Assembly (NCBI GenBank): GCA_003281225.1 | Contig: QCCP01000003.1 | Coordinates: forward strand, 1 to 64,000 | From: Prochlorococcus sp. AG-347-L20 | GTDB lineage: Bacteria; Cyanobacteriota; Cyanobacteriia; PCC-6307; Cyanobiaceae | Length of the DNA: 64,000 bases | Reading direction: 5' to 3' | Shown here: positions 1-64,000 of the stretch, one piece after another | Layout of the letters: each line of letters opens with the position of its first letter | How positions within the stretch are numbered: position 1 is the stretch's first letter | Position numbers and translations under genes: made by a program | The notes under the pieces: generated by a model | Database searches by the model: none | The model's input: the letters and a program-made list of their open reading frames with translations, nothing else | Told to the model about the DNA's origin: nothing

Positions 1-145
1 TTTGATGTTCATCTTTACTTAAAAGGAATTTTAGTAGTTTATTGAATAATAAAAAGCCTTTTTCAATTCTTTTTGGACCTAAAATTGAAAGTAAAATTAC
101 TAAAATTATGAATATTTCAGGTGAATTTAAACCTAATAGTTTCAT
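1..145 (-). CDS. TatA/TatB-like Sec-independent translocase protein, partial
   Basis: The gene runs off the left edge; only the N-terminal 48 codons are present. The start is an ATG at 145 on the minus strand. The visible protein begins with a short polar lead containing SPEIF, then a hydrophobic stretch, then LGPKRIEKG. That is the TatA/TatB/TatE arrangement of one membrane span, an F/LGPK-type hinge and an amphipathic helix. Tat proteins form the twin-arginine export pore in the cytoplasmic or thylakoid membrane. The sequence is more divergent than a housekeeping TatA, so it may be a second, specialised paralogue. The rest lies outside the window. Confidence 0.55.
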   Translation of the reverse strand, partial: MKLLGLNSPEIFIILVILLSILGPKRIEKGFLLFNKLLKFLLSKDEHQ

Positions 146-192
146 AAAGTTTCATATTCTATTTACATTTTAGTACATGCTAAAAATTTATT

Positions 193-585
193 CTAATTAT
201 TCTCAAAAGTTGGTAAATAGAGTTCTCTATTTGATGCAATTAAACCTTCTTCTTTAAAAAAAATCTCTAGGTCATTTAGATCATTTATATCTACAAATTC
301 ACCACAATTATCTAATATATTGTTATGGGTGAAATTCCATAAATTATCCAAATATTCGTCGTCGTCTGGGAATGCTACAAATTTTAAATATGTATTATTC
401 AAGGCATATTCACTAGCAAAATCTGAATCTAATCCTTCTCTCTTAGCATCACAAAAAACTTTAGCAAATCTTTTGCCTACAGAAGTTTGAGCACTCGATA
501 AATCTAAATTACCTTGTATAGCTTTTACATTTAGTGGTGCAACAAAAATAATTATGGGAAGAAAAATAGATACTAATATAAACAA
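193..585 (-). CDS. secreted hypothetical protein
   Basis: 130 residues, function not recognised. It probably starts at a TTG preceded at good distance by an AAGGAAA ribosome site; no ATG gives a longer frame. Residues 1-22 form a signal peptide ending near VKA, so the product is likely periplasmic or lumenal. The mature part is acidic and has a block FCDAKREGLDSDFASEYA near residues 44-61. A similar block (F-x-C-x-A-x-R-x-G-x-D-x-DF) occurs in the secreted protein at 62929-63363, so the two may be distant paralogues. It stands alone between the TatA-like gene and the divergent dihydrouridine synthase gene. Confidence 0.7.
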   Translation of the reverse strand: MFILVSIFLPIIIFVAPLNVKAIQGNLDLSSAQTSVGKRFAKVFCDAKREGLDSDFASEYALNNTYLKFVAFPDDDEYLDNLWNFTHNNILDNCGEFVDINDLNDLEIFFKEEGLIASNRELYLPTFENN

Positions 586-757
586 GAAAAATTTCCTTTT
601 TAAATTTAAAACTCAATATAAACTAGCAAAAAAAGCAATCAATTAGGCCTATTTAAGTAAAAGCACTTATTATAAATTAAGAAATAAATAGAAAACATAA
701 AATCAGCTCCATATCTGAATTTATAATAAAGAAAGATTGATATAAATTTTAAATTAT

Positions 758-1783
758 ATGTCTTCAAATATAAAGCTAAAAGGAAGGGGAGTTAACAGGA
801 TAATTACAAGTAAGGTCATGCTATCACCATTAGCTGGAGTTACAGATAACATTTTTAGGCGACTTGTACGTAAATGGGCTCCAAACTCTTTACTTTTTAC
901 AGAAATGATAAATGCCACAAGTCTTAAAAAAGGTTATGGAACACAAAAAATCAATCAAATAGATTTAGAAGAGGGTCCAATTGGAGTACAAATATTTGAT
1001 AATAGGCCATATGCTGTTTCTGAAGCCGCGAAACAAGCTGAGGACTCTGGAGCTTTCTTAATTGATATAAATATGGGATGTCCTGTAAAAAAAATTGCAA
1101 AGAAAGGTGGAGGCAGTGCCTTAATTAAAGACCGAAAACTTGCTATGGAATTAGTCAAAAATGTTGTAAAAGCTGTTAGGGTTCCAGTAACAGTAAAAAC
1201 ACGACTCGGATGGGATAGTAAAGAAGAAAATATAGAGGATTTCTTGTTTAAACTTCAAGATGCGGGAGCATCGATGATCACACTTCATGGAAGAACTAGG
1301 AAACAGGGGTTTTCAGGCAAGTCAGATTGGGAAATGATCGGGAGACTTAAAAGCTTATTAGAAATTCCAGTAATTGCTAACGGAGATATCAAAAATCCAG
1401 ATGACGCTCTACATTGTTTAAAAAAAACAAATGCTGATGGTGTAATGATTGGAAGAGGGATTTTAGGATCACCATGGAAAATAGGAGAAATTGATTATGC
1501 CATTAGAGAAAATAAAAATTTTAAAGAACCAAATACCCAAGAAAAACTATATTTAATTATTGAGCATCTTGATGAATTAATAAAAGAAAAAGGAGATCAC
1601 GGCTTGCTAATTGCCAGGAAACATATCTCATGGACATGCAAAGACTTTAAAGGAGCATCAAATTTGAGAAACAACTTGGTTAGAGCTCCTGATAAAAATG
1701 AAGTTAAAAATTTAATAAATAAAATGATTAAAACTTTGAATAATGAAAAAAATACACTAGCGTTAAACAAATCTATTCTTTAA
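758..1783 (+). CDS. dusB: tRNA-dihydrouridine synthase (Dus family)
   Basis: This FMN enzyme reduces uridines to dihydrouridine in tRNA D-loops using NADPH. The 341 residues match the usual Dus length. Visible motifs are SPLAGVTD near residue 23, the NMGCP catalytic loop with Cys108, a HGRTRKQ FMN/phosphate motif near 187, and the C-terminal barrel strands ANGDI and GVMIGRGILG. DusB is the usual bacterial assignment, but the exact Dus subtype cannot be settled by eye. The first in-frame ATG is used; an internal Met21 directly before the conserved SPLAG is an alternative. A TATAAT-like element lies about 30 bases upstream. The DUF2470 gene begins immediately after the stop codon, so the two are probably co-transcribed. 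Confidence 0.9.
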   Translation: MSSNIKLKGRGVNRIITSKVMLSPLAGVTDNIFRRLVRKWAPNSLLFTEMINATSLKKGYGTQKINQIDLEEGPIGVQIFDNRPYAVSEAAKQAEDSGAFLIDINMGCPVKKIAKKGGGSALIKDRKLAMELVKNVVKAVRVPVTVKTRLGWDSKEENIEDFLFKLQDAGASMITLHGRTRKQGFSGKSDWEMIGRLKSLLEIPVIANGDIKNPDDALHCLKKTNADGVMIGRGILGSPWKIGEIDYAIRENKNFKEPNTQEKLYLIIEHLDELIKEKGDHGLLIARKHISWTCKDFKGASNLRNNLVRAPDKNEVKNLINKMIKTLNNEKNTLALNKSIL

Positions 1784-2035
1784 ATGAAAATAATTAGTAA
1801 AGAGACAAGTAAAAGAGTTTGTGATCATATGAACAATGATCACATAAATTCAGTTCACAAATACCTTATTCATTATGGAAAGATATCAAGCTTTGAGAAT
1901 GCTTATATGGAAGAAATTACTAAAAGTTATATAAAAATCAATTACGATGGCCAATCAGCAATTATCAACTTTAAAAATGAAATATCTGAAGAAGAAATAC
2001 ATTCAACTTTAGTTTCAATGATTAAAGAGATTTAA
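1784..2035 (+). CDS. DUF2470-domain protein
   Basis: 83 residues. It starts on the base after the preceding stop codon, so translation is probably coupled to the dihydrouridine synthase. The sequence opens with a VCDHMNNDHINSVHKYL block, which is the start of the DUF2470 domain. That domain occurs alone or at the C-terminus of pyridoxamine-phosphate-oxidase-fold haem-handling proteins and in plant homologues. Here it is free-standing. The paired His residues suggest metal or haem contact, but the function is unproven. Confidence 0.75.
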   Translation: MKIISKETSKRVCDHMNNDHINSVHKYLIHYGKISSFENAYMEEITKSYIKINYDGQSAIINFKNEISEEEIHSTLVSMIKEI

Positions 2036-2066
2036 TAACAGAATCATTTATATAAAAAATCTAAAT

Positions 2067-2225
2067 TTAATCTTCATAGTAATCAGTTATCTTTTTACAT
2101 TCTTCAAATGAAAGCATACTTAATCTAGATGTGGCTTTTATTTTTAGAATTGTACAAACAGCTAATAAATCGGAGCTATCAACATTAAGTGCTTCAGAAA
2201 GCTCTAGGACCCTAAGACCTTTCAT
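2067..2225 (-). CDS. small protein resembling the IF-2 N-terminal domain
   Basis: A 52-residue frame read by hand from ATG at 2225 to TAA at 2067. It contains VLELSEALNVDSSDLLAVC followed by a Lys/Ala/Ser stretch and then LSMLSFEEC. That is the order of the small helical IF2_N fold found at the start of bacterial translation initiation factor IF-2 (xVxELAKEL, SSKDLL, KSHxSxLS). As a free-standing domain it would be an unusual nucleic-acid or ribosome-binding peptide. It runs antiparallel to a plus-strand frame that looks like a shadow. The similarity is judged by eye only. Confidence 0.6.
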   Translation of the reverse strand: MKGLRVLELSEALNVDSSDLLAVCTILKIKATSRLSMLSFEECKKITDYYED

Positions 2226-2269
2226 TAGTATTAAAAAAAATATTTTCTACATTATCAAGAACCATAAAA

Positions 2270-2506
2270 TCAATGGGCTGCATTTTTCCCTAAACCTGCA
2301 ACGAATGGGAAAGTTTGTTCATCACCAAATATATCTTCTACCGAAGAATTAGAAACATTAGATTTTTTATTATCAGGCTTAATTTCTTCAATTTCATTAG
2401 AAATATTATCTTTAATGTTATTTTCAATTTCTTTTGCTAATAAGTTATTCGTATTAGAAAAAAATGAAAAAACTAATACACATAAAAACAAAATAATTCT
2501 TTTCAT
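2270..2506 (-). CDS. small secreted hypothetical protein
   Basis: 78 residues, not recognised. Residues 1-24 form a clear signal peptide (Lys-Arg, a hydrophobic core, cleavage near LLAKE). The mature part is short, rich in Glu, Asn, Lys and Ser, low in complexity, and ends in a small GLGKNAAH tail. It lies 44 bases upstream of the IF2_N-like gene on the same strand, so the two may share a transcript. Confidence 0.55.
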   Translation of the reverse strand: MKRIILFLCVLVFSFFSNTNNLLAKEIENNIKDNISNEIEEIKPDNKKSNVSNSSVEDIFGDEQTFPFVAGLGKNAAH

Positions 2507-2607
2507 AAAAAAAATTTATCTAATACTATTTTCATATACCAACAAAGTTATTTAGAAAAACTAGATATTTTTAAAACAAATCTAAATAAATCAAAATAAA
2601 AAAATAT

Positions 2608-2844
2608 TCATCTTCCCAACTTATTTCTATTTTTAAATCTAATTAAAAAATAAAGACCTAGTAACAAAAGAATTGCAAAGGAGTACTGATTAAGAAAAAC
2701 ATAAACTACATATACGAGAAATGGGAATAAGCACGCCCTCTTGAAATTTAATTTCTGTTCTTTTGACATACTTTTCCAATTTAAATATTCTTCCCATTGG
2801 AAAATCTTCTTCATTTTTCTACTTCTATTTTTACGATTAAACAT
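2608..2844 (-). CDS. small membrane protein, hypothetical
   Basis: 78 residues, not recognised. A basic N-terminal half (NRKNRSRK, a second Met at residue 11) is followed by one long or two short hydrophobic segments near residues 39-70 and a basic tail (FKNRNKLGR). The layout suggests a membrane protein with positive charges on the cytoplasmic side. The EEYLNW block between the basic lead and the span is distinctive. No operon partner is visible. Confidence 0.6.
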   Translation of the reverse strand: MFNRKNRSRKMKKIFQWEEYLNWKSMSKEQKLNFKRACLFPFLVYVVYVFLNQYSFAILLLLGLYFLIRFKNRNKLGR

Positions 2845-2950
2845 GAATTTATAAATATAGTTTTGATGATTCTTATATTAATAAACAAAATTAATCTACA
2901 ATAACACAAAAAGTTTTTTTCATTGAATAAAAATTTTTTTTAAATAAAAG

Positions 2951-3370
2951 ATGAACTCAAAACCAGTTTGGAAAATAGAAAAAATTGTTTTACCTCAACA
3001 TGCAGATCATGCAGGAGTAATGTGGCACGGTACATATTTTAACTGGCTTGAAGAAAGCCGCATAAATGCACTTTTAGAAGTTGGTATAAGTTATTTTGAA
3101 CTAACTAAAAAAGGCTTAGATTTACCTTTAATCAATACTTCAATTAAATATAAATCCCCTTTATTTCTTGGCGAAAAAATAACAATAGAGAGCGAATTCA
3201 ATATTGAAAAAAGTCCTAGGGTTAATGTAATTTCAAAATTTCTTAACAAGAAAAAAGAAATCTTAACCATTGCTGAAGTCAATTTAGTCTTAATAAATAA
3301 ACTGAATTTTTCTATAATAAGAAAAAGGCCAGATTTCCTATCGGAAGCCTTTATTAAATTAAACGGTTGA
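2951..3370 (+). CDS. hot-dog fold acyl-CoA thioesterase (4HBT / YbgC type)
   Basis: 139 residues, the usual length of a single hot-dog thioesterase. The active-site block PQHADHAGVMWHGTYFNWLE (residues 15-34) matches the 4-hydroxybenzoyl-CoA thioesterase signature, with Asp19 as the expected catalytic acid. These enzymes hydrolyse acyl- or aryl-CoA thioesters. In cyanobacteria one member acts on 1,4-dihydroxy-2-naphthoyl-CoA in phylloquinone synthesis. That role is possible here, but sequence alone does not fix the substrate. The gene is monocistronic-looking and preceded by an AT-rich leader. Confidence 0.85.
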   Translation: MNSKPVWKIEKIVLPQHADHAGVMWHGTYFNWLEESRINALLEVGISYFELTKKGLDLPLINTSIKYKSPLFLGEKITIESEFNIEKSPRVNVISKFLNKKKEILTIAEVNLVLINKLNFSIIRKRPDFLSEAFIKLNG

Positions 3371-3411
3371 AATTATTATCCGTTAATTGAAAGATTTTTA
3401 AATCATTAATT

Positions 3412-3609
3412 ATGAATATATTTCAAGTTATTGACTCTTACCAATATGAAATGGAGTCAAGATATCAAGAAAAATCAATGCTTACAAATCTTTTTACAGA
3501 GCACAAATTCATAGGATGGTTAGGGTTGTTTATAGTATTTTTCTCTATCTTCGCGATTTTTGTTTTTCAGTTTCTTGAGTGGGAAAGTAATGACAATAAT
3601 AAAAGTTAA
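3412..3609 (+). CDS. small single-span membrane protein
   Basis: 65 residues, not recognised. The N-terminal half is polar and Glu/Gln/Tyr-rich, and a hydrophobic helix covers about residues 34-54 (GWLGLFIVFFSIFAIFVF). A short acidic Asn/Asp tail follows. It begins 41 bases after the thioesterase gene on the same strand, so co-transcription is plausible. Confidence 0.6.
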   Translation: MNIFQVIDSYQYEMESRYQEKSMLTNLFTEHKFIGWLGLFIVFFSIFAIFVFQFLEWESNDNNKS

Positions 3610-3649
3610 TAAGATTTAATGCTTATAATTCAACTGAATGACTTAAAAA

Positions 3650-3901
3650 ATGGCTATCTACTTAAAAATAACTAACCCTACAGAGGTTGTAAAAAAAAAG
3701 ACCTCAAAATGGCTTACAGATATTACACCTGAAAGAATTGATAGAAAATTGGTCGAGGATGAAGTAATAAAAGGCATTATCGAGCAATTAACATTAGAAG
3801 GCATAAAAGGGGAAATATCAGCAATAAATGGGTTTGAAGTAAATGAATCTTCAGTAATAACAAAAAATAATTTTGTTATTAGAAAAACAAAAACTTTTTA
3901 G
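3650..3901 (+). CDS. conserved hypothetical protein, 83 aa
   Basis: A soluble, charged protein with no signal peptide or membrane span. It opens with a TNPTEVVKKKTSKWL block followed by ITPERIDRKLVEDEVIKGI, which reads as two helices, then a short beta-rich C-terminus. The regular composition and good coding character support a real gene. No known family was recognised. It lies 40 bases downstream of the small membrane protein and 20 bases upstream of the Mrr-like gene. Confidence 0.65.
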   Translation: MAIYLKITNPTEVVKKKTSKWLTDITPERIDRKLVEDEVIKGIIEQLTLEGIKGEISAINGFEVNESSVITKNNFVIRKTKTF

Positions 3902-3921
3902 ATCGAAAATAAAAATCTTTA

Positions 3922-4791
3922 ATGAAAATTTATTTTATTTTAATTATTTTTATCATTTTTTTAATTTTTATAATTATACGGGATTATCAAATTAAAAAGA
4001 AAAAGTTTAAATTATATAATGGCTTAAATTCCAATTTATTTATTCAAACAATTAATAATTTAATAGAAGAAAACAAATACAATTTGTTAGAGGAGAGGAT
4101 CAGATTAAGGGAAATAGATGCCTACGGTAACGAGGATTATAAAAAATGGATTGGCAATCCACCTCTTGATGAAAAAGCTATTGAGAAAAATATATTAAAT
4201 GGATCCAAGCGATTTAAAGAGGGTATACCATACTTCTGGGAAAAAGTAATTTTAAAAAAATTTGGAAGTATGGAATTATTTTTCGAAAAATGGAGATCGT
4301 ATTGTAATGAAAATCCTACTATTGATGATGAGATAATTGGATCTATTAGAAAGCTCGAGACTGAAGATTGGTTTGTATTCATAGCGAGTCAAATAGAGAA
4401 ATCATGCTTAAACCTAATAGAAAAAAGCTACTCAAGTAAAAACAAGGAAAACTACAAAAAAGGTATTAGATTTGAAAATCATTGTATGGAAATTCTCAAA
4501 CAAAATGGATGGGAAGTAAAAGTAACCCCTAATACAGGAGATCAAGGGGTTGACTTAATTGCGTCAATCAATGATTTGAGAATATGTATTCAATGCAAAG
4601 ATCATGAAAAAGCTATTGGAAATAAAGCAGTTCAGGAAATTTCAGCTGGTAAATTATTTTGGAAAGGTACTCATGCAATAATAGTTTCAAAATCTGGCTT
4701 TACAAAGTCTGCTCATCAACTAGCAAAATCAAATAAAGTGGAACTAATCAATGAATATCAATTAAAAGATTTAGAGAACTTTATTTTATAA
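3922..4791 (+). CDS. membrane-anchored Mrr-family restriction-endonuclease-like protein
   Basis: 289 residues. Residues 3-19 are a hydrophobic N-terminal anchor. Residues 40-170 are a helical region of no recognised family. The C-terminus (about 181-289) is an Mrr_cat-type PD-(D/E)xK nuclease domain: FENHCMEIL with Glu185, then GDQGVDLIAS with Asp211, then QCK at 224-226. The key catalytic residues D, Q and K are all present. Mrr proteins usually cut methylated DNA or act in DNA maintenance. No modification methylase lies nearby, so a classical restriction-modification pair is unlikely here. Confidence 0.85.
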   Translation: MKIYFILIIFIIFLIFIIIRDYQIKKKKFKLYNGLNSNLFIQTINNLIEENKYNLLEERIRLREIDAYGNEDYKKWIGNPPLDEKAIEKNILNGSKRFKEGIPYFWEKVILKKFGSMELFFEKWRSYCNENPTIDDEIIGSIRKLETEDWFVFIASQIEKSCLNLIEKSYSSKNKENYKKGIRFENHCMEILKQNGWEVKVTPNTGDQGVDLIASINDLRICIQCKDHEKAIGNKAVQEISAGKLFWKGTHAIIVSKSGFTKSAHQLAKSNKVELINEYQLKDLENFIL

Positions 4792-4796
4792 AAAGT

Positions 4797-5201
4797 TTAT
4801 ATCAATTGTGTTAAGCCCTCTTTATAAAGCAAAAGTGTTGCAAAAATTCCTGAGGCCCACATTAAACCTCTAGCTGTTGGGATATTAAATACATATGCAC
4901 CAATATATAAAAAACGAAAAATAGGATGAATCAATGCTGCAATTATTGCAATATTAGAGTCAGTTAAAGTAATCAAACAAAGAAGACATGCTGGCGCATG
5001 TAGGGAAATACTTTCCCAACAATTTTGGTGACACCAAACTGCTCTTTTACCAAAAGAAGGTAATTCATCGAATAAAGCCCTTGGAGCAGACATATTTTCA
5101 ACAGAATATCCTGCTTTAACTCTCCCAATAGTTAATGGAATAATTGATAATAAAACAACTCCAACTGATAGACAAAGGCTCCAGGCAAAAGCTACTTGCA
5201 T
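4797..5201 (-). CDS. MAPEG family membrane protein
   Basis: 134 residues with four hydrophobic segments. The block KRAVWCHQNCWESISLHAPA near residues 52-71 corresponds to the R-A-x-x-x-x-N-x-x-E motif shared by MAPEG proteins (membrane-associated eicosanoid/glutathione metabolism). The C-terminal RFLYIGAYVFNIPTAR matches the family's last conserved loop. Cyanobacterial members are small trimeric membrane proteins, some with glutathione-dependent activity. The substrate is unknown. It is convergent with the Mrr-like gene, with 5 bases between the stop codons. Confidence 0.85.
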   Translation of the reverse strand: MQVAFAWSLCLSVGVVLLSIIPLTIGRVKAGYSVENMSAPRALFDELPSFGKRAVWCHQNCWESISLHAPACLLCLITLTDSNIAIIAALIHPIFRFLYIGAYVFNIPTARGLMWASGIFATLLLYKEGLTQLI

Positions 5202-5319
5202 ATGATTTAAATAATATTATTAGCTTAATAATTGAAGCTCGTTATCGTGATAAATGAAAAATCATTACCATATATAAAACTTTAAAAAAAATGCTGTAAT
5301 TTATATTCAAAAATCATTT

Positions 5320-5445
5320 ATGGATATTTCAAAGATAGTTTTAATTTTTGGCATAAGTTTACTAATATATTTTGCTTTTCTGTTTTTAGGATTTTTTCTT
5401 AAGAATAAAAATCTAAAGGCACAGAATCTAAAAAAAGAAGAATAG
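5320..5445 (+). CDS. 41-aa single-span membrane peptide
   Basis: Read by hand from ATG at 5320 to TAG at 5443-5445. The peptide has a four-residue polar lead, a hydrophobic helix (about residues 6-27) and a Lys/Asn/Glu-rich tail. This is the layout of many picocyanobacterial thylakoid or plasma-membrane small proteins. No family was recognised. Confidence 0.5.
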   Translation: MDISKIVLIFGISLLIYFAFLFLGFFLKNKNLKAQNLKKEE

Positions 5446-5508
5446 ATTATTAATTCCAAGAAAATTTTCTATTTTCTCAATACTTTTATATATTTTTGGA
5501 TATATTTC

Positions 5509-5580
5509 ATGGAAATAAAATTTGATCCTAATAATAATAAGGGATATTTGAAATTCAATAAGACAGTTGCTTTTATATGA
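5509..5580 (+). CDS. possible 23-aa upstream ORF coupled to the next gene
   Basis: ATG at 5509 runs 23 codons and stops at a TGA that overlaps the next start codon (ATGA at 5577-5580). Overlap of this kind usually means coupled translation. The peptide is polar and resembles nothing known. It could be a leader peptide, or the true start of the downstream protein may lie elsewhere. Confidence 0.25.
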   Translation: MEIKFDPNNNKGYLKFNKTVAFI

Positions 5581-5870
5581 AAAAGTTTTTTAAATTTCTT
5601 AAAAGTTTTATATTTATATCACTTTGGCTTATTTTGTCCTCATTTTTAACCCAATATTGGAATACCTTTCATTGGGAATATATTTACTTAAACTTCAGAA
5701 TTTTATTTGATAAAGAATTTTGGTTTGTTTTAGAAAAAATTCTTTTAGGATTTGATATTGGTTACTGGTTAGAAGAAGCACTAAAATTCTTAAGTTATGA
5801 AATCCCTAAAGAATCTTTTAAATATTTTCCAATTTATTTCTTTTTAAAGTCTATTTGGATAAAGAATTAA
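5577..5870 (+). CDS. hypothetical membrane protein, 97 aa
   Basis: Aromatic-rich (Phe, Trp, Tyr, Leu) protein with a basic N-terminus and an N-terminal hydrophobic helix (about residues 10-27). Amphipathic stretches rich in FWF and YW follow. It ends SIWIKN and is convergent with the fibrillin-like gene, 9 bases away. Not recognised; probably membrane-associated. Confidence 0.55.
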   Translation: MKKFFKFLKSFIFISLWLILSSFLTQYWNTFHWEYIYLNFRILFDKEFWFVLEKILLGFDIGYWLEEALKFLSYEIPKESFKYFPIYFFLKSIWIKN

Positions 5871-5879
5871 TTTATTTTT

Positions 5880-6422
5880 TTAATAGATTTTAATAAATTC
5901 CTTAAAATTCTTGAATAAAGTCGGTGAATTTATTTTTCTTAAAACAAATAAAGTTCCTTTATCACCCCTGCAGATTCTAAGCTTATTACTTAAATAAGTT
6001 ATCTCTATCCACCCTAATTGTTCATTATTTATTTCTTTCATAGCCTTTATTTTTTTTCTTCCAAATTTAGGACCAATAACACCAGCATGTGTAAATTTGA
6101 CCCCAATTTTTTTTTCATTTATGTAATAAAGTCTTATTGAAATACCAGTACCAATAATTGATTTTATACCTCTAGGTTTAAGTAAATTAAGACCATTTAA
6201 ATTAAAGGGATCAAGAATTTGAAGGTTATCAATAAAAGGAGAATATTTTAAGAAAGGACTATTAGAACTACTCCACCTTAGCTCCCAAACACCCTGTAAA
6301 TCATTCCTATCTTTGCTAAAGGAAAAATTATGATCAATTTCAAGTTGTTCGGCAATAGTAAGTATCTTCTCTGAATTTGGAGATTTAAGAAGTAAATTTA
6401 ATAAATCATCTTCGGATTCCAT
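5880..6422 (-). CDS. PAP/fibrillin (plastid-lipid-associated) domain protein
   Basis: 180 residues. A helical N-terminus leads into LQGVWELRWSSSNSPFLKYS (residues 42-61), the hallmark start of the PAP/fibrillin barrel. LKPRG and a lipocalin-like set of strands ending with TYLSNKLRICRGDKGTLFVL follow. Fibrillins are lipid-binding proteins of plastoglobules and thylakoids; in cyanobacteria they are linked to photoprotection and lipid or quinone handling. A second member lies at 8850-9620. The minus-strand start at 6422 is divergent from the DUF1330-like gene, about 78 bases away. Confidence 0.8.
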   Translation of the reverse strand: MESEDDLLNLLLKSPNSEKILTIAEQLEIDHNFSFSKDRNDLQGVWELRWSSSNSPFLKYSPFIDNLQILDPFNLNGLNLLKPRGIKSIIGTGISIRLYYINEKKIGVKFTHAGVIGPKFGRKKIKAMKEINNEQLGWIEITYLSNKLRICRGDKGTLFVLRKINSPTLFKNFKEFIKIY

Positions 6423-6500
6423 TTTATAAACGCTGAGTATATAGCTAAGGATAAATACTTATCTCAATGTGCTATATTCTACCCAGAATATGTTGATTTG

Positions 6501-6785
6501 ATGACAAAGAGCTATTGGCTAAAGAAAATTTCAATTCCAAATGCAGATTTATTTCTGGAATATATAAGGACAGTATTGCCTTGGATTAAATCCGTGGGAG
6601 GAGTGATAGTAAAAAGAGATTTAATACAAGAATCAACCTCAAATGAATGGGATGGAGGGCAGCTTGGATTAGTAATTGAATTCGAATCAAAATTTGCGGC
6701 TAAAAAAGCATTTTATTCTGAAGTATTTCAAAAATATCTGCAGTCCAGAGATTTAATGGAACTAGTTACTATAAGTACTCTTTAA
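6501..6785 (+). CDS. DUF1330-like dimeric alpha-beta barrel protein
   Basis: 94 residues from the ATG at 6501; a TTG immediately before it gives the same frame. The order YWLKKISIPNADLFLEYI ... GGVIVKRDL ... LGLVIEFESKFAAKKAFYS ... YLQSRD follows DUF1330, a small ferredoxin-like family related to monooxygenase and stress-responsive barrels. The protein is cytoplasmic with no known substrate. An inverted repeat overlapping a TATATT -10-like element lies about 10-25 bases upstream. Confidence 0.8.
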   Translation: MTKSYWLKKISIPNADLFLEYIRTVLPWIKSVGGVIVKRDLIQESTSNEWDGGQLGLVIEFESKFAAKKAFYSEVFQKYLQSRDLMELVTISTL

Positions 6786-6922
6786 AAAAATCAACCAATA
6801 GCGACCTCACACAAACAATTTATAAGTATTTATTACTATTAAATTATTTATGTAATATTTATAACTTCACTAGCGATAGCATATTTTGCAAAATTTAATT
6901 GTAAAAGTAATCCGTTAATCAA

Positions 6923-7102
6923 ATGAACTATTCAACAGAAAAAGATGATTATTTGATGACAACTCCATATACAAAAAAAATTCAGCAAAAATTTGAAAAG
7001 GTTAAATCTTTTTTAGAGCAAAATGGATTTAATCCTTCATCAGAGAGCTTAATGCAAGATATAGTTAGCTCAGAAGAATATATTGCTAAAAATGGCTTAT
7101 AA
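6923..7102 (+). CDS. 59-aa hypothetical protein
   Basis: Read by hand from ATG at 6923 to TAA at 7100-7102. The peptide is soluble and charged (KKIQQKFEKVKSFLEQNGFNPSSES), probably two short helices, and ends SSEEYIAKNGL. Regular codon use and no competing frame support a real gene. It is convergent with the Psb34-like gene; only 4 bases separate the stops. Confidence 0.55.
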   Translation: MNYSTEKDDYLMTTPYTKKIQQKFEKVKSFLEQNGFNPSSESLMQDIVSSEEYIAKNGL

Positions 7103-7106
7103 AATA

Positions 7107-7286
7107 TCAGAATATATTCAGAGTCCTTAAATAATAAAAACCGCCTATTAGAAAAGGTAATAATATTCCAATAAATAAAAATATGGATTTTTTTGATTCG
7201 CCTTCTGATATGGGGTTAATTTCTGGTTCAATTGCAAAACCATTTTGTCTACCTCCGCTTTCAGTTGTATAACCTTTTTTATTCAT
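7107..7286 (-). CDS. psb34: Psb34-like photosystem II assembly small protein
   Basis: 59 residues from ATG at 7286. The lead GYTTESGGRQNGFAIEPEI (residues 5-23) matches the cyanobacterial Psb34 pattern (YTTExGGRLNNFAxEPxxY), a single-span protein that binds photosystem II assembly intermediates near CP47. One hydrophobic helix covers about residues 34-52. The fit rests on the N-terminal motif and the topology. It is too short for a default gene finder and easy to miss. Confidence 0.65.
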   Translation of the reverse strand: MNKKGYTTESGGRQNGFAIEPEINPISEGESKKSIFLFIGILLPFLIGGFYYLRTLNIF

Positions 7287-7371
7287 AAGAAAAATAATCT
7301 ATGCAGATTATCTCATGTAAAAACTTATTTAAAAAAATTTTTTACATTTAGAATTAAACTAATTTTAAGAT

Positions 7372-7506
7372 CTAATAATTGATTTCAATCTGAGATTTCA
7401 ATTTGGCAGCTTTTTTTAAAAGACCTACAACTTCCTTACGGCCAGTAGCAAACTCAGCCTTGTTAAGTAACTCACTATATTTTTTTGTGATTTCTCTATG
7501 TTTCAT
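7372..7506 (-). CDS. 44-aa basic helical peptide, hypothetical
   Basis: Read by hand from ATG at 7506 to TAG at 7372. The peptide (KYSELLNKAEFATGRKEVVGLLKKAAKL) is a strongly amphipathic Lys-rich helix or helix pair without a signal peptide. Its higher-than-background GC and regular codons support coding. It could bind nucleic acid or membrane surfaces; function unknown. Confidence 0.5.
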   Translation of the reverse strand: MKHREITKKYSELLNKAEFATGRKEVVGLLKKAAKLKSQIEINY

Positions 7507-7592
7507 TTTGAATGTTATCTTCTGTAATTATAAAGTTACTAAAAAAAAGTTTTTGTATAAAAGATATCAAAAAAGAGTTTAAGTACCTTTAC

Positions 7593-7895
7593 CTATTTAA
7601 ACCAACCTTTTTTCTTTGGTTTAATCTCTTCTTTAATAACTTCTTTTTTTCTCCCAAATAAGCCCTTTTTTTGGACTGTTAAATTCTCTTCAACAGGTTT
7701 AGATTTTCTGTTAAATAAGCCTTTTTTAGGTTCTTTTTTAATTGATTCTTTTGTTTCGGAAATCTTTGTTTTTTTAGGATTTGATTTTGAATTTTTGGGT
7801 TTACTATCTGCGAATAAAGTTTGATATACAAAAAAACCAAAAACAGCAAAGAAGCCTAATGCCTGTACTAGAGCAGTTCCAAGATTATCAAACAT
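7593..7895 (-). CDS. hypothetical protein with membrane anchor and Lys-rich repeats
   Basis: 100 residues. Residues 11-30 form one hydrophobic helix (VQALGFFAVFGFFVYQTLF). The remaining 70 residues are Lys/Glu-rich with three copies of a KKGLF/W(N/G)RK-type unit (EPKKGLFNRKSK, QKKGLFGRKKE, PKKKGWFK). This points to a thylakoid or plasma-membrane protein with a repetitive, highly charged tail. It is directly downstream of the next gene on the minus strand (adjacent coordinates), so co-transcription is likely. Confidence 0.65.
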   Translation of the reverse strand: MFDNLGTALVQALGFFAVFGFFVYQTLFADSKPKNSKSNPKKTKISETKESIKKEPKKGLFNRKSKPVEENLTVQKKGLFGRKKEVIKEEIKPKKKGWFK

Positions 7896-8081
7896 TTAGG
7901 CCTCAACTTTGTATAGTAATTCTTTTTCTTTCGCTTCTATACATTTTTTATCATCAGACAAGCATTCAATTTCTGCCTTCTTCTCAGTATGAAAACTGCA
8001 GCCACCCGCATTAGCATTAGATATTGAAAAAAAAGTTAGTACCCCTACAATTAAGGCACATGAGGTATTAATCGGTTTCAT
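7896..8081 (-). CDS. small secreted Cys-containing protein
   Basis: 61 residues from the ATG at 8081. A longer frame from 8117 exists, but it would put 12 residues in front of a clean signal peptide and runs into a palindrome. The signal peptide (residues 1-25) ends NANA, followed by GGCSFHTEKKAEIECLSDDKKCIEAKEK. Three Cys in a spaced pattern suggest a periplasmic disulfide or metal-binding peptide. Its stop abuts the start of the repeat protein. Function unknown. Confidence 0.6.
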   Translation of the reverse strand: MKPINTSCALIVGVLTFFSISNANAGGCSFHTEKKAEIECLSDDKKCIEAKEKELLYKVEA

Positions 8082-8110
8082 GAGTTTTATTTTTATTATG
8101 GAAAAATAAT

Positions 8111-8134
8111 TTCGCAATTGCGAAGATAATCTTC
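8111..8134. promoter_or_regulatory. two overlapping perfect palindromes upstream of the secreted Cys protein
   Basis: TTCGCAATTGCGAA (8111-8124) is a perfect 14-base palindrome. GAAGATAATCTTC (8122-8134) is a second perfect one that shares three bases with it. They lie about 30-53 bases upstream of the start at 8081. This fits a dimeric repressor or activator site, or a pair of mutually exclusive RNA hairpins. No named regulator matches. Confidence 0.35.
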
Positions 8135-8164
8135 TCTTCTGCTAAAAGTATCCCCTTCTTATAT

Positions 8165-8344
8165 CTATTTGTAGTAATTAACTAAATCGATAATTAATAT
8201 TGTTAGTAATGAAAAACCTAAAATGAAAGGTAAATAAGGATATTTATTTAAAATTTTGTTTAGTTGATTTTTCGATGTTTGTTTTTCCTTTTTCTTTTCT
8301 CTAGGTGGTAAGCCTAACTCTTCCCTTCTCTTAGCTTCTCCCAT
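8165..8344 (-). CDS. small MGEAKRR-type single-span protein
   Basis: 59 residues from ATG at 8344. The N-terminus MGEAKRREELGLPPREKK is a lead seen in small cyanobacterial proteins (DUF2839-like; name tentative). A Lys-rich linker and one hydrophobic helix (about residues 38-53) follow. The topology suggests a cytoplasmic basic head on a membrane anchor. Function unknown. Confidence 0.6.
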   Translation of the reverse strand: MGEAKRREELGLPPREKKKEKQTSKNQLNKILNKYPYLPFILGFSLLTILIIDLVNYYK

Positions 8345-8470
8345 AATTTTTTAAACTATTTAATACTATTTTATATACTTAGTATTAGTAGTGTATTGTT
8401 CAAGATTTAAATTATTAATGGTTAATTTAATTTAAATTTTGGATATATTAAAAATATATAAAAAAATTAC

Positions 8471-8578
8471 ATGATTGAAGTAGTTTGGTCAGTAAATATA
8501 ATGATTGCAATTCTTATTATTGGTGTTGCCTGGGTTCTTTATTACATATTTACTTATGATCAAAAATTTACTTCCTAG
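8471..8578 (+). CDS. 35-aa single-span membrane peptide
   Basis: Read by hand from ATG at 8471 to TAG at 8576-8578. Almost the whole peptide is one hydrophobic helix (VNIMIAILIIGVAWVLYYIF) with a short polar tail. Only 4 bases separate it from the Nif11-like gene, so the two are probably translated from one mRNA. It is comparable in size to photosystem or cytochrome small subunits, but none was recognised. Confidence 0.45.
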   Translation: MIEVVWSVNIMIAILIIGVAWVLYYIFTYDQKFTS

Positions 8579-8582
8579 ATAA

Positions 8583-8765
8583 ATGTCAGATAAAGATCTA
8601 AGTAATTTTCTAAAAAAAATAGAGCAACTTAATCAAATTGCTGAGTTAATAAAAAATAATCCTAATAAAAAGTTATCCCTTACAAAATGCAAGAATCATG
8701 ATGAAGTAATTAGATTAACCACTGAATGGGGTTTTGATATTGGGAAAAGGTGGGGAGAATATTAA
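8583..8765 (+). CDS. Nif11-like small protein
   Basis: 60 residues. A helical block DLSNFLKKIEQLNQIAELIKN, a polar turn, then NHDEVIRLTTEWGFDIGKRWGEY follow the Nif11 domain layout (a helix, then a helix ending in a G-F motif). In marine cyanobacteria Nif11 domains serve as leader peptides of ribosomal natural products such as prochlorosins. Here there is no Cys/Ser/Thr-rich core after the leader and no lanthipeptide synthetase nearby. It is therefore a solo Nif11 protein rather than a precursor. Confidence 0.6.
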   Translation: MSDKDLSNFLKKIEQLNQIAELIKNNPNKKLSLTKCKNHDEVIRLTTEWGFDIGKRWGEY

Positions 8766-8849
8766 TTGATTTTATTACCAGCATTATTAAAATTGCCATC
8801 AACTTTAAATTAAATTCCTAAGATTAATTAGTATATCTTTATTGGAGTT

Positions 8850-9620
8850 ATGAAAGAAATTGGAGAGATAAAGTCAAATATATATAAAATAGCTGCTGTT
8901 ACAGATAGAGGGCAAAGATTAAATAAATTAGTTTCTCCTATGTATGAGGAAAAAGCTAACGAAATGGATGAATTGATTGATGCTCTTAAAGACTCTAGTT
9001 TTGAAATATCACAAAAATTATTGTCCGGAGAGTGGGAATTGATTTTTTCTAATGTTGAATTATTTCGAAGTTCTCCCTTCTTCCTTGCTATTGAAAAGGC
9101 ATTAAATGATGAATTTAAAAGTAATCTTTTTTTTAAATTACATCAATTGCAAGTAGGGTCTTTTGGAATATCAACTATTGGGAGAATTGCTCAAAAGATT
9201 GATTTTGACAAAAAAGAATTTATATCTACTTTTGACACTACGATATTTGGACTCACAACAATTCCTATCTTAGGTTGGTTCAAACTATTGCCTACTTTTG
9301 GTGGAAGAGTAATAACTCTAGCAAGTGATTTAGTTTTAAGAAACAATTTGCTTGATATGAACTTACAAAAGACAAAAGTTTCCAAAGTTGATGGACTTAA
9401 TAAGATTCCATTATTTAGTGAATTACTTATGGATAGATGGTATCCAGTTAAAGAGGTATGGAATAAGTTACCTTGGAATAAAGAATCGCCAAATTGTCAG
9501 GTTTCAATTGTATTTTTAGACGAAGAAATGAGAATTATGCAGGATATGTATGGGTCTATTTTTATTTATATAAGGCCTTCAATTTCCTTGTTGAATTCAA
9601 ATAAAATCTCTAATAATTAA
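8850..9620 (+). CDS. PAP/fibrillin domain protein, larger paralogue
   Basis: 256 residues. A helical lead with GQRLNKLVSPMYEEKANEMDELI precedes LLSGEWELIFSNVELFRSSPFF (about residues 57-78), the start of a fibrillin/PAP lipid-binding barrel. Strands and a C-terminal MRIMQDMYGSIFIYIRP follow. It is longer than the fibrillin at 5880-6422. Expected location is the thylakoid or plastoglobule-like lipid phase. The AT-rich downstream gap separates it from the TM2 gene. Confidence 0.8.
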   Translation: MKEIGEIKSNIYKIAAVTDRGQRLNKLVSPMYEEKANEMDELIDALKDSSFEISQKLLSGEWELIFSNVELFRSSPFFLAIEKALNDEFKSNLFFKLHQLQVGSFGISTIGRIAQKIDFDKKEFISTFDTTIFGLTTIPILGWFKLLPTFGGRVITLASDLVLRNNLLDMNLQKTKVSKVDGLNKIPLFSELLMDRWYPVKEVWNKLPWNKESPNCQVSIVFLDEEMRIMQDMYGSIFIYIRPSISLLNSNKISNN

Positions 9621-9731
9621 TTAAAAGACTGACTAATATAATATGTTTAGTAATTTATAGAATAAATCCATTAAAAATTTATTTAAAGATTTATTAATAA
9701 AAACATCTCACATCTTGAATACAAATAGGTT

Positions 9732-9748
9732 ATGTTCATAATGAACAT
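9732..9748. promoter_or_regulatory. perfect 17-base palindrome upstream of the TM2 gene
   Basis: ATGTTCAT, one central A, then ATGAACAT form a perfect inverted repeat. It lies 8 bases before the ATG at 9757, where a bound protein or RNA hairpin would block transcription or ribosome entry. No consensus of a known cyanobacterial regulator was matched. Confidence 0.4.
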
Positions 9749-9756
9749 TTTTTATT

Positions 9757-10068
9757 ATGCTCAGAAATCAAGAAAAAAATTCAGTTGTTAGAGGAATATT
9801 CTTAATAGGAGGTTGGGGCTTAGGTCTAGACAGATTCTACGAAGGAGATAAAAAAGGTGGCTTTTTATCAATCATTGGTTGGAGTATCACATTTTTTAGC
9901 TTTATCTTTCTTAAATGTTCAGGTTATGAATATGTTGAGGGTGTGAAAAATTATTCAGATTATTCCCCTAACCCTTTAATAGTATTACCTTTACTGGCAG
10001 GAGCATATGGTGGCTTTCTAATAATTAAGAAGGCATTTAGATTAGCAAAACAATTTGAGAATGCTTAA
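9757..10068 (+). CDS. TM2-domain membrane protein
   Basis: 103 residues. Near the N-terminus is GGWGLGLDRFYEGDKKGGFLS, the TM2 signature (G-x-x-G-x-D-R-F-Y-x-G-x-x-x-x-G), flanked by two hydrophobic helices; a third hydrophobic segment follows near residues 73-90. TM2 proteins are widespread small membrane proteins of unknown function. A perfect palindrome sits just upstream of the start. Confidence 0.75.
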   Translation: MLRNQEKNSVVRGIFLIGGWGLGLDRFYEGDKKGGFLSIIGWSITFFSFIFLKCSGYEYVEGVKNYSDYSPNPLIVLPLLAGAYGGFLIIKKAFRLAKQFENA

Positions 10069-10089
10069 TAATAATACCAGCAGGCAAAT

Positions 10090-10251
10090 TCAAGATAATA
10101 ATCCAGATCCTTTCAAATAAAATTTAAATAAAAGAATTACTAAAAGGTTTACTATTGCTAAGGCTACTAAACCGTTTCTGTTTTTTACATCTAATTTCTT
10201 GACTAAATTAGAGAGATAAACGACTGGATTTTCTGGCTCTTTATTATCCAA
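10090..10251 (-). CDS. 53-aa single-span membrane protein, TTG start
   Basis: Read by hand. The frame begins at TTG 10251 because an in-frame TAA lies two codons upstream and no ATG is available. A polar lead (DNKEPENPVVYLSNLVKKLDVKNRNG) is followed by one hydrophobic helix (LVALAIVNLLVILLFKF). The amphipathic patterning supports coding. Function unknown. Confidence 0.45.
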   Translation of the reverse strand: MDNKEPENPVVYLSNLVKKLDVKNRNGLVALAIVNLLVILLFKFYLKGSGLLS

Positions 10252-10347
10252 ATTTTATTTTAATATTAATTTGAGAAGAAATTATCACAGTTTCATTTGA
10301 AGTATCAAAATTGTAAAGATGATTATCCAAAAAGAAATAAATAATTT

Positions 10348-10722
10348 CTAACCCATAATTCCTGCATTTCTTAAAAACGCTTTACCCATATTGCCAATTA
10401 CAAAAAATAGAGACAAATTAATTAAAAGGATTATTAATAATGCCAACATTTTATAGTTTGGATTAGTTGAAATGCCATCAAATCCATTATTAAGAAATCT
10501 TTTAAAAAGTGATTTGTCAATTTTTAGTTTTTGTTGCTCAGAATCAAGTTTTACTTTTTCTTGTGAAGAATCTTGACTACTTGCTTTCTCTAAAAATTCT
10601 GTAAATGCTTTAACATTTTCTTCTTTTTTAACCCCCTCATTAAGATCTTTATTGTCTTCATTCAAATTGGGGGACGATTCGATTGAATTATTTTCCTCAG
10701 GATTAAGTTTTGAATCTTCCAA
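10348..10722 (-). CDS. hypothetical protein with acidic N-terminus and C-terminal membrane anchor
   Basis: 124 residues, not recognised. Residues 1-70 are acidic and low in complexity (Glu, Asn, Ser, Lys). LFKRFLNNGFDGISTNPNYKM leads into a hydrophobic helix (about residues 91-112) and a GKAFLRNAGIMG tail. This is a tail-anchored topology with a disordered cytoplasmic domain. It is preceded by a minus-strand terminator (10756-10791), so it is transcribed separately from whatever lies upstream. Confidence 0.6.
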   Translation of the reverse strand: MEDSKLNPEENNSIESSPNLNEDNKDLNEGVKKEENVKAFTEFLEKASSQDSSQEKVKLDSEQQKLKIDKSLFKRFLNNGFDGISTNPNYKMLALLIILLINLSLFFVIGNMGKAFLRNAGIMG

Positions 10723-10755
10723 ATTAGTATTAAATGCTAGGAGTATATTACACCA

Positions 10756-10791
10756 TAAAAAAAACCCACTCGATCAATTGAAGAGGGGGTT
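10756..10791 (-). terminator. rho-independent terminator, minus strand
   Basis: On the minus strand AACCCCCTC pairs with GAGTGGGTT (8 pairs and one mismatch) around an 11-base loop. A run of eight Ts (A tract 10757-10764 on the plus strand) follows. No annotated minus-strand gene lies upstream, so it probably ends a small RNA. Confidence 0.6.
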
Positions 10792-10845
10792 AGCTAAGGT
10801 TAAAGTTCTTGCTTAAATAATAATTTATTTTAATTAAATTTGCGG
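10757..10845 (-). ncRNA. candidate small RNA ending at the 10756-10791 terminator
   Basis: A minus-strand TATGAT -10-like element at 10850-10855 would start a transcript near 10843-10845. It would run about 85-90 bases to the T tract of a good intrinsic terminator. No reading frame of meaningful length occurs inside. The architecture matches the Yfr-type small RNAs of Prochlorococcus, but the sequence was not recognised as a named family. Confidence 0.35.
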
Positions 10846-10884
10846 TGTTATCATAATAAAGTTTTAATTTAGAATAAATTCAAT

Positions 10885-11109
10885 GTGATTTTTTTAGTAC
10901 ATATGTTAGATGCGAATACTAAAAAAGCATGTAAAGATGATCCCTCAATAAGAGAAATAAAAATTAGGAATATAGAACATGCTATTGAACAAGCAGAATT
11001 GATGATAAAAGAATCAAAAATGAGCCAAGAAGAATTAATCTTCTTAAGAAGAAAAATATCGGACTCAAGACAGGATTTAGAAATACTTTATTTAATGAAA
11101 ATTCAATGA
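10885..11109 (+). CDS. hypothetical helical protein, 74 aa
   Basis: The frame begins at a GTG at 10885, but Met7 (10903, MLDANTKKACKDD) is an equally good start and removes a hydrophobic lead. The rest is charged and helical (IRNIEHAIEQAELMIKES, EELIFLRRKISDSRQDLEIL), likely a short coiled coil. Cytoplasmic; not recognised. Confidence 0.55.
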   Translation: MIFLVHMLDANTKKACKDDPSIREIKIRNIEHAIEQAELMIKESKMSQEELIFLRRKISDSRQDLEILYLMKIQ

Positions 11110-11224
11110 ATATAAATTTTTTTATCTTTAAAAAGAATTGAATTTTTGCAAAGAAAATTAATTTGTATATTTGAAGACTTATAAAGTTTAAAGAGAATGT
11201 AAGAGTTTTATAAATGTTCTAGTT

Positions 11225-11326
11225 ATGTCTAAAAATAATCTATATATTCCTTTAAAGGTTGTTCCATACATCTTAATTTCAATTACTGCTATTGCAATAA
11301 CAGCAGCTACATATGTAATTACTTAG
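11225..11326 (+). CDS. 33-aa single-span membrane peptide
   Basis: Read by hand from ATG at 11225 to TAG at 11324-11326. A short polar lead is followed by one hydrophobic helix (VVPYILISITAIAITAATYV). The Ala/Ile/Thr helix resembles small photosystem or chlorophyll-protein subunits, but no specific family was identified. Confidence 0.45.
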   Translation: MSKNNLYIPLKVVPYILISITAIAITAATYVIT

Positions 11327-11390
11327 TTCTATAAGCTATGTAAAGTTTTTAGATATTAAATAAATTAAAATATTAGTAATAACTAATTGT

Positions 11391-11633
11391 ATGAATAAAT
11401 TCAAAATAGCAATTTTTATAATATTAATAATCATATTTTCCCTTATTGGGATTAAAAAATTAATTTATATAACTCAATTTAAAGATTTAAAAAATAAAGA
11501 AGAATCATTTTTAAATGAATCTATACGTGTTTTAGATGAATGTTTCGATCTAGAAAATAAAAATAAAAGAACTCTTAATAAATCAATTGAATTAATTGAG
11601 TATTGCTTAGAGGAATATGGATATAAAAACTGA
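11391..11633 (+). CDS. hypothetical protein with N-terminal membrane anchor
   Basis: 80 residues. Residues 5-22 are hydrophobic (KIAIFIILIIIFSLIGI) and act as a signal anchor. The remainder is charged, with two Cys (VLDECFDLEN and IEYCLEEYG) spaced about 22 residues apart, and probably forms a helical hairpin outside the membrane. Not recognised. Confidence 0.55.
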   Translation: MNKFKIAIFIILIIIFSLIGIKKLIYITQFKDLKNKEESFLNESIRVLDECFDLENKNKRTLNKSIELIEYCLEEYGYKN

Positions 11634-11760
11634 TTTCAAAACTTGAATGATGAATTTCCTTAATACTCCACTAATATGCAAATAAAAATTTCTCATCAAT
11701 AATCTTATTATGCTCCATAATTTTTTATTAATAATATTTTCCTAATTTAATTTTTTTAAA

Positions 11761-12168
11761 ATGACTAAAGTCAAATGTTCTTATTTAGGAAATTTAAACT
11801 GTGAGGCTATTCATCTACAATCTGGAAGTCTTATTAGAACTGATGCACCTTTAGATCACTGCGGTAAAGGTGAAAGTTTTTCCCCAACTGATTTATTAGC
11901 AACATCTCTAGGTACTTGCCTGCTAACCATCATGGCAATCAAAGCCAAATCGAAAGGATTTGATTTGAGAGGTATATATTTAAATATTGAAAAAGTAATG
12001 ACACAAAATAGCGAGAGGAAGATAAAAGAACTAATAATAGATATTTTTATACCAGAGAGCACTTCTAATGAAACTATTGATTTTTTGAAAAAAGCTTCCA
12101 AAGAATGTCCAGTTACAAGAAATTTATCTCAAGAAATAGATATTAAAATTAGTTGGCATCATGAATAA
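11761..12168 (+). CDS. OsmC/Ohr-family peroxide-reducing protein
   Basis: 135 residues, typical for the family. The two reactive cysteines are in the expected places: Cys53 in SLGTCLLTIMAIKAKSKG and Cys116 in KECPVTRNL. SPTDLLATSLGTC is the classical central-helix start. OsmC/Ohr proteins reduce organic peroxides with a Cys pair. This short form is closer to the general OsmC/YhfA branch than to Ohr. It would act in the cytoplasm against photosynthetic oxidative stress. Confidence 0.85.
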   Translation: MTKVKCSYLGNLNCEAIHLQSGSLIRTDAPLDHCGKGESFSPTDLLATSLGTCLLTIMAIKAKSKGFDLRGIYLNIEKVMTQNSERKIKELIIDIFIPESTSNETIDFLKKASKECPVTRNLSQEIDIKISWHHE

Positions 12169-12197
12169 ATCTCAAACATAGTAATTACAAAAATATA

Positions 12198-12323
12198 ATG
12201 AAATACTTTATTGGAATAATCATTCTTTTATTTGGAATATATATAATTACAGATTTGGCATTAAAGACTAGGTATACAAGAAAAAGACTTTCAAACGGAA
12301 AAAATAAATCCTTTAAATTTTAA
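12198..12323 (+). CDS. 41-aa membrane peptide with basic tail
   Basis: Read by hand from ATG at 12198 to TAA at 12321-12323. A hydrophobic helix (FIGIIILLFGIYIITDLAL) is followed by a strongly basic tail (KTRYTRKRLSNGKNK). It lies 29 bases after the OsmC gene on the same strand and may be co-transcribed. Function unknown. Confidence 0.5.
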   Translation: MKYFIGIIILLFGIYIITDLALKTRYTRKRLSNGKNKSFKF

Positions 12324-12382
12324 TATTGCAGATAAAGTTAATAGATTTATTTTTGCACTATGAATTAAGTCATATTTTAGTC

Positions 12383-12667
12383 TTATTTTTTCACTATTTT
12401 TTGGTCAATCAAACTAATCAAAGGGATCATGAAATTTACATTTATTCCAACAGTGCACCATGCATAAATAATAAGAAAAAATATTTTTATAAATAAATTA
12501 GGGGGTAAGGTGAAAAATATTTTGAAAAACCCTCCAATGAATAATACTAATATTCCAATTTGAAAAAGACCTTTGATTATCCATTTAAGTCCATTTTTTT
12601 TAATGTTTATATAAAACCAGAAAAAAACAAAAATAAATAACAATAAATATATAAAATTTATGATCAT
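12383..12667 (-). CDS. hypothetical membrane protein, 94 aa
   Basis: About three hydrophobic helices separated by short basic loops (NIKKNGLKW). The last helix precedes MIPLISLIDQKIVKK. No family was recognised. A perfect TGATAATTATCA palindrome lies 45-56 bases upstream of the start, so the gene may be under Zur or Fur control. Confidence 0.6.
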   Translation of the reverse strand: MIINFIYLLLFIFVFFWFYINIKKNGLKWIIKGLFQIGILVLFIGGFFKIFFTLPPNLFIKIFFLIIYAWCTVGINVNFMIPLISLIDQKIVKK

Positions 12668-12711
12668 CTTTTTGAAGAAAATCTAATAAATTTGCCATTA
12701 TCAAGGCATGA

Positions 12712-12723
12712 TGATAATTATCA
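12712..12723. promoter_or_regulatory. Zur/Fur-box-like palindrome TGATAATTATCA
   Basis: A perfect 12-base palindrome with the TGATAAT/ATTATCA half-sites of cyanobacterial Fur-family operators. It lies 45-56 bases before the start of the membrane protein gene at 12667. Zur is encoded about 2.6 kb away. The assignment is by pattern only; Zur and Fur boxes overlap in sequence, and AT-rich DNA gives chance palindromes. Confidence 0.35.
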
Positions 12724-12808
12724 CTTTTTTATCTGCTAATTTTTTTTAAATTAGGAAAAGTTATACAAAAAACAATAAAAAACATATTATTTTTTTTAAC
12801 TTTTTAAC

Positions 12809-13192
12809 TTAAAACATTTTGGATTTTAGTAAATCAACTCTTTTTTGATTCACTCCCAAATCACTTTCTCCAACTCTTGATTCTGATCTTATTGATAAGA
12901 TATTTGATTCAGGTAGAAAGGATACTTCTAAGTCGTCTACATACTTCATCCATTTACTGGTTGCCTCAGCATGAAGATAATCGCCATCAATTTCTACAAT
13001 CTCAGTTCTTGGAGTGTTTTCGATAAATGTTTTAATCTCTTCAAAAGGTTTCTCAATATTATTAACCTCCCATTCTTCTCGTACACAATGAGCAATCTCT
13101 ACACAAGGTTTTAGTTCTATATGTGAGGCAAATGATGAAGAAGGGAATAAAAAGCTTGAACAAATTAAAATTGCTAAAAAAAGTATTTGCAT
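12809..13192 (-). CDS. DUF1499-family secreted protein
   Basis: 127 residues with a signal peptide (1-23, ending SFASH). The mature part contains PCVEIAHCVREEWE, then TPRTEIVEIDGDYLHAEATSKWMKYVDDLEVSF and SIRSESRVGESDLGVNQKRV. These are the successive conserved blocks of DUF1499, a lumenal/periplasmic family found in cyanobacteria, plastids and proteobacteria. Function is unproven. The length is normal and the C-terminus is intact (LLKSKMF). Confidence 0.8.
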   Translation of the reverse strand: MQILFLAILICSSFLFPSSSFASHIELKPCVEIAHCVREEWEVNNIEKPFEEIKTFIENTPRTEIVEIDGDYLHAEATSKWMKYVDDLEVSFLPESNILSIRSESRVGESDLGVNQKRVDLLKSKMF

Positions 13193-13319
13193 TAACAGAA
13201 GAATCTAACAGTTCATAATCTAACGAAATAAATTACTAATTTGTAATGACGATCTAATTATTTTGGGAGAAAGCATATTTCTTTTATATTCAGAATTTAA
13301 TATGTATTTCTAATAATCC

Positions 13320-13418
13320 AAAAAAAAAAGATCCCTCAAAGAGAGATCTTTTTAAAATTGATTTAGATCAAGTGTTTCCTTGTTTCCACTGAAATAAACC
13401 AATTCCTCCTACACACTT
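13320..13418 (-). ncRNA. yfr2: Yfr2-family small RNA
   Basis: On the minus strand the transcript carries GTGGAAACAAGGAAACAC (within 13366-13389), the double GGAAAC motif of the Yfr2-5 family. It ends in a terminator (AAGATCTCTC / GAGGGATCTT, 10 pairs with one G-U, A3-type loop) followed by nine Ts. Its 5' part includes GTGTGTAGGAGG, close to the complement of the Yfr1/Yfr10 core ACTCCTCACAC, as reported for this family. The 5' end is estimated from a GATATT -10-like box at 13423-13428 and is uncertain by a few bases. It is a trans-acting regulator near-universal in cyanobacteria. The family number (2, 3, 4 or 5) cannot be assigned. Confidence 0.8.
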
Positions 13419-13491
13419 CCCTAATATCACACCTAAATTCAAATTATGTAATGTCTAATAGACCTCTATCTTAACTGTCACATGGCAATAT

Positions 13492-13597
13492 ATATAAAAA
13501 GTACTCAAACATCAAGGCCGAGTACTTTTAAAGTTATCAGAAAAAAGTGTGTGAGGAGTTTCTGATGTGTTTAATCTACCCCGTAGGGAATTTAAAA
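13492..13597 (-). ncRNA. yfr10: Yfr10-type small RNA carrying the Yfr1 core motif
   Basis: The minus strand contains the exact Yfr1 core ACTCCTCACAC (13549-13559). It ends with a terminator hairpin of 9 perfect pairs (AAAGTACTC / GAGTACTTT, 13498-13528) and a T-rich tail. Unlike Yfr1, the core sits in a 19-base loop closed by ATCAGA / TCTGAT (13536-13566). A second CCC/GGG hairpin lies 5' of it. A TATACT -10 element at 13604-13609 places the start near 13597. Members that share the Yfr1 motif but differ in structure are called Yfr10. The name is inferred from motif and architecture. Confidence 0.7.
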
Positions 13598-13603
13598 GAC
13601 TAC

Positions 13604-13609
13604 AGTATA
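13604..13609 (-). promoter_or_regulatory. -10 element for the Yfr10-type RNA
   Basis: Minus-strand TATACT, placed 6-7 bases ahead of the inferred RNA start. A matching -35 element is not obvious, which is common in this genus. Confidence 0.4.
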
Positions 13610-13682
13610 AATTACTAATTATTTAAATCTTTCAGAAAAATTGGGCGTTGATGAAAAAAATAATCAAAAACATAAAAAATTG

Positions 13683-13817
13683 ATGAAAAGCATTTACAAA
13701 AAAATCATTTTTATTATTTCAGCAATTGCTCTTTTTTCAGTAATAGTAGGTGTTGTCAAATATTCGCTTACTTATATTGAAAATAATCCCGAGAAATACT
13801 TACCTACACAAAAGTAG
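13683..13817 (+). CDS. 44-aa single-span membrane peptide
   Basis: Read by hand from ATG at 13683 to TAG at 13815-13817. A basic lead, a hydrophobic helix (IIFIISAIALFSVIVGVV) and a tail ENNPEKYLPTQK follow. An overlapping out-of-frame ATG at 13651 stops at the same TGATG, a possible coupling site. Not recognised. Confidence 0.45.
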   Translation: MKSIYKKIIFIISAIALFSVIVGVVKYSLTYIENNPEKYLPTQK

Positions 13818-13894
13818 GTCAAAAATTAAGTATAAATTCACTTCAAAAAATCTATAAAGTGTCTTAAATATGATCTACATTGACAGCTTGAGTC

Positions 13895-14038
13895 ATGAAA
13901 ATCAAAAACACTTCAGTTCTTAATCAGAATAATATTCATTTAAGTCAATTCAAAAATAAGCATAAATATCAAATACTTGAAAATTACTGGAAGAAAAGAA
14001 AGAAAGAATGTGAAAAAAATCTTTCAAAATTTTGCTAA
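13895..14038 (+). CDS. 47-aa basic soluble peptide, hypothetical
   Basis: Read by hand from ATG at 13895 to TAA at 14036-14038. The peptide is rich in Lys and Asn, with a helix ILENYWKKRKKECEKNLSKFC carrying two Cys. It ends 9 bases before the next gene on the same strand. Its charge suggests RNA or membrane-surface binding; not recognised. Confidence 0.45.
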   Translation: MKIKNTSVLNQNNIHLSQFKNKHKYQILENYWKKRKKECEKNLSKFC

Positions 14039-14047
14039 CCGATAATT

Positions 14048-14296
14048 ATGAATTTTATTTTTTCATTTTTATTAGCATCTGTGATGTGGGTACAAGTTCC
14101 ACAGTGGGAAGCTGACTGGTCAAAATGTGCTGTAGATGTTCCCGATTCATCATGTCACTGGTACGTAGCTGCTCCCGATAATACGTTTGGTGAAGGATTT
14201 AATTGGGAAAACGCTCCTTGGTTTGATGCTAATGGATTACAGGATGTAGCTAAAATTGAGAAAGAATCTGTAGTAGAAAAACTTCAAAATAACTAA
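14048..14296 (+). CDS. hypothetical Trp-rich protein, possibly exported
   Basis: 82 residues. A short hydrophobic N-terminus (NFIFSFLLASVMW) resembles a signal sequence or anchor. The rest is acidic and very rich in Trp, with two Cys in DWSKCAVDVPDSSCHWYV. GEGFNWENAPWFDANGLQDV follows. The gene looks real (good codon use, a small partner 10 bases upstream), but no family was recognised. Confidence 0.6.
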   Translation: MNFIFSFLLASVMWVQVPQWEADWSKCAVDVPDSSCHWYVAAPDNTFGEGFNWENAPWFDANGLQDVAKIEKESVVEKLQNN

Positions 14297-14379
14297 AGTT
14301 TCTATTTCATCAATTAACTTTTAAAAGTATTTAAATCTAGTTGCTTAGTGGTTAACTTTTGATTAATTAAAAAATTTTT

Positions 14380-14526
14380 ATGCGTTTTAAAGTAAGTCTC
14401 AAAAAAAATGGAAAGGAATTTGATGAAGTTGTTATAGCTAATAATAAAAAAGAGGCTATGGAAGTAGCTTTAAAAAACAATCCAGAAGCTCAAGCATTAA
14501 ACTCTGATTGGACATTTAAGATTTAA
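14380..14526 (+). CDS. 48-aa hypothetical protein
   Basis: Read by hand from ATG at 14380 to TAA at 14524-14526. It has a beta-beta-alpha pattern: RFKVSLKKNGKEFDEVVIA, then NNKKEAMEVALKNNPEA, ending DWTFKI. This resembles the small alpha/beta proteins common in picocyanobacteria and their phages. Its stop codon is immediately before the znuB stop on the other strand. Function unknown. Confidence 0.55.
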   Translation: MRFKVSLKKNGKEFDEVVIANNKKEAMEVALKNNPEAQALNSDWTFKI

Positions 14527-15312
14527 TTATTTACGAAGTTTAGGAATCAAAAGAGATGCGACACAAATAACACTAATTGCAGGTCCAGGCGACAAATTAA
14601 AGACTATAGAGAGAATAAAGCCCAGAAGTGAGATACATAATCCAAAAAATGAAGACCTCATCATTGCAATTCTTAAACTATGAGCCTTATTAAGCCCTAA
14701 CAGTGTTGGGGTAGAAAGAAGAGCAATAACAAGAATTACTCCCACTGCTGACATTGAACTAACAATTACTAATGCCGTTGTAAAACTCAAAGCAAGATTT
14801 AATAAAGAAACGTTTATACCACTCGCGGATGCACCTTCTGGATCTAATCCAACATAAACAACCTTTTCATATCCAAAAGTCATTAAAAGTATAAATACTA
14901 AAAAAGCAATTATTGTTCTAAGTAAATCTCCAAAATTTGCTGTCAATAAATCGCCAAATAATACTGCCTCCAAATCAATCCTTATTCCGAGTAGAGGGAT
15001 AATAAGGACTCCAAACCCAAGCATTCCAGCAAGAATAGTATTCATAACTGCTTCATAATTTTCACTTTTTCTATTGGTTAAACTTTCCGCAATTACCGAG
15101 CCTAAAAGACCACTTATAACACCACCAATTGAAGGGTGAATTCCAAGCGCTAATGCGAGAGCAAGTCCAGGCAACACGCAATGAGAGATTAAATTAACTT
15201 GTAATAATCTCTTATGGGTGATTAATACAGTTCCCATCGCTGGGCATAAGATCCCAGAAAATATAGTTATTATTAATGGAACCAACCACCAGTTGCTATT
15301 AATAAAAGACAT
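14527..15312 (-). CDS. znuB: zinc ABC transporter permease
   Basis: 261 residues with about eight hydrophobic segments, typical of ABC-3 permeases for Zn/Mn. It contains GTVLITHKRLLQVNLISHCVLPGLALALALG and, near the C-terminus, the family's cytoplasmic loop region. It works with ZnuC (ATPase, 15778-16548) and ZnuA (binding protein, 16687-18228) encoded next door. Zur is encoded divergently between permease and ATPase. The cluster context points to zinc. Confidence 0.9.
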   Translation of the reverse strand: MSFINSNWWLVPLIITIFSGILCPAMGTVLITHKRLLQVNLISHCVLPGLALALALGIHPSIGGVISGLLGSVIAESLTNRKSENYEAVMNTILAGMLGFGVLIIPLLGIRIDLEAVLFGDLLTANFGDLLRTIIAFLVFILLMTFGYEKVVYVGLDPEGASASGINVSLLNLALSFTTALVIVSSMSAVGVILVIALLSTPTLLGLNKAHSLRIAMMRSSFFGLCISLLGFILSIVFNLSPGPAISVICVASLLIPKLRK

Positions 15313-15368
15313 TATTCGAAAGATTCGGTATGATCAAAAATACGAAGCAAAAAAAGATTTTGGAAACA

Positions 15369-15764
15369 ATGGTAACTAAGTCTGACATTACCAAAAGACA
15401 AGAACAACTTCTTGAAGAACTTAATAAATGCGAGGATGAATTGAGCGGTCAAGAATTGCATAGGCAGTTGATCACAAAAGGCAAATCTATGGGGTTGACC
15501 ACTGTTTATAGAAATCTGCAAATCTTGATAAAGCATGGATTAATTCGTTCTAGACATCTCCCAACAGGAGAGGTTCTTTACACTCCCGTAGACAGAGATA
15601 TTCATCATTTGACCTGCGTTCAATGCGGAGAGACGTCGAAAATGGAAGGTTGTCCTGTTAAAGATATTCATGCCCCTAAAAAAAATCCAAGAAAGTTTCA
15701 ACTTTTGTTTCATACACTCGAATATTTCGGCCTTTGCCAAAACTGTTATCAAGCTCAAAATTAA
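15369..15764 (+). CDS. zur: Fur-family zinc regulator Zur
   Basis: This protein represses zinc uptake genes when Zn is sufficient. Counting from an alternative ATG at 15330 (144 residues), the winged-helix recognition segment TTVYRNLQIL is near residues 57-66. The DRDIHHLTCVQC regulatory site is at about 88-99, and the structural Zn site uses CVQC (96-99) and CQNC (136-139). The ATG at 15369 (Met14 of that numbering) is preferred because it leaves room for divergent promoters toward znuB and matches the normal family start. Placement inside the znu cluster makes Zur far more likely than Fur or PerR. Confidence 0.85.
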   Translation: MVTKSDITKRQEQLLEELNKCEDELSGQELHRQLITKGKSMGLTTVYRNLQILIKHGLIRSRHLPTGEVLYTPVDRDIHHLTCVQCGETSKMEGCPVKDIHAPKKNPRKFQLLFHTLEYFGLCQNCYQAQN

Positions 15765-15777
15765 TAAGGAACATTTT

Positions 15778-16548
15778 CTAATCACAGAAATTATTTTCCT
15801 TTATAGAGCTTATGTTTATCGCATCTAATTTATCTTTTATTTGATCAGGACTACCAACTGCTAAAACACTTTTATCAAGAACGATTACTTGATCGTAGTT
15901 ATTTAGAGACTCACCCCAATCATGGCTACTTACTAGCAAAGAAAGTCCCGCATCTGCGAGTTGACGAACAATTTTTAGGAAGTCCTCTTTTGCGGGGGGA
16001 TCCAATGCCGCACAAGGTTCATCTAAAAGAAATATTTTTGCAGGGGACATAAGAGTTTTTGCTAATAGAGCTCTTTGTTGCTGTCCTCCTGAAAGAGAAT
16101 CGAGTCTTCTATTAGCTAAATTAGCAATTCCTACTCTTTGCATTGTCGCTTCTAATTCACAACATTTATTAATCCAAGAATTAGGATATTCTAGAAGAGC
16201 CTTGATTTGAAAGGGGTTATTACTTCTTGATTTTGAATACTTTATTTGACCAAGAGATACCAATTTTTCAACTGTAATGGGAAACTTCCAATTCATAGAA
16301 CTTCTTTGAGGCATAAGTGCCACTAGAGCTCTAGATCTATATAAATTTTCACCGTCTATTTTTATTTCGCCTTTATCTGGAGTATTTTGTCCTTGCAATA
16401 TCCTCAAAAGAGTGGATTTACCGGCACCATTTGGACCTACTAGCGCTGTTAGAGTTCCAGGTTTAATCTCAACCGATACCTTATTTAAAGCTGGCTTACT
16501 TTTTTCTGTGTATGCAAATGTTAAATTTTCAGCGACTAAAGTAGCCAT
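15778..16548 (-). CDS. znuC: zinc ABC transporter ATPase
   Basis: 256 residues, an ABC ATPase. Walker A GPNGAGKST is near residues 38-46, the Q-loop region is MPQRSSM, the signature is LSGGQQQR, Walker B is IFLLDEPCAALD, and the His switch is in SSHDWGE. It energises zinc import with ZnuB and ZnuA. It lies divergent from znuA, and the 138-base spacer holds a Zur-box-like palindrome and a second inverted repeat. The znuC stop is 13 bases from the end of zur on the opposite strand. Confidence 0.9.
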   Translation of the reverse strand: MATLVAENLTFAYTEKSKPALNKVSVEIKPGTLTALVGPNGAGKSTLLRILQGQNTPDKGEIKIDGENLYRSRALVALMPQRSSMNWKFPITVEKLVSLGQIKYSKSRSNNPFQIKALLEYPNSWINKCCELEATMQRVGIANLANRRLDSLSGGQQQRALLAKTLMSPAKIFLLDEPCAALDPPAKEDFLKIVRQLADAGLSLLVSSHDWGESLNNYDQVIVLDKSVLAVGSPDQIKDKLDAINISSIKENNFCD

Positions 16549-16588
16549 TAATTAATCTTCATGAAAAAAGTCACTTTACAAGCTTACC

Positions 16589-16611
16589 AATAATACAAGC
16601 TGCGTATTATT
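16589..16611. promoter_or_regulatory. inverted repeat AATAATAC-N7-GTATTATT between znuC and znuA
   Basis: Two perfect 8-base arms separated by 7 bases, 41-63 bases upstream of znuC. The arms differ from the Zur-box-like site closer to znuA. This could be a second operator for the minus-strand transcript, or part of its promoter. Confidence 0.35.
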
Positions 16612-16649
16612 TTCATAACATTTGATACCTTTTCTTGTCAGGTGCAATG

Positions 16650-16666
16650 AAAATGATTATCATTTT
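16650..16666. promoter_or_regulatory. Zur-box-like palindrome upstream of znuA
   Basis: AAAATGAT, central T, ATCATTTT: a perfect 17-base palindrome with ATGATNATCAT in the centre, the pattern of Fur-family operators. It lies 20 bases before the znuA start and in the spacer shared with znuC. With zur itself in the cluster, it is the obvious Zur target. Confidence 0.6.
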
Positions 16667-16686
16667 TAAGTATTTAATAATTATTT

Positions 16687-18228
16687 ATGTCAATTTTTAA
16701 AAGACTTTTATCAAATAAAACATGTTCAAGTAAGTCAATTATTAAAAATTCCGTAATCGCTGGAACGATTATATTTTCTGGTTTTGGGCAGGATGTAATG
16801 GCTAAAGGGAAGTCATACGTAGCAGTAGAACCACTAGTATGTGATTTAGTTAAATCAATTGCGTTGCCATCTGACGAAGTTACATGCTTAGTAGATAGAA
16901 AACAGGATGTTCATGACTTAAAGATCAATCCAAGACAAGCTCAATTACTAAATAGCGCAGACAAAGTATTCACTCTTGGCAAAGAAATGACTCCAAGTAT
17001 GAGAAATTGGGAAAGTAAAAAAAATACTGTTGTTGTAGGTGTTAGTGCAATAGACGTAGATGATCATTCTGATCATGAAGGTCACGATGACCACTCAGAC
17101 AATGACGGACATGACGATCATGCCGAACATTCAGCTAAGGTAGATGATCATTCTGATCATGGAGGTCATGATGATCATTCAGACCATGGTGGACATGATG
17201 ATCATGCTGAGGGTGCTTTCGAATGGGCAGGTAAATTCCAGCTTTCTAAGGGTTCATACAAATGGTCATTTGAAAAAGTCGATGGCGAATATGCAGATCC
17301 TGCAATGAAGATGGTGATTCTCAAATCTAATGACATAGAAGGGTCTGAAGATTTAGCCAAAGAATTATTAGGATCTAAAGACTCAATAAGCAGAAAAAAT
17401 GATGGAACTTTGATAGCAAGCAATAAAGCTTTTGTTCTTAACTTCGATCAAAGAAAAGAAAGTACTGTTTTTAACGTGGATATCAAAGAAGATGGTGAAT
17501 ATATATTTTTTACTGAACACATGCCTTTTGAGTTTGAAGCAACTCAACACTTTTTTAAAGACGTTTCAAATAGTGATGTAGAACCAATAGCACAAGTTCC
17601 AGACGAAGGAGAGGGGCATCATCATCATGACCATGGAGGTCTAGATCCACATGTATGGCATGATCCACATAACATCATAAAAATGGGAGATCTTATAAGC
17701 AAAAGTTTAAAGAAAGATATTTCAGTTTTTAATAGAGGTGACAGAAAACTAATTAATGAAAGATTCGAAAAAGCTGATTCTCTCTTAGAAGGCTTAGATA
17801 GTTGGATCGTCGAACAAGTAAGCTCTATTCCTGAGGAAAACAGAGTAATTGTCTCTAAACACAAAGCAATGGAATACTACGGGGATGCATTTGGTTTTGA
17901 AACCATTAGTTTACTTGACTTTCTTGGAGACTCCTCAAGCTTAAGGCCAGACAACATAAGTTCTACTTTAAAAATGTTAGATGAAGAGAAAGTTCAGGCA
18001 ATATTTCCTGAACAAATTCCAGCATCTAAGTTATTAAGGAACTTAAGTAGACAAAGTTCAGTTCCTTTAGCTTCTAATCAAATATTCGTTGATGGATTGA
18101 TGATGGATGGTAATACGGTTTCAGTAGCCGTACACAACACTTGTACAATTGTTGATTCATTAGGTGGAAGCTGTGATAAAGAATCTGGCTCCAATCTTGA
18201 GTCTGAATGGTACAAACTTTCAGATTAA
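16687..18228 (+). CDS. znuA: zinc-binding lipoprotein-type component ZnuA with inserted domain
   Basis: 513 residues, much longer than usual ZnuA (about 300). An N-terminal signal region (1-40) precedes the first cluster-A9 half. VHDLKINP includes His76; later HVWHDPHN, SKHKAMEYYGD and the C-terminal half give the remaining Zn ligands. Two extras are inserted. One is a His/Asp-rich run of DDHSDH-type repeats (residues 125-174); the other is a domain of about 110 residues (178-290, FEWAGKFQLSKGSYKWSF to TEHMPFEFEA) that also occurs in the COG0523 protein downstream. It captures Zn in the periplasm for ZnuBC. A Zur-like box precedes it. Confidence 0.9.
   Translation: MSIFKRLLSNKTCSSKSIIKNSVIAGTIIFSGFGQDVMAKGKSYVAVEPLVCDLVKSIALPSDEVTCLVDRKQDVHDLKINPRQAQLLNSADKVFTLGKEMTPSMRNWESKKNTVVVGVSAIDVDDHSDHEGHDDHSDNDGHDDHAEHSAKVDDHSDHGGHDDHSDHGGHDDHAEGAFEWAGKFQLSKGSYKWSFEKVDGEYADPAMKMVILKSNDIEGSEDLAKELLGSKDSISRKNDGTLIASNKAFVLNFDQRKESTVFNVDIKEDGEYIFFTEHMPFEFEATQHFFKDVSNSDVEPIAQVPDEGEGHHHHDHGGLDPHVWHDPHNIIKMGDLISKSLKKDISVFNRGDRKLINERFEKADSLLEGLDSWIVEQVSSIPEENRVIVSKHKAMEYYGDAFGFETISLLDFLGDSSSLRPDNISSTLKMLDEEKVQAIFPEQIPASKLLRNLSRQSSVPLASNQIFVDGLMMDGNTVSVAVHNTCTIVDSLGGSCDKESGSNLESEWYKLSD
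17059..17210 (+). repeat. tandem His/Asp-rich coding repeat inside znuA
   Basis: Degenerate units based on GATCATTCTGATCATGG-type DNA encode DDHSDH(E/G)GH / DDHAE blocks, five or six times. Such loops in cluster A9 proteins are thought to bind or relay zinc. The repeat may vary in copy number between strains. Confidence 0.75.
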
Positions 18229-18305
18229 ATTTTTCTAATAAAAACGGTTTTCATTTCTTATGATTACTATTATTAAACTATTGTTTATTTGGTAAAAATC
18301 ATTAA

Positions 18306-19661
18306 ATGAGCATCAAAGATAAAGTTCCAGTTACTATTCTCACTGGATTTCTAGGTTCAGGGAAAACTACTTTACTTAATAGAATACTAAGTGAAGAGCA
18401 CGGAAAAAGAATAGCCGTAATTGAGAATGAATACGGTGAAGTAGGGATAGATCAAGGGCTCGTAATAAATGCCGATGAAGAAGTGTTTGAGATGTCAAAC
18501 GGGTGCATTTGTTGTACTGTTCGCGGTGATTTAATAAGAGTCCTTGGCAACCTTATGAAAAGAAGAGATAAGTTTGACTATGTTTTAGTAGAAACGACCG
18601 GATTAGCAGATCCTGGGCCAGTCGCACAGACATTTTTCATGGATGAAGAAATTAGTTCTGAATTTACTCTTGATGGAATTGTAACTTTAGTTGATGCTGC
18701 TCATATTGATCAGCAGCTAGGAAGAAGTGATGAAAGTTCAGAACAAGTTGCGTTTGCAGATGTTCTTGTCCTTAATAAAACTGATTTAGTCTCTGATGAT
18801 GCACTAGATACTCTTGAATCGAGATTGAGAGATATGAACCGAATGACTCGAATCATTAGAGCCGAGAATGCCCAAGTACCAATCGAAACAGTCCTAAATC
18901 TAAGTGCATTTGATCTCGATCAAATCCTTAAACGCAGACCAACATTTCTTGAACCAGAATATCCTTTTGAATGGACAGGTGTTTACGACCTTGCTGCAGG
19001 TAAATATGAATTAATGCTAGAAGAAGGTCCCGATCCAGAAATGTCATTAGTAGCTTTCGCTAATCAAGGTGAGAGTGAAGAAGAACTTAAAGATGGTGCT
19101 GAATCCTGCGTAAGACTTTATGCAGAAAAAGCTAAAAGCATAGAACCTGGGAATATCATTCCATTTGGAGAACATATAAACCTTAAATTGGAGGATAAAG
19201 GAAATAAATCATTCATATTAGATATCGAAAAAGGATCAAAGATAGGTTTATATACACAGCACACTGCTGAAGAATTCAATATGAAAATCATTAAAAGTGA
19301 AGACAATAATTCAAAAGAGATCCCATTTAATATTGAAAGATTCTGGCAAGCCGAGCACGAGCACGATGATGAAGTAACGTCCATTGCAATTGAACGATTT
19401 GGAGATGTTGATCCAGAAAAACTTAATACTTGGTTGGGCAGACTTCTTTCTGAAAAAGGGGTGGATATATTTAGAACTAAAGGTTTCATTAGCTACTCAG
19501 GCAACCCACAGAGAATAGTTTTCCAAGGGGTACATATGTTATTTACAGCGCAACCTGATAAGGAATGGGGTAACGAACCTCGTAGAAACCAACTTGTTTT
19601 TATAGGTAGAAATTTGGACGAGAAAGAGATGAAAGAAGGTTTTGAAAAATGCCTGATATAG
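18306..19661 (+). CDS. COG0523 (CobW/ZNG-type) G3E GTPase, zinc-linked
   Basis: 451 residues, a metallochaperone-type GTPase. Walker A GFLGSGKTT is at 14-22, the ENEYGEVGID switch at 40-49, the metal-binding CICC motif at 67-70, and NKTD at 157-160. Residues 221-330 form an extra domain shared with ZnuA (FEWTGVYDLAAGKYEL... to TQHTAEEF). An acidic/His stretch HEHDDE is at 351-356. The usual CobW C-terminal domain follows and is intact. In the zur/znu context it is likely a zinc chaperone for low-zinc conditions rather than a cobalamin-biosynthesis CobW. Confidence 0.9.
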   Translation: MSIKDKVPVTILTGFLGSGKTTLLNRILSEEHGKRIAVIENEYGEVGIDQGLVINADEEVFEMSNGCICCTVRGDLIRVLGNLMKRRDKFDYVLVETTGLADPGPVAQTFFMDEEISSEFTLDGIVTLVDAAHIDQQLGRSDESSEQVAFADVLVLNKTDLVSDDALDTLESRLRDMNRMTRIIRAENAQVPIETVLNLSAFDLDQILKRRPTFLEPEYPFEWTGVYDLAAGKYELMLEEGPDPEMSLVAFANQGESEEELKDGAESCVRLYAEKAKSIEPGNIIPFGEHINLKLEDKGNKSFILDIEKGSKIGLYTQHTAEEFNMKIIKSEDNNSKEIPFNIERFWQAEHEHDDEVTSIAIERFGDVDPEKLNTWLGRLLSEKGVDIFRTKGFISYSGNPQRIVFQGVHMLFTAQPDKEWGNEPRRNQLVFIGRNLDEKEMKEGFEKCLI

Positions 19662-20707
19662 AATCATTTAGCCCAAGAGGCATGTTCCACGAGGGATGGA
19701 CAGCTGAAGTTAATGATTATGCCATAGTTTGTGGTTGGGCTACTAAAGGAAAGTTATTCATTGTTGGGGATGTAGCAGGAGGTATTTTTGCCTTTGAAGG
19801 AGATACTGGGAAAATTATTTGGAAAAAAGAAAATACACACTCTGCTGGTCTATTAGCAATGTCCATTCATCCAGAAGGAGAGATTTTCGCAACTTCCGGT
19901 CAAGATGGAAATATTCAAATATATAATTGTCACGAAGGTAAAGTAATTAAAACTCTCGATCTTGGCAAGGCTTGGGTAGAACATCTTAAGTGGTCAAATG
20001 ATGGCTTATTTCTTGCAGCAGCTTCTTCAAAAAAAGTATATGTTTTTAATGAAATTGGTGAAGAAAAATGGGTATCAGATGATCATCCAAGCACAGTGAG
20101 TGCAATAAAATGGTCAAATAATAATGAGCTAGCTACAGCCTGCTACGGGAGAGTAACATTCTTTGACATAGTAAATAATAAAACGAATCAAAAGCTCGAG
20201 TGGCAAGGATCATTAGTCTCAATGGAATTAAGTCCTGATGGTGATATAGTCGCTTGCGGGAGTCAAGACAATTCAGTTCATTTTTGGAGAAGATCAACCG
20301 GAATGGATGCTGAAATGACAGGATACCCAGGAAAACCTAGTCACCTTTCTTTTGACGATAGTGGAAAATTACTGGCAACTAGTGGCAGTGAAAGAATTAC
20401 AGTGTGGAGCTTTATAGGTGACGGTCCCGAGGGAACTATGCCGGGAGAGCTATGGCACCATACCGAACCTATTTCTAGCCTAGCCTTTTCAAATAAAGGC
20501 ATGCTTGTAGCTTCCGGATCTAGAGATGGTTCTGTTGTCGCAAGTTTTCTAAAAAAAGACGGTAATGGTGACCCAGTTGGGGCTGCATTCGCAGGCGATT
20601 TAGTGGGTGCACTTTCGTGGAGACCTGATGATTGTGCACTAGCTGCAGTTAACGCAAAAGGTGTAGTAAATGTTTGGAAATTTAAAGTTCGTACTAATTC
20701 TTTTTGA
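19649..20707 (+). CDS. WD40-repeat protein, zinc-cluster associated
   Basis: 352 residues made of about seven WD40-like blades (for example MSIHPEGEIFATSGQDGNIQIYN, MELSPDGDIVACGSQDNSVHFWR, LAFSNKGMLVASGSRDGSVVASF). It has no signal peptide and is cytoplasmic. It overlaps the end of the COG0523 gene by 13 bases, so the two are translationally coupled. A soluble beta-propeller coupled to a metal chaperone may be a client or scaffold; direct zinc binding is not shown. Confidence 0.85.
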   Translation: MPDIESFSPRGMFHEGWTAEVNDYAIVCGWATKGKLFIVGDVAGGIFAFEGDTGKIIWKKENTHSAGLLAMSIHPEGEIFATSGQDGNIQIYNCHEGKVIKTLDLGKAWVEHLKWSNDGLFLAAASSKKVYVFNEIGEEKWVSDDHPSTVSAIKWSNNNELATACYGRVTFFDIVNNKTNQKLEWQGSLVSMELSPDGDIVACGSQDNSVHFWRRSTGMDAEMTGYPGKPSHLSFDDSGKLLATSGSERITVWSFIGDGPEGTMPGELWHHTEPISSLAFSNKGMLVASGSRDGSVVASFLKKDGNGDPVGAAFAGDLVGALSWRPDDCALAAVNAKGVVNVWKFKVRTNSF

Positions 20708-20740
20708 AGGAATTTAAGCAGGAAAATAAAATAATTCAAA

Positions 20741-20896
20741 CTACCAATAGTTAGCTTTTAAATGTCTTTCCATACAGATGACTTCACAGTCATTATCTAT
20801 ACCTTTTGGGTGAATATCGCAATATGAGAGACATTGAAAATATTCGTCTATAGGATTAGATTGATCAGCTTTACTAACTTCTTTCGAATGATTCAT
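20741..20896 (-). CDS. 51-aa protein with two C-x3-C motifs
   Basis: Read by hand from ATG at 20896 to TAG at 20741. NPIDEYFQCLSYC and NDCEVICMERHL give four Cys arranged as CxxxC and CxxxC in two helices. This is a likely metal- or disulfide-stabilised helical hairpin. Homologous-looking small proteins with the same NPIDxYFQC block are common in marine cyanobacteria. It lies just past the zinc cluster on the other strand. Confidence 0.6.
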   Translation of the reverse strand: MNHSKEVSKADQSNPIDEYFQCLSYCDIHPKGIDNDCEVICMERHLKANYW

Positions 20897-21182
20897 AAAA
20901 GATTTCCTCAATTATTTAAAATCAAGATAGTCGAATTAAATATCAAAAGAAATAAGCAAAACTTACTAAAAATATCTCAAAAAAATTAAAGCGATTGATT
21001 ACCACTTTCGGACATTTTTAATAAAAAAGCAATGCGTATAAAAACGGATTGTCTTTAGAGAAATATTCCCCTAATTTTATATTGTTGAGTTCTAGGAGGT
21101 CTTTCAAAATGATCGATAGCCTGCCTGAAATTTCGGAATAAAACGAACTAATTTAATTAACTGCTCCAATTATTTTTTATTA

Positions 21183-21272
21183 ATGTCTAAGCTTCCTTCT
21201 TCTGCATCGTTTAGGTGCCCTTTAAGAAACAAGCTTAATTCTAGAGTTTTTGCCCCAGTTAAAGACAATTAG
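21183..21272 (+). CDS. possible 29-aa peptide, unverified
   Basis: ATG at 21183 to TAG at 21270-21272. The peptide is basic with one Cys and rich in Ser, Arg and Asn. Codon use looks plausible, but the length is too short to be conclusive and it lies inside the unexplained transcript. Confidence 0.25.
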   Translation: MSKLPSSASFRCPLRNKLNSRVFAPVKDN

Positions 21273-21370
21273 TTAATTTTGGTGAGCATTAGCTTAAAAG
21301 AAGTTAGCAACAAGGATCGATGATTTAGGTACGTTATTAACTTCAGTAAAAAATATAAGTAAGAGATAAA

Positions 21371-21399
21371 AGAGGGCTTAAATTAGCCCTCTTTTTTTT
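21371..21399 (+). terminator. rho-independent terminator, plus strand
   Basis: AGAGGGCT and AGCCCTCT form eight perfect pairs around a 6-base TAAATT loop, followed by seven or more Ts. It is the strongest terminator in the region and has no annotated plus-strand gene in front except the short frames described at 20897-21453. Confidence 0.75.
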
Positions 21400-21453
21400 A
21401 ATAAGATGACTTTCTTCTAGTTTTATAGATAATGATTAAAAGAATAAAATAAA

Positions 21454-21729
21454 ATGGCTAAATATTATTGCCCATATTGCAATCCTAAATATCAATTTCA
21501 AAAACAATCCTCAAAAGGTAATTTGATTTGTGGCTTGTGTGGAGAGGATCTTGTAAAAAAACCATTTATTAAGTTGAACCAGATAATCGCTTTAGTTGCT
21601 GCTTCATCATTACTTTTACCGTTGATATATACTTTTATTTTTTTAATTAAAAATCAATTAAATCCTCCTAATAAAAATTATCAAGCAAATAGTACTTTAA
21701 TGATCATTATCAAAGAAACAATTTCATAA
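21454..21729 (+). CDS. zinc-ribbon membrane protein, hypothetical
   Basis: 91 residues. The N-terminus is a rubredoxin/zinc-ribbon-like module with CPYC (residues 5-8) and CGLC (26-29), four Cys in total. One hydrophobic helix (about 47-68) and a short tail follow. A small soluble metal knuckle on a membrane anchor suggests a regulatory or assembly role; no family name is assigned. Confidence 0.65.
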   Translation: MAKYYCPYCNPKYQFQKQSSKGNLICGLCGEDLVKKPFIKLNQIIALVAASSLLLPLIYTFIFLIKNQLNPPNKNYQANSTLMIIIKETIS

Positions 21730-21753
21730 AACAATTTTAAAAATCTCGAGTGG

Positions 21754-21975
21754 TCAACCTCTACATAGTGATTTATTTAAACAAGAATTTTTACTCTCAA
21801 TATTTATTTGATCATCAATATTTTTTAATTTGTTTTTATTACTTATTACTTTAACTTTTTGCCCACAATGTTCTTTACAACCTCCATTAAATAAATTATG
21901 TGCATATAAATTGGAACTATTCGTAATTAATAAAAGAAAAATTATTTTATAAATTTGCATAAAATAAGACTTCAT
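21754..21975 (-). CDS. small secreted Cys-rich protein
   Basis: 73 residues; Met1 or Met6 can start it, both leaving a signal peptide (ending near LYAHN). The mature peptide has NGGCKEHCGQKV and ends NSCLNKSLCRG, with four Cys, suggesting disulfides or metal binding. It resembles the secreted Cys peptide at 7896-8081 in size and layout but is not clearly homologous. Function unknown. Confidence 0.55.
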   Translation of the reverse strand: MKSYFMQIYKIIFLLLITNSSNLYAHNLFNGGCKEHCGQKVKVISNKNKLKNIDDQINIESKNSCLNKSLCRG

Positions 21976-22018
21976 TTTTATTATGATTTTATCGGAATTA
22001 GTAAATAAATAATATCAG

Positions 22019-22255
22019 TTAATTCCAAGGAGTGTTTATAAGTCCCCAGATATCAAAGAAGAAAAATAAAACTGCAATAACAACAAGATCCCATGCTCTT
22101 TCCCTAAAAGCCCAAGGAGCAATAAAAACTTCCCCAAGTCCATGGAGTGCCGCCCCAATAGGTAAATGATCAAGAACAAGCAAACTGTGAGAGAGAATAA
22201 AAAGAAAGCTTGCGAAATATCTAAAAAAAACAAATTGCCAATTACTAGAATTCAT
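22019..22255 (-). CDS. hypothetical membrane protein, 78 aa
   Basis: Two or three hydrophobic segments with a conserved-looking loop DHLPIGAALHGLGEVFIAPWAFRERAWD between them. No family was recognised. The frame is well supported by composition and by the absence of competing genes on either strand. The product is probably in the thylakoid or plasma membrane. Confidence 0.6.
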   Translation of the reverse strand: MNSSNWQFVFFRYFASFLFILSHSLLVLDHLPIGAALHGLGEVFIAPWAFRERAWDLVVIAVLFFFFDIWGLINTPWN

Positions 22256-22384
22256 ACTTTTTTAGATTTTTAAAAAATATACTTCAATGATCAAAATAAA
22301 GAAATAGATCGAGTTAGGAGATGTTTTTTTTTGTAGCCATAAATACGAATAAAGATTTGAAGCTAAAGTAAAAGTTATTAAACC

Positions 22385-23827
22385 ATGAAATATATGTTTT
22401 CAAGCTATCGTCCAAAAAATAGTTTTGATGAATACTTTAAAGATAACGTCAACTCTGCAAGAGAAATATTAATTCCACTTCTGTCCTCTTTAGATAATAT
22501 GGGTCTTGAAGAGTTAAACAGGAATCATTCTGCAGCAAAAAAATTATTATTAAGACATGGTGCCACTTTCAGATTAAACGATACTGGTTTAAAAGGTACT
22601 GAGAGAATATTACCTTTTGATCCACTGCCAAGAATAATAAGTAAAGATGATTGGGTAACATTAGAAAAAGGCCTAAAACAAAGGCTTGAGGCAATTGATT
22701 TATTCCTAGACGATATTTATAATTCTCAAAATATAATTAATGATGGAATAATTCCAAGAGAGTTAATCGAGAGTTCAGAAGGTTGGAGACCTCAAATGAT
22801 AGGTTTCAAACCTCCATTAAATAAATGGTGTCAAATTTCGGGACTTGATTTAATAAGGGACAGAAAAGGAGATTGGCATGTTTTAGAAGATAATTTAAGG
22901 TGTCCTTCTGGGGTTGCTTATTTTTTAGAAAATAGATTAGTTATGAAAAATATTTTCCCTAATCTTTTTTCTGGAAGAATAGTAAAACCAATTGATGAAT
23001 ATCCATCATATCTTTTAAAAACTCTTCAAGAACTTGCTGTTTGGACAGACACTCCCAAAATAGTTCTACTAACTCCTGGAATTTTTAATAGTGCATATTT
23101 TGAACATAGTTATTTAGCGCAAGAAATGGGCATCCAATTAGTACAGGGTCATGACTTAATTTGTAATGATAATTATGTATATTTAAAAACTACCTCCGGT
23201 TTAAAGAGGGTAGATGTCATTTACAGACGAATTGATGATGATTTTTTAGATCCTCTTAATTTTAGAAAAGATTCCTGCCTTGGTGTTAGCGGATTACTTG
23301 ATGTTTTCAAGGCAGGTCATGTTGCTTTAGCAAATGCACCTGGGACTGGAATAGCAGATGACAAAATGATTTATTCTTTTGTTCCAAAAATGATTAAATA
23401 TTATCTTGATGAAGAAATTATTATTAAAAATGTAGAAACATATATTTGTCATTACGAAAAGGATCGGGAATACGTTCTAGAAAATTTACCAAAACTTGTT
23501 GTTAAGTCTGTCGCTGAAGCTGGTGGATATGGAATGTTAATTGGGCCTCACTCAACAAGCAGTGAAATAGAGGAATTTGCTAATAAAATTAGAAAAAATC
23601 CTAGAAATTTCGTAGCACAACCAACATTAGAATTATCTACTGTACCATCGTTATGTGATGGAGAACTATATCCATGCCATGTTGATTTAAGACCATATAT
23701 CTTGAGAGGAAAAGATTCATGGGTTAGTCCAGGTGGGCTTACGAGGGTAGCATTAAAAAAAGGATCATTAGTTGTAAACTCTTCTCAAGGTGGAGGATGC
23801 AAAGATACATGGGTTGTAGGTAAATAA
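22385..23827 (+). CDS. circularly permuted ATP-grasp type 2 protein
   Basis: 480 residues, the normal length of the CP_ATPgrasp_2 family. Visible blocks are GTERILPFDPLPRII, the DWHVLEDNLRCPSGVAYFLENR motif, VDVIYRRIDDDFLDPL, PGTGIADDKM and VVKSVAEAGGYGML. It is expected to ligate an amino group to a carboxylate using ATP. It is first in a tight three-gene operon: the next gene starts 1 base after its stop. In other bacteria the same trio is linked to peptide or amide synthesis or modification; the substrate is unknown. Confidence 0.9.
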   Translation: MKYMFSSYRPKNSFDEYFKDNVNSAREILIPLLSSLDNMGLEELNRNHSAAKKLLLRHGATFRLNDTGLKGTERILPFDPLPRIISKDDWVTLEKGLKQRLEAIDLFLDDIYNSQNIINDGIIPRELIESSEGWRPQMIGFKPPLNKWCQISGLDLIRDRKGDWHVLEDNLRCPSGVAYFLENRLVMKNIFPNLFSGRIVKPIDEYPSYLLKTLQELAVWTDTPKIVLLTPGIFNSAYFEHSYLAQEMGIQLVQGHDLICNDNYVYLKTTSGLKRVDVIYRRIDDDFLDPLNFRKDSCLGVSGLLDVFKAGHVALANAPGTGIADDKMIYSFVPKMIKYYLDEEIIIKNVETYICHYEKDREYVLENLPKLVVKSVAEAGGYGMLIGPHSTSSEIEEFANKIRKNPRNFVAQPTLELSTVPSLCDGELYPCHVDLRPYILRGKDSWVSPGGLTRVALKKGSLVVNSSQGGGCKDTWVVGK

Positions 23828-23828
23828 T

Positions 23829-24770
23829 ATGCTTTTAAGTCGTGTAGCAGAATCTCTTTATTGGATCAATCGTTATTTAGAACGAGCAGAAAATATATCT
23901 CGTTTTGTGGAAGTAAGTGAAGCAATGTCATTAGATTGTCCACCAGGAAGTGCAGAACCTTGGCTCCCGTTAATTGATGCTTCAAGTGACAGAGAATCTT
24001 TTGATAAAAGATTCCCAGAAAAAAAGCCTGATGACGTTATAAATTTTTTAATAAGAGATCGTTTAAATCCAAACAGCATAATTTCTTGTATTCAATTAGC
24101 TAGAGAAAACGCACGACAAATAAGAGACGTGTTGACAACAGAAATGTGGGAGCAAATTAATATTTTATATTGGAATATGCAAGAAGGAGAAGCAATATGG
24201 AATAAGCCAAGACAAGAACAATTAAGTGAAATAAGGAGAGCATGTCAGCTTTTTTATGGAATTACAGATGCGACTTTAAGCAAAGACCTTGCTTGGAGAT
24301 TTAGCATTCTTGGAAGATTAGTTGAGAGAGCTGATAAAACATCGAGAATTTTAGATGTTAAATATTATTTACTTCTCCCCAGCCTAGATGAACTTGGAGG
24401 TGTTCTTGATGAGTTGCAATGGATCGCTCTTTTACGTTCTGCTGGAGCTTATCAAATGTTTAGGAAAGCAGAGCAAAATTCTATTAAGCCTGAATCAGTT
24501 GCGAGATTCCTTTTACTAGATCCAATTTTCCCGAGATCAATAAGATACTGTCTTGATGGGATAAGCAATACTCTTAAGATGATAGATACCTCTCCTCCTC
24601 CTGAAAATCCTTCCGAATTAGAATGCATGAGAGGCTTGCTCAAAGCAAAGTGGAGTTATATCAGAATTGAAGATATAATTAATGATGGTTTACATGAGGC
24701 AATCGATTCATTGCAAATTGATTTGAATAAATTAAATGATCTCATTCAAGAAAAATACTTTATCAATTAA
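23829..24770 (+). CDS. alpha-E domain protein
   Basis: 313 residues, entirely helical. It starts LSRVAESLYWINRYLERAENISRFVEV, the signature of the alpha-E family (formerly DUF403). It is always found beside the CP_ATPgrasp_2 protein, as here, and is coupled to it by 1-base spacing. Its biochemical role is not established; it may act as a scaffold or regulatory partner of the ATP-grasp enzyme. Confidence 0.9.
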   Translation: MLLSRVAESLYWINRYLERAENISRFVEVSEAMSLDCPPGSAEPWLPLIDASSDRESFDKRFPEKKPDDVINFLIRDRLNPNSIISCIQLARENARQIRDVLTTEMWEQINILYWNMQEGEAIWNKPRQEQLSEIRRACQLFYGITDATLSKDLAWRFSILGRLVERADKTSRILDVKYYLLLPSLDELGGVLDELQWIALLRSAGAYQMFRKAEQNSIKPESVARFLLLDPIFPRSIRYCLDGISNTLKMIDTSPPPENPSELECMRGLLKAKWSYIRIEDIINDGLHEAIDSLQIDLNKLNDLIQEKYFIN

Positions 24771-24781
24771 TAAGTTTTTTA

Positions 24782-25639
24782 ATGAGAATTAAATACCTTC
24801 ACAAACTTGAATATAAATATGAAGAGCCTGTTCAATTAGGCGAGCATAGATTGTGTATAAAGCCAAGGTCAAATGGATTCCAAAAGCTGAAGAATTTTGA
24901 ATTAAAAATAACCCCAGAACCAGAAATTATTTATCCATTACTTGCTGCAAGTGGCGAAGAGATTAATCGAATTAGATTCAATGGAGCAACAGATAATTTA
25001 ATTATTGAATCAATAAGCGAAGTTGAGACCATTAAACATCCAAATATTATTGATGGGGTAAAAAATAGAGATCTAACATTACCTTTTTGCAGAAGTATCA
25101 TAAACAGAGATTTACAAGGGGCATTAGAGGGATGGATGCCAAATGGACAGCACGATCCCTCTGCAGTTGAACTTGCCCAAGAAGCATTAGCAGGAAGTTT
25201 TAATAACGCATTATCGTTTACTTACCAACTTATAGAGATTATTCAAGATCGGGTTAAATATACAAAAAGACATACAGGTCCTGCATGGCCAGCGAGCAGA
25301 ACACTTAAAGAACGTATAGGTTCATGCAGAGATTTAGCAATGCTAATGGTTGAAGCTTGCAGGTCTATAGGTATCCCAAGTAGGTTTGTAAGTGGTTATC
25401 ACTTTGAAGATCCGTTACCCTCTGAGTTGGATTTACACGCTTGGGCTGAATTATATATTCCAGGTGCTGGTTGGAGAGGTTTTGATCCAAGCGGGAAAGG
25501 ATTAATAGATGATAGATATTTAACATTGGTATCATCTTCAAAATCTAATTTAACCTCTGTAATTACAGGAAACTTTATAGGAAAAAATAATTTAGAAAAT
25601 ACTTTATCCTGGGAAATCAAACCTCTTGAAATTAAATAA
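24782..25639 (+). CDS. transglutaminase-like cysteine protease-fold protein
   Basis: 285 residues. A beta-rich N-terminal domain (Bact_transglu_N type) leads to the core with Cys182 in GSCRDLAMLMVEACR, His219 in LHAWAELYI and Asp235 in GFDPSG, the expected catalytic triad. It starts 11 bases after the alpha-E gene, so it is the third member of the operon. Enzymes of this group probably hydrolyse or form isopeptide bonds on the product of the ATP-grasp enzyme. No signal peptide is seen. Confidence 0.9.
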   Translation: MRIKYLHKLEYKYEEPVQLGEHRLCIKPRSNGFQKLKNFELKITPEPEIIYPLLAASGEEINRIRFNGATDNLIIESISEVETIKHPNIIDGVKNRDLTLPFCRSIINRDLQGALEGWMPNGQHDPSAVELAQEALAGSFNNALSFTYQLIEIIQDRVKYTKRHTGPAWPASRTLKERIGSCRDLAMLMVEACRSIGIPSRFVSGYHFEDPLPSELDLHAWAELYIPGAGWRGFDPSGKGLIDDRYLTLVSSSKSNLTSVITGNFIGKNNLENTLSWEIKPLEIK

Positions 25640-25764
25640 ACACTAAATTTTCAATCTTTTAAAATTGAGTAAAATATAAATAATAATATGTTTCATTTTT
25701 AGTGTTAATTGATACGTTCTTGGATATATATATCTGTTTTCATTTGTTTAATCTTTAAAGAAAA

Positions 25765-26286
25765 TTGAACTCAAGTTTAGAAATTCCAGTTATCAAATCA
25801 AACAAATCGAAAATGTTTGAATTGATAAGTTATGAAAAATTTCGCGATACAAAAGATGTAAGATTTTTTGATATTAGTGTTAATAAATCAAACTATAGAG
25901 ATCTAGTTATTCACAGTGGTCCTGCAATTAGTCCGCCAAATGATGAAGAATTTAATAATTGGCAATTTTACATACATCACAATCAAGAAGATAATCTACT
26001 CGCTATCTCTGGGGGAAGAACATTTTTTCTTGTCAATTTTGGCTGGGATTACCCTTTTTATAAAGTTAGATTAGAATCTTGCGGATATATTCTAAGAATA
26101 CCTAGAGGAACATTTCATAGATCCGTTTCTGACGAAAACGGTTCCATAGTTTTAAATCAAGCTATAAGGGATGAAGGCGGTACAGTTGAATCTGAATTTA
26201 AGGTTACGAATAGCAAAGATAACAAAAAACTTCTTGATTGTATAACCAATCTAGAACCTAGATTTAAAATTTACAGTGTTAAATAA
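25765..26286 (+). CDS. cupin-like (RmlC-type jelly roll) protein
   Basis: 173 residues from a TTG start; Met17 (25813) is an alternative. [18 protein letters not shown] and, later, [22 protein letters not shown] carry the paired His/Asp and the PRGxxHR turn of the cupin fold. It stands 125 bases downstream of the transglutaminase operon. The ligand or metal is unknown, and the start codon is uncertain. Confidence 0.65.
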
Positions 26287-26369
26287 TCTTAAAAAGGAGT
26301 TCCAAATTTACACATCAATTTAAAAAATTATCTAATTGTTATAAGATAAAAATATTGGAATTTTTAGGT

Positions 26370-26888
26370 ATGAAATTTTTTAGTTTTTTAAAATATTTTT
26401 TATGTATAACTTTTTCTTTCTTAGTTTTATCCTCTCCAGTTTTTGCTGGGGCAAATGTTGCTGTTAAGGGCGAGGGAGATGAAGTTCCAAGTTATGTTAG
26501 AGCTAATATTACAGGATTTGATTTTCATGGAGAGGATCTTCATTTGTCTTCTATAGCTGGAGCAGTTGCGAGAGATGCAGATTTTAGTGATGTTGATTTA
26601 CATGGAACTACGCTAACCCTATCGGATTTAAAAGGTTCTAATTTAAATGGAATCGACCTGACCGATACTCTTTCTGATCGAGTAAATTTCCAAAAAACAG
26701 ATCTTAGAAATGCTGTCTTAATAAATATGATCGCATCAGGTAGCAGTTTTGCAGGTGCTCAAATAGAAGGAGCAGATTTTTCTTACGCTATTCTTGACAG
26801 CGAAGATCAAAGAAATCTTTGTGAAATTGCAGATGGGATCAATCCAACAACAGGCGTTTCAACCAGAGAAAGTCTTGAGTGTAGTTAG
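26370..26888 (+). CDS. secreted pentapeptide-repeat protein
   Basis: 172 residues from ATG at 26370 (a TTG five codons upstream is in frame but puts residues before a clean signal peptide). The signal peptide ends near VFAGAN. Residues about 50-160 contain pentapeptide repeats A(D/N)LxG-type: [52 protein letters not shown]. These form a right-handed beta-helix. Such lumenal proteins occur in all cyanobacteria, usually with unknown partners. The C-terminus has two Cys. Confidence 0.8.
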
Positions 26889-26896
26889 AATAAATA

Positions 26897-27250
26897 TTAT
26901 AAGTAAACTTTTTTTCCATTATTAATTTTATAAATCCTTTGTTCCTCATCTTGAAAAATCATTTCACCATTTAATCTGGATTTCTTAAATTTTGAAAGCC
27001 TTGCTCTGTGAATATTAGATTTTTTAGTAATATTATTTTCGTTATCATAACTCCCAATACAAATATTTATATTAGGGTTTGAAAAGGTTTTTTCTTCCTC
27101 TCTTAAAAAAATCCTTTCAATATTTGTTTGTGTGCTCTGATGTTTACTTTTGAATTTTTCTAATTTTAAGTTCTTTGGTTTTTTAAATTTAATTATTTTA
27201 TAGACAAAAAAAATAACTCCTAAAATTAGAAAAACTAAAAAAATATTCAT
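26897..27250 (-). CDS. hypothetical protein with N-terminal anchor
   Basis: 117 residues. Residues 3-18 are hydrophobic. The rest is strongly basic (KIIKFKKPKNLKLEKFKSKHQ...) with NICIGSYDNENNIT and GEMIFQDEEQRIYKINNGKKVYL at the end. It directly follows the 63-residue gene on the minus strand (3-base gap), so the two form an operon. Not recognised. Confidence 0.6.
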   Translation of the reverse strand: MNIFLVFLILGVIFFVYKIIKFKKPKNLKLEKFKSKHQSTQTNIERIFLREEEKTFSNPNINICIGSYDNENNITKKSNIHRARLSKFKKSRLNGEMIFQDEEQRIYKINNGKKVYL

Positions 27251-27253
27251 TTC

Positions 27254-27445
27254 CTATTTAATTTTTATTTTAATATCTACTCCTAAGTTACTTTTAGTAG
27301 TTAATATTTCTTTTTTTAAGATTCCATAAGTAAAAATTCTAGATAAAGTTTTCAAAGATTTAAAAACTAAAAAAACAGTAAATAAAAAGAAAACAATAAG
27401 GTTTTCTACAAGAATATTTTTATTTTTATTATCTAAGTTGCTCAT
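27254..27445 (-). CDS. hypothetical small membrane protein, 63 aa
   Basis: A polar lead (DNKNKNILVENL) is followed by one hydrophobic helix (IVFFLFTVFLVF) and a basic amphipathic tail. It sits between the PfkB-kinase gene (16 bases upstream) and the 117-residue gene, all minus strand. Function unknown. Confidence 0.5.
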   Translation of the reverse strand: MSNLDNKNKNILVENLIVFFLFTVFLVFKSLKTLSRIFTYGILKKEILTTKSNLGVDIKIKIK

Positions 27446-27461
27446 GTAATTGTTAATTCAA

Positions 27462-28331
27462 TTATATTCCATCATTATTTTTATATGGGCCGAAAAATTC
27501 ACTGGCGTCTCTTCCCATTACTTTAGCAATATTTAAAGTTTTATCTATATCCCATTTAGATGTCATTCCATAAAGAATACCAGCAGCAAAAGAATCGCCA
27601 CATCCATAAGAATCAACCTTTAATTTTTTGTTTTTAAGAGCCTTATATCTTCCTCCTGGAAATATTATGCCTCCCTTCTCCCCCTCGGTTTTAATAGTAT
27701 ATTTAGGTTTTAACGATAAATCAGAAAAAGAAAAAACTTCACCCGGATCAAGATTACTGCATATTAATCCATCTAAAAGGACATTCGATCTATTGATTGT
27801 ATTTAATCCCGCCCTAGGTGTTGTACACAGGATTGAAGCAGATCTAGCCATTTTAAAAATCTCTGAATCAGATGCAGTAATAAAAATTCCGTCCATTTTT
27901 TTTAAAATGTTCCATTCTAATTTGTCTTTATGAGTTGGAGCTAACCTTTCTCCAATAACTGTAATTGCTCTTTCACCTTGAGAGTCAATTAAACTAAATC
28001 CTCTTCTAGTAGGTTTATCACGCCAAGCTACATGCAACTTAATTCCCATATTTGTGAGAATCTTGAAACACTTATCTCCATAATCATCATTACCTAATGA
28101 AGTAAAAAAATGAATTTGGTTTAAAGTTAAATCAGAAAGTATTTTCGCGATAATAGAGCCACCACCAGCTGGAGACTCAAGGGACTTTTCAGAATGAGAA
28201 ATAACTCCATGTTTTGGTAATTGATCAACCTTTAAGAAATTCATCCACTCGACGTGACCAACTACAGCAAAATTTAAATTTCCTTTTTTAAATTTATAGT
28301 CTTCAACTTTATTATTCTTTTCAACAACCAT
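27462..28331 (-). CDS. PfkB-family carbohydrate kinase
   Basis: 289 residues, a ribokinase-fold sugar kinase. The N-terminal NFAVVGHVEWMNFL and GGGSIIAK (sugar-binding GG motif) and the C-terminal DSYGCGDSFAAGILYGM (ATP/anion-hole motif with the catalytic Asp) are all present. Substrate is not deducible; ribokinase, fructokinase and adenosine-kinase subgroups share these motifs. The start (28331) leaves about 40 bases to the divergent membrane protein gene. Confidence 0.85.
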   Translation of the reverse strand: MVVEKNNKVEDYKFKKGNLNFAVVGHVEWMNFLKVDQLPKHGVISHSEKSLESPAGGGSIIAKILSDLTLNQIHFFTSLGNDDYGDKCFKILTNMGIKLHVAWRDKPTRRGFSLIDSQGERAITVIGERLAPTHKDKLEWNILKKMDGIFITASDSEIFKMARSASILCTTPRAGLNTINRSNVLLDGLICSNLDPGEVFSFSDLSLKPKYTIKTEGEKGGIIFPGGRYKALKNKKLKVDSYGCGDSFAAGILYGMTSKWDIDKTLNIAKVMGRDASEFFGPYKNNDGI

Positions 28332-28372
28332 AAGCTTTTAAATACTATTATTAAAAGAAATATTTTTGACAA

Positions 28373-28741
28373 GTGAATTCATTTAACATTTTAAAAGATA
28401 ATAAACAGATACTATCTTATCTTTACCTTTTTCTATCTATTTTAGGAGCTATTTTTCCAATGATGGCAAATTTCGAATTTGCTAAGGAATATGGAAACAG
28501 CTTTGATATAAATAACTTCATTTCTTTAGCCAATGCCAATCCTGCAGCTCAATCAATTTCTAGAGACTTATTAGTAGGTGCAAGTGCAATTTTTATATGG
28601 ATAGTAAATGAATCAAAAAAATTGAAGATGAAAAATATGTGGCTTGTTTACATTGGAACTTTTCTTATTGCATTTGCATTCTCAGCACCTTTTTTCTTAT
28701 TTCTAAGAGAGAGAAGAATTATTGAATTAGAAAAAAATTAA
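28373..28741 (+). CDS. DUF2834 membrane protein
   Basis: 122 residues from a GTG start. Three to four hydrophobic helices with conserved NFEFAKEYGNSFD, FISLANANPAAQSISRDLLVGASAIFIW and FAFSAPFFLFLRER follow the DUF2834 layout. The function of the family is unknown. It is convergent with the MFS gene, 14 bases away. Confidence 0.75.
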   Translation: MNSFNILKDNKQILSYLYLFLSILGAIFPMMANFEFAKEYGNSFDINNFISLANANPAAQSISRDLLVGASAIFIWIVNESKKLKMKNMWLVYIGTFLIAFAFSAPFFLFLRERRIIELEKN

Positions 28742-28755
28742 ATTTTAAAGATTAA

Positions 28756-29985
28756 TTAAAATAATCTCTTAAATAGGATTGAAAAAATTATAAAGCAAGC
28801 AAATGAAATAGATAGCCAGATTACTGAAGCATAACCAAATAGATCTAATATCCGTCCCGAGATAAATGGTCCAAAAAAATAACCCATAGCAAAACATTGT
28901 GATAACAGAGCAAGTGCAAAACCTTTTTTGTTTGATGGAGCTATTCTGAAAACAATATCTGTTGATGTTGGAAGAAATGAAGCAGTCCCTAAACTTACTA
29001 ATATCAATGAAAAAGAAATTAAATAAAAAGCTGGGATATTTAAATAACTAGAAATAAATAATAAAAATGAAGCGAAAGAGAAATTTATCAAACTAAATTT
29101 CAACCCAAATAATCTCCCTTTTTTTGATATCCAAGATCCAATAGGCCATTGTAAAAACAACAATAAAATTAACTGAATAGAAATTATAAGACTTATAATT
29201 TCTTTGCTTAATGCATTGCGATATACTCCACCTTTAACAAGATCCAGAGGCAAAGTTACTTGAATCAGAGCTAAAGAGGTAGTTATCAATAAAATAGATA
29301 AAATTATTATTGTTGAATTTTTATTCCATTTCAATTGTCCCTGATTAATGGGATCTACAAATTTTTTTTGGAAATTTTCTAAGTTTCTTTTAATAGAAGA
29401 ATTATTTCTAGATATTAAATACGTGATAACTAACATGCAAAATATATCATTAATAAAAATTGATTTAGAATACAAAAAATTTGTCATATAACCCCCTAAG
29501 AATACCCCTAAAAATATTCCTAAAGCCTCTGAACTTCTTACAAGTGCATACGCTTTGCGTGTTTCGATAGGATGGCAAAAATAGGGTACCCCAAACTCGG
29601 CAGCAGGCCAATATATTCCTGCCGCAGCCCCAACAAGTGATTGTCCAATTATGTACAAAAAAGTATCACTTGAAAAAATAAGGCATAAGCTAGCGGCAAT
29701 ACTTAGTATTGAAGAAGTAACTATTGGAAATTGTATTTTCCCTGTTTTATTAAGATAATTACCTGTAAAGAGCCTTGTTAGGGTTCCAATTATTGCTGAA
29801 ATGGTAAACCCCAAGCCAATATCTGTCGCCGATAATCCTAGGTTATTAAAAATAAGTGATGTTAAATAAATAACACCTCCTGCTCCAAATGCAGCGTAAA
29901 ATCTTATCTTGGTTATTAACCTCAAATGATATGGAAATTGAATCCACCAATTTTTGCCAGTTTGTAAACTATTTGGACTAATCAC
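28756..29985 (-). CDS. MFS transporter
   Basis: 409 residues with about twelve hydrophobic helices, the usual major-facilitator count. The loop between helices 2 and 3 contains GTLTRLFTGNYLNKTGK, equivalent to the GxxxDRxGxR motif. LGTASFLPTSTDIVFRIAP is a second-half loop. The substrate is unknown. The start is a GTG that almost touches the GTG of the divergent hydrolase gene (2 bases between), so the promoter must lie within the neighbouring coding region. Confidence 0.85.
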   Translation of the reverse strand: MISPNSLQTGKNWWIQFPYHLRLITKIRFYAAFGAGGVIYLTSLIFNNLGLSATDIGLGFTISAIIGTLTRLFTGNYLNKTGKIQFPIVTSSILSIAASLCLIFSSDTFLYIIGQSLVGAAAGIYWPAAEFGVPYFCHPIETRKAYALVRSSEALGIFLGVFLGGYMTNFLYSKSIFINDIFCMLVITYLISRNNSSIKRNLENFQKKFVDPINQGQLKWNKNSTIIILSILLITTSLALIQVTLPLDLVKGGVYRNALSKEIISLIISIQLILLLFLQWPIGSWISKKGRLFGLKFSLINFSFASFLLFISSYLNIPAFYLISFSLILVSLGTASFLPTSTDIVFRIAPSNKKGFALALLSQCFAMGYFFGPFISGRILDLFGYASVIWLSISFACFIIFSILFKRLF

Positions 29986-29987
29986 TA

Positions 29988-31538
29988 GTGAAATACATTT
30001 TTATAATTTTTTTTAGTTTTTGTGGTTTATTTTTTAATAATGATTTAAAGGCTGCTGAAAAGATAAATATTAAGTTTGAAGAGATGGTAATCCCTCTTAC
30101 TATAGAACAATTATCAAAATTAGAAAAATACAAAGATGATTCAACAGAATTAATAGATTGGTTAAAAAAAAATGGGTTTATAAGAGTTTTTGAATTATCA
30201 AAATTTTTAGAATTTCCAGTTTTCAAAGAAGAGGGATTGAATAGAGAAATATTAAGAAGTTGGATAGGGCGTAAAATTCTTACAGAATTAAGCAAAAGCA
30301 TTAAAGTTCCAAATAACAATAATGGAACAGAAATATATAACACTATAGAAAATTTATTAGATCAAAAAAAAGAAGTTTCAACTTTAGACATCATAAAGGC
30401 ATTACCATCAGAAGAAATTTCATTAGATATTGATAATTTAATTTTAATAATTTCATCTTGGAAAAATGAATTATCAATGCAACAAGAACTTTTATCCAAA
30501 TTAAATAAACTTGAAAGAACTAATCAAAATTCCTTTAAAAATACTGAAAAAAAATCAACTCAAGATCTAATAAAAATTGATAAAAAAATTTATGCTCCTC
30601 ACCGAGTGAAACCTTTTGAAATTGAAATATGGAAAAGAAATAAAACAAATAATGATAAAGAACTGATAATTTTTATGCCAGGACTTGGAGGCGAAATTAA
30701 TAATTTCAAATGGATAGGCAACGAATTGGCAACTAGAGGTTGGCCAATATTATTCATAGATCATAGAGGGAGTAATTTAGAATCATTCAAAGAAGTAATC
30801 AAAGGTAAGGAAACAATACCAGGAAGTGCAGACTTTTTCTTATATAGAATTAAAGATTTAGATGCTGTATTGAAAGCTCATGAAAATGGAGAATTTGATT
30901 TACCTAATAATTCTTATATTTTAATGGGTCATTCACTTGGTGCTTTAATAGCACTTTTATATGAAGGCAATAAACCTTCTGATCAACTAGAGGACAAATG
31001 TGATTCGGCATTAGAAGACTTTGCGGTAACAAATTTATCTAAATTACTTCAATGTCAGTTGAGCGAAATACCATTCCCTAAGAAAAATAACACTAATAAG
31101 GCCAGTGCGATTATAGGTTTTAATTCATTTGGAAGTTTAGTATGGCCAAAAGAAAATAGCACAGGCATTAAAACACCAACTCTTCTAATAGGTGGTACGT
31201 ATGACCTTATTACACCATTAATGAATGAACAATTTAGAGTTTTTTCTGCTTTAAATAATCCATCAAATAGATTTCTAATTATTGAGGGAGCAAGTCATTT
31301 CGCTCCAATAAGAATTAATAAAAGCAATGAAGAAAATAATGATGTCTTCAAAATAAATGAATCTTTTATTGGTTCAGAGCCAATATTAGTACAAGATTTA
31401 TCTACGAAATTTATAGTTGAATTTTTAAAAAATATTAAAGACCAAAAGATCCCTATAGTAGTTAAAAACCAAAGAGATTTGGGACTTGATTTCCATCTTT
31501 TAGATCTTGAAACAATAAAAGAAATTTCCGAAAATTAG
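29988..31538 (+). CDS. secreted alpha/beta hydrolase with N-terminal DUF1400-like region
   Basis: 516 residues from a GTG. A signal peptide (1-22, ending KAAEK) is followed by a helical N-terminal region like DUF1400 (about 25-150). The alpha/beta hydrolase core carries GHSLG with Ser316; later GTYDLITP and GASHFAP supply the likely Asp and His. Similar cyanobacterial proteins are annotated as predicted dienelactone hydrolases or lipases. It is expected in the periplasm or lumen. The stop overlaps the permease gene on the opposite strand by 4 bases. Confidence 0.85.
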   Translation: MKYIFIIFFSFCGLFFNNDLKAAEKINIKFEEMVIPLTIEQLSKLEKYKDDSTELIDWLKKNGFIRVFELSKFLEFPVFKEEGLNREILRSWIGRKILTELSKSIKVPNNNNGTEIYNTIENLLDQKKEVSTLDIIKALPSEEISLDIDNLILIISSWKNELSMQQELLSKLNKLERTNQNSFKNTEKKSTQDLIKIDKKIYAPHRVKPFEIEIWKRNKTNNDKELIIFMPGLGGEINNFKWIGNELATRGWPILFIDHRGSNLESFKEVIKGKETIPGSADFFLYRIKDLDAVLKAHENGEFDLPNNSYILMGHSLGALIALLYEGNKPSDQLEDKCDSALEDFAVTNLSKLLQCQLSEIPFPKKNNTNKASAIIGFNSFGSLVWPKENSTGIKTPTLLIGGTYDLITPLMNEQFRVFSALNNPSNRFLIIEGASHFAPIRINKSNEENNDVFKINESFIGSEPILVQDLSTKFIVEFLKNIKDQKIPIVVKNQRDLGLDFHLLDLETIKEISEN

Positions 31539-32557
31539 TACTCTATTCGTGGATCTAAATATGCGATTAAAATATCAACAAAGAGATTCAAAGAAACTAT
31601 GAGCATAGAGGTAAAGATTACAATTCCTTGAACCAAGGTATAATCTCTTTGAGAAATAGCTTCATGTAATCTTAAAGCTATACCAGGCCATGAAAAAGTT
31701 ACCTCGAACAATAGAGCACCTCCAGCTAATGAGGCCATGGTCAAGCCAGAAATAGTGACAATTGGCAATAGAGCATTAGGCAATGCATGGTTTAAGAAGA
31801 TTTTTTTCCTTGATATTCCTCTACATATAGCAGCATTTACATAATCACTTTTTAGTGTCTTTTCCAAATTTATTCTTAATGAGCGACTGAATATACCACT
31901 TAATAAAAAGCCTAGGGTAATCGAAGGAAGTGCGAGATGATAAAGACTATCTTTCAAAGCAATAATATTCTTTGAAAGAATACTATCTAAAATTAGAAAA
32001 CCTGTAATTTGAGGTTGTTGCTGAAATATTGGAAATCTTCCTCCAATTGGGGAAATATTAAAAAATACAGAAAATAATAATTGCGCTAACATTGCACCCC
32101 AAAAAGGAGGGATCGCATATGTAGCAATTCCTAATATTCTCGATATATAATCAATCTTTTTCCCTCTATTTCTTAAGCCAAGTAATCCCAATGGGAATCC
32201 TATTAGTGTGGCACTTAATATTGAAAAAAATCCAAGTTCAAGACTTGCAGGCAATGATTTAATAATAATATTTATTACTGGTTCTTGGGTACTAAGAGAT
32301 TCGCCAAAATTTAAGTGCAATATATTTTTAATATATGAAAAATATTGATTTATTAAAGATTCATTTAGACCCAATTTATTTCTTAGAAATTCCCTAGAAA
32401 CCTCATCTGCACCAGATCCAAGTATGGCATCGACAGGATCGCCTGGAGCAACTCTTAATAAAATAAAAACTAATGAAGAAATTATCCATAACATTATCGG
32501 TATTAATGAAATTTTTAATAAGGAATAATTTATTAGTTTATTTAAATTTCTACTCAT
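31535..32557 (-). CDS. peptide ABC transporter permease (DppB/OppB type)
   Basis: 340 residues, six hydrophobic helices. It opens with LVFILLRVAPGDPVDAILGSGADEVSREFLR, the typical DppB/OppB extracytoplasmic N-terminal block, and carries the EAA loop near ISRKKIFLNHALPNALLPIV. Its start overlaps the binding-protein gene by 8 bases. A second permease and the ATPases are not in the window; they may be encoded elsewhere. Confidence 0.9.
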   Translation of the reverse strand: MSRNLNKLINYSLLKISLIPIMLWIISSLVFILLRVAPGDPVDAILGSGADEVSREFLRNKLGLNESLINQYFSYIKNILHLNFGESLSTQEPVINIIIKSLPASLELGFFSILSATLIGFPLGLLGLRNRGKKIDYISRILGIATYAIPPFWGAMLAQLLFSVFFNISPIGGRFPIFQQQPQITGFLILDSILSKNIIALKDSLYHLALPSITLGFLLSGIFSRSLRINLEKTLKSDYVNAAICRGISRKKIFLNHALPNALLPIVTISGLTMASLAGGALLFEVTFSWPGIALRLHEAISQRDYTLVQGIVIFTSMLIVSLNLFVDILIAYLDPRIEY

Positions 32558-34121
32558 TAATTAACTCAAGATCACTAAATGAAATTATTCCTGCGCCATT
32601 AAAAATAGGTTTCGATATTTTATTTTGAGACCATGCTTTTTGAGAGGATATCCAAATAGGAATATAAGGTATTGAACTTGCTGCTATTTTTTCAATTTCA
32701 ACAAGTTTTTCTAATCTGTTAATTCCACTTATTTTTTCACTCTCAAGAAATAAACTTTCAACTTTATTAGATCCCCAAAAACTACCGCTATAGACTGATT
32801 CTCCTTTTTTACATATGCCCTCAACTATTTCATTGCAACTTAAAAGAGGAGTGAGATAGGCTTCTGGATCAGAATAAGCTCCAGTCCAATCGAGAATAAC
32901 TGCTGTATAAATTCCTAAACTTAGATTCTTATAAATTGTTGTAGATTCAACCCCATTGAGTTCAATCTCAATACAATCTTTCAAAGAATTTTTAATTTCT
33001 TCCTGCCATGTCAGAGCAATAAGCTTGTCAGCTGGTACATTGGATCTATAAGTAAGAGGTATTTTAAGAATATTTCCATTACAATAATTTTCCTTTTTTA
33101 ATAACCTTCTCGCTTCTAGATAATTATATTTAGGCCACAGTGCTTTATTATCTTTTTTTAATATGGGAGGAATAATTGATCTAGATGGCTTCCTTAATCC
33201 ATAACTTACTTTCTCACTAATTAATTTTCTATTAAGACTTTTTGCCAAAGCCAGTCTTAAATTAAGATTACTTAAGGGATAAGAACTAGTTTTAAGGCTT
33301 ATAAAACTTAATTCAGTGAAAGGGCTATTACCTTCTTTAAATTGTTGATTTTTACTTAAATTATTTAGACTTTTTCTCTGACTATCATCAATTGAATTTG
33401 ATAAAAGCACGTCAATTTGTTTACTTTTCAAAGCCCCAAAAAGAGAGGATGAATTTGAATATCCCACAAAATTAACGCCGTTATTTAAGGGCTTTTCACC
33501 CCAATAATTCAAATATGGATCAATTGATTGAACTTCATTAGAAAAACTGGTCAGCACATATTTGCCAGTACCAACGAATTTTTCATTTAGAAATTTATCA
33601 GAATATTGTTTGTAAAATGTAGGAGATATTGGAGTTAAATTTACTGATGTGAGTAAACCATTTAAAGAACTTGATGGTTTGTTCAAATTTATTATGACTG
33701 AATATTCACTTGGCGTTTCTATTGATTTAATCTTATTTCCTAAAATATAGTTCATGGTTCCAATTCTTTTGAATCTATCAAAGGTAAACTTCATTGCATT
33801 TGAGTTAAATAAAGTTCCATCGTGAAAAAAAACATTCTTTCTTAAATTGATAGTTATTTGAAGTCTATCCTTTGAAATAATCGGCATCCCCGAAGCTAAT
33901 TCAGGGATTAATTCTCCATCAGAATTTAATTCATATAATGTGTCTCCTAGAGAATTGATTAATTGAATTGCTTTAAGAGTATTTGCTCTAGCTGGATCTA
34001 AAGATTCAATTTTTCCTGAACTTGCTACTATGATTTTTTTAGATATTCTTTTAGAGCCACAAGAATTCTGTAAAAAAGAAATTAAAATAATAAATATGGA
34101 TAAAACAACTTTTTTTTTCAT
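32550..34121 (-). CDS. peptide/nickel ABC transporter substrate-binding lipoprotein
   Basis: 523 residues, family SBP_bac_5. The N-terminus is a lipoprotein signal (hydrophobic core then QNSCGSKR, so a lipobox Cys near residue 22). The mature part has the family signature SLDPARANTLKA... RKNVFFHDGTLFNSNAMKFTFDR. It would bind oligopeptides or another small ligand in the periplasm and hand them to the permease encoded directly downstream (8-base overlap). It overlaps the upstream 97-residue gene by 4 bases. Confidence 0.9.
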   Translation of the reverse strand: MKKKVVLSIFIILISFLQNSCGSKRISKKIIVASSGKIESLDPARANTLKAIQLINSLGDTLYELNSDGELIPELASGMPIISKDRLQITINLRKNVFFHDGTLFNSNAMKFTFDRFKRIGTMNYILGNKIKSIETPSEYSVIINLNKPSSSLNGLLTSVNLTPISPTFYKQYSDKFLNEKFVGTGKYVLTSFSNEVQSIDPYLNYWGEKPLNNGVNFVGYSNSSSLFGALKSKQIDVLLSNSIDDSQRKSLNNLSKNQQFKEGNSPFTELSFISLKTSSYPLSNLNLRLALAKSLNRKLISEKVSYGLRKPSRSIIPPILKKDNKALWPKYNYLEARRLLKKENYCNGNILKIPLTYRSNVPADKLIALTWQEEIKNSLKDCIEIELNGVESTTIYKNLSLGIYTAVILDWTGAYSDPEAYLTPLLSCNEIVEGICKKGESVYSGSFWGSNKVESLFLESEKISGINRLEKLVEIEKIAASSIPYIPIWISSQKAWSQNKISKPIFNGAGIISFSDLELINE

Positions 34122-34411
34122 ATTTCATAATTACTTAATTTTTCAGAAGAAATATTTGAGCAGAAAATTTTTAAGGTTATTTGACTTATTTCTAAAGCAA
34201 ATGTTTTTTTAGAATTACAAGCAAAAGGCCACTCTCTTACCCAACAAATTTCTTTACCTATATTTAAACCAATAACTTGAAAAGTCTTATTGCTATTTTT
34301 AATTTTTACACAAGCGCCTTTATAAAGGTTTTTAGAAAAATTTAAATTATTATTTTCATTATTATTTTCTAATAGTTTTGAATGAATCATTAAGGAGCTA
34401 AAACAAAACAC
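34118..34411 (-). CDS. hypothetical protein, first gene of the peptide-transporter operon
   Basis: 97 residues; Met8 or Met1 could start it. The central block YKGACVKIKNSNKTFQVIGLNIGKEICWVREWPF looks like a small beta-barrel (SH3-like) fold. It overlaps the binding-protein gene by an ATGA, so it belongs to that operon. Not recognised; may be unrelated in function to transport. Confidence 0.6.
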   Translation of the reverse strand: MFCFSSLMIHSKLLENNNENNNLNFSKNLYKGACVKIKNSNKTFQVIGLNIGKEICWVREWPFACNSKKTFALEISQITLKIFCSNISSEKLSNYEI

Positions 34412-34460
34412 TTACTTTCTTCGGTTTACCAAGCTATAAAGAAATTTGCAAACTATTTTT

Positions 34461-35762
34461 TTAAATACAACTTAATTGACTTGCAATAATTTTGACTTCA
34501 TTTAGCGAATTTATTTCATCTTTCGATCTCTCAAAATCTCCATTACGCACCTCATGAGTAATAACGACAATTTCAGCTTTGTCCTCACTAGCATCAAGTT
34601 GAACAATTGATTCGATTGATACATTATTCTTTCCAAAAATATCTCCAATCTTTCCAATGACACCTGGACTATCAAGGCAAATAATTCTAAGATAATTTTT
34701 TTTATTTATTTGTGAGGAACTTATTATATGGCAGTTTCTCCAGAAATCAAAAGATAACAATGGATCGATTGAATTATTATTTTTTACTGAGGCGGCATGC
34801 AGATTTAATATATCTGATACTACTGATGCCGCAGTTGGGCCACTCCCTGCACCGGGACCATATAACATTATCTCTCCAAGAGGATCAGCCTCTATCAATA
34901 AGGCATTATTAACTCCCTTAACTGTTGCCAATGGATGAGATTTTGGAATCAAAGAAGGTCCTACCCAAATATTCAAAGCGAGTGAATCATTACTATTAAT
35001 TTGTCCCCTTTCGGAGAGCGCTAAAAGTTTTATTTCAAAACCTAATTTATTGGCATATTCGATATCCTTTAGATTAATTTTACTAATTCCCTCAGAATGA
35101 ATCTCCTCTCTTTTGATTTTCCCTCCAAATGCAAGTTCACTAAGAATTGAAATCTTATCAGCAGCATCATGCCCCTCAACATCTGAAGTTGGATCAAATT
35201 CTGCATATCCAAGGCTTTGTGCCAATTTTAAGGTCTCCTTGTAATCAGCTTTTTCATTTGTCATCTTGGAAAGAATAAAATTTGTTGTGCCATTTATTAT
35301 CCCAACCATTTTTTTTATGCTGTTACTTTTTAATGATCTTTTTAAGGGTTCGATTATAGGAATCCCCCCGCAAACTGCCGCCTCTGACAATATATAAACT
35401 CCTTCTTCAGATGCAGTTTTATATATTTCTTCTCCATATCTTGCAATGACTGCTTTATTTGCTGTAACAACAGATTTACCTAATTTTAATGATTGCAGAA
35501 TAATATCTTTCGCCAAATCAACCCCACCCATTACTTCAACAATTACATTTATAGAGGGGTCATTAATTAATTCAAATGGATCATCAGTTAATAAATTATT
35601 ATCTAGCTCAATTTCCCTTTCTTTATTAAGATCTTTAACTGCTATTTTTGCAACTTCTATTTCTTTTAGAATTGGATGTGAATCAACTTCAGAACTTAAT
35701 ATTTTATAAATTCCTGAACCTACAGTTCCAAAACCTACAATCCCAATTTTGCATTTTCTCAT
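34461..35762 (-). CDS. hom: homoserine dehydrogenase
   Basis: 433 residues, the usual monofunctional length with a C-terminal ACT domain. GIVGFGTVGSGI is the NAD(P) fold; the catalytic domain has ANKAVIA, GIINGTTNFILSKM, and AEFDPTSDVEGHDAADK. The C-terminus (LRIICLDSPGVIGKIGDIF...) is the ACT regulatory domain for threonine feedback. It reduces aspartate semialdehyde to homoserine on the way to Thr and Met. It is separated from the next gene (sufE) by 44 bases on the same strand. Confidence 0.95.
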   Translation of the reverse strand: MRKCKIGIVGFGTVGSGIYKILSSEVDSHPILKEIEVAKIAVKDLNKEREIELDNNLLTDDPFELINDPSINVIVEVMGGVDLAKDIILQSLKLGKSVVTANKAVIARYGEEIYKTASEEGVYILSEAAVCGGIPIIEPLKRSLKSNSIKKMVGIINGTTNFILSKMTNEKADYKETLKLAQSLGYAEFDPTSDVEGHDAADKISILSELAFGGKIKREEIHSEGISKINLKDIEYANKLGFEIKLLALSERGQINSNDSLALNIWVGPSLIPKSHPLATVKGVNNALLIEADPLGEIMLYGPGAGSGPTAASVVSDILNLHAASVKNNNSIDPLLSFDFWRNCHIISSSQINKKNYLRIICLDSPGVIGKIGDIFGKNNVSIESIVQLDASEDKAEIVVITHEVRNGDFERSKDEINSLNEVKIIASQLSCI

Positions 35763-35806
35763 TTTTTATTTCTTTTAACTTTGAGTTTAATTTTATATTA
35801 TTAGAC

Positions 35807-36226
35807 CTACAAAAATTCATTTGCTTGAGACTGCATTTTCAACAATATGTTTAAAAAACCATTTGACCGAGAAGGTGTTAGGCTTGATCTCAAACCAGTA
35901 TCTTCAATAAATTTCTTATCTATTTTAACAACCTCATTTGGTGTTAATTCATTTAACCCAGTAATTAAAAATGCTAACAAACCCTTGGTTATAAGGGCAT
36001 CAGAATATCCTTCCCAAAATAATTTACCGCCTTTAATATTTGCCTTAACAAAAACTTCTGAAACGCATCCCTTAACTTTATTTTCTTCAACATAGATTTC
36101 ATTATCTGGTTCTTTCAATTTTTTCCCTAACCACAAAATGTATTCATATTTTCTTTTTGGATCTTCTGATTTCTTCAACTTTTCTACTAATCTTGATAAA
36201 TTATTGCATTTTTCCTGATTTTCCAT
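35807..36226 (-). CDS. sufE: SufE sulfur acceptor protein
   Basis: 139 residues. Cys54 in NKVKGCVSEVFV is the persulfide-accepting cysteine; the flanking KYEYILWLGKKL and KGLLAFLITGLNELTP blocks match SufE. It takes sulfur from the SufS desulfurase for Fe-S cluster assembly, important in oxygenic phototrophs. The suf operon itself is not in the window. Confidence 0.9.
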   Translation of the reverse strand: MENQEKCNNLSRLVEKLKKSEDPKRKYEYILWLGKKLKEPDNEIYVEENKVKGCVSEVFVKANIKGGKLFWEGYSDALITKGLLAFLITGLNELTPNEVVKIDKKFIEDTGLRSSLTPSRSNGFLNILLKMQSQANEFL

Positions 36227-36264
36227 TTTTAAAACTATAAATTAATCACTTTATCAGTTTTCTA

Positions 36265-36822
36265 TTATACAAATATTTCTTTTTCTGTGATAAACCCTGA
36301 TAAAGGAATATCCCAATCAGCTCTGGTTAATGGAATTGTGCTTACACAATTCGAAGTTAATACTCCAATGCATGGAACATTTCTCCAATCATTATCTTTC
36401 CTTAATTTATCAAAATAACCTCCTCCATATCCTAATCTTGTTAAATTTTTATCAACAGAAAGACAAGGAACAAGTATCATGCTTATTTGTAAATGACTTA
36501 ATGGGGAAGAGTTGTTTGGACTTAGTATCCCCTCACAATCTTTTGTGAGAGGTTCTTCATCCCATGGATAAAATAATAATTCATTTTTATCTTTACATCT
36601 AGGCAAAGCTAAAGAAAATTTTTCCTTGAGACTTCTAATATCTACTTCATTTCTTAGAGGCCAATATATTGCTATGTAACCAATATTTTTATATTCCTTA
36701 ATAAATGAATCAACATATAATTTTACATTCTTTTCTACATTTTCTCTTTGATTTAGAGAAATCTTATCTCTAATTTTTCTAAAGGCATGCCTCTCCAATT
36801 TCTTTTTTTCAGAAATAGTCAT
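36265..36822 (-). CDS. 5-formyltetrahydrofolate cyclo-ligase
   Basis: 185 residues. RKIRDKISLNQRENV lies at the N-terminus; MILVPCLSVDKNLTRLGYGGGYFDKL (about 117-142) is the family's ATP/folate signature. It converts 5-formyl-THF to methenyl-THF with ATP. It follows ruvC by 9 bases, so the two share a transcript. The gene name ygfA/mthfs is used elsewhere. Confidence 0.9.
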   Translation of the reverse strand: MTISEKKKLERHAFRKIRDKISLNQRENVEKNVKLYVDSFIKEYKNIGYIAIYWPLRNEVDIRSLKEKFSLALPRCKDKNELLFYPWDEEPLTKDCEGILSPNNSSPLSHLQISMILVPCLSVDKNLTRLGYGGGYFDKLRKDNDWRNVPCIGVLTSNCVSTIPLTRADWDIPLSGFITEKEIFV

Positions 36823-36831
36823 ATTGAAACT

Positions 36832-37305
36832 TCAGTTGATGCCATCTTCATTCAGTTTTGTGAGGGCTATGGCCAAGGCATCTGCTGAATCATCAGGTTT
36901 TGGAGGTTTTTTAAGTTCTAAACTATACATAACAGCATCAAGAACTTCTTTCTTAGATGCTTTTCCAGACCCAGCAATGGTTAATTTTATCTGAGCAGGA
37001 GAATATTCACTAACATGAATTTTTTTTGAGGCCAATACCATCATAATTACGCCTCTAGCCTGCACCACACTAATGGTAGTGCTTGATCTGTAAAAGAAAA
37101 ATTTTTCTACCGCCGCTGATGTTGGATTCCAATGATTTATTAATTCATTAAGATCTTTGAATATCTCATAAAGTCTATCTTCTTCTTTTTTATCTTTACC
37201 TGTCTCAATAACACCACAATCTAATAATATCTTTTTTTCATTTTCTATTTCAATAATTCCATAACCTACTCTAGCTAATCCAGGGTCAATCCCAATTATT
37301 CTCAC
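36832..37305 (-). CDS. ruvC: Holliday junction resolvase RuvC
   Basis: 157 residues. All four catalytic acids are visible: Asp7 (GIDPG), Glu67 (AAVEKFFF), and Asp138/139 with Asp142 ([11 protein letters not shown]). It cuts Holliday junctions in recombination with RuvAB. The start is 5 bases from the chlI stop, so it is co-transcribed with chlI. Confidence 0.95.
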
Positions 37306-37310
37306 TGTAA

Positions 37311-38399
37311 TTAAGCTTCTGCAGACAATTGAAATTTTGAAAGATTTTCTTTTTCATCTAAATCAAACACTTTACAAAAAGCTTGAATAACTCTTTCACC
37401 TGAATCAACTTGTTCTAAGGGATCTTTTCTTAGTCTGTGCCTTAAAGAGCAAGAGATAACCCTTGCTATGTCATCTTCTTGCACTTCAGTTCTGCCCTCA
37501 AAGGCTGCAATTGCCCTTGCCGATCGATTTGTAACAATATCTCCGCGTAAACCATCAACATCTAGTTCTCCGCAGATTGCAGAAATATTCAATCTTAAGT
37601 CATCGTCCATTTGAACAGAAGTTAATATTTCTTGTGCTTTAATAACCTTTTGTTGAAGTTCATCCTGTTGTTTCTCAACGCTTAATGAAAACTCATCAGG
37701 ATTATTGTCAAAAGAAGTTCTTTGATCTACAACCTGAACTCTTAATTCAGCATCTCTAACTGTCTTAACCTCAACACTCATTCCAAACCTATCTAATAGT
37801 TGAGGTCTTAATTCACCTTCTTCTGGATTTCCTGAACCAATAAGGACAAATCTAGCTGGATGTCGAACTGAGACCCCCTCCCTTTCAACTGTATTCCATC
37901 CTGAAGCAGCCGAATCTAAAAGTACATCGACCAAATGATCATCAAGTAAATTCACTTCATCAACATATAATAAACCCCTATTAGCTTTTGCTAATAACCC
38001 TGGTTCAAATGCCTTAACACCCTCACTCAAAGCCTTCTCTATATCAATGGTTCCACAAAGTCTGTCTTCAGTAGCCCCTAAAGGCAAGTCAACCATAGGT
38101 ACTTGTTTTTGAATACTCTCTAGATTTTCTCCTTGAGTAATTTTTTCCAAAACTTCTTTACTTTGTAAATCAGGATCGACTAGAGAACTATTATATGGAT
38201 CGTCTTTAACAACATCGATTGCAGGCAACAAATCAGCTAAGGCTCTGATTGTGGTGGACTTTCCAGTCCCTCTATCACCCATTATCATCACGCCTCCAAT
38301 TCTTGGATCAATTACATTTAATAAGAGAGCCAATTTCATTTCTTCTTGGCCAATTACAGCTGTAAAGGGGAAAACTCTTCTTTTCTTTGTTGTAGGCAC
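37311..38399 (-). CDS. chlI: magnesium chelatase ATPase subunit I
   Basis: 362 residues, an AAA+ protein. Walker [10 protein letters not shown] is at 41-49, Walker B is [11 protein letters not shown], and the sensor/arginine motifs are in [11 protein letters not shown] and [13 protein letters not shown]. It forms a ring with ChlD that drives Mg insertion into protoporphyrin IX by ChlH, the first committed step to chlorophyll. Grouping with ruvC and the cyclo-ligase gene is a transcriptional arrangement rather than a functional one. Confidence 0.95.
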
Positions 38400-38516
38400 A
38401 GTTTTAGTTTTCTTAAATATTCAAATAATCAATAGATGCTACTTCAGAAAATGTTTTTAGTAAATATCCCCTATCAAATTAAAACAAGAAGTGAAGAATA
38501 ACTAATAAATTTTTAC

Positions 38517-39269
38517 TTACCTATTTTTTTTTGAATTGTTCAAAAACCAGTTTATTTGATGGACAATTCCTCTTAAAACATTTATTTCCTTCATTGATGT
38601 ATTTGACCTCAAAATAAAATTCTTAAATTTACTGATTTTTGCCTTAGAAGTATGTTTTAAAAGATATCCAACCTTTAAAAGTAATTCCTCTATCTCCAAA
38701 AATGAATCATGAATTTGTTTTGATGATGCAAGATTAAAAACTTTTAGTTCATGATCAAAGTTTCTTTTTGAACACTTATTTAACTCATACAAAGCTATTG
38801 AAACTGCGTGAGAAAGATTTAATGAAGGATTATTCTGAGAAGTTTGGATATTGAAGGTTTTATTTGCCAGTAGCAATTCACTGTTAGATAACCCTCTATC
38901 TTCTCTTCCAAATATAATTGCTAAATTATTTATGTTTTTAAAGGATAAAGTCCAATCAAATATATCTTCAGAAGATCCAAAAAATGAATTTTTATTTATA
39001 TCAATCCTTCCACAAGATGCTAGAACTAAATCACAGTCAAAAATTGCTTGTTGAAGATCATCATAAATCTTACAATTTTGAAGAAATTTATAACCTTTAA
39101 GAGCCATTTTTTTAGCTTCTAAAGAAAATATATCGCATTTAGGAGAAACAATTCTTAATTCATCAACTTCAAAGTTGGAGCATAATCTAGCGACGCTCCC
39201 TACATTTGAAGGGCCCTTTGGTTCAACTAATATTACCTTTAAATTAGAAAAATTTTTTCCCAAAATCAT
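38517..39269 (-). CDS. SpoU/TrmJ-type RNA 2'-O-methyltransferase
   Basis: 250 residues. It has the SPOUT knot motifs NVGSVARLC, IIFGREDRGLSNSELLLAN and NPSLNLSHAVSIALYEL, with a helical C-terminal tail. This matches TrmJ-like tRNA methyltransferases (position 32). The exact target is not provable by eye. Its start overlaps the cytM stop by 4 bases (ATGA), so the two are coupled. Confidence 0.85.
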   Translation of the reverse strand: MILGKNFSNLKVILVEPKGPSNVGSVARLCSNFEVDELRIVSPKCDIFSLEAKKMALKGYKFLQNCKIYDDLQQAIFDCDLVLASCGRIDINKNSFFGSSEDIFDWTLSFKNINNLAIIFGREDRGLSNSELLLANKTFNIQTSQNNPSLNLSHAVSIALYELNKCSKRNFDHELKVFNLASSKQIHDSFLEIEELLLKVGYLLKHTSKAKISKFKNFILRSNTSMKEINVLRGIVHQINWFLNNSKKNR

Positions 39270-39652
39270 TCAAGGCTATGAAGATATTTTAATAAATTAG
39301 ACATATTTACAGGATCAATTTCAAAACTTGGCATGGGAGGAGTTAAGCCTCCAGTAACTTGTTTTATTATCTGTTTATCATTCAAACGTTTAGTTATTGA
39401 GTGTAAGTCTGGGCCAACTAATCCTCTTGCTGTAATTCCATGACATCCAACACAATTCATCTTAAAAAGAGCATCTCCATCCTCAGCAGAACCATTAACC
39501 TCAAGAGTTTCAATAATATATTTATTATTTTCATGATTATTTACGAAAAATATTGAAAAACAAATCAATAAAACTCCAAATAAAATAAAAACAATTTTTA
39601 AGAATCCTCTTTTAAAGTCTCTTTCTGCTGCTGTTGATGAAAATGTTGACAC
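39266..39652 (-). CDS. cytM: cytochrome cM
   Basis: 128 residues. Residues 17-37 are a membrane anchor or uncleaved signal. CVGCH (67-71) binds haem c covalently, and Met107 in TPPMPSF is the probable axial ligand. The length and anchor match cyanobacterial cytochrome cM, a low-potential cytochrome linked to regulation of respiration and photosynthesis. It is the first gene of a short minus-strand unit with the SpoU gene and is divergent from petG. Confidence 0.85.
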   Translation of the reverse strand: MSTFSSTAAERDFKRGFLKIVFILFGVLLICFSIFFVNNHENNKYIIETLEVNGSAEDGDALFKMNCVGCHGITARGLVGPDLHSITKRLNDKQIIKQVTGGLTPPMPSFEIDPVNMSNLLKYLHSLE

Positions 39653-39708
39653 AAAAAATAATCTCTATGTAACAATTGTGATTAAGAAACTCAAAAAAGG
39701 CAAAAAAA

Positions 39709-39828
39709 ATGATCGAGCCTCTTCTATGTGGAATTGTTTTAGGTTTAGTTCCAATAACCCTTCTTGGATTATTCGTAAGTGCATGGAATCAATACAGAAG
39801 AGGTTCAGGGATGCTGGACATTGATTAA
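39709..39828 (+). CDS. petG: cytochrome b6f complex subunit PetG
   Basis: 39 residues from ATG at 39709. [19 protein letters not shown] is one membrane helix, followed by [15 protein letters not shown], which is the invariant PetG tail. It is a small structural subunit of the b6f complex in the thylakoid. The gene is too short for the default length cut-off. Its last 24 bases overlap the 3' end of rsmD on the opposite strand. Confidence 0.9.
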
Positions 39829-40404
39829 AAATGTTAATCTTGACTGCCCATAATTTCTTACATCTATAGTTTCCCACAAAGTACTTTTTTTAATAAATAA
39901 GTTTGGAGAATGTTCACAAATAATTGTTGAATCTTTTTTTAAAAAATTACAATTGAATAATTGATTTAAAACTAATTCATGAAAATGCACATTGTAAGGA
40001 GGATCTAGATAAACAAAATCAAATTTTAATTTATTTAAATCCATATTTCTAGATGATAAGTTTCTTTCATAATTTGGTTTTGTCCATTTCAAGACGTCTT
40101 TACGAATAACTTCGATATCATTTCTCCTATTCTCTATGTTCTCCAACGAGAGTAAATTTTCTAAGCAAATTTTTGAGTTGATTTTGTTTTTTTCAATTGC
40201 AAGTATTTTGCTTGCCCCGTGATTATAGGCTTCACAAGATATAGCTCCTGTTCCACTGAATAAATCCAACCAGTTACTATTTTCAACTCTATTGTTCAAT
40301 ATATTAAATATGGCCTCTCTCGCTCTCAAAGTTGTAGGTCTAGTATAAGAATTATTTGGACTTTTGAGTTTTTTACCACTTATTAATCTTAAGTTAGTCT
40401 TCAT
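39805..40404 (-). CDS. rsmD: 16S rRNA (guanine966-N2)-methyltransferase RsmD
   Basis: 199 residues. [42 protein letters not shown] (SAM site) and [11 protein letters not shown] (catalytic DPPY) are the family's blocks in order. It methylates G966 of 16S rRNA in the 30S subunit. The C-terminal end overlaps petG head-on by 24 bases, which is unusual for two essential-type genes. hisH lies 13 bases upstream on the same strand. Confidence 0.9.
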
Positions 40405-40417
40405 CCCTAAGCATCTG

Positions 40418-41035
40418 TTATTGAATATTACTCAGCCATCTTCTCAAAAGTTTTTCACCGGTTTTTCCAGATTTTTCCGGGTGAAATTGACAGGCCAATA
40501 AATTATCATTCTCAATCATTGCAGTTAATTTTTCAGAGCCATAATCAACCTGAGCTGCAATAATATTTAATTCATCTGGGATTGCATGATAGGAATGTAC
40601 AAAATAGACCCAATTATTTAAATCTTCAAGCTCTAATAACGTATTTGGTTTTGTAGGTAAAAGTTGGCACCAACCCATATGTGGAATTCTTTGGTTAACA
40701 ATATTGGGTATTTTTTGTATTTTTCCTTTTAAAATCCCCAGCCCTTTTACTTTTCCTTCATCACTAGATTCAAAAAGGAGTTGGAGACCTAAACATATCC
40801 CTAAAAAGGACTTCCCACTTTTGATCCAATTTTTCAAATCAGTTATCAAATCAGTATTTATGAGATTATTCATCGCTGGATCAAATGCTCCAACACCAGG
40901 AAGTATTATCGCTTTACAAAGCTTGGAATCATTAAAGTTTTTAATTAATATAATTTCTTCTCCAAGACTTTCTAGAGATTTTGTTACAGAATGAATATTA
41001 CCCATTCCATAGTCTATCAATCCAATTTTATACAA
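40418..41035 (-). CDS. hisH: imidazole glycerol phosphate synthase glutaminase subunit HisH
   Basis: 205 residues, a class-I glutamine amidotransferase. The nucleophile Cys81 is in FLGICLGLQLLF, and the C-terminal His/Glu lie in CQFHPEKSG. It supplies ammonia to HisF in histidine synthesis. It lies 11 bases downstream of trxA on the same strand. Confidence 0.95.
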   Translation of the reverse strand: MYKIGLIDYGMGNIHSVTKSLESLGEEIILIKNFNDSKLCKAIILPGVGAFDPAMNNLINTDLITDLKNWIKSGKSFLGICLGLQLLFESSDEGKVKGLGILKGKIQKIPNIVNQRIPHMGWCQLLPTKPNTLLELEDLNNWVYFVHSYHAIPDELNIIAAQVDYGSEKLTAMIENDNLLACQFHPEKSGKTGEKLLRRWLSNIQ

Positions 41036-41046
41036 AGCTTTTAAAT

Positions 41047-41370
41047 TTATAAATGCTTAGTTAAAGTGCTCGAGAGAGTTGCTTTTGGCACAGCACCAAC
41101 AACGGTATCAACTTTTTGACCTCCTTTAAAGATCATTAATGTAGGGATACTTCTAATTCCGTATTGACTAGCTACATTTGGATTCTCATCTGTGTTTAAT
41201 TTAAAAACTTTAATTTTCCCTTCAAAGTCTTTTGAGATTTCTTCTACAACAGGTGCAACCATCCTACATGGACCGCACCATGGTGCCCAAAAATCAACCA
41301 ATACTGGTAGATCACTTTGCAGTACATCCTTGTCAAATGAAGAATCAGTTACGGCTGGAGCTGATGACAT
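41047..41370 (-). CDS. trxA: thioredoxin
   Basis: 107 residues, the usual m-type/TrxA length. The redox site WCGPC is at 31-35 and the cis-Pro loop is [11 protein letters not shown]. It reduces disulfides in Calvin-cycle and other targets in the cytoplasm. The yfr1 RNA and the guaB gene lie immediately upstream on the same strand, the classical cyanobacterial arrangement. Confidence 0.95.
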
Positions 41371-41461
41371 AATTTAAGTATTCCTTTTTGAAAATTTAGC
41401 AGGCAATTCTTTTAAGTGATGATTTCATTACAGATAAAATAATATAAGTAACAAAATATCT

Positions 41462-41516
41462 AAAAAAGCCCGATTAATCGGGCGATTTAGTGTGTGAGGA
41501 GTATGGGGTTTCCCCC
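41462..41516 (-). ncRNA. yfr1: Yfr1 small RNA
   Basis: About 55 bases between guaB and trxA, the conserved position. The minus strand reads a 5' hairpin (GGGG-GAAA-CCCC type), an unpaired core ACTCCTCACAC (41492-41502), then a terminator hairpin (GCCCGATTAATCGGGC, 41468-41483) and six Ts. The three-part order and the core are diagnostic. Yfr1 is a highly expressed trans-acting regulator in cyanobacteria. Confidence 0.95.
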
Positions 41517-41600
41517 ATCATTTCATAATAACTCCTAATTAGAAAATTTTTCAAATTAATACTTAATTAACTAAGGATTTATAATTTTTCTCTAGGTGAA

Positions 41601-42764
41601 CTACTTACCCATCCCAAGCTGCTGAGCTTTTTGATAAACCTTACCTTCTGTGAGAAGCGATGGTGCGATAACTATTTCAACTTCTTGCATTTCTTTAATA
41701 TTTTTTGCCCCAAGAGTACTCATTGAGGTTCTAATGGCTCCCATTAAGTTATGTGTCCCATCATCAAGTAAGGCAGGGCCTTTAATTATTCTTTCTAAGG
41801 ATCCTGTAGAACCAACTTCAATTCTTGTGCCCCTTGGCAATACTGGACTTGGAGTAGCCATACCCCAGTGAAATCCTTTGCCTGGAGCGTTTGAGGATTT
41901 AGCTATTGGGGATCCAATCATTACAGCATCTGCTCCACATGCTAAACATTTACAGATATCTCCGCCAGTAACAATGCCTCCATCACCAATAATAGGAATA
42001 TAGCGACCACTTTCTTTAAAGTAATCATTTCTTGCCGCACTACAATCAGAAATTGCAGTTGCTTGAGGGATTCCAATTCCCAATACTCCTCTTGATGTAC
42101 ATGCCGCTCCAGGTCCTATCCCAACCATCAATCCTGCAACTCCAGCATCCATGAGAAGTTTTGCAACTTCGTAAGTAACACAATTACCTGCTACAACTGG
42201 GACTTTCATAGATTGACAAAGATCTTTAATATTTAAGGTTTCCTTACCTTCCATACCTAGATGTTCAGTAGAAACAACTGTTCCTTGAAGAAAAAATAAA
42301 TCTATTTTGGAATTATTAAGTGTTTCTTTAAACTTAATGGCAGCGTAAGGAGTCCCACTAAAAGCTGCTATACCTCCTCTTTCTTTCACCTCATTTATTC
42401 TTTGTACAATCAATCCCTCCTTGACCGGTTCACTGTATATTTTCTGCATTAGTGGAACAAAATCATTCTTCCCAACCGATGCTATTTGGTTCAATATTTC
42501 ATCAGGGTTTTCATATCGTGTTTGTATGCCCTCCATATTAATAACCCCTAGGGAACCTAATTTTGTGAGCTCTACAGCCGTATTGACATCGACAACACTA
42601 TCCATGGCACTAGCGACGATCGGAACTTCTCTTTTGAAATCACCTATTGACCAAGAAGGATCAGTCAAATCATAATCAAGTGTTCTATTACCAGGGACTA
42701 AAGCTATTTCATCGATGCCATAAGCCCGTCTGACTTTTTTATTTAAACCAAGTTCAATATTCAC
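41601..42764 (-). CDS. guaB: IMP dehydrogenase without CBS domains (GuaB3 type)
   Basis: 387 residues; standard IMP dehydrogenase is about 490 and contains two CBS domains, none of which is present here. The barrel has VGIGPGAACTSRGVLGIGIPQATA (catalytic loop with Cys), GGIVTGGDICKCLACGADAVMIGSP and GKGFHWGMATPSPVLPRGTR (flap). It oxidises IMP to XMP for guanine nucleotides. This CBS-less form is known from cyanobacteria and actinobacteria as GuaB3. It sits just upstream of yfr1 and trxA. Confidence 0.85.
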   Translation of the reverse strand: MNIELGLNKKVRRAYGIDEIALVPGNRTLDYDLTDPSWSIGDFKREVPIVASAMDSVVDVNTAVELTKLGSLGVINMEGIQTRYENPDEILNQIASVGKNDFVPLMQKIYSEPVKEGLIVQRINEVKERGGIAAFSGTPYAAIKFKETLNNSKIDLFFLQGTVVSTEHLGMEGKETLNIKDLCQSMKVPVVAGNCVTYEVAKLLMDAGVAGLMVGIGPGAACTSRGVLGIGIPQATAISDCSAARNDYFKESGRYIPIIGDGGIVTGGDICKCLACGADAVMIGSPIAKSSNAPGKGFHWGMATPSPVLPRGTRIEVGSTGSLERIIKGPALLDDGTHNLMGAIRTSMSTLGAKNIKEMQEVEIVIAPSLLTEGKVYQKAQQLGMGK

Positions 42765-42943
42765 GATAGTTTTCTTTTATTCTGATTAAATTAACAACTA
42801 AAGGGGTAATAAGCCAAGGTTTATTCAAAAACAACAGGTTTTATTTTGATTTGTGTGTAAATGTGAGTATTTGGGAATTAAATAAATCTTTTTTTTTATT
42901 CATTATGACAATCAGCGATTATTATTGAAGAAAGGATTTTTGT

Positions 42944-45541
42944 ATGTCTGATATTTTAGATTCTGATAACTCTGGATTAAGCGAAGATAACGACCGAATT
43001 ATTCAGACTGACTTAAGAAATGAGATGTCTCGCTCTTATCTTGAGTATGCAATGAGCGTTATAGTTGGTCGTGCCCTTCCAGATGCAAGAGATGGATTAA
43101 AACCTGTTCATAGAAGAATTCTTTATGCAATGTATGAACTTGGTTTGACTAGCGGTAGACCATACAGAAAATGTGCAAGAGTTGTTGGAGAAGTTCTTGG
43201 TAAATACCACCCGCATGGCGATACAGCTGTTTATGATGCTTTGGTTAGGATGGCGCAAGATTTCTCTATGAGGATGCCACTCATAGATGGCCATGGAAAC
43301 TTCGGATCTGTAGATAACGACCCTCCAGCAGCAATGAGATATACAGAATCTCGTTTACAGTCTCTTACAGATGAAAGTTTACTAGAGGATATTGAATCTG
43401 AAACTGTAGATTTCGCCGATAACTTTGACGGATCGCAACAAGAGCCAACAGTTTTACCTGCTAGAATCCCTCAACTTCTTCTAAATGGATCATCTGGAAT
43501 AGCAGTAGGAATGGCAACTAATATTCCACCTCATAACTTAGGGGAATTAATTAATGGTCTTAAGTCAATAATTAAAAACCCTCCGATTGAAGATAGAGAA
43601 CTTTTTGAAATAATTAAGGGGCCTGATTTCCCAACAGGCGGTCAAATCTTAGGAAGAGATGGTATCAAAGAAACTTTCAAGACAGGCAGGGGTTCAATAA
43701 CCATGAGAGGTGTAGCTAATATTGAGCAAATTAAATCCCCTGGCAGGGCAGAAAAGGATGCAGTAATAATTACAGAGCTTCCATTTCAAACTAATAAAGC
43801 GGCATTGATAGAGAGAATTGCAGACTTGGTTAATGAAAAAAAATTAGAAGGTATTTCTGATATTAGAGATGAGAGTGATCGAGATGGAATGAGGATTGTT
43901 ATTGAACTAAAAAGGGATGCCTACCCACAAGTAGTTTTAAATAATTTATTTAAATTAACACCTCTACAAAATAACTTTAGTGCAAACATCTTAGCTTTAG
44001 TAAAAGGAGAGCCCACAACACTTTCACTAAGAAAAATGTTAGATGTATTTCTAGACTTCAGAGTGGAGACAATAAGACGAAGAACAGGATTTTTATTAAA
44101 AAAGGCTGAAGAAAGGGATCATATTGTAAAAGGTCTTTTATTAGCGTTGGGTTCTATGGATGAAATTATTAATCTAATAAGATCAGCAAAAGATACAGCT
44201 TCAGCCAGAGAAAAATTACAAACTGATCATGAGTTGTCTGCCACACAGGCAGAAGCTATTTTACAAATGCAATTAAGAAGATTAACAGCACTAGAAGCAG
44301 ATAAAATCAAAGGGGAACATGATGAGTTAACCAGAAAAATCAACTTATATCAGCAAATTTTGAATAGTAAAGAAAGAATTTTTGAAATTATTCTTGAAGA
44401 ACTTAATAAAATCGATGAAAGATTTTCCTCTCCAAGAAAAACAGAAATACTTGATTTAGGCGGTGGTCTAGATGATATTGATCTTATTGCTAATGAAAGA
44501 TCTGTAGTTTTATTGACTGAAGCAGGTTATTTAAAAAGAATGCCTGTTAATGAATTCGAATCTACAAGTCGTGGGTCTAGAGGTAAAGCTGGAACAAAGA
44601 CACAAGAAGATGATGAAGTAAAGCTATTTATAAGCTGTAATGATCATGATACTCTTTTGCTTTTTAGTGATAGAGGGGTATCTTATGCTCTGCCAGCATA
44701 TAGAGTTCCCATGAGTAGCAGAACAGCTAAAGGTACTCCATCAGTTCAACTTCTCCCAATACCAAGAGAAGAAAAGATAACCTCGCTAGTTGCAGTAGAT
44801 TCTTTTGATAACGATTGTTATCTATTAATGCTAACCAAGGCTGGATTTATAAAAAGAACTTCACTTTCTGCTTTTTCAAAAATTCGATCAAATGGATTAA
44901 TAGCGATAAATCTTGAGGATGGAGACGCTTTAACTTGGGTTAGATTATCAAGAGAAGGGGATAGTGTTTTGATTGGATCAAGAACAGGAATGGCGATTCA
45001 TTTCAGACTAGATATTAACGAATTAAGACCACTTGGAAGGACAGCGAGGGGGGTTAAATCTATGAACCTGAGAAAAGGAGACAATCTTGTATCTATGGAT
45101 GTTTTGACATCTGATTTAGTTGATCAATTAGCTAAAAATGAAGATAGCACTAAAGAATTTGATGAAAATCTTGAAGTTAACTCTTCAGAAGGACCTTGGG
45201 TACTAATAGCTAGTGCATTTGGACTAGGTAAAAGAGTGCCTGTAACTCAGTTTAGATTACAAAAAAGAGCAGGCATGGGTTTGAGAGCAATAAAATTCAG
45301 AATAAAAGATGATGTTTTAGTTTGTTTGAAGGTTCTCGGTGAAGGGGAGGAATTACTTTTTGTGACCGAAAAAGGTGTGATAGTAAGAACAAACGCAGAT
45401 AAAATTTCCCAACAATCTAGAGCCGCTACTGGAGTAAAATTACAAAGGTTGGATGAGGGTGATCATTTAGCAGAAGTTGTCTTGGTTCCTCATGCACAAA
45501 CAGAAGAAACAGACCAATTAAATGAAGGCTCAGAAAATTAA
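42944..45541 (+). CDS. gyrA: DNA gyrase subunit A (or topoisomerase IV-type paralogue)
   Basis: 865 residues. The N-terminal winged-helix domain has [30 protein letters not shown] and the DNA-cleaving Tyr133 in AAMRYTESR. The C-terminal half has repeated beta-pinwheel blades. At residues 540-549 the GyrA-box position reads SRGSRGK instead of the usual QRRGGKG, so the wrapping function is uncertain. It is expected to act with GyrB in negative supercoiling. It is divergent from guaB and followed closely by the lycopene cyclase gene. Confidence 0.9.
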
Positions 45542-45564
45542 AAGAAAATAGTTTATTAGATCAT

Positions 45565-46776
45565 ATGGAAATACTTGATATTTTAATTCTAGGTTCCGGG
45601 CCTGCAGCACTATGCTTGGCTTCAGAATTAGCTAAGCAAGATTTAAATATAAAGGGGATATCAACTAAATCTCCAAATGAAAAATGGGAAAATACATATG
45701 GTATTTGGGCTTCTGAATTAGAGGAATTAGGATTAGAGTCTTTATTATCTCATCGATGGTGTAAAACAGTTAGTTTTTTTGGAAATGGGGAAAATAAAAA
45801 TGGAGATAATCCAACAAAACATAATTACGATTACGGTTTGATAAATCAAGAAGCTTTTCAAAGCGAACTTTTAAAAAAGTGTAAAGGGATTGAATGGTTG
45901 AATGAAACAGCAAAAGATATTAAAGAGAAAAATAAAATTTCTGAGGTAATTTGTTTCTCAGGCCTAAAGATAAAGGCAAGGTTAGTCATTGACGCAAGTG
46001 GTCATAAAAGTAATTTTATAAAAAGACCAGTCCAAAATGAAATCGCTCAACAAGCTGCGTATGGAATTGTCGGCAAATTTTCATCCCCACCCGTCAATAG
46101 TGAACAGTTTGTTTTAATGGATTTTCGTCCAAATCATTTAAATAATGAAGAAAAGTTATCATCTCCATCCTTTCTCTATGCGATGGATCTTGGAAATGAA
46201 ACTTTTTTTGTTGAAGAAACATCTTTAGCTAGTTATCCTGCATTATCGCAAGAGAATCTAAAAAAAAGACTATTTAAAAGACTTAATAGTAAGGGTATTG
46301 AAGTAAGTGAAATTTTTCATGAAGAGAATTGCCTTTTCCCAATGAATTTACCCCTCCCATTTAAAAAACAATTTGTACTTGGTTTTGGAGGCTCAGCTAG
46401 CATGGTGCATCCTGCATCAGGATACATGATCGGTTCTTTATTAAGAAGAGCTCCACTACTTGCAGAAAAATTAGCAATATTTTTAAAAGAACCTGATCTA
46501 AGTTCTCTTGAACTAGCAACAAAAGGGTGGGGGATCCTATGGCCTTACGAGTTAACACAAAGGCATAAACTTTACCAGTATGGTCTTAGAAGATTGATGA
46601 GTTTTGACGAAAGTAGATTAAGAAGCTTTTTCTCAAATTTCTTTAGATTATCAACTAATGAATGGGTAGGTTTTCTTACTAATACACTTCCACTCCCAAA
46701 ACTAATTTACGTTATGAGTAAAATGTTTATAAATTCACCTCTAAAAGTAAAACTAGGAATGCTTAAGTTAAATTGA
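45565..46776 (+). CDS. crtL: lycopene cyclase (CrtL type)
   Basis: 403 residues. The N-terminus has the FAD motif ILGSGPAALCLASELAKQDL, followed by NTYGIWASEL and further conserved cyclase blocks (FLYAMDLGNETFFVEETSLA, GGSASMVHPASGYMIGSLLRRAP). It cyclises lycopene ends to make carotenes. Picocyanobacteria have beta- and epsilon-type paralogues; this one is more likely beta, but the exact type is not settled here. It starts 23 bases after gyrA, so co-transcription is possible. Confidence 0.85.
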   Translation: MEILDILILGSGPAALCLASELAKQDLNIKGISTKSPNEKWENTYGIWASELEELGLESLLSHRWCKTVSFFGNGENKNGDNPTKHNYDYGLINQEAFQSELLKKCKGIEWLNETAKDIKEKNKISEVICFSGLKIKARLVIDASGHKSNFIKRPVQNEIAQQAAYGIVGKFSSPPVNSEQFVLMDFRPNHLNNEEKLSSPSFLYAMDLGNETFFVEETSLASYPALSQENLKKRLFKRLNSKGIEVSEIFHEENCLFPMNLPLPFKKQFVLGFGGSASMVHPASGYMIGSLLRRAPLLAEKLAIFLKEPDLSSLELATKGWGILWPYELTQRHKLYQYGLRRLMSFDESRLRSFFSNFFRLSTNEWVGFLTNTLPLPKLIYVMSKMFINSPLKVKLGMLKLN

Positions 46777-46995
46777 ATTATTCAACACTTTTTTCATAAC
46801 ATAAAAATATCCATACTACTTTTAAGCCAATTTGTGGCTTATGGCATAAAACTTCTATCACGATCAGTTAAGTATTAATGCGTCGCTTACTACTTTGACA
46901 GCTTAATAATATTTTTTTTCTTCTATATTATAAATTTCAGAAATTTTTTCAGCTAAAGTTGTGAGACTTTAGGGATAACTAGATCTTAGTGTTTT

Positions 46996-48579
46996 TTATT
47001 TTCGCCAATCATCAATATTTATATCTGGGAAAACTTTATCTTCTTCCTCAATATCTTCAAGAAATTTTAAATTAATATTGGAATGATTTTTAATCATTTC
47101 AACCATTTTCCAGAATCTGAACAAATGTCTTTCTATTCTCTCTTTTGCAAGCTCAGTTGTAGTTCCAGCTCTTAGTATAAAACTCCAATCAGAGGATTCA
47201 GAGAGAAGTAATTCTCTTGCTGCTTGCTTGAAAAGTCTTGGAGATAAATCATTATTAAAATTTTTCGAGCATAAATCAACAAAAGTTGAGCCTGCTTTAG
47301 TGATTTCGGGAACAATCCACGAATTTGCATCATTAATCCAGTAATTATGGTAACCTCCTTGTCCCCAGCTTGATGGTGATGGATCGCAAATCTGAAGATT
47401 TGGCTTTTGAACTAAGAATTCTTTTAAATTTGTAAGCTTAATTGAATATTTACTGGAGTTTTTTAAAATATTTTCAATAAAAAAAGGTCCCTCATACCAC
47501 CAATGACCAAATAACTCAGCATCAAATGGAGCTACTAATAAGGGCTTAAAGGAAGAGGATAATGTTAATTTTTCTAATTGTTTGGATCTAGCGAGAAGAT
47601 AAGAATCAGCATGTTCTGCAACCTTCTTTTTGGCTTCATTTTCTAAATAAAATGCCTTTTCCCCTAATGGCACCTTATCATCTGTAATCTTATAAAACTT
47701 CAAACCTAAAGGTCTTTTAGTTGAGATACCTTTCTTTTGGAGTTTGGAGATAGGCAATTCCCATCCCAAATCTTTGTGAAATTCCCTATATACTTTGTCT
47801 CCAGGAAACCCGTCCTTTGCAGACCAGACGGGTAAAGTAGACTCACTATCTCTTCCAAAGAAGGCAACTCCTTTTTTTGAGCATATTGGAGCGTATACAC
47901 CATACCTAGGCCTTGGTGTGGCGTTTAGAATTCCATGACCATCTAATATTGCATATCTAATTCCGGAATTAAATAGTATTTCATCTAAATTCTCATAATA
48001 TGCACATTCAGGTAACCAAATACCTAAAGGCTTAGTTCCAAAAATATTTTCATGGTTCCTAATTGCTGTATTAATTTGTCCTTTAACAGTTTCTGGATTC
48101 TCCCTTAAAATTGGCAAATATCCGTGTGTTGCGGCACAAGTAAGAATATCCAAATTTCCAGAGTTATTTAAAAATCTAAACTTCTCAATTAAATTTCCAG
48201 AACATTTTTGCCAATACAAGTATTTGTCATTAAGGTTATTCATTAAAAATTCAGAGGCATTTTTTTCTGCTTTAGGCAGTTCGTTTAAGAAATCATTTCT
48301 TGTTTCAATCCAGCTTGGGAATGTTTCTTGAATTTTTTTATTATTTAGAAGTGATAATAATGTTGGAGACAAACTAATAGTAAGTTTGGTATTTAAAGGA
48401 TTTTCACTTTTGGAAGATTCGATTGATTGTAGAAGTGGTATATAACATTCTAAAATCGCCTGAAATAACCAATCCTCTTCTAAGGAGTTTTTTTCATTTT
48501 TTCTGACATAAGGTAGATGAGCATGTAAAACTATCGCTAACTGGCCTAAAACATTATTTTTAGAGTATTGCCCATTCAT
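46996..48579 (-). CDS. glycoside hydrolase family 57 (amylopullulanase / branching-enzyme type)
   Basis: 527 residues. It starts with GQLAIVLHAHLPYVRKNEKN, the GH57 signature (HxHxP), has GIWLPECAYYEN (catalytic Glu region) and APFDAELFGHWWYEGPFF (catalytic Asp region). The C-terminal helical part corresponds to DUF1957. The likely role is glycogen branching or debranching. The gene is alone on its strand between the cyclase and leuA genes. Confidence 0.9.
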   Translation of the reverse strand: MNGQYSKNNVLGQLAIVLHAHLPYVRKNEKNSLEEDWLFQAILECYIPLLQSIESSKSENPLNTKLTISLSPTLLSLLNNKKIQETFPSWIETRNDFLNELPKAEKNASEFLMNNLNDKYLYWQKCSGNLIEKFRFLNNSGNLDILTCAATHGYLPILRENPETVKGQINTAIRNHENIFGTKPLGIWLPECAYYENLDEILFNSGIRYAILDGHGILNATPRPRYGVYAPICSKKGVAFFGRDSESTLPVWSAKDGFPGDKVYREFHKDLGWELPISKLQKKGISTKRPLGLKFYKITDDKVPLGEKAFYLENEAKKKVAEHADSYLLARSKQLEKLTLSSSFKPLLVAPFDAELFGHWWYEGPFFIENILKNSSKYSIKLTNLKEFLVQKPNLQICDPSPSSWGQGGYHNYWINDANSWIVPEITKAGSTFVDLCSKNFNNDLSPRLFKQAARELLLSESSDWSFILRAGTTTELAKERIERHLFRFWKMVEMIKNHSNINLKFLEDIEEEDKVFPDINIDDWRK

Positions 48580-48789
48580 ACTTTTTAAATATGTGCCTGT
48601 AGTTCTATAAAAATCGAAATCTTTTATAATAAAAAGTCTTTAATCATAAAAGAATACTTTAAAAATTTAAGTATTTGTTTTTTTTTCTCAGAATTTTAAC
48701 CAATATTATTTAAGTTATAAACTTTCAGCAAATTTTTATTGAACTATATCTAGTCAAATTTTTTTAATTAGCTTAATATGAGTCTAGGT

Positions 48790-48795
48790 TATACT
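48790..48795 (+). promoter_or_regulatory. -10-like TATACT directly before leuA
   Basis: A consensus-like -10 hexamer five bases ahead of the start codon. Normal spacing would put the first transcribed base at or within the ATG, giving a leaderless transcript. A clear -35 element is not seen. Confidence 0.4.
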
Positions 48796-48800
48796 CGCTG

Positions 48801-50441
48801 ATGTCAAAAGATCCTGGAAGAATTTTGATATTTGATACAACTCTTCGAGATGGAGAGCAATCTCCTGGTGCCAGTCTAAATCTCGAAGAAAAACTTGCTA
48901 TCGCCCATCAATTAGCAAGATTAGGAGTAGATGTTATTGAAGCTGGATTCCCTTTCGCAAGTCCAGGAGATTTTAAAGCTGTTAATAAAATTGCTAATGC
49001 TGTAGGGAAAGAAAATGGTCCTATAATATGCGGTTTAGCTAGAGCGTCTAAAGGAGATATAAAAGCATGTTACGAAGCAGTAAGTCCAGCTCCCAAGAAA
49101 AGAATACATACCTTTATTGCCACAAGTGATATTCATCTTAAACATAAACTAAAAAAATCCAGAAAAGATGTTCTTCAAATAGTTCCAGAAATGGTTAATT
49201 ATGCAAAATCCTTAGTAGATGATATTGAGTTTTCTTGTGAAGATGCCTCAAGGAGTGATCCTGAATTTTTATATGAAGTGATTCAACTAGCAATTACTGC
49301 AGGAGCGACAACAATAAATATTCCTGATACTGTTGGATTTACAACTCCTACTGAATTTGGCAACCTAATCGCCGACATAAATAAAAATGTTCCTAATATT
49401 GATGAGGCAGTAATCTCTGTTCATGGTCATAATGATTTGGGTTTAGCAGTAGCCAATTTTCTTGAAGCAGTAAAAAATGGAGCAAGACAACTAGAATGTA
49501 CTATTAATGGAATTGGAGAAAGAGCCGGAAATGCCTCTCTAGAAGAATTAGTTATGGCACTCCATGTCAGGAAAAGTTTTTTTAATAGTTTTTTCAAAAG
49601 AAATCCAGATTCCCCAACTCCTCTTACGGCTATAAGAACAGAAGAAATAACAAAAACCTCTAGACTTGTTTCTAACCTAACTGGAATGACTGTACAACCT
49701 AATAAAGCAATTGTTGGAGCTAACGCTTTTGCACATGAGTCAGGCATTCATCAGGATGGTGTCTTAAAAAATAGACTAACTTACGAAATTATCGATGCAA
49801 AAACTGTTGGTTTGAGTGACAACAAAATATCTTTAGGGAAACTTAGTGGAAGAAGTGCGGTAAGAGCAAGATTAGAAGAGATGGGATATGACTTAAGCCG
49901 AGAAGATTTAAATGATGCTTTTGCCCGTTTTAAGGATTTAGCTGACAGGAAAAGAGAAATTACTGATAGAGACTTAGAAGCAATTGTTAGTGAACAAGTT
50001 CAGCTCCCAGAAGCTAAATTTCAATTAAGTCTTGTACAAGTAAGTTGTGGTAACGCTTCTAAACCTACTGCCACTATTTCGCTTCTAAACACAGAAGATA
50101 ATAGTGAGAATACTGCTGTATCAATAGGTACTGGGCCTGTTGATGCTGTATGCGAGGCTTTAAATAAATTAGCTAAAGTTCCTAATGAATTAATTGAATT
50201 TTCTGTTAAGTCGGTAACAGAAGGAATTGATGCTTTGGGCGAAGTAACAATAAGAATAAGAAGAGATAATAAAATATATTCTGGTCACTCTGCTGATACA
50301 GACGTTGTAGTTGCAGCAGCGAATGCTTACGTTAATGCTTTAAATAGACTTGTATTTTCTGAGAAAAAAAATTCAATTCATCCACAATTTGATAATTTAG
50401 AGAATTCTGATAACGAATTTCTTCCTAATCCTGCAAATTAA
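48801..50441 (+). CDS. leuA: 2-isopropylmalate synthase
   Basis: 546 residues, a normal type. [13 protein letters not shown] and [15 protein letters not shown] lie at the active site. [42 protein letters not shown] supplies the metal ligands. The C-terminal LeuA dimer domain carries leucine feedback. It is the first committed step of leucine synthesis. A TATACT -10-like element ends only 5 bases before the ATG, so the mRNA may be leaderless. Confidence 0.95.
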
Positions 50442-50523
50442 ATTATTTTCCTAGGATTATTAAGTAGCTTTAAAAATAGTCTCTTAATACTGTAGATTAA
50501 ACTTATAGTTAAAGTAGTAAATA

Positions 50524-50916
50524 ATGAGAGAAAGGGTACTTGGATATTGGGCACTTTCGTGGGTTGGCTTAATAGGCAACATAATTGCACTTCCAATAAT
50601 CGCATTAATAATAAGTTATGGGCCTCCACTTAAAGTTGCGAATATAACTCTTGCCATAAGTCTTGGATGGCCTGCTGCAATTGTTGGAATAGTCTCTTCA
50701 GCCGCTCTTTTAGCAGAGAGAAAATGGGGAGTAACTTTAACTTTGGTATCTTTATCAATGGTAATATCTGGTATGGGTCCTTATTCAGTTGTAAGGCTCA
50801 TAACTCTTCAAGACATTTATGGAGTTGGTGGATTCACTCTTTTAACAACATTATTAAGTACGCTAGCTCTTCTTTATTGGTGTAATCCGAAACACAGAAG
50901 AAGTATAAGGTTATAA
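50524..50916 (+). CDS. conserved four-helix membrane protein
   Basis: 130 residues with four hydrophobic helices (WVGLIGNIIALPIIALIISYG, ITLAISLGWPAAIVGIVSSAALL, WGVTLTLVSLSMVISGM, FTLLTTLLSTLALLYW). No known motif was recognised. It lies 82 bases downstream of leuA on the same strand. It is convergent with the HD-phosphohydrolase gene. Confidence 0.7.
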   Translation: MRERVLGYWALSWVGLIGNIIALPIIALIISYGPPLKVANITLAISLGWPAAIVGIVSSAALLAERKWGVTLTLVSLSMVISGMGPYSVVRLITLQDIYGVGGFTLLTTLLSTLALLYWCNPKHRRSIRL

Positions 50917-50925
50917 AATTGAAAA

Positions 50926-52398
50926 TCAAGAAAAAGTATTATTCTTGCTAGTTGGGTACTGAATTCTTCTATGTCTAATTCTTTTCCAAACATTCAAGAA
51001 TGCCCTTTTTATTAGAAAAATTTCTCCTTTAGATAAATTACTATCATCTAATTGCCCATCTTTTTTACGCGAGTAGATAATATTAGAAATTGTTTTCAAA
51101 GCTTCTTTATCAGATGCATTAATATTCATAGCTCTCAGTGCCGCTTCACATCCATCTGCAAGCATTAAAATAGCCGTTTCTTTGGACTGAGGAATAGGAC
51201 CTTTGTATCTAAAATAGTATTCATTTGTGTCGAGATTTTTTTCTTTAGCTTTTTGAAAAAAATATCCCATCTTAAGGGTACCTTGATGTTCAGGAATAAA
51301 ATCAGCTATCATTTTAGGCAGTCTATTTTTTCTTGCAAATTTCAATCCTTCATCAACGTGAGCCTGTAATACTTCTGCACTTTTAATAGGATCATCTAAT
51401 TCGTCATGCGGATTTTTTGAACCATCCTGATTTTCAATAAACCAATTAGGTGCATGTAATTTGCCAACATCATGATATAACGCTCCAGTTTTAATAAGAT
51501 CAATATCACCACCAATCATTCTTGTTGCTTCCTCTGCTAAACCACATATCAGTAAGGTATGTTCATAAGTACCAGGAGCTTCTAGAGACAATCTTCTAAT
51601 AAGAGGTTTCTCCTTATCAGCCAATTCGAGCAATCTTGCTTTAGTTAATAATCCGAATATCGATTCAAAAATAGGAATAAATAAAATTGTAAAAAGCATA
51701 ACTATTGCCAACAGCAAGGAATCAGAAAAAATATCGCTATTAGCTAAAACAAAATCTTGCTTATTAATAAGAGATATTTTATCTTTACCTATCAATACCC
51801 ATTGACTCATGAACGATCCTATTGGGACAAAAATTGATAGTTGAAGTAACTGAGCCCTACTTCTTATTCTTCCTCCAAGAAGAGATACTATTGAAGCACA
51901 AACTAATAAAATAAAAAATAAATTGTTATTGAAAACAATTTCTGGGTCAGGCCAAATAAGACTCGCTATTGATACCCAAGCTAAAGCTGTTATACTTCCC
52001 ATCCCTTGAGATATTATTAATGCCGGTGGAATTATCATAGATAATGGACTTATGACTGAAGCTAAGGCTAATTTCGTAACTTGTACTGCTAAGAGAAGAG
52101 TAATGATCAAGAAGATCTGTCTTGAAGAAATTGTAGGATTCTCTTTTTTTGAAACTAATATCAAAACTCCGGAACTAATAAGTGTTTCACTAAAGGTCAA
52201 AAACCAAGAAAAAATATCTGCGATATTCAAAGGCGAGATAAGAAGTAGTTTATAAGAAGAAATTATTGAAATTAAAATGCATATTAAAAAAATTATGAGA
52301 TTATCTATTCTTGAAATTTTAATTGGTTGTTTTAGTGGGACTTGACTTCTCCTCCACAGATAAAACAATTTCTTTAAGGTAGTTATGATGTTTTGCAC
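50926..52398 (-). CDS. 7TM-HD membrane phosphohydrolase
   Basis: 490 residues. The N-terminal part has seven hydrophobic helices (about 30-250). The C-terminal HD domain carries EHTLLICGLAEEATRMI, HDVGKLHAPNWF (HD at 309-310) and ADFIPEHQGTL, the 7TMR-HD (PgpH-type) pattern with an HDIG-type core. In other bacteria such proteins degrade c-di-AMP. That would be the natural prediction, but the extracellular 7TMR-HDED domain is short or missing. Confidence 0.85.
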   Translation of the reverse strand: MQNIITTLKKLFYLWRRSQVPLKQPIKISRIDNLIIFLICILISIISSYKLLLISPLNIADIFSWFLTFSETLISSGVLILVSKKENPTISSRQIFLIITLLLAVQVTKLALASVISPLSMIIPPALIISQGMGSITALAWVSIASLIWPDPEIVFNNNLFFILLVCASIVSLLGGRIRSRAQLLQLSIFVPIGSFMSQWVLIGKDKISLINKQDFVLANSDIFSDSLLLAIVMLFTILFIPIFESIFGLLTKARLLELADKEKPLIRRLSLEAPGTYEHTLLICGLAEEATRMIGGDIDLIKTGALYHDVGKLHAPNWFIENQDGSKNPHDELDDPIKSAEVLQAHVDEGLKFARKNRLPKMIADFIPEHQGTLKMGYFFQKAKEKNLDTNEYYFRYKGPIPQSKETAILMLADGCEAALRAMNINASDKEALKTISNIIYSRKKDGQLDDSNLSKGEIFLIKRAFLNVWKRIRHRRIQYPTSKNNTFS

Positions 52399-52472
52399 AG
52401 AATATAGATAAAACTATTTGAATAATTTAAAATTATAGGCATGCTAGGTGTAAAAAGGAGATGTTTTTCTAA

Positions 52473-53369
52473 ATGTCATTAAAATTAGACGGTAAAAAAT
52501 TATCTCTTAAAATTGAAGAAAGGTTAACTGACTATATCTCCAGTAATAAAAAAATTGCAAAAAGAGCTCCCGGTTTAGCGGTAATAAGAATAGGTGATGA
52601 CCCAGCGAGCGGTGTTTACGTTAATAACAAGGAAAAAGCATGTACAAGGATTGGAATAAAGAGCTTTATCTTTCATCTAAAAGAAAGTGTAGAGCAAAAA
52701 GAAGTTGAAAAATTAATAATCAAACTTAATTCTGATAAAAATATTGATGGAATATTACTACAACTTCCCATCCCAAAGAAGTTTGACGAGCAAAAACTGA
52801 TCAGCCAAATTAATCCAAGCAAAGATGTCGATGGACTAAATGAGATAAACATCGGCAAACTAGTAAAAAATGAGCCTGCGATGAGATCATGCACACCAGC
52901 AGGAATTATTAATTTATTAAAATCCCAAAATATTACAATTGAAGGTAAGAAAATTGTTGTCATAGGAAGAAGTTTGCTTGTCGGAAAACCCCTATCGCTT
53001 ATGTTGTTGAATCTACATGGGACAGTAACAATTACTCACTCTAAAACATTAAATTTGAATAAAGTTTGTAGAGAAGCCGACATTTTAATTGTGGCGGCAG
53101 GAAAACCCAATCTTGTAGATTCAAGTTTTGTGAAAGAAGGAGCAGTAATTATTGATGTTGGAATACATAGATTAAAAAGTTCCGATAAAAATCAAACCAG
53201 ATTATGTGGCGATGTATTATTAGAAGATGTCATTTCTAAAGTATTTGCTTACACACCTGTACCTGGAGGTGTTGGACCAATGACAGTAACAATGTTACTT
53301 GTAAATACTATTTTTAGCTGGCAAAAACAATTTGGTTTATCATCAACTCTTAATGACCTTTTGCCATAA
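52473..53369 (+). CDS. folD: bifunctional methylenetetrahydrofolate dehydrogenase/cyclohydrolase
   Basis: 298 residues. [35 protein letters not shown] and [19 protein letters not shown] (NADP site) and [18 protein letters not shown] are the FolD blocks in order. It interconverts methylene- and formyl-THF. It is the first of a plus-strand run with crtE and the DUF212 gene; crtE begins 36 bases later. Confidence 0.95.
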
Positions 53370-53405
53370 ACTCCAAGATGAATTTTTTTTTACTAAAGGT
53401 ATAAA

Positions 53406-54308
53406 ATGACTGAAGTTATAAATAGTATTTCTGATTTTGAAAAATATCTTAAAAAAACAAAAAAGGTTGTAGAAGAAGCACTTGATTTTTCCTTGGGCCC
53501 TGAAAATCCAGAAATATTAAGAGAATCAATGAGATATTCCCTCCTAGCTGGAGGTAAAAGAATACGTCCAATTTTATGTTTAGCATCTTGCGCACTGGCT
53601 GGAGGAGAAACCTCTCTTGCAGTTCCTACTGCGGTTGCGATAGAAATGATCCATACAATGTCCTTGATTCATGATGATCTGCCCGCCATGGATAATGATG
53701 ACTTGAGGAGAGGTAGACCAACCAATCATAAAGTATATGGAGATGCAATAGCTATTCTTGCAGGCGATGCTTTATTAACAAGGGCTTTTGAAATGGTCTC
53801 TTTAAGAAGCCCTGGAGTCGATTCAAATAGATTATTAAATGTAATTGGCGAATTATCCCTAGTTGCTGGTGCACCAGGCTTAGTTGGGGGACAAGTCGTT
53901 GATTTGGAATGCGAAGGCAAAGAAGTCGACCTTGAAACTCTTGAATATATTCATCTTCACAAGACTGGGGCTTTATTAAAGGCCTGCGTAAGAACAGGTG
54001 CAATGATCGCAGGAGCTAATGAAAAACTATTAGAAGCCCTGACAACATATGCAGAAGGAATTGGTTTAGCCTTCCAAATAATAGATGATATTCTTGATTT
54101 AACTTCCAGCAGTGAAAAGCTTGGCAAAACTGCCGGCAAAGATCTTCTGGCTGACAAAACAACTTACCCTAAATTACTTGGAATGGAGGAGTCAAAGAAA
54201 AGAGCATTTGATTTAGTTGAAAAAGCAAAAAGAGCAATAGAACCTTGGGGTGCAGATGCAAAGTATTTAATATCATTAGCCGACTTTATTACAAATAGGG
54301 ACAGATAA
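53406..54308 (+). CDS. crtE: geranylgeranyl diphosphate synthase
   Basis: 300 residues, a trans-isoprenyl synthase. The first Asp-rich motif [10 protein letters not shown] starts at residue 90 and the second is IIDDILDLT near 224. GGKRIRP lies near residue 49. It makes the C20 precursor for carotenoids, chlorophyll phytol tails and quinones. It ends 13 bases before the DUF212 gene, so co-transcription is likely. Confidence 0.95.
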
Positions 54309-54321
54309 TTACCTTTGATTC

Positions 54322-54801
54322 ATGTCTGACTTTTTTCCCTTTTTTAATAATTCAGTTCTTTTCTGGAGCCTATTATCCTGTTTGCTAGCTCAATTTTTTA
54401 AAATTGTATTCAATTTCTTTTCAACTGGAGAGATCAGATTTGGAATTATGTTCGAGACGGGTGGTATGCCCTCAAGTCATTCCGCCTTAATAACTGGCGC
54501 CACATCAGGTATAGGTTATGAATTAGGATTTGATAACTCAATATTTGCATTATCAGTTGCTGTAGCACTAATAGTTATGTATGACGCTAGTGGTGTTCGA
54601 AAATCAGCTGGGATTCAAGCTGCAGAAATTAATAAACTATCAAAAAAACTAGACCCTCAATCTGAATTACTATTAAAAGAAACCTTAGGTCATACAAAAA
54701 TTGAGGTCATAGTGGGGAGTTTTTTAGGCCCATTAATAACGTTGTCTGGAATGTTTTTTTTAGGTTCTCCTCTCAAAATATTTGATTTGATAATAAATTA
54801 A
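54322..54801 (+). CDS. divergent PAP2 family (DUF212) membrane protein
   Basis: 159 residues with about four hydrophobic helices and the family motif ETGGMPSSHSALITG (46-60). The SSH corresponds to the phosphatase active-site Ser/His of PAP2 proteins. The linkage to crtE suggests action on isoprenyl phosphates, but this is inference. Its stop codon overlaps that of cobB on the other strand. Confidence 0.85.
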   Translation: MSDFFPFFNNSVLFWSLLSCLLAQFFKIVFNFFSTGEIRFGIMFETGGMPSSHSALITGATSGIGYELGFDNSIFALSVAVALIVMYDASGVRKSAGIQAAEINKLSKKLDPQSELLLKETLGHTKIEVIVGSFLGPLITLSGMFFLGSPLKIFDLIIN

Positions 54802-56189
54802 AAATGTTTTGAAAAAGTAATTTGTGTGACATCTATAAAGTTTTTTGCGACTTCTGGAGAACTTGGCAAATGTAAGTGAATCCAACTTGCATGTAATTTT
54901 TCATCAAAAAAGCCTTCATTTTTGTATTCAGTTTTCCAAGATTTAATTTTCCATGGAGAAGAAAGTTTCTTCTGATACTCAGCTTTTCCAAAATCAAGTT
55001 TAGAATAGTCATTTTCAATTTCCCAATAATGAAATTCATGTCCTCTAATTAATTGATTTTGTTTAATGATCGGAGTATCCTTTAAACCCTCAATGTATCT
55101 ATAACCTACTGAAAGTTTACTTTTTGTTGATCTAAAAGGCAGGATGCCACTCATTTTATGATTATTACCATTTTCATCTTTTATGAAGTCTCCTAAAATC
55201 ATCATCCCTCCGCACTCAGCATATATAAATCCATTTTTGCGGAATTTCCTTAACGAATTTAAGCTTTTTGTAGATTTACTTATATGTTCAGCATATTTTT
55301 CAGGGAAACCTCCAGGAATAATTAAAGAAGAAGCCTCATCAGGAATTTCTTCATCATCATAAATACTCCATGAAATCAATGGTATGCCAATTTCACTGAA
55401 AAACTCCTTAGTTTCAGGGTATTGAAAATGAAAGATTTTATCTTCTGCAATTGCGATAGGTTTAATTTTATCAATTTTAAAATCTATAAAATTGAAAAAA
55501 TTAAATATTTTCTTTTGGGGAGATTTCAGGAATTTAATAATAGAAAATACATCAAGATTTCTTTCAGCGAAATTTGCAAAATATTCAACATCAATTTCTT
55601 TTCCATTATCCATTGGAGATATCAAACCTAAATTAGATTTGGCTAAAGTTATTTTTGAATCAGATGGTAAAAAACCAAGAATTTCGATGTCTTCATTTTT
55701 AAAAACTTCTTTGATTAATTTTTTATGTCTATCTGAATTAACGTTGTTAAAGATAATTCCTACTATTGACAACTCATTATCAAAATCTCTAAAACCTCGA
55801 ATAGTCGCCAAAAGAGAAGCTACTTGACCTCTAGCATTAACAATAAAAATTATTGGAGCATTGAGAAGTTTAGAGATATTTGCTGTGCTGGAATAGGTGG
55901 TTGACCCTAATCCATCAAATAGACCCATTGCTCCTTCAATTAATGTGAATTCATATTTCAAAGAATGTTTAAAAAAACTTTCTTGAACCCATTCCTCACC
56001 ACTTAAAAAGATATCTAAATTCCTACAAATAGGTTGGCCAATTGAACTAAGTTGTTGTTGATCAAGATAATCTGGGCCAACCTTGAAAGTTTGTATCTTT
56101 ATACCTTTTGAGAACGCCCAACAAGATAGCAAAAGCGATAATGTAGTTTTCCCACTATCAGTTGAAGGAGAAGATATTACACAAGGCAT
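54798..56189 (-). CDS. cobB: cobyrinic acid a,c-diamide synthase
   Basis: 463 residues. P-loop SSPSTDSGKTT is at 7-17, the amidation site is in GAMGLFDGLGSTTYSSTA, and the C-terminal glutaminase domain has FIYAECGGMMILGD with the Cys nucleophile and HEFHYWE and HLHLPSS blocks. It amidates cobyrinate in (pseudo)cobalamin synthesis. It is the last gene of a zwf-opcA-cobB unit, 3 bases after opcA, although the functions differ. Confidence 0.9.
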   Translation of the reverse strand: MPCVISSPSTDSGKTTLSLLLSCWAFSKGIKIQTFKVGPDYLDQQQLSSIGQPICRNLDIFLSGEEWVQESFFKHSLKYEFTLIEGAMGLFDGLGSTTYSSTANISKLLNAPIIFIVNARGQVASLLATIRGFRDFDNELSIVGIIFNNVNSDRHKKLIKEVFKNEDIEILGFLPSDSKITLAKSNLGLISPMDNGKEIDVEYFANFAERNLDVFSIIKFLKSPQKKIFNFFNFIDFKIDKIKPIAIAEDKIFHFQYPETKEFFSEIGIPLISWSIYDDEEIPDEASSLIIPGGFPEKYAEHISKSTKSLNSLRKFRKNGFIYAECGGMMILGDFIKDENGNNHKMSGILPFRSTKSKLSVGYRYIEGLKDTPIIKQNQLIRGHEFHYWEIENDYSKLDFGKAEYQKKLSSPWKIKSWKTEYKNEGFFDEKLHASWIHLHLPSSPEVAKNFIDVTQITFSKHF

Positions 56190-56192
56190 CTA

Positions 56193-57494
56193 TTAGTTAT
56201 TAAAACCATTAAATATTTGAAGAGCTATTTTAATAGAATTTTCAAATAGAGGACTGGTATTACCTCTACTACTGCCCAATAATTTACTAACATCGTACTC
56301 TGATGTATAAAAAGAATTTGGAACAACTTGCTCTATTAATTCCATATTAGCCATTCCCCCTGCTTCAAGTCTCATGCATTCCACCGATTCACAGCCGAGT
56401 ATTACACAAGTGTTATTTTTTTGAACCTCACTAATTTTTGAAATCAGCCTCAATCCAATAACTTGTCCTAAATGAATACTTGGATTTCCCAAAGTTAAAG
56501 GATTAATTGATGCAGAAATTATTTCGCCATTAATTCTTTCAAACTCTATTTTTGTTGATACTGTATCCCTTTCAATTCTTAGAAAAGACCAATCAAGTTT
56601 ATCGCTTATCCATGAAATCAAAAACAAGGCTTGAATCATATGATCTCCTGCGATATCAATGTCAATATCAGTAATATGATCTAAAATTGGTCTCCTCGAA
56701 GGCGGATCAAAAATCATTGCCAATGATTCCCTCCAATTTTTCAATCTAACCCAATTCAAATCATTAATAGCTTTATTTGAATTATTCAATTGATCTAATA
56801 CTTTTAAACATCTTTGAGGCGATCCAAGAGCAGTATCAATTATTAACCTTTGATCATAATTAGTAAAATGTTCGAAGATTTCAGGCGATTCATCCAAACT
56901 TCCATTCCACCACAACCATGAAGGTAATTCATCAATAGATAATTCATCAATTATTTTTAATCCTTTATTAGATATTGAGGCCGAGTCCCCCCTAATAACA
57001 ACTAAATCCCCACATATAGGCTGCATAGCTGGAGTATCACTTAATGGACAGTACGCGGATACAAAAGTTTTGATATCTGAATTTTTATTTAATGTTGGCG
57101 CTAGAGTTATTAATCTTCTTGGATTCAATGTGCTTATTGATGATTCAAAAAATTGTCCTCTTAAATCTTCAAAGTCTTTATTAGATAAATTTTTCCTCAA
57201 CAAATTCAATAATTCTTCACTATTAATGGGAGTAGTGATAGGAAGTCCTTGATCTAATATAAATTTTTGAGCAACTTCAATTATCTCTCGACTTAAATTT
57301 CCAGTAATTGGTCCATTTACTAATCCTTTTTGAACTAAACATTGTTCTAGCCAAGCAGGTTGCCAGACCATTAATGTAAAAGTATTAGCTCCACTATTAT
57401 CTTTATCTTCTGAAATCCATAATTGATTAAGGTAATTAGAAATTTCCTGATAAGGTAGCTCTAAAGGTGTTTGAAGTGTTAGTTGAGGTTTCAT
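56193..57494 (-). CDS. opcA: glucose-6-phosphate dehydrogenase assembly protein OpcA
   Basis: 433 residues. ANTFTLMVWQPAWLEQCL (near the N-terminus) and SPRRPILDH/DIDIAGDHMIQALFLISWI-type blocks match OpcA. It activates or assembles G6PDH in a redox-dependent way and is required for dark metabolism. The start is 2 bases after the zwf stop, the standard cyanobacterial zwf-opcA pair. Confidence 0.9.
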   Translation of the reverse strand: MKPQLTLQTPLELPYQEISNYLNQLWISEDKDNSGANTFTLMVWQPAWLEQCLVQKGLVNGPITGNLSREIIEVAQKFILDQGLPITTPINSEELLNLLRKNLSNKDFEDLRGQFFESSISTLNPRRLITLAPTLNKNSDIKTFVSAYCPLSDTPAMQPICGDLVVIRGDSASISNKGLKIIDELSIDELPSWLWWNGSLDESPEIFEHFTNYDQRLIIDTALGSPQRCLKVLDQLNNSNKAINDLNWVRLKNWRESLAMIFDPPSRRPILDHITDIDIDIAGDHMIQALFLISWISDKLDWSFLRIERDTVSTKIEFERINGEIISASINPLTLGNPSIHLGQVIGLRLISKISEVQKNNTCVILGCESVECMRLEAGGMANMELIEQVVPNSFYTSEYDVSKLLGSSRGNTSPLFENSIKIALQIFNGFNN

Positions 57495-57496
57495 TT

Positions 57497-59020
57497 TTAA
57501 GGTCTACGCCAGAAAATATTATCTTTTGAAATTAATTGATCAGACTCAGGAGGTCCCCAGGTCATAGATTCATAATTATAAATAGGTAACTTCCAAGGAG
57601 AATTATCCATCAACTCTATTAATGGCGTATAAAGTTTCCAGGCTGCCTCAACTTCATCACTTCTAGTAAATAAGGTTGGGTCAGAAAGCATCGCATCAGC
57701 TAATAATCTTACATAGCCTTCATCTGAGGGTTCTCCAAATGATTCATCATAAGAAAATTCCATCTCAACGGGTCTTGATTTCATTCCAGAACCAGGAGAT
57801 TTTACCTCAAATTTGAAAGTAGCACCTTCATTTGGCTGAATTCTAAGGATAAGTTGATTTGGGGCAGGATTTATTATTGTTGATTCAAATAAATGAACAG
57901 GAACGTCTTTAAAAGTCAAGACTATTTCTCCAAGTCTTTTAGGTAGTCTTTTACCTGTTCTCAAATAAAAAGGAACCCCTTGCCAACGCCAGTTATCAAC
58001 GAAAACTTTTGTCGCAATATAAGTTTCTGTTGTGCTATTAGAATTAACACCATCTTCCTGCCTATATCCTTTGAGTCGATTTGCAATATCTCCTCCCTCT
58101 CCATATTGACCTCTTATACAACAATTCCACGGTTCATTTTCGTCAGCAAGTTTTGAAGCTTGAAGAACCTTAGCTTTTTCATTTCTTATTGCTTCTGGTT
58201 CAAACTTTCCAGGAGGTTCCATAGATGTAACAGCAAGCATTTGAGTCATATGATTTTGAAGCATGTCCCTTAAAGCACCAGAGCTTTCGTAATAACCTGC
58301 TCTATCTTCAACACCCACTGTTTCAGATGAAGTAATTTGAACACTTGATATATAATTTCTGTTCCAGATTGGTTCAAAAATAGTGTTAGCAAACCTCAAA
58401 ACAAGAATATTCTGAACTGTCTCTTTACCTAGATAATGATCAATCCTATAAATCTGACTTTCTTCAGCACAACTTTGAACGATCTTATTCAATTTTTTTG
58501 CACTTGAATAATCTCTTCCAAAAGGTTTTTCAATCACTAAACGACTTTTCTTAGGGTCATCTAAAAGGCCAGCCCCTTTAAGAGCTTTACATCCACTTGC
58601 ATAGAAATTCGGAGATACTGATAAATAAAATGTTCTATTTCCATGAGTAGCTTGTGTTTTATCAATTTCATTTAATCTTCTAGAAAGCCTTACGACATGA
58701 TCACTTTGTTGTAGGTCAACTGGTTCATAGAAAAGATAATTAGAAAATAGTTCCCACTCCTTTTCCTTACCAGATATTTGATTTGAAAGCTTTACTTTCA
58801 TCTTTTCTCTAAACTCATTATCAGTCCAAGGTCTTCTCGCACAACCAATTATTCCAAATTCACTAGGAATTCTTCTTTGCAAATATAGTTCAAATAAGGC
58901 TGGTATTAATTTTCTATGAGTAAGGTCTCCACTAGCACCAAATATTACTAAGCATTGTGGAGATATGACTCTTTCCTGACGTAAACCTAATCTTAGAGGA
59001 TTACTTAAAGTTGAAGGCAT
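57497..59020 (-). CDS. zwf: glucose-6-phosphate 1-dehydrogenase
   Basis: 507 residues. The NADP fold is IFGASGDLTHRKLIPALF, the catalytic signature RIDHYLGKETVQN contains the active His/Lys, and RLPKRLGEI and FLRTGKRLPK-type blocks are present. It is the first enzyme of the oxidative pentose phosphate pathway, used mainly at night. It leads the zwf-opcA-cobB minus-strand unit. Confidence 0.95.
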   Translation of the reverse strand: MPSTLSNPLRLGLRQERVISPQCLVIFGASGDLTHRKLIPALFELYLQRRIPSEFGIIGCARRPWTDNEFREKMKVKLSNQISGKEKEWELFSNYLFYEPVDLQQSDHVVRLSRRLNEIDKTQATHGNRTFYLSVSPNFYASGCKALKGAGLLDDPKKSRLVIEKPFGRDYSSAKKLNKIVQSCAEESQIYRIDHYLGKETVQNILVLRFANTIFEPIWNRNYISSVQITSSETVGVEDRAGYYESSGALRDMLQNHMTQMLAVTSMEPPGKFEPEAIRNEKAKVLQASKLADENEPWNCCIRGQYGEGGDIANRLKGYRQEDGVNSNSTTETYIATKVFVDNWRWQGVPFYLRTGKRLPKRLGEIVLTFKDVPVHLFESTIINPAPNQLILRIQPNEGATFKFEVKSPGSGMKSRPVEMEFSYDESFGEPSDEGYVRLLADAMLSDPTLFTRSDEVEAAWKLYTPLIELMDNSPWKLPIYNYESMTWGPPESDQLISKDNIFWRRP

Positions 59021-59129
59021 ATTTTTAGTATTCTTTATTTAAAATCCTCTTTTTTTCAAATATTAGCTACATATTGTGTCTAAACCAAAAAGTATTTAAT
59101 AGGTGAACCTAAATTCAAATATCAAAGAT

Positions 59130-60245
<1,116 letters not shown>

Positions 60246-60423
60246 TTAGATTTCTTTTATAAAAGATTATCAATTTGTAGTTTAATTTGTAGTGATTTTA
60301 CAAAAATGGTTACGTTTTGAGATCGGGATAAATAAAAGAAATTATTTTAATTTTTCAGTATTTGTTGTTTTTATCAGTATAGTTACACAGAAATAATTTT
60401 TTATCTAATTAAAAAATTCATTT

Positions 60424-60966
60424 ATGAATAATCCTCAAGAATCAGAATATCATTCTAAGAACAATGATTACAGGACAATTGAGCAGACGATGGAGAAGTT
60501 TTCCGGTGGGACAAGACGACTGGCAGCTCAACTTACAACTTCTGCAAGTTTTGATTCTTTGTGGAGTGTTTTAACAGATTATGATCGGCTAAATCTCTAC
60601 ATACCAAATCTTTTATCGAGCAAAAAAATATTTCAGAAGGGAAATAACGTCCACCTTAAACAAGTTGGGGCTCAGGATTTCCTTGGCATGAAGTTTTCAG
60701 CTGAAGTAACTATAGATTTATTTGAAGATAAGGAGCTTGGCCTCTTAAAATTTAATTTAATAAAAGGAGATTTCAGAAAGTTTGAGGGTAGTTGGAAAGT
60801 TCAAAATATTAAAAATACTTCAACGAACTCATTAATTTATGATCTTACTGTTCAAGGTTGTCAGTGGATGCCAATAGGGATGATAGAGAAAAGACTGAAA
60901 AAGGATCTTTCAGAAAATTTAATTGCCGTAGATAGGCAAGCAAAATCATCAAGAAGATCGTTATAA
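60424..60966 (+). CDS. SRPBCC (START-like cyclase/dehydrase) protein
   Basis: 180 residues. It contains RLAAQLTTSASFDSLWSVLTDYDRLNLYIPNLLSSK and VHLKQVGAQDFLGMKFSAEV, the start of a helix-grip fold of the Polyketide_cyc/COQ10 group. Such proteins bind hydrophobic ligands; a quinone or carotenoid role is possible. The gene is plus strand, ending 12 bases before tRNA-Glu, which is on the minus strand. Confidence 0.75.
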   Translation: MNNPQESEYHSKNNDYRTIEQTMEKFSGGTRRLAAQLTTSASFDSLWSVLTDYDRLNLYIPNLLSSKKIFQKGNNVHLKQVGAQDFLGMKFSAEVTIDLFEDKELGLLKFNLIKGDFRKFEGSWKVQNIKNTSTNSLIYDLTVQGCQWMPIGMIEKRLKKDLSENLIAVDRQAKSSRRSL

Positions 60967-60977
60967 ATTAAAATTAA

Positions 60978-61050
60978 TAGCCCCAAGGGGATTCGAACCC
61001 CTGTCGCCTCCGTGAAAGGGAGGTGTCCTAGGCCTCTAGACGATGGGGCC
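60978..61050 (-). tRNA. trnE: tRNA-Glu (anticodon TTC)
   Basis: 73 bases without CCA. The minus strand gives the GGCCCCA acceptor arm, the anticodon loop CTTTCAC with TTC, and the T-loop GTTCGAATC. The acceptor stem ends in a G-U pair. It supplies Glu for protein synthesis and, in cyanobacteria, for tetrapyrrole synthesis through glutamyl-tRNA reductase. Confidence 0.95.
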
Positions 61051-61079
61051 AGGAAATTAGCATAACAGCTTATTAAAAA

Positions 61080-62210
61080 CTAAGAGTAAGGCTTGCCTTT
61101 CGTCAAGTATTGTTGCTCTTTGTTTTGTCCTTGCCACACAGGAACTGTGAAATGGAAGCAGGAACCTTCCCCTACTTCAGATACTACCCATATTCTTCCT
61201 CCATGAACTTGTACTATTCTCCTACATACTGATAACCCTATACCAAATCCTGAAGTTCCTTCAGAAGTCTGGGGAAGTCTAACCCTATCTAGAAAAATTC
61301 TTTTTTGTTCGCTCAAAGGAATACCTGCACCTTTGTCACAAATTGTTATTTCTACCCATTGATTTGTCTTATGAATCATAGTGATTTTTATAGATCCAGA
61401 ATCTTTAGAAAATTTAATAGCATTTTCAATTAAATTTAAAAATACTTGCCTCATTCTTCTTTGATCTGCAAATACACTTGGTAGGTCAGATGGAATATCA
61501 GTATCAATTTCAATATTCCTTAATCTCCAGAATTTCTCTAATTCGAGTATTACTTCAGCACTAATATTACCTAAATCAATTTTCTGAGGATTAAATAATG
61601 CTTCCCATTTGGTTGTTCCAACCTCTAAGAGATCCTGAGATAAGAGTTCAATCTCTTCAAGACGTCTTTTAATAACCTCCTGCAATTTTGAAATATCTAT
61701 TTGTCCGAGTTTTTGACTTTGAACAGCCAAAGTAGCAGCAGTTAAAGGTGTTCTTAATTCATGCGCGACCATTCTTAATAATCTTTCCTGAGATTCTATT
61801 CTTTTTGTTAATGTCTCATTTTCTTGTCTTAAAACAAGAAGTTCGTCTTCCAATAGAAATTCTTTTTGAGTTCTTGTTGAATCAATTTTGGATGGCTGCA
61901 AATTAATCCCAAGATTTTTTGTTAAGCCTTCCTGTGACCACCTTGGCAACCATTTTTGTAACTGAGAGAAAATATTACTTCCAGCAAATATTTGCTTTGG
62001 AGCTGGGGAAACCTTTATGAGCGCAGGGATAGCGACTAATCTATGTAATTCAAGTAATTCTGGTTGCTCTGTGGGTTCTGAGATCTGAAGAGATATCTCA
62101 AATTCACAGTCATCTGATTCTAAATAAGCTATTAAGGACTTAATATCATTACTAGAAAGTTGATTTCTTGCCGCCACAAGTATTAATTTTAGCTCTTTTT
62201 TATCATTCAA
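61080..62210 (-). CDS. sasA: adaptive-response sensory histidine kinase SasA
   Basis: 376 residues. Residues 8-91 are a KaiB-like thioredoxin-fold domain (LILVAARN ... QKWLPRW). A coiled-coil linker (118-140) precedes HisKA with His150 in [13 protein letters not shown]; the ATPase motifs [19 protein letters not shown] and [15 protein letters not shown] follow. It reads KaiC state and phosphorylates RpaA in circadian or diurnal output. Prochlorococcus is known to lack kaiA, so it works with a reduced clock. The Kai genes are not in the window. Confidence 0.95.
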
Positions 62211-62316
62211 ATGAATTCCTCTGAAGTGTTGAAAAGCTGTTAATCCTTATAAACACCTTAAGATATTTTTTTTTATTTTACAGATAGGCTATTAAATAAA
62301 TAGGACTTTTTTATAA

Positions 62317-62856
62317 ATGGTTGCTATTAATTCAAAGAAAAATTTACATTTTGGTGAAAACCCTCCTGAAATCAACTTAAATAGTAATTTAAAAAGGTGG
62401 TTTTCCAGGAATATTGGATTATGGAAATCTAATAGAACGTATTTTCTTGATGAAGCACAAAAAACTTATAATTTAAGTATGAATATAAATATTCAAGCTC
62501 TCGAGAGTAAGTCTGAATGGGAGTCGCATTATAAATTTACTTGGTACCCAGAAAAAAAATATAATTTCTTTGACGAAAATCCCCAATATAAAGAACGAGG
62601 AGAAATGCATGCATTTTTAAAAGGTCATCAACTTAAGAGGGAAAAATTTTATCTAAGTAATGATGAAGGTATTTCAAATATTAAACAAGTCGACGAACAC
62701 GAAATGATTTTTGAATCTTCTTACAAAGATTGGTATATTCTTGAACATACAAGACTTGTAGATTCTGATAATTATAGATTTAGGGTTATATATTCATGGA
62801 ACAAAGATATGCTTAAAATAGTAGAGAATCATCACGAAATTAAAATTATTAAATAA
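62317..62856 (+). CDS. hypothetical lipocalin-like protein (CpeS/DUF1001-like pattern)
   Basis: 179 residues. FSRNIGLWKSNRTYFLDEAQKT (about 29-50) and a series of beta-strands (WESHYKFTWYP, HEMIFESSYKDWYILEHTRL, FRVIYSWNKDMLKIVENHHEIKI) resemble the small beta-barrel lyases of the CpeS/CpcT type. The similarity is structural and by eye; the chromophore-binding residues cannot be confirmed. Prochlorococcus has little phycobiliprotein, so the function is uncertain. Confidence 0.6.
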   Translation: MVAINSKKNLHFGENPPEINLNSNLKRWFSRNIGLWKSNRTYFLDEAQKTYNLSMNINIQALESKSEWESHYKFTWYPEKKYNFFDENPQYKERGEMHAFLKGHQLKREKFYLSNDEGISNIKQVDEHEMIFESSYKDWYILEHTRLVDSDNYRFRVIYSWNKDMLKIVENHHEIKIIK

Positions 62857-62928
62857 ATTCTGTGGGCAGATTTAGTTTAAAAATAAAAAATGTTATCTTT
62901 AATAATGTGAATTAAAAATAAATCAAAT

Positions 62929-63363
62929 ATGAGTTTAAAAATATCTAAAATTTTTGCAATTCCTCTAATTTTTTCATCTTTTTTATTTGCTACAAATAAT
63001 GAATTTAATAAAGTAAATGCAAATGTTAGAAATTCGCCTGCCAATAAAAACGATTTAGATTTATATCATGGTATGGGTGTTTCATTTCTATGTAATGCGA
63101 CAAGAAAAGGATTTGATCTGGATTTCCCAAAAACATTAAACGTTGCCTCAGCAACCTTCGCATCAGTTGTATCACAAAAACATGGAGGGAAAATAATAGA
63201 GAAAAAGAAAGAACAAACAGTTGATATGAAACAATTACAATTTATTGCATCTCTGCAATTAGTTGAATCAGCTCTTCAAGTGTGTCCAGATAATGTCCCT
63301 AAAAAGATCGAAAAACAATTTAAGATTGAAACTGAGAGAATCAAGAAATTACAAGGTTTGTAA
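62929..63363 (+). CDS. secreted hypothetical protein, related to the 193-585 protein
   Basis: 144 residues. The signal peptide (1-32, ending near VNANV) is clear. The mature part has GMGVSFLCNATRKGFDLDFPKTLNVA with one Cys and, near the C-terminus, a second (VCPDNV). The F-x-C-x-A-x-R-x-G-x-D-x-DF block parallels the protein at 193-585. Function unknown; presumably lumenal or periplasmic. Confidence 0.65.
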   Translation: MSLKISKIFAIPLIFSSFLFATNNEFNKVNANVRNSPANKNDLDLYHGMGVSFLCNATRKGFDLDFPKTLNVASATFASVVSQKHGGKIIEKKKEQTVDMKQLQFIASLQLVESALQVCPDNVPKKIEKQFKIETERIKKLQGL

Positions 63364-63375
63364 AAAAATAATTTT

Positions 63376-64000
63376 TTATCTAAACATGGAACTAACAGAA
63401 CTTTCTTCGTGAATTCTCCAAATAGCTTCCCCAAGCATATTTGCGACGGAAAGAACTTTTAACTGTGGAAAATTATCTTTGCGTAAAACTGGTATGCTGT
63501 TAGTCACAATAACTTGTTCGAAAAGATTCTTAGAACTTAATCTTTCATAAGAAGGAGGAGAAAATACAGCATGTGAGGCACATGCAAATATTCTATTAGC
63601 TCCTTCTTTTTTTAGTAAACTTGCTCCAGAACAAATTGTGCCTCCCGTATCTATCATGTCGTCTATAAGAATAGCCGTTTTACCTTTGACTTCACCGATA
63701 ACCGTAAGACTTTCAGCGATATTATGCGCAGATCTCCTTTTGTCTATTATAGCCAACGGCGCATCATTCATTAATTTGGCAAATGCTCTTGCTCTTGCTA
63801 CCCCGCCTACATCAGGAGAGACTACAACTATTTCTTCTAAATCTAGAGATTCTAGATAATCAATTAATACAGGTGAACCGTAAATATGATCGCATGGTAT
63901 GTCGAAGTAGCCTTGTATTTGAGCCGAGTGTAAGTCCATCGCTAAAACTCTATCAACTCCTGACTTCTCTAGTAAATTGGCAGTTAATTTTGCAGTTATA
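63376..64000 (-). CDS. prs: ribose-phosphate pyrophosphokinase, partial
   Basis: The frame runs past the right edge: upstream of the Met at 63939 the minus strand continues in frame as ITAKLTANLLEKSGVDRVLA. MDLHSAQIQGYFDIPCDH, VVSPDVGGVARARAFAKL and the PRPP loop ILIDDMIDTGGTI are diagnostic. It makes PRPP for nucleotides, His and Trp. Roughly the first third of the protein is missing from the window. Confidence 0.95.
   Translation of the reverse strand, partial: ITAKLTANLLEKSGVDRVLAMDLHSAQIQGYFDIPCDHIYGSPVLIDYLESLDLEEIVVVSPDVGGVARARAFAKLMNDAPLAIIDKRRSAHNIAESLTVIGEVKGKTAILIDDMIDTGGTICSGASLLKKEGANRIFACASHAVFSPPSYERLSSKNLFEQVIVTNSIPVLRKDNFPQLKVLSVANMLGEAIWRIHEESSVSSMFR

Follow-up and report, generated by a model that had tools for sequence, protein, structure and literature searches.

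One unnamed domain in a ZnuA-type zinc-binding protein and the neighbouring COG0523 GTPase of Prochlorococcus, probably a portable metal-binding part

Two neighbouring proteins of zinc supply, a ZnuA-type binding protein outside the membrane and a COG0523/CobW GTPase inside it, share one unnamed domain of about 115 residues. With a probability of roughly 0.6, we infer that this module is a mobile domain which binds a transition metal, zinc in the present case, through invariant Glu, Asp, His and Glu residues. This reading is favoured because the hosts handle metal, the polar residues are invariant, histidine loops replace the motifs in one clade, and the setting, with its probable Zur box, is one of zinc. 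The best reading of the homologous stretches is thus an auxiliary domain that would hold metal on both sides of the membrane. Its presence in both proteins offers a common handle on zinc supply, since corresponding mutations of the four residues can be made in one periplasmic and one cytoplasmic protein. The features concerned lie as follows in the window, the whole stretch of 64,000 nucleotides that was analysed.

14527-15312, minus strand: znuB, transporter permease (open reading frame, named from sequence)
15330-15764, plus strand: Fur-family regulator, probably Zur (NCBIfam Fur-family matches, all under cut-offs)
15778-16548, minus strand: znuC, transporter ATPase (open reading frame, named from sequence)
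16650-16666, no strand: perfect 8-1-8 palindrome AAAATGATTATCATTTT between znuC and znuA, probable Zur box
16687-18228, plus strand: gene for the ZnuA-type zinc-binding protein (open reading frame, 513 aa), carrying the module in its histidine-rich loop
17059-17217, plus strand: histidine/aspartate-rich linker ahead of the ZnuA module (residues 125-177)
17203-17574, plus strand: module in ZnuA (residues 173-296 as modelled; conserved core 178-290, nt 17218-17556)
17608-17640, plus strand: second histidine-rich stretch of ZnuA (residues 308-318, GEGHHHHDHGG), between the module and LDPHVW
18306-19661, plus strand: gene for the COG0523/CobW GTPase (open reading frame, 451 aa)
18951-19307, plus strand: module in the GTPase (residues 216-334 as modelled; core 221-330)
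19649-20707, plus strand: WD40 beta-propeller gene (Pfam WD40, 98 bits), overlapping the end of the GTPase gene

The 513-aa protein belongs to the ZnuA family (Pfam PF01297, 140.1 bits against a gathering cut-off of 29, split over two stretches), and the linker DNA before its module contains a 27-bp tandem repeat (17143-17210). The GTPase is a COG0523/CobW member, matching Pfam cobW at residues 8-184 (207 bits) and, in its C-terminal part, CobW_C at residues 358-450 (87.9 bits); the CxCC motif is present as GCICC. Its module forms the linker between the GTPase domain and CobW_C; in E. coli YjiA this linker comprises residues 214-221 alone. Together, the genes from 14527 to 20707 show the WD40 and znuABC neighbourhood of COG0523 subfamily 5.

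The 15-bp core of the palindrome between znuC and znuA occurs exactly once in the genome, and all 9 same-genus loci have TGATnATCA at positions -32 to -34; the exact form is absent from many ZnuA-module loci outside the window's genus. Looser searches gave no enrichment: with 2 mismatches allowed, the Zur pattern TGAnAAnnnnTTnTCA occurs 137 times in the window where 131.6 were expected, and the genome has 75 matches to the palindrome at up to 2 mismatches where the reversed control gives 72. In Synechococcus WH8102, the cluster of znuA and its neighbours is described as repressed by Zur (PMC9337993).

The first-pass annotation had aligned ZnuA residues ~178-290 and GTPase residues ~221-330 by eye as one domain, and sequence, profiles and models from separate alignments now uphold this homology. 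All the motifs it had named were found, namely FEWAG/FEWTG, QLSKGSY/DLAAGKY, DPAM/DPEM and TEHMPFEF/TQHTAEEF (ZnuA/GTPase). The local alignment score of the segment pair is 78, against a mean of 30.3 (sd 5.3, best 56) in 2000 shuffles, and the optimum of the whole-protein alignment lands on the same two segments (score 89, against a best of 68 in 500 shuffles). When searched against the window's own genome at E <= 10, the ZnuA module retrieved itself and the GTPase copy (E 0.017) only. Profiles restricted to picocyanobacteria (9 and 8 rows) match at E 1.1e-10 with a probability of 97%, and those built from separate sets (12 ZnuA-only and 61 GTPase-only rows) at E 2.1e-31 with a probability of 99.9%. 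The AlphaFold models, with pLDDT of 83.5 for the ZnuA module and 91.6 for the GTPase module, have the order of main strands and helices in common, so the two predicted structures agree as far as strand order shows. The module also lacks a name, as had been supposed: the models of Pfam and NCBIfam all stay below their cut-offs on it.

The predicted fold is most likely a jelly-roll-like beta-sandwich of ~115 residues, with these invariant residues:

17221-17532, plus strand: ZnuA module, Glu179 (17221-17223), Asp204 (17296-17298), His278 (17518-17520) and Glu282 (17530-17532); further Trp180, Gly182 and Phe283
18969-19274, plus strand: GTPase module, Glu222 (18969-18971), Asp243 (19032-19034), His319 (19260-19262) and Glu323 (19272-19274); further Trp223, Gly225 and Phe324

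The four polar residues (Glu222, Asp243, His319 and Glu323 in GTPase numbering) are kept in 44/44 rows found without motif patterns, a count that left out the motif-less verrucomicrobial rows. From the conservation columns and the two models they map to strand ends and loops, and the strand order suggests that they most likely cluster at one end of the sandwich. In the beta2-beta3 region, all 18 verrucomicrobial GTPases without TxHxxxEF and GPDxM carry 5-23 histidines, compared with 0-2 in the 8 GTPases that bear both motifs in the same table. Since the first Glu is retained in 17 of these 18 motif-less rows, the His at the TxH place in 5 and the last Glu in 1 (the latter two read by eye), the site appears remodelled, not wholly lost. 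This replacement was seen in one phylum only and may represent one event. At least four histidines flank the module on one side or both in 57/58 ZnuA-type, 3/3 small secreted and 1/1 membrane-protein copies; such flanking is not general among the GTPase copies (5% of 115).

Spliced into the flexible histidine-rich loop of ZnuA, the module could supply an additional folded site that holds zinc and hands it on to the transport site. In the GTPase, between the GTPase domain and CobW_C, it might hold or relay zinc in a GTP-driven hand-over in the cytoplasm. It had been suggested that the module may recognise a partner or metal common to the two sides of the membrane. Of these two possibilities, the predicted common metal fits better, given the metal-handling hosts, the invariant residues and the histidine loops replacing the motifs in one clade. 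The common partner, on the other hand, is weakened by the 44 of 63 surveyed genomes that have a GTPase module and no ZnuA module, and by a tree in which the two modules fall in two separate lineages and are therefore no recent matched pair.

The search for further carriers that had been proposed revealed the module in many lineages. The wide scan gave at least 594 stretches, 556 of them confirmed, of which the best 80 were kept. In COG0523 GTPases of many phyla the module takes up the linker that joins the two CobW domains, whereas the ZnuA-type proteins of Prochlorococcus, SAR324, Gammaproteobacteria, Desulfobacterota, Verrucomicrobia and haloarchaea carry it in the histidine-rich loop. Haloarchaea additionally encode it as a small secreted protein; since their copies adjoin cobalamin or urease genes, the metal there may be cobalt or nickel. 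Simple motif rules, with near-copies included, assigned 166 distinct copies to 108 GTPases, 52 ZnuA-type proteins, 3 small secreted proteins and 1 membrane protein, with 2 unassigned. The module is probably a portable metal-binding part of metal-handling proteins in many bacteria and some archaea; once it is defined, small secreted proteins and many stretches now lacking annotation could be annotated.

ZnuA modules up to 74% identical occur in backbones that are 21% identical; the module therefore moves as a cassette, exchanged between unrelated ZnuA backbones. Such trading would suggest how open-ocean bacteria upgrade existing transporters. It is slightly more likely than not that the module is an undescribed, horizontally mobile metal-holding cassette, built once and used by Bacteria and Archaea in at least two, perhaps four, families of metal-traffic proteins inside and outside the membrane; it would have been inserted and swapped among the histidine loops of unrelated ZnuA proteins, its metal site being remodelled in one clade into a histidine loop at the same place. 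Tandem duplication of the module was seen in three genomes (L010, L144 and L209); an 873-aa double ZnuA (G078, L043) contains an N run and was left out of this evidence. A GTPase-WD40 fusion in L083, whose P-loop is altered and whose CobW_C is shortened, probably reflects faulty assembly.

Protein binding is common among jelly-roll and GOLD-like folds, and the WD40 gene lies directly downstream of the module-GTPase in 59 of 79 loci. The module could accordingly be a docking domain, with a WD40 partner inside and a transporter or chaperone outside, the invariant residues forming the interface. We consider this unlikely: the inside and outside partners would have to differ, yet the four polar residues are invariant across both, and 11 of the 79 loci have no WD40 homologue at E 1e-20 (3 of these 11 have less than 900 nt there). 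The remainder of ZnuA can hardly be the partner either, since the module-bearing backbones are only 20-30% identical. A structural spacer or oligomerisation domain without ligand is likewise unlikely. The module is indeed optional, as in L038, where the neighbour of a module-GTPase is a ZnuA whose histidine loop is plain, but four polar residues, at strand ends and loops, are among the invariant columns, and both the tandem duplications and the histidine loops that replace the motifs suggest a ligand function.

Structural comparison of the models raised the idea of a carbohydrate- or lipid-binding sandwich of CBM35 or GOLD type. The same four GOLD-domain chains of SEC14-like proteins head both second-look lists, within ties, with Z 5.6-5.8 for the GTPase model (best 5.8, rmsd 3.6 over 92 residues; GOLD chains as a whole span 5.3-5.8) and 4.1-4.3 for the ZnuA model (best 4.3, rmsd 3.7 over 88 residues). 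CBM35 chains match the GTPase model at Z 4.2-4.4 (4.4 corresponding to rmsd 3.9 over 80 residues), and Pfam CBM_35 appears in 2 of 11 module rows at E 0.1 or worse, never above the gathering score. However, all Z values are below 6, and the tool notes that a Z below 8 may reflect a mere common arrangement; no Pfam match is significant and a cytoplasmic GTPase has no obvious carbohydrate target, so that this reading is very improbable. At E <= 0.001 Foldseek found no solved structure for the GTPase or the ZnuA model; the highest-ranked rows of the two also disagree, with TNF/C1q-like and CBM35 chains for the GTPase model and influenza haemagglutinins for the ZnuA model. Module profiles gave chance-level matches alone against sequences of solved structures; no solved structure matches confidently, and a family missing from the VIA structure lists is not thereby excluded. 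No viral relatives were confirmed in two viral-contig scans or in phage records, nor did the GTPase model match the viral structure library at E <= 0.001. Finally, chance or convergence, suggested by the mere 26% identity of the two window copies, can practically be dismissed, since it is refuted at the profile level (160 for the real pair against a top score of 20.6 in 100 column-shuffled controls) and by intermediates: the desulfobacterial ZnuA module L116, for example, shares 40% identity with its best GTPase module and 42-48% with its best ZnuA-type modules.

Among known systems, the GOLD domain of SEC14-like proteins, which are eukaryotic and act in membrane traffic, resembles the putative metal-holding module in its jelly-roll-like arrangement, but Z is only 5.6-5.8 and 4.1-4.3 and there is no sequence match. 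AdcA of streptococci, a ZnuA-type binding protein fused to a C-terminal, calycin-type ZinT domain, is likewise a ZnuA-family protein with an extra folded domain; here, however, the module lies within the histidine loop and also in a cytoplasmic GTPase. Pfam and NCBIfam scans of 30 modules matched neither ZinT nor DUF2796/ZrgA, and their best NCBIfam match, NF005913 ('hypothetical protein'), which scores 19.4 bits in L160 (E 3e-4; cut-off 382) and 13 bits in L157, was treated as chance. ZrgA/DUF2796, considered because of a remembered SPAM-like stretch, was rejected as a relative: full-length ZnuA matches ZrgA at 28.8 bits against a cut-off of 185, over its histidine-rich residues 86-179, and PA4063, described with ZrgA as a periplasmic zinc-deficiency protein with histidine-rich loops, has a ferredoxin-like fold (PMC8561739). 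ZepA of Anabaena, a zinc exoprotein with a beta-sandwich domain, is set apart by its description as a PEP-CTERM protein with an H-X2-9-H-F/Y-H motif (PMC10957091). In COG0523 subfamily 5, prokaryotic members cluster with WD40 genes and znuABC, several with predicted Zur sites, as here; an inserted domain is not among the features given for that subfamily in the portions consulted (Haas et al. 2009, PMC2770081). In the AztD/AztC pair, an accessory zinc-holding protein gives zinc to the binding protein, with the flexible loop placed in a docked model; AztD is a separate protein, whereas the accessory domain described here is built into the loop itself (PMC6689063).

Both genes lie at the positions reported in the first-pass annotation, as confirmed by checking the reading frames, and each encodes one copy of a module of about 115 residues:

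16687-18228, + strand: ZnuA, module at residues 173-296 (core 178-290)
18306-19661, + strand: COG0523 GTPase, module at residues 216-334 (core 221-330)

The first product is matched by Pfam ZnuA in two stretches (140 bits) and the second by Pfam cobW (residues 8-184) and CobW_C (residues 358-450). When aligned to E. coli YjiA, the GTPase module falls exactly between the two CobW domains, with boundaries at YjiA residues 214 and 221. The DNA of the linker preceding the ZnuA module contains a 27-bp repeat at 17143-17210, and its repetitive codons could be recombination sites. Neither module segment alone has a Pfam match at E ≤ 1, and no model of Pfam or NCBIfam, the two domain databases considered for novelty, reaches its cut-off on the module, in line with the initial remark that no named domain was known for it. 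Among the papers listed in searches of an open-access library, none describes it in the title or the abstract displayed.

The resemblance of the two segments, initially seen by eye, proved to be robust. Their alignment scores 78, against a best of 56 in 2000 shuffles, and profile-profile comparison gives E 1.1e-10 with picocyanobacterial rows and E 2.1e-31 (99.9%) with wider separate sets of 12 ZnuA and 61 GTPase rows. In a separate profile-comparison run, the real score was 160, compared with at most 20.6 in 100 column shuffles of one side and 12.4 for a reversed profile. AlphaFold2 models built from separate alignments (pLDDT 83.5 and pTM 0.78 for ZnuA, 91.6 and 0.83 for the GTPase) show the same order of elements: strands 8-14/7-14, 17-24/17-23 and 34-41/30-36 (ZnuA/GTPase), helix 45-57/43-57, strands 61-64/62-64, 76-80/75-79, 87-94/86-92 and 98-104/96-102, and a short helix 109-112/106-109. 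Only the ZnuA listing has a further short strand at 69-71, and only the GTPase listing ends with a strand at 112-115. Plain Foldseek returned nothing at E ≤ 0.001 for either model, with differing top rows. In second-look structure lists, both models retrieved the same four SEC14-like GOLD chains at the top (1olm, 1o6u, 4uyb and 4tlg), with Z 5.6-5.8 for the GTPase model and 4.1-4.3 for the ZnuA model, rows within 1 Z counting as ties; for these predicted structures, such values are too low for naming a fold family.

Glu222, His319, Glu323 and Phe324 (GTPase numbering) are present in 82/82 aligned modules, and Trp223, Gly225 and Asp243 in 81/82. As motif patterns had served to collect part of this set, a separate count was made of the 44 rows obtained by other routes: all 44 keep Glu, Asp, His, Glu and Phe, and 43/44 keep Trp and Gly. 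The residue alignment omits near-copies, two unassigned rows, L248 and the motif-less verrucomicrobial GTPases L217-L234 (L numbers denote loci of relatives in other genomes). The 18 GTPases L217-L234 are devoid of the TxHxxxEF and GPDxM motifs, and the region of 60 residues around their β2-β3 loop holds 5-23 histidines (at least 9 in 17/18), whereas eight motif-bearing GTPases of the same table have 0-2 there; in one further row, L215, the start was not recognised. The motif-less proteins keep the first Glu in 17/18 and, as read by eye, a His at the TxH place in 5/18 and the last Glu in 1/18. By strand order, Glu222 at the start of strand 1, Asp243 in the β2-β3 loop, and His319 and Glu323 at the end of the last strand would lie near one end of the sandwich. 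The simplest reading places a putative metal site at this end; in one clade the same spot would have been reshaped into a histidine loop, a change that may have been a single event.

A tree was built from the 68 modules left after thinning at 80% identity, the two unassigned ones excluded. It rests on only 119 columns and leaves many forks open, but separates at 99/95 support an extracytoplasmic side (11 ZnuA-type and 3 small secreted proteins) from 53 GTPases and a membrane protein. With the ZnuA and GTPase modules on separate sides, the two copies in the window are anciently related and did not arise by a recent duplication. In the same tree, GTPase modules of L126 (titled Dehalococcoidia) and of L199, L203 and L204 (the phylum of L095, Chloroflexota) group with picocyanobacterial ones, including that of 18306-19661, at 96/97 support, which suggests exchange of entire genes between picocyanobacteria and some Chloroflexota, or else contigs binned wrongly.

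Module and backbone were compared in 15 chosen ZnuA-type proteins, those with two modules being represented by the first. For 13 pairs the backbone counts as shared (C-lobe at least 40% identical, our own cut), and there C-lobe and module diverge alike (mean difference -1.8 points). The remaining 92 pairs have modules whose identity exceeds that of the C-lobe by a mean of 21 points and reaches 50% or more in 37 pairs. The extreme pair, a Prochlorococcus-family and a gammaproteobacterial protein, shares 74% in the module, 21% in the C-lobe and 24% in the N-lobe. Conversely, two SAR324 proteins and a Desulfobacteraceae one have a common backbone (55%) with modules only 37-38% alike. Since these identities disagree in both directions, the module travels separately from the protein that hosts it; tandem modules, 76-89% identical, in loci L010, L144 and L209 fit such movement.

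A search for other module-bearing zinc proteins, as had been proposed, revealed ZnuA types outside Prochlorococcus in several bacterial groups and haloarchaea.

ZnuA-type proteins carrying the module
Prochlorococcus
Verrucomicrobia: L105
Desulfobacterota: L116; L196 of the same class
SAR324: L144; L209, L211 and L213 of the same phylum
Class of the gammaproteobacterial L085: L245, L246
Haloarchaeal plasmids: L157, L162, L164, L165

Pfam ZnuA was confirmed in 6/6 hosts tested (L245, L211, L105, L116, L157 and L144). A pattern scan of species genomes gave at least 594 stretches, at least 556 of them confirmed; among the best 80 of these, the host is a GTPase in 79, which record titles assign to Poribacteria, Acidobacteriota, Chloroflexota, Pseudomonadota, Actinomycetota, Spirochaetota, Myxococcota, Bacteroidota and others. 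Altogether, 166 distinct copies, near-copies included and classed by simple motif rules, comprise 108 GTPase, 52 ZnuA-type, 3 small secreted, 1 membrane and 2 unassigned hosts. The small proteins, on haloarchaeal plasmids (L159, L160 and L163), consist of little beyond the module and histidine-rich tails, with a lipoprotein signal recognised by eye. The membrane-protein-like host, on an Alicyclobacillus plasmid (L158), is of unsure family, one part matching Pfam Mntp at 17.0 bits against a cut-off of 24.4. The stand-alone copy L160:4839-5423 is placed immediately after a urease operon, a hint of nickel for this copy; the metal-binding proteins that carry the module in L164 and L165 (about 3470-5059) are preceded by two GTP-binding proteins and by a gene related to cobalamin, a hint of cobalt. 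Two unusual frames are probably artefacts: an apparent GTPase-WD40 fusion with changed P-loop and shortened CobW_C in an Acidobacteriales assembly (L083:5302-7257), an assembly fault, and an 873-aa ZnuA frame whose two nearly identical halves lie on either side of a run of N (L043, genome G078), a scaffolding duplicate.

Among 201 genomes of the family, the ZnuA module turned up in genomes of Prochlorococcus size, and the GTPase module extends to some genomes that lack the ZnuA one. Six pooled surveys (292 + 192 + 151 + 52 + 194 + 274 = 1155 genomes; the first with a narrower profile at E ≤ 0.01, one weak match of 0.002 being uncounted) gave 19 genomes with both modules, 5 with the ZnuA module only, 44 with the GTPase module only and 1087 with neither. 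Leaving out Cyanobacteriota and the five centre genomes, which had been selected for being positive, reduces the counts to 2, 4, 34 and 818 (p 0.02 in a one-sided Fisher test); the SAR324 phylum, minus its centre, has 2, 1, 3 and 45 (p 0.02). Relatedness among the genomes makes these p values no more than a guide. The two modules are only loosely associated, as each protein can have its module without the other having one.

The palindrome AAAATGATTATCATTTT lies upstream of znuA; an exact search of the genome for its 15-bp core gives a single match. TGATnATCA is found at -32 to -34 in 9/9 other same-genus loci and is missing from many loci of other genera. The metal of the window protein is likely to be zinc. 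A WD40 gene overlaps the end of the GTPase gene; among 79 related loci, from the best 80 of at least 556, a WD40 gene is adjacent downstream in 59 and a homologue is present somewhere in 68. In prokaryotes, according to Haas et al. 2009 (PMC2770081), subfamily 5 of COG0523 clusters with genes for WD40 proteins, znuABC and creatinase, and predicted Zur sites precede several of its members. According to PMC9337993, synw0968-synw0973 of Synechococcus WH8102 (znuBCA and uncharacterised genes) are repressed by Zur.
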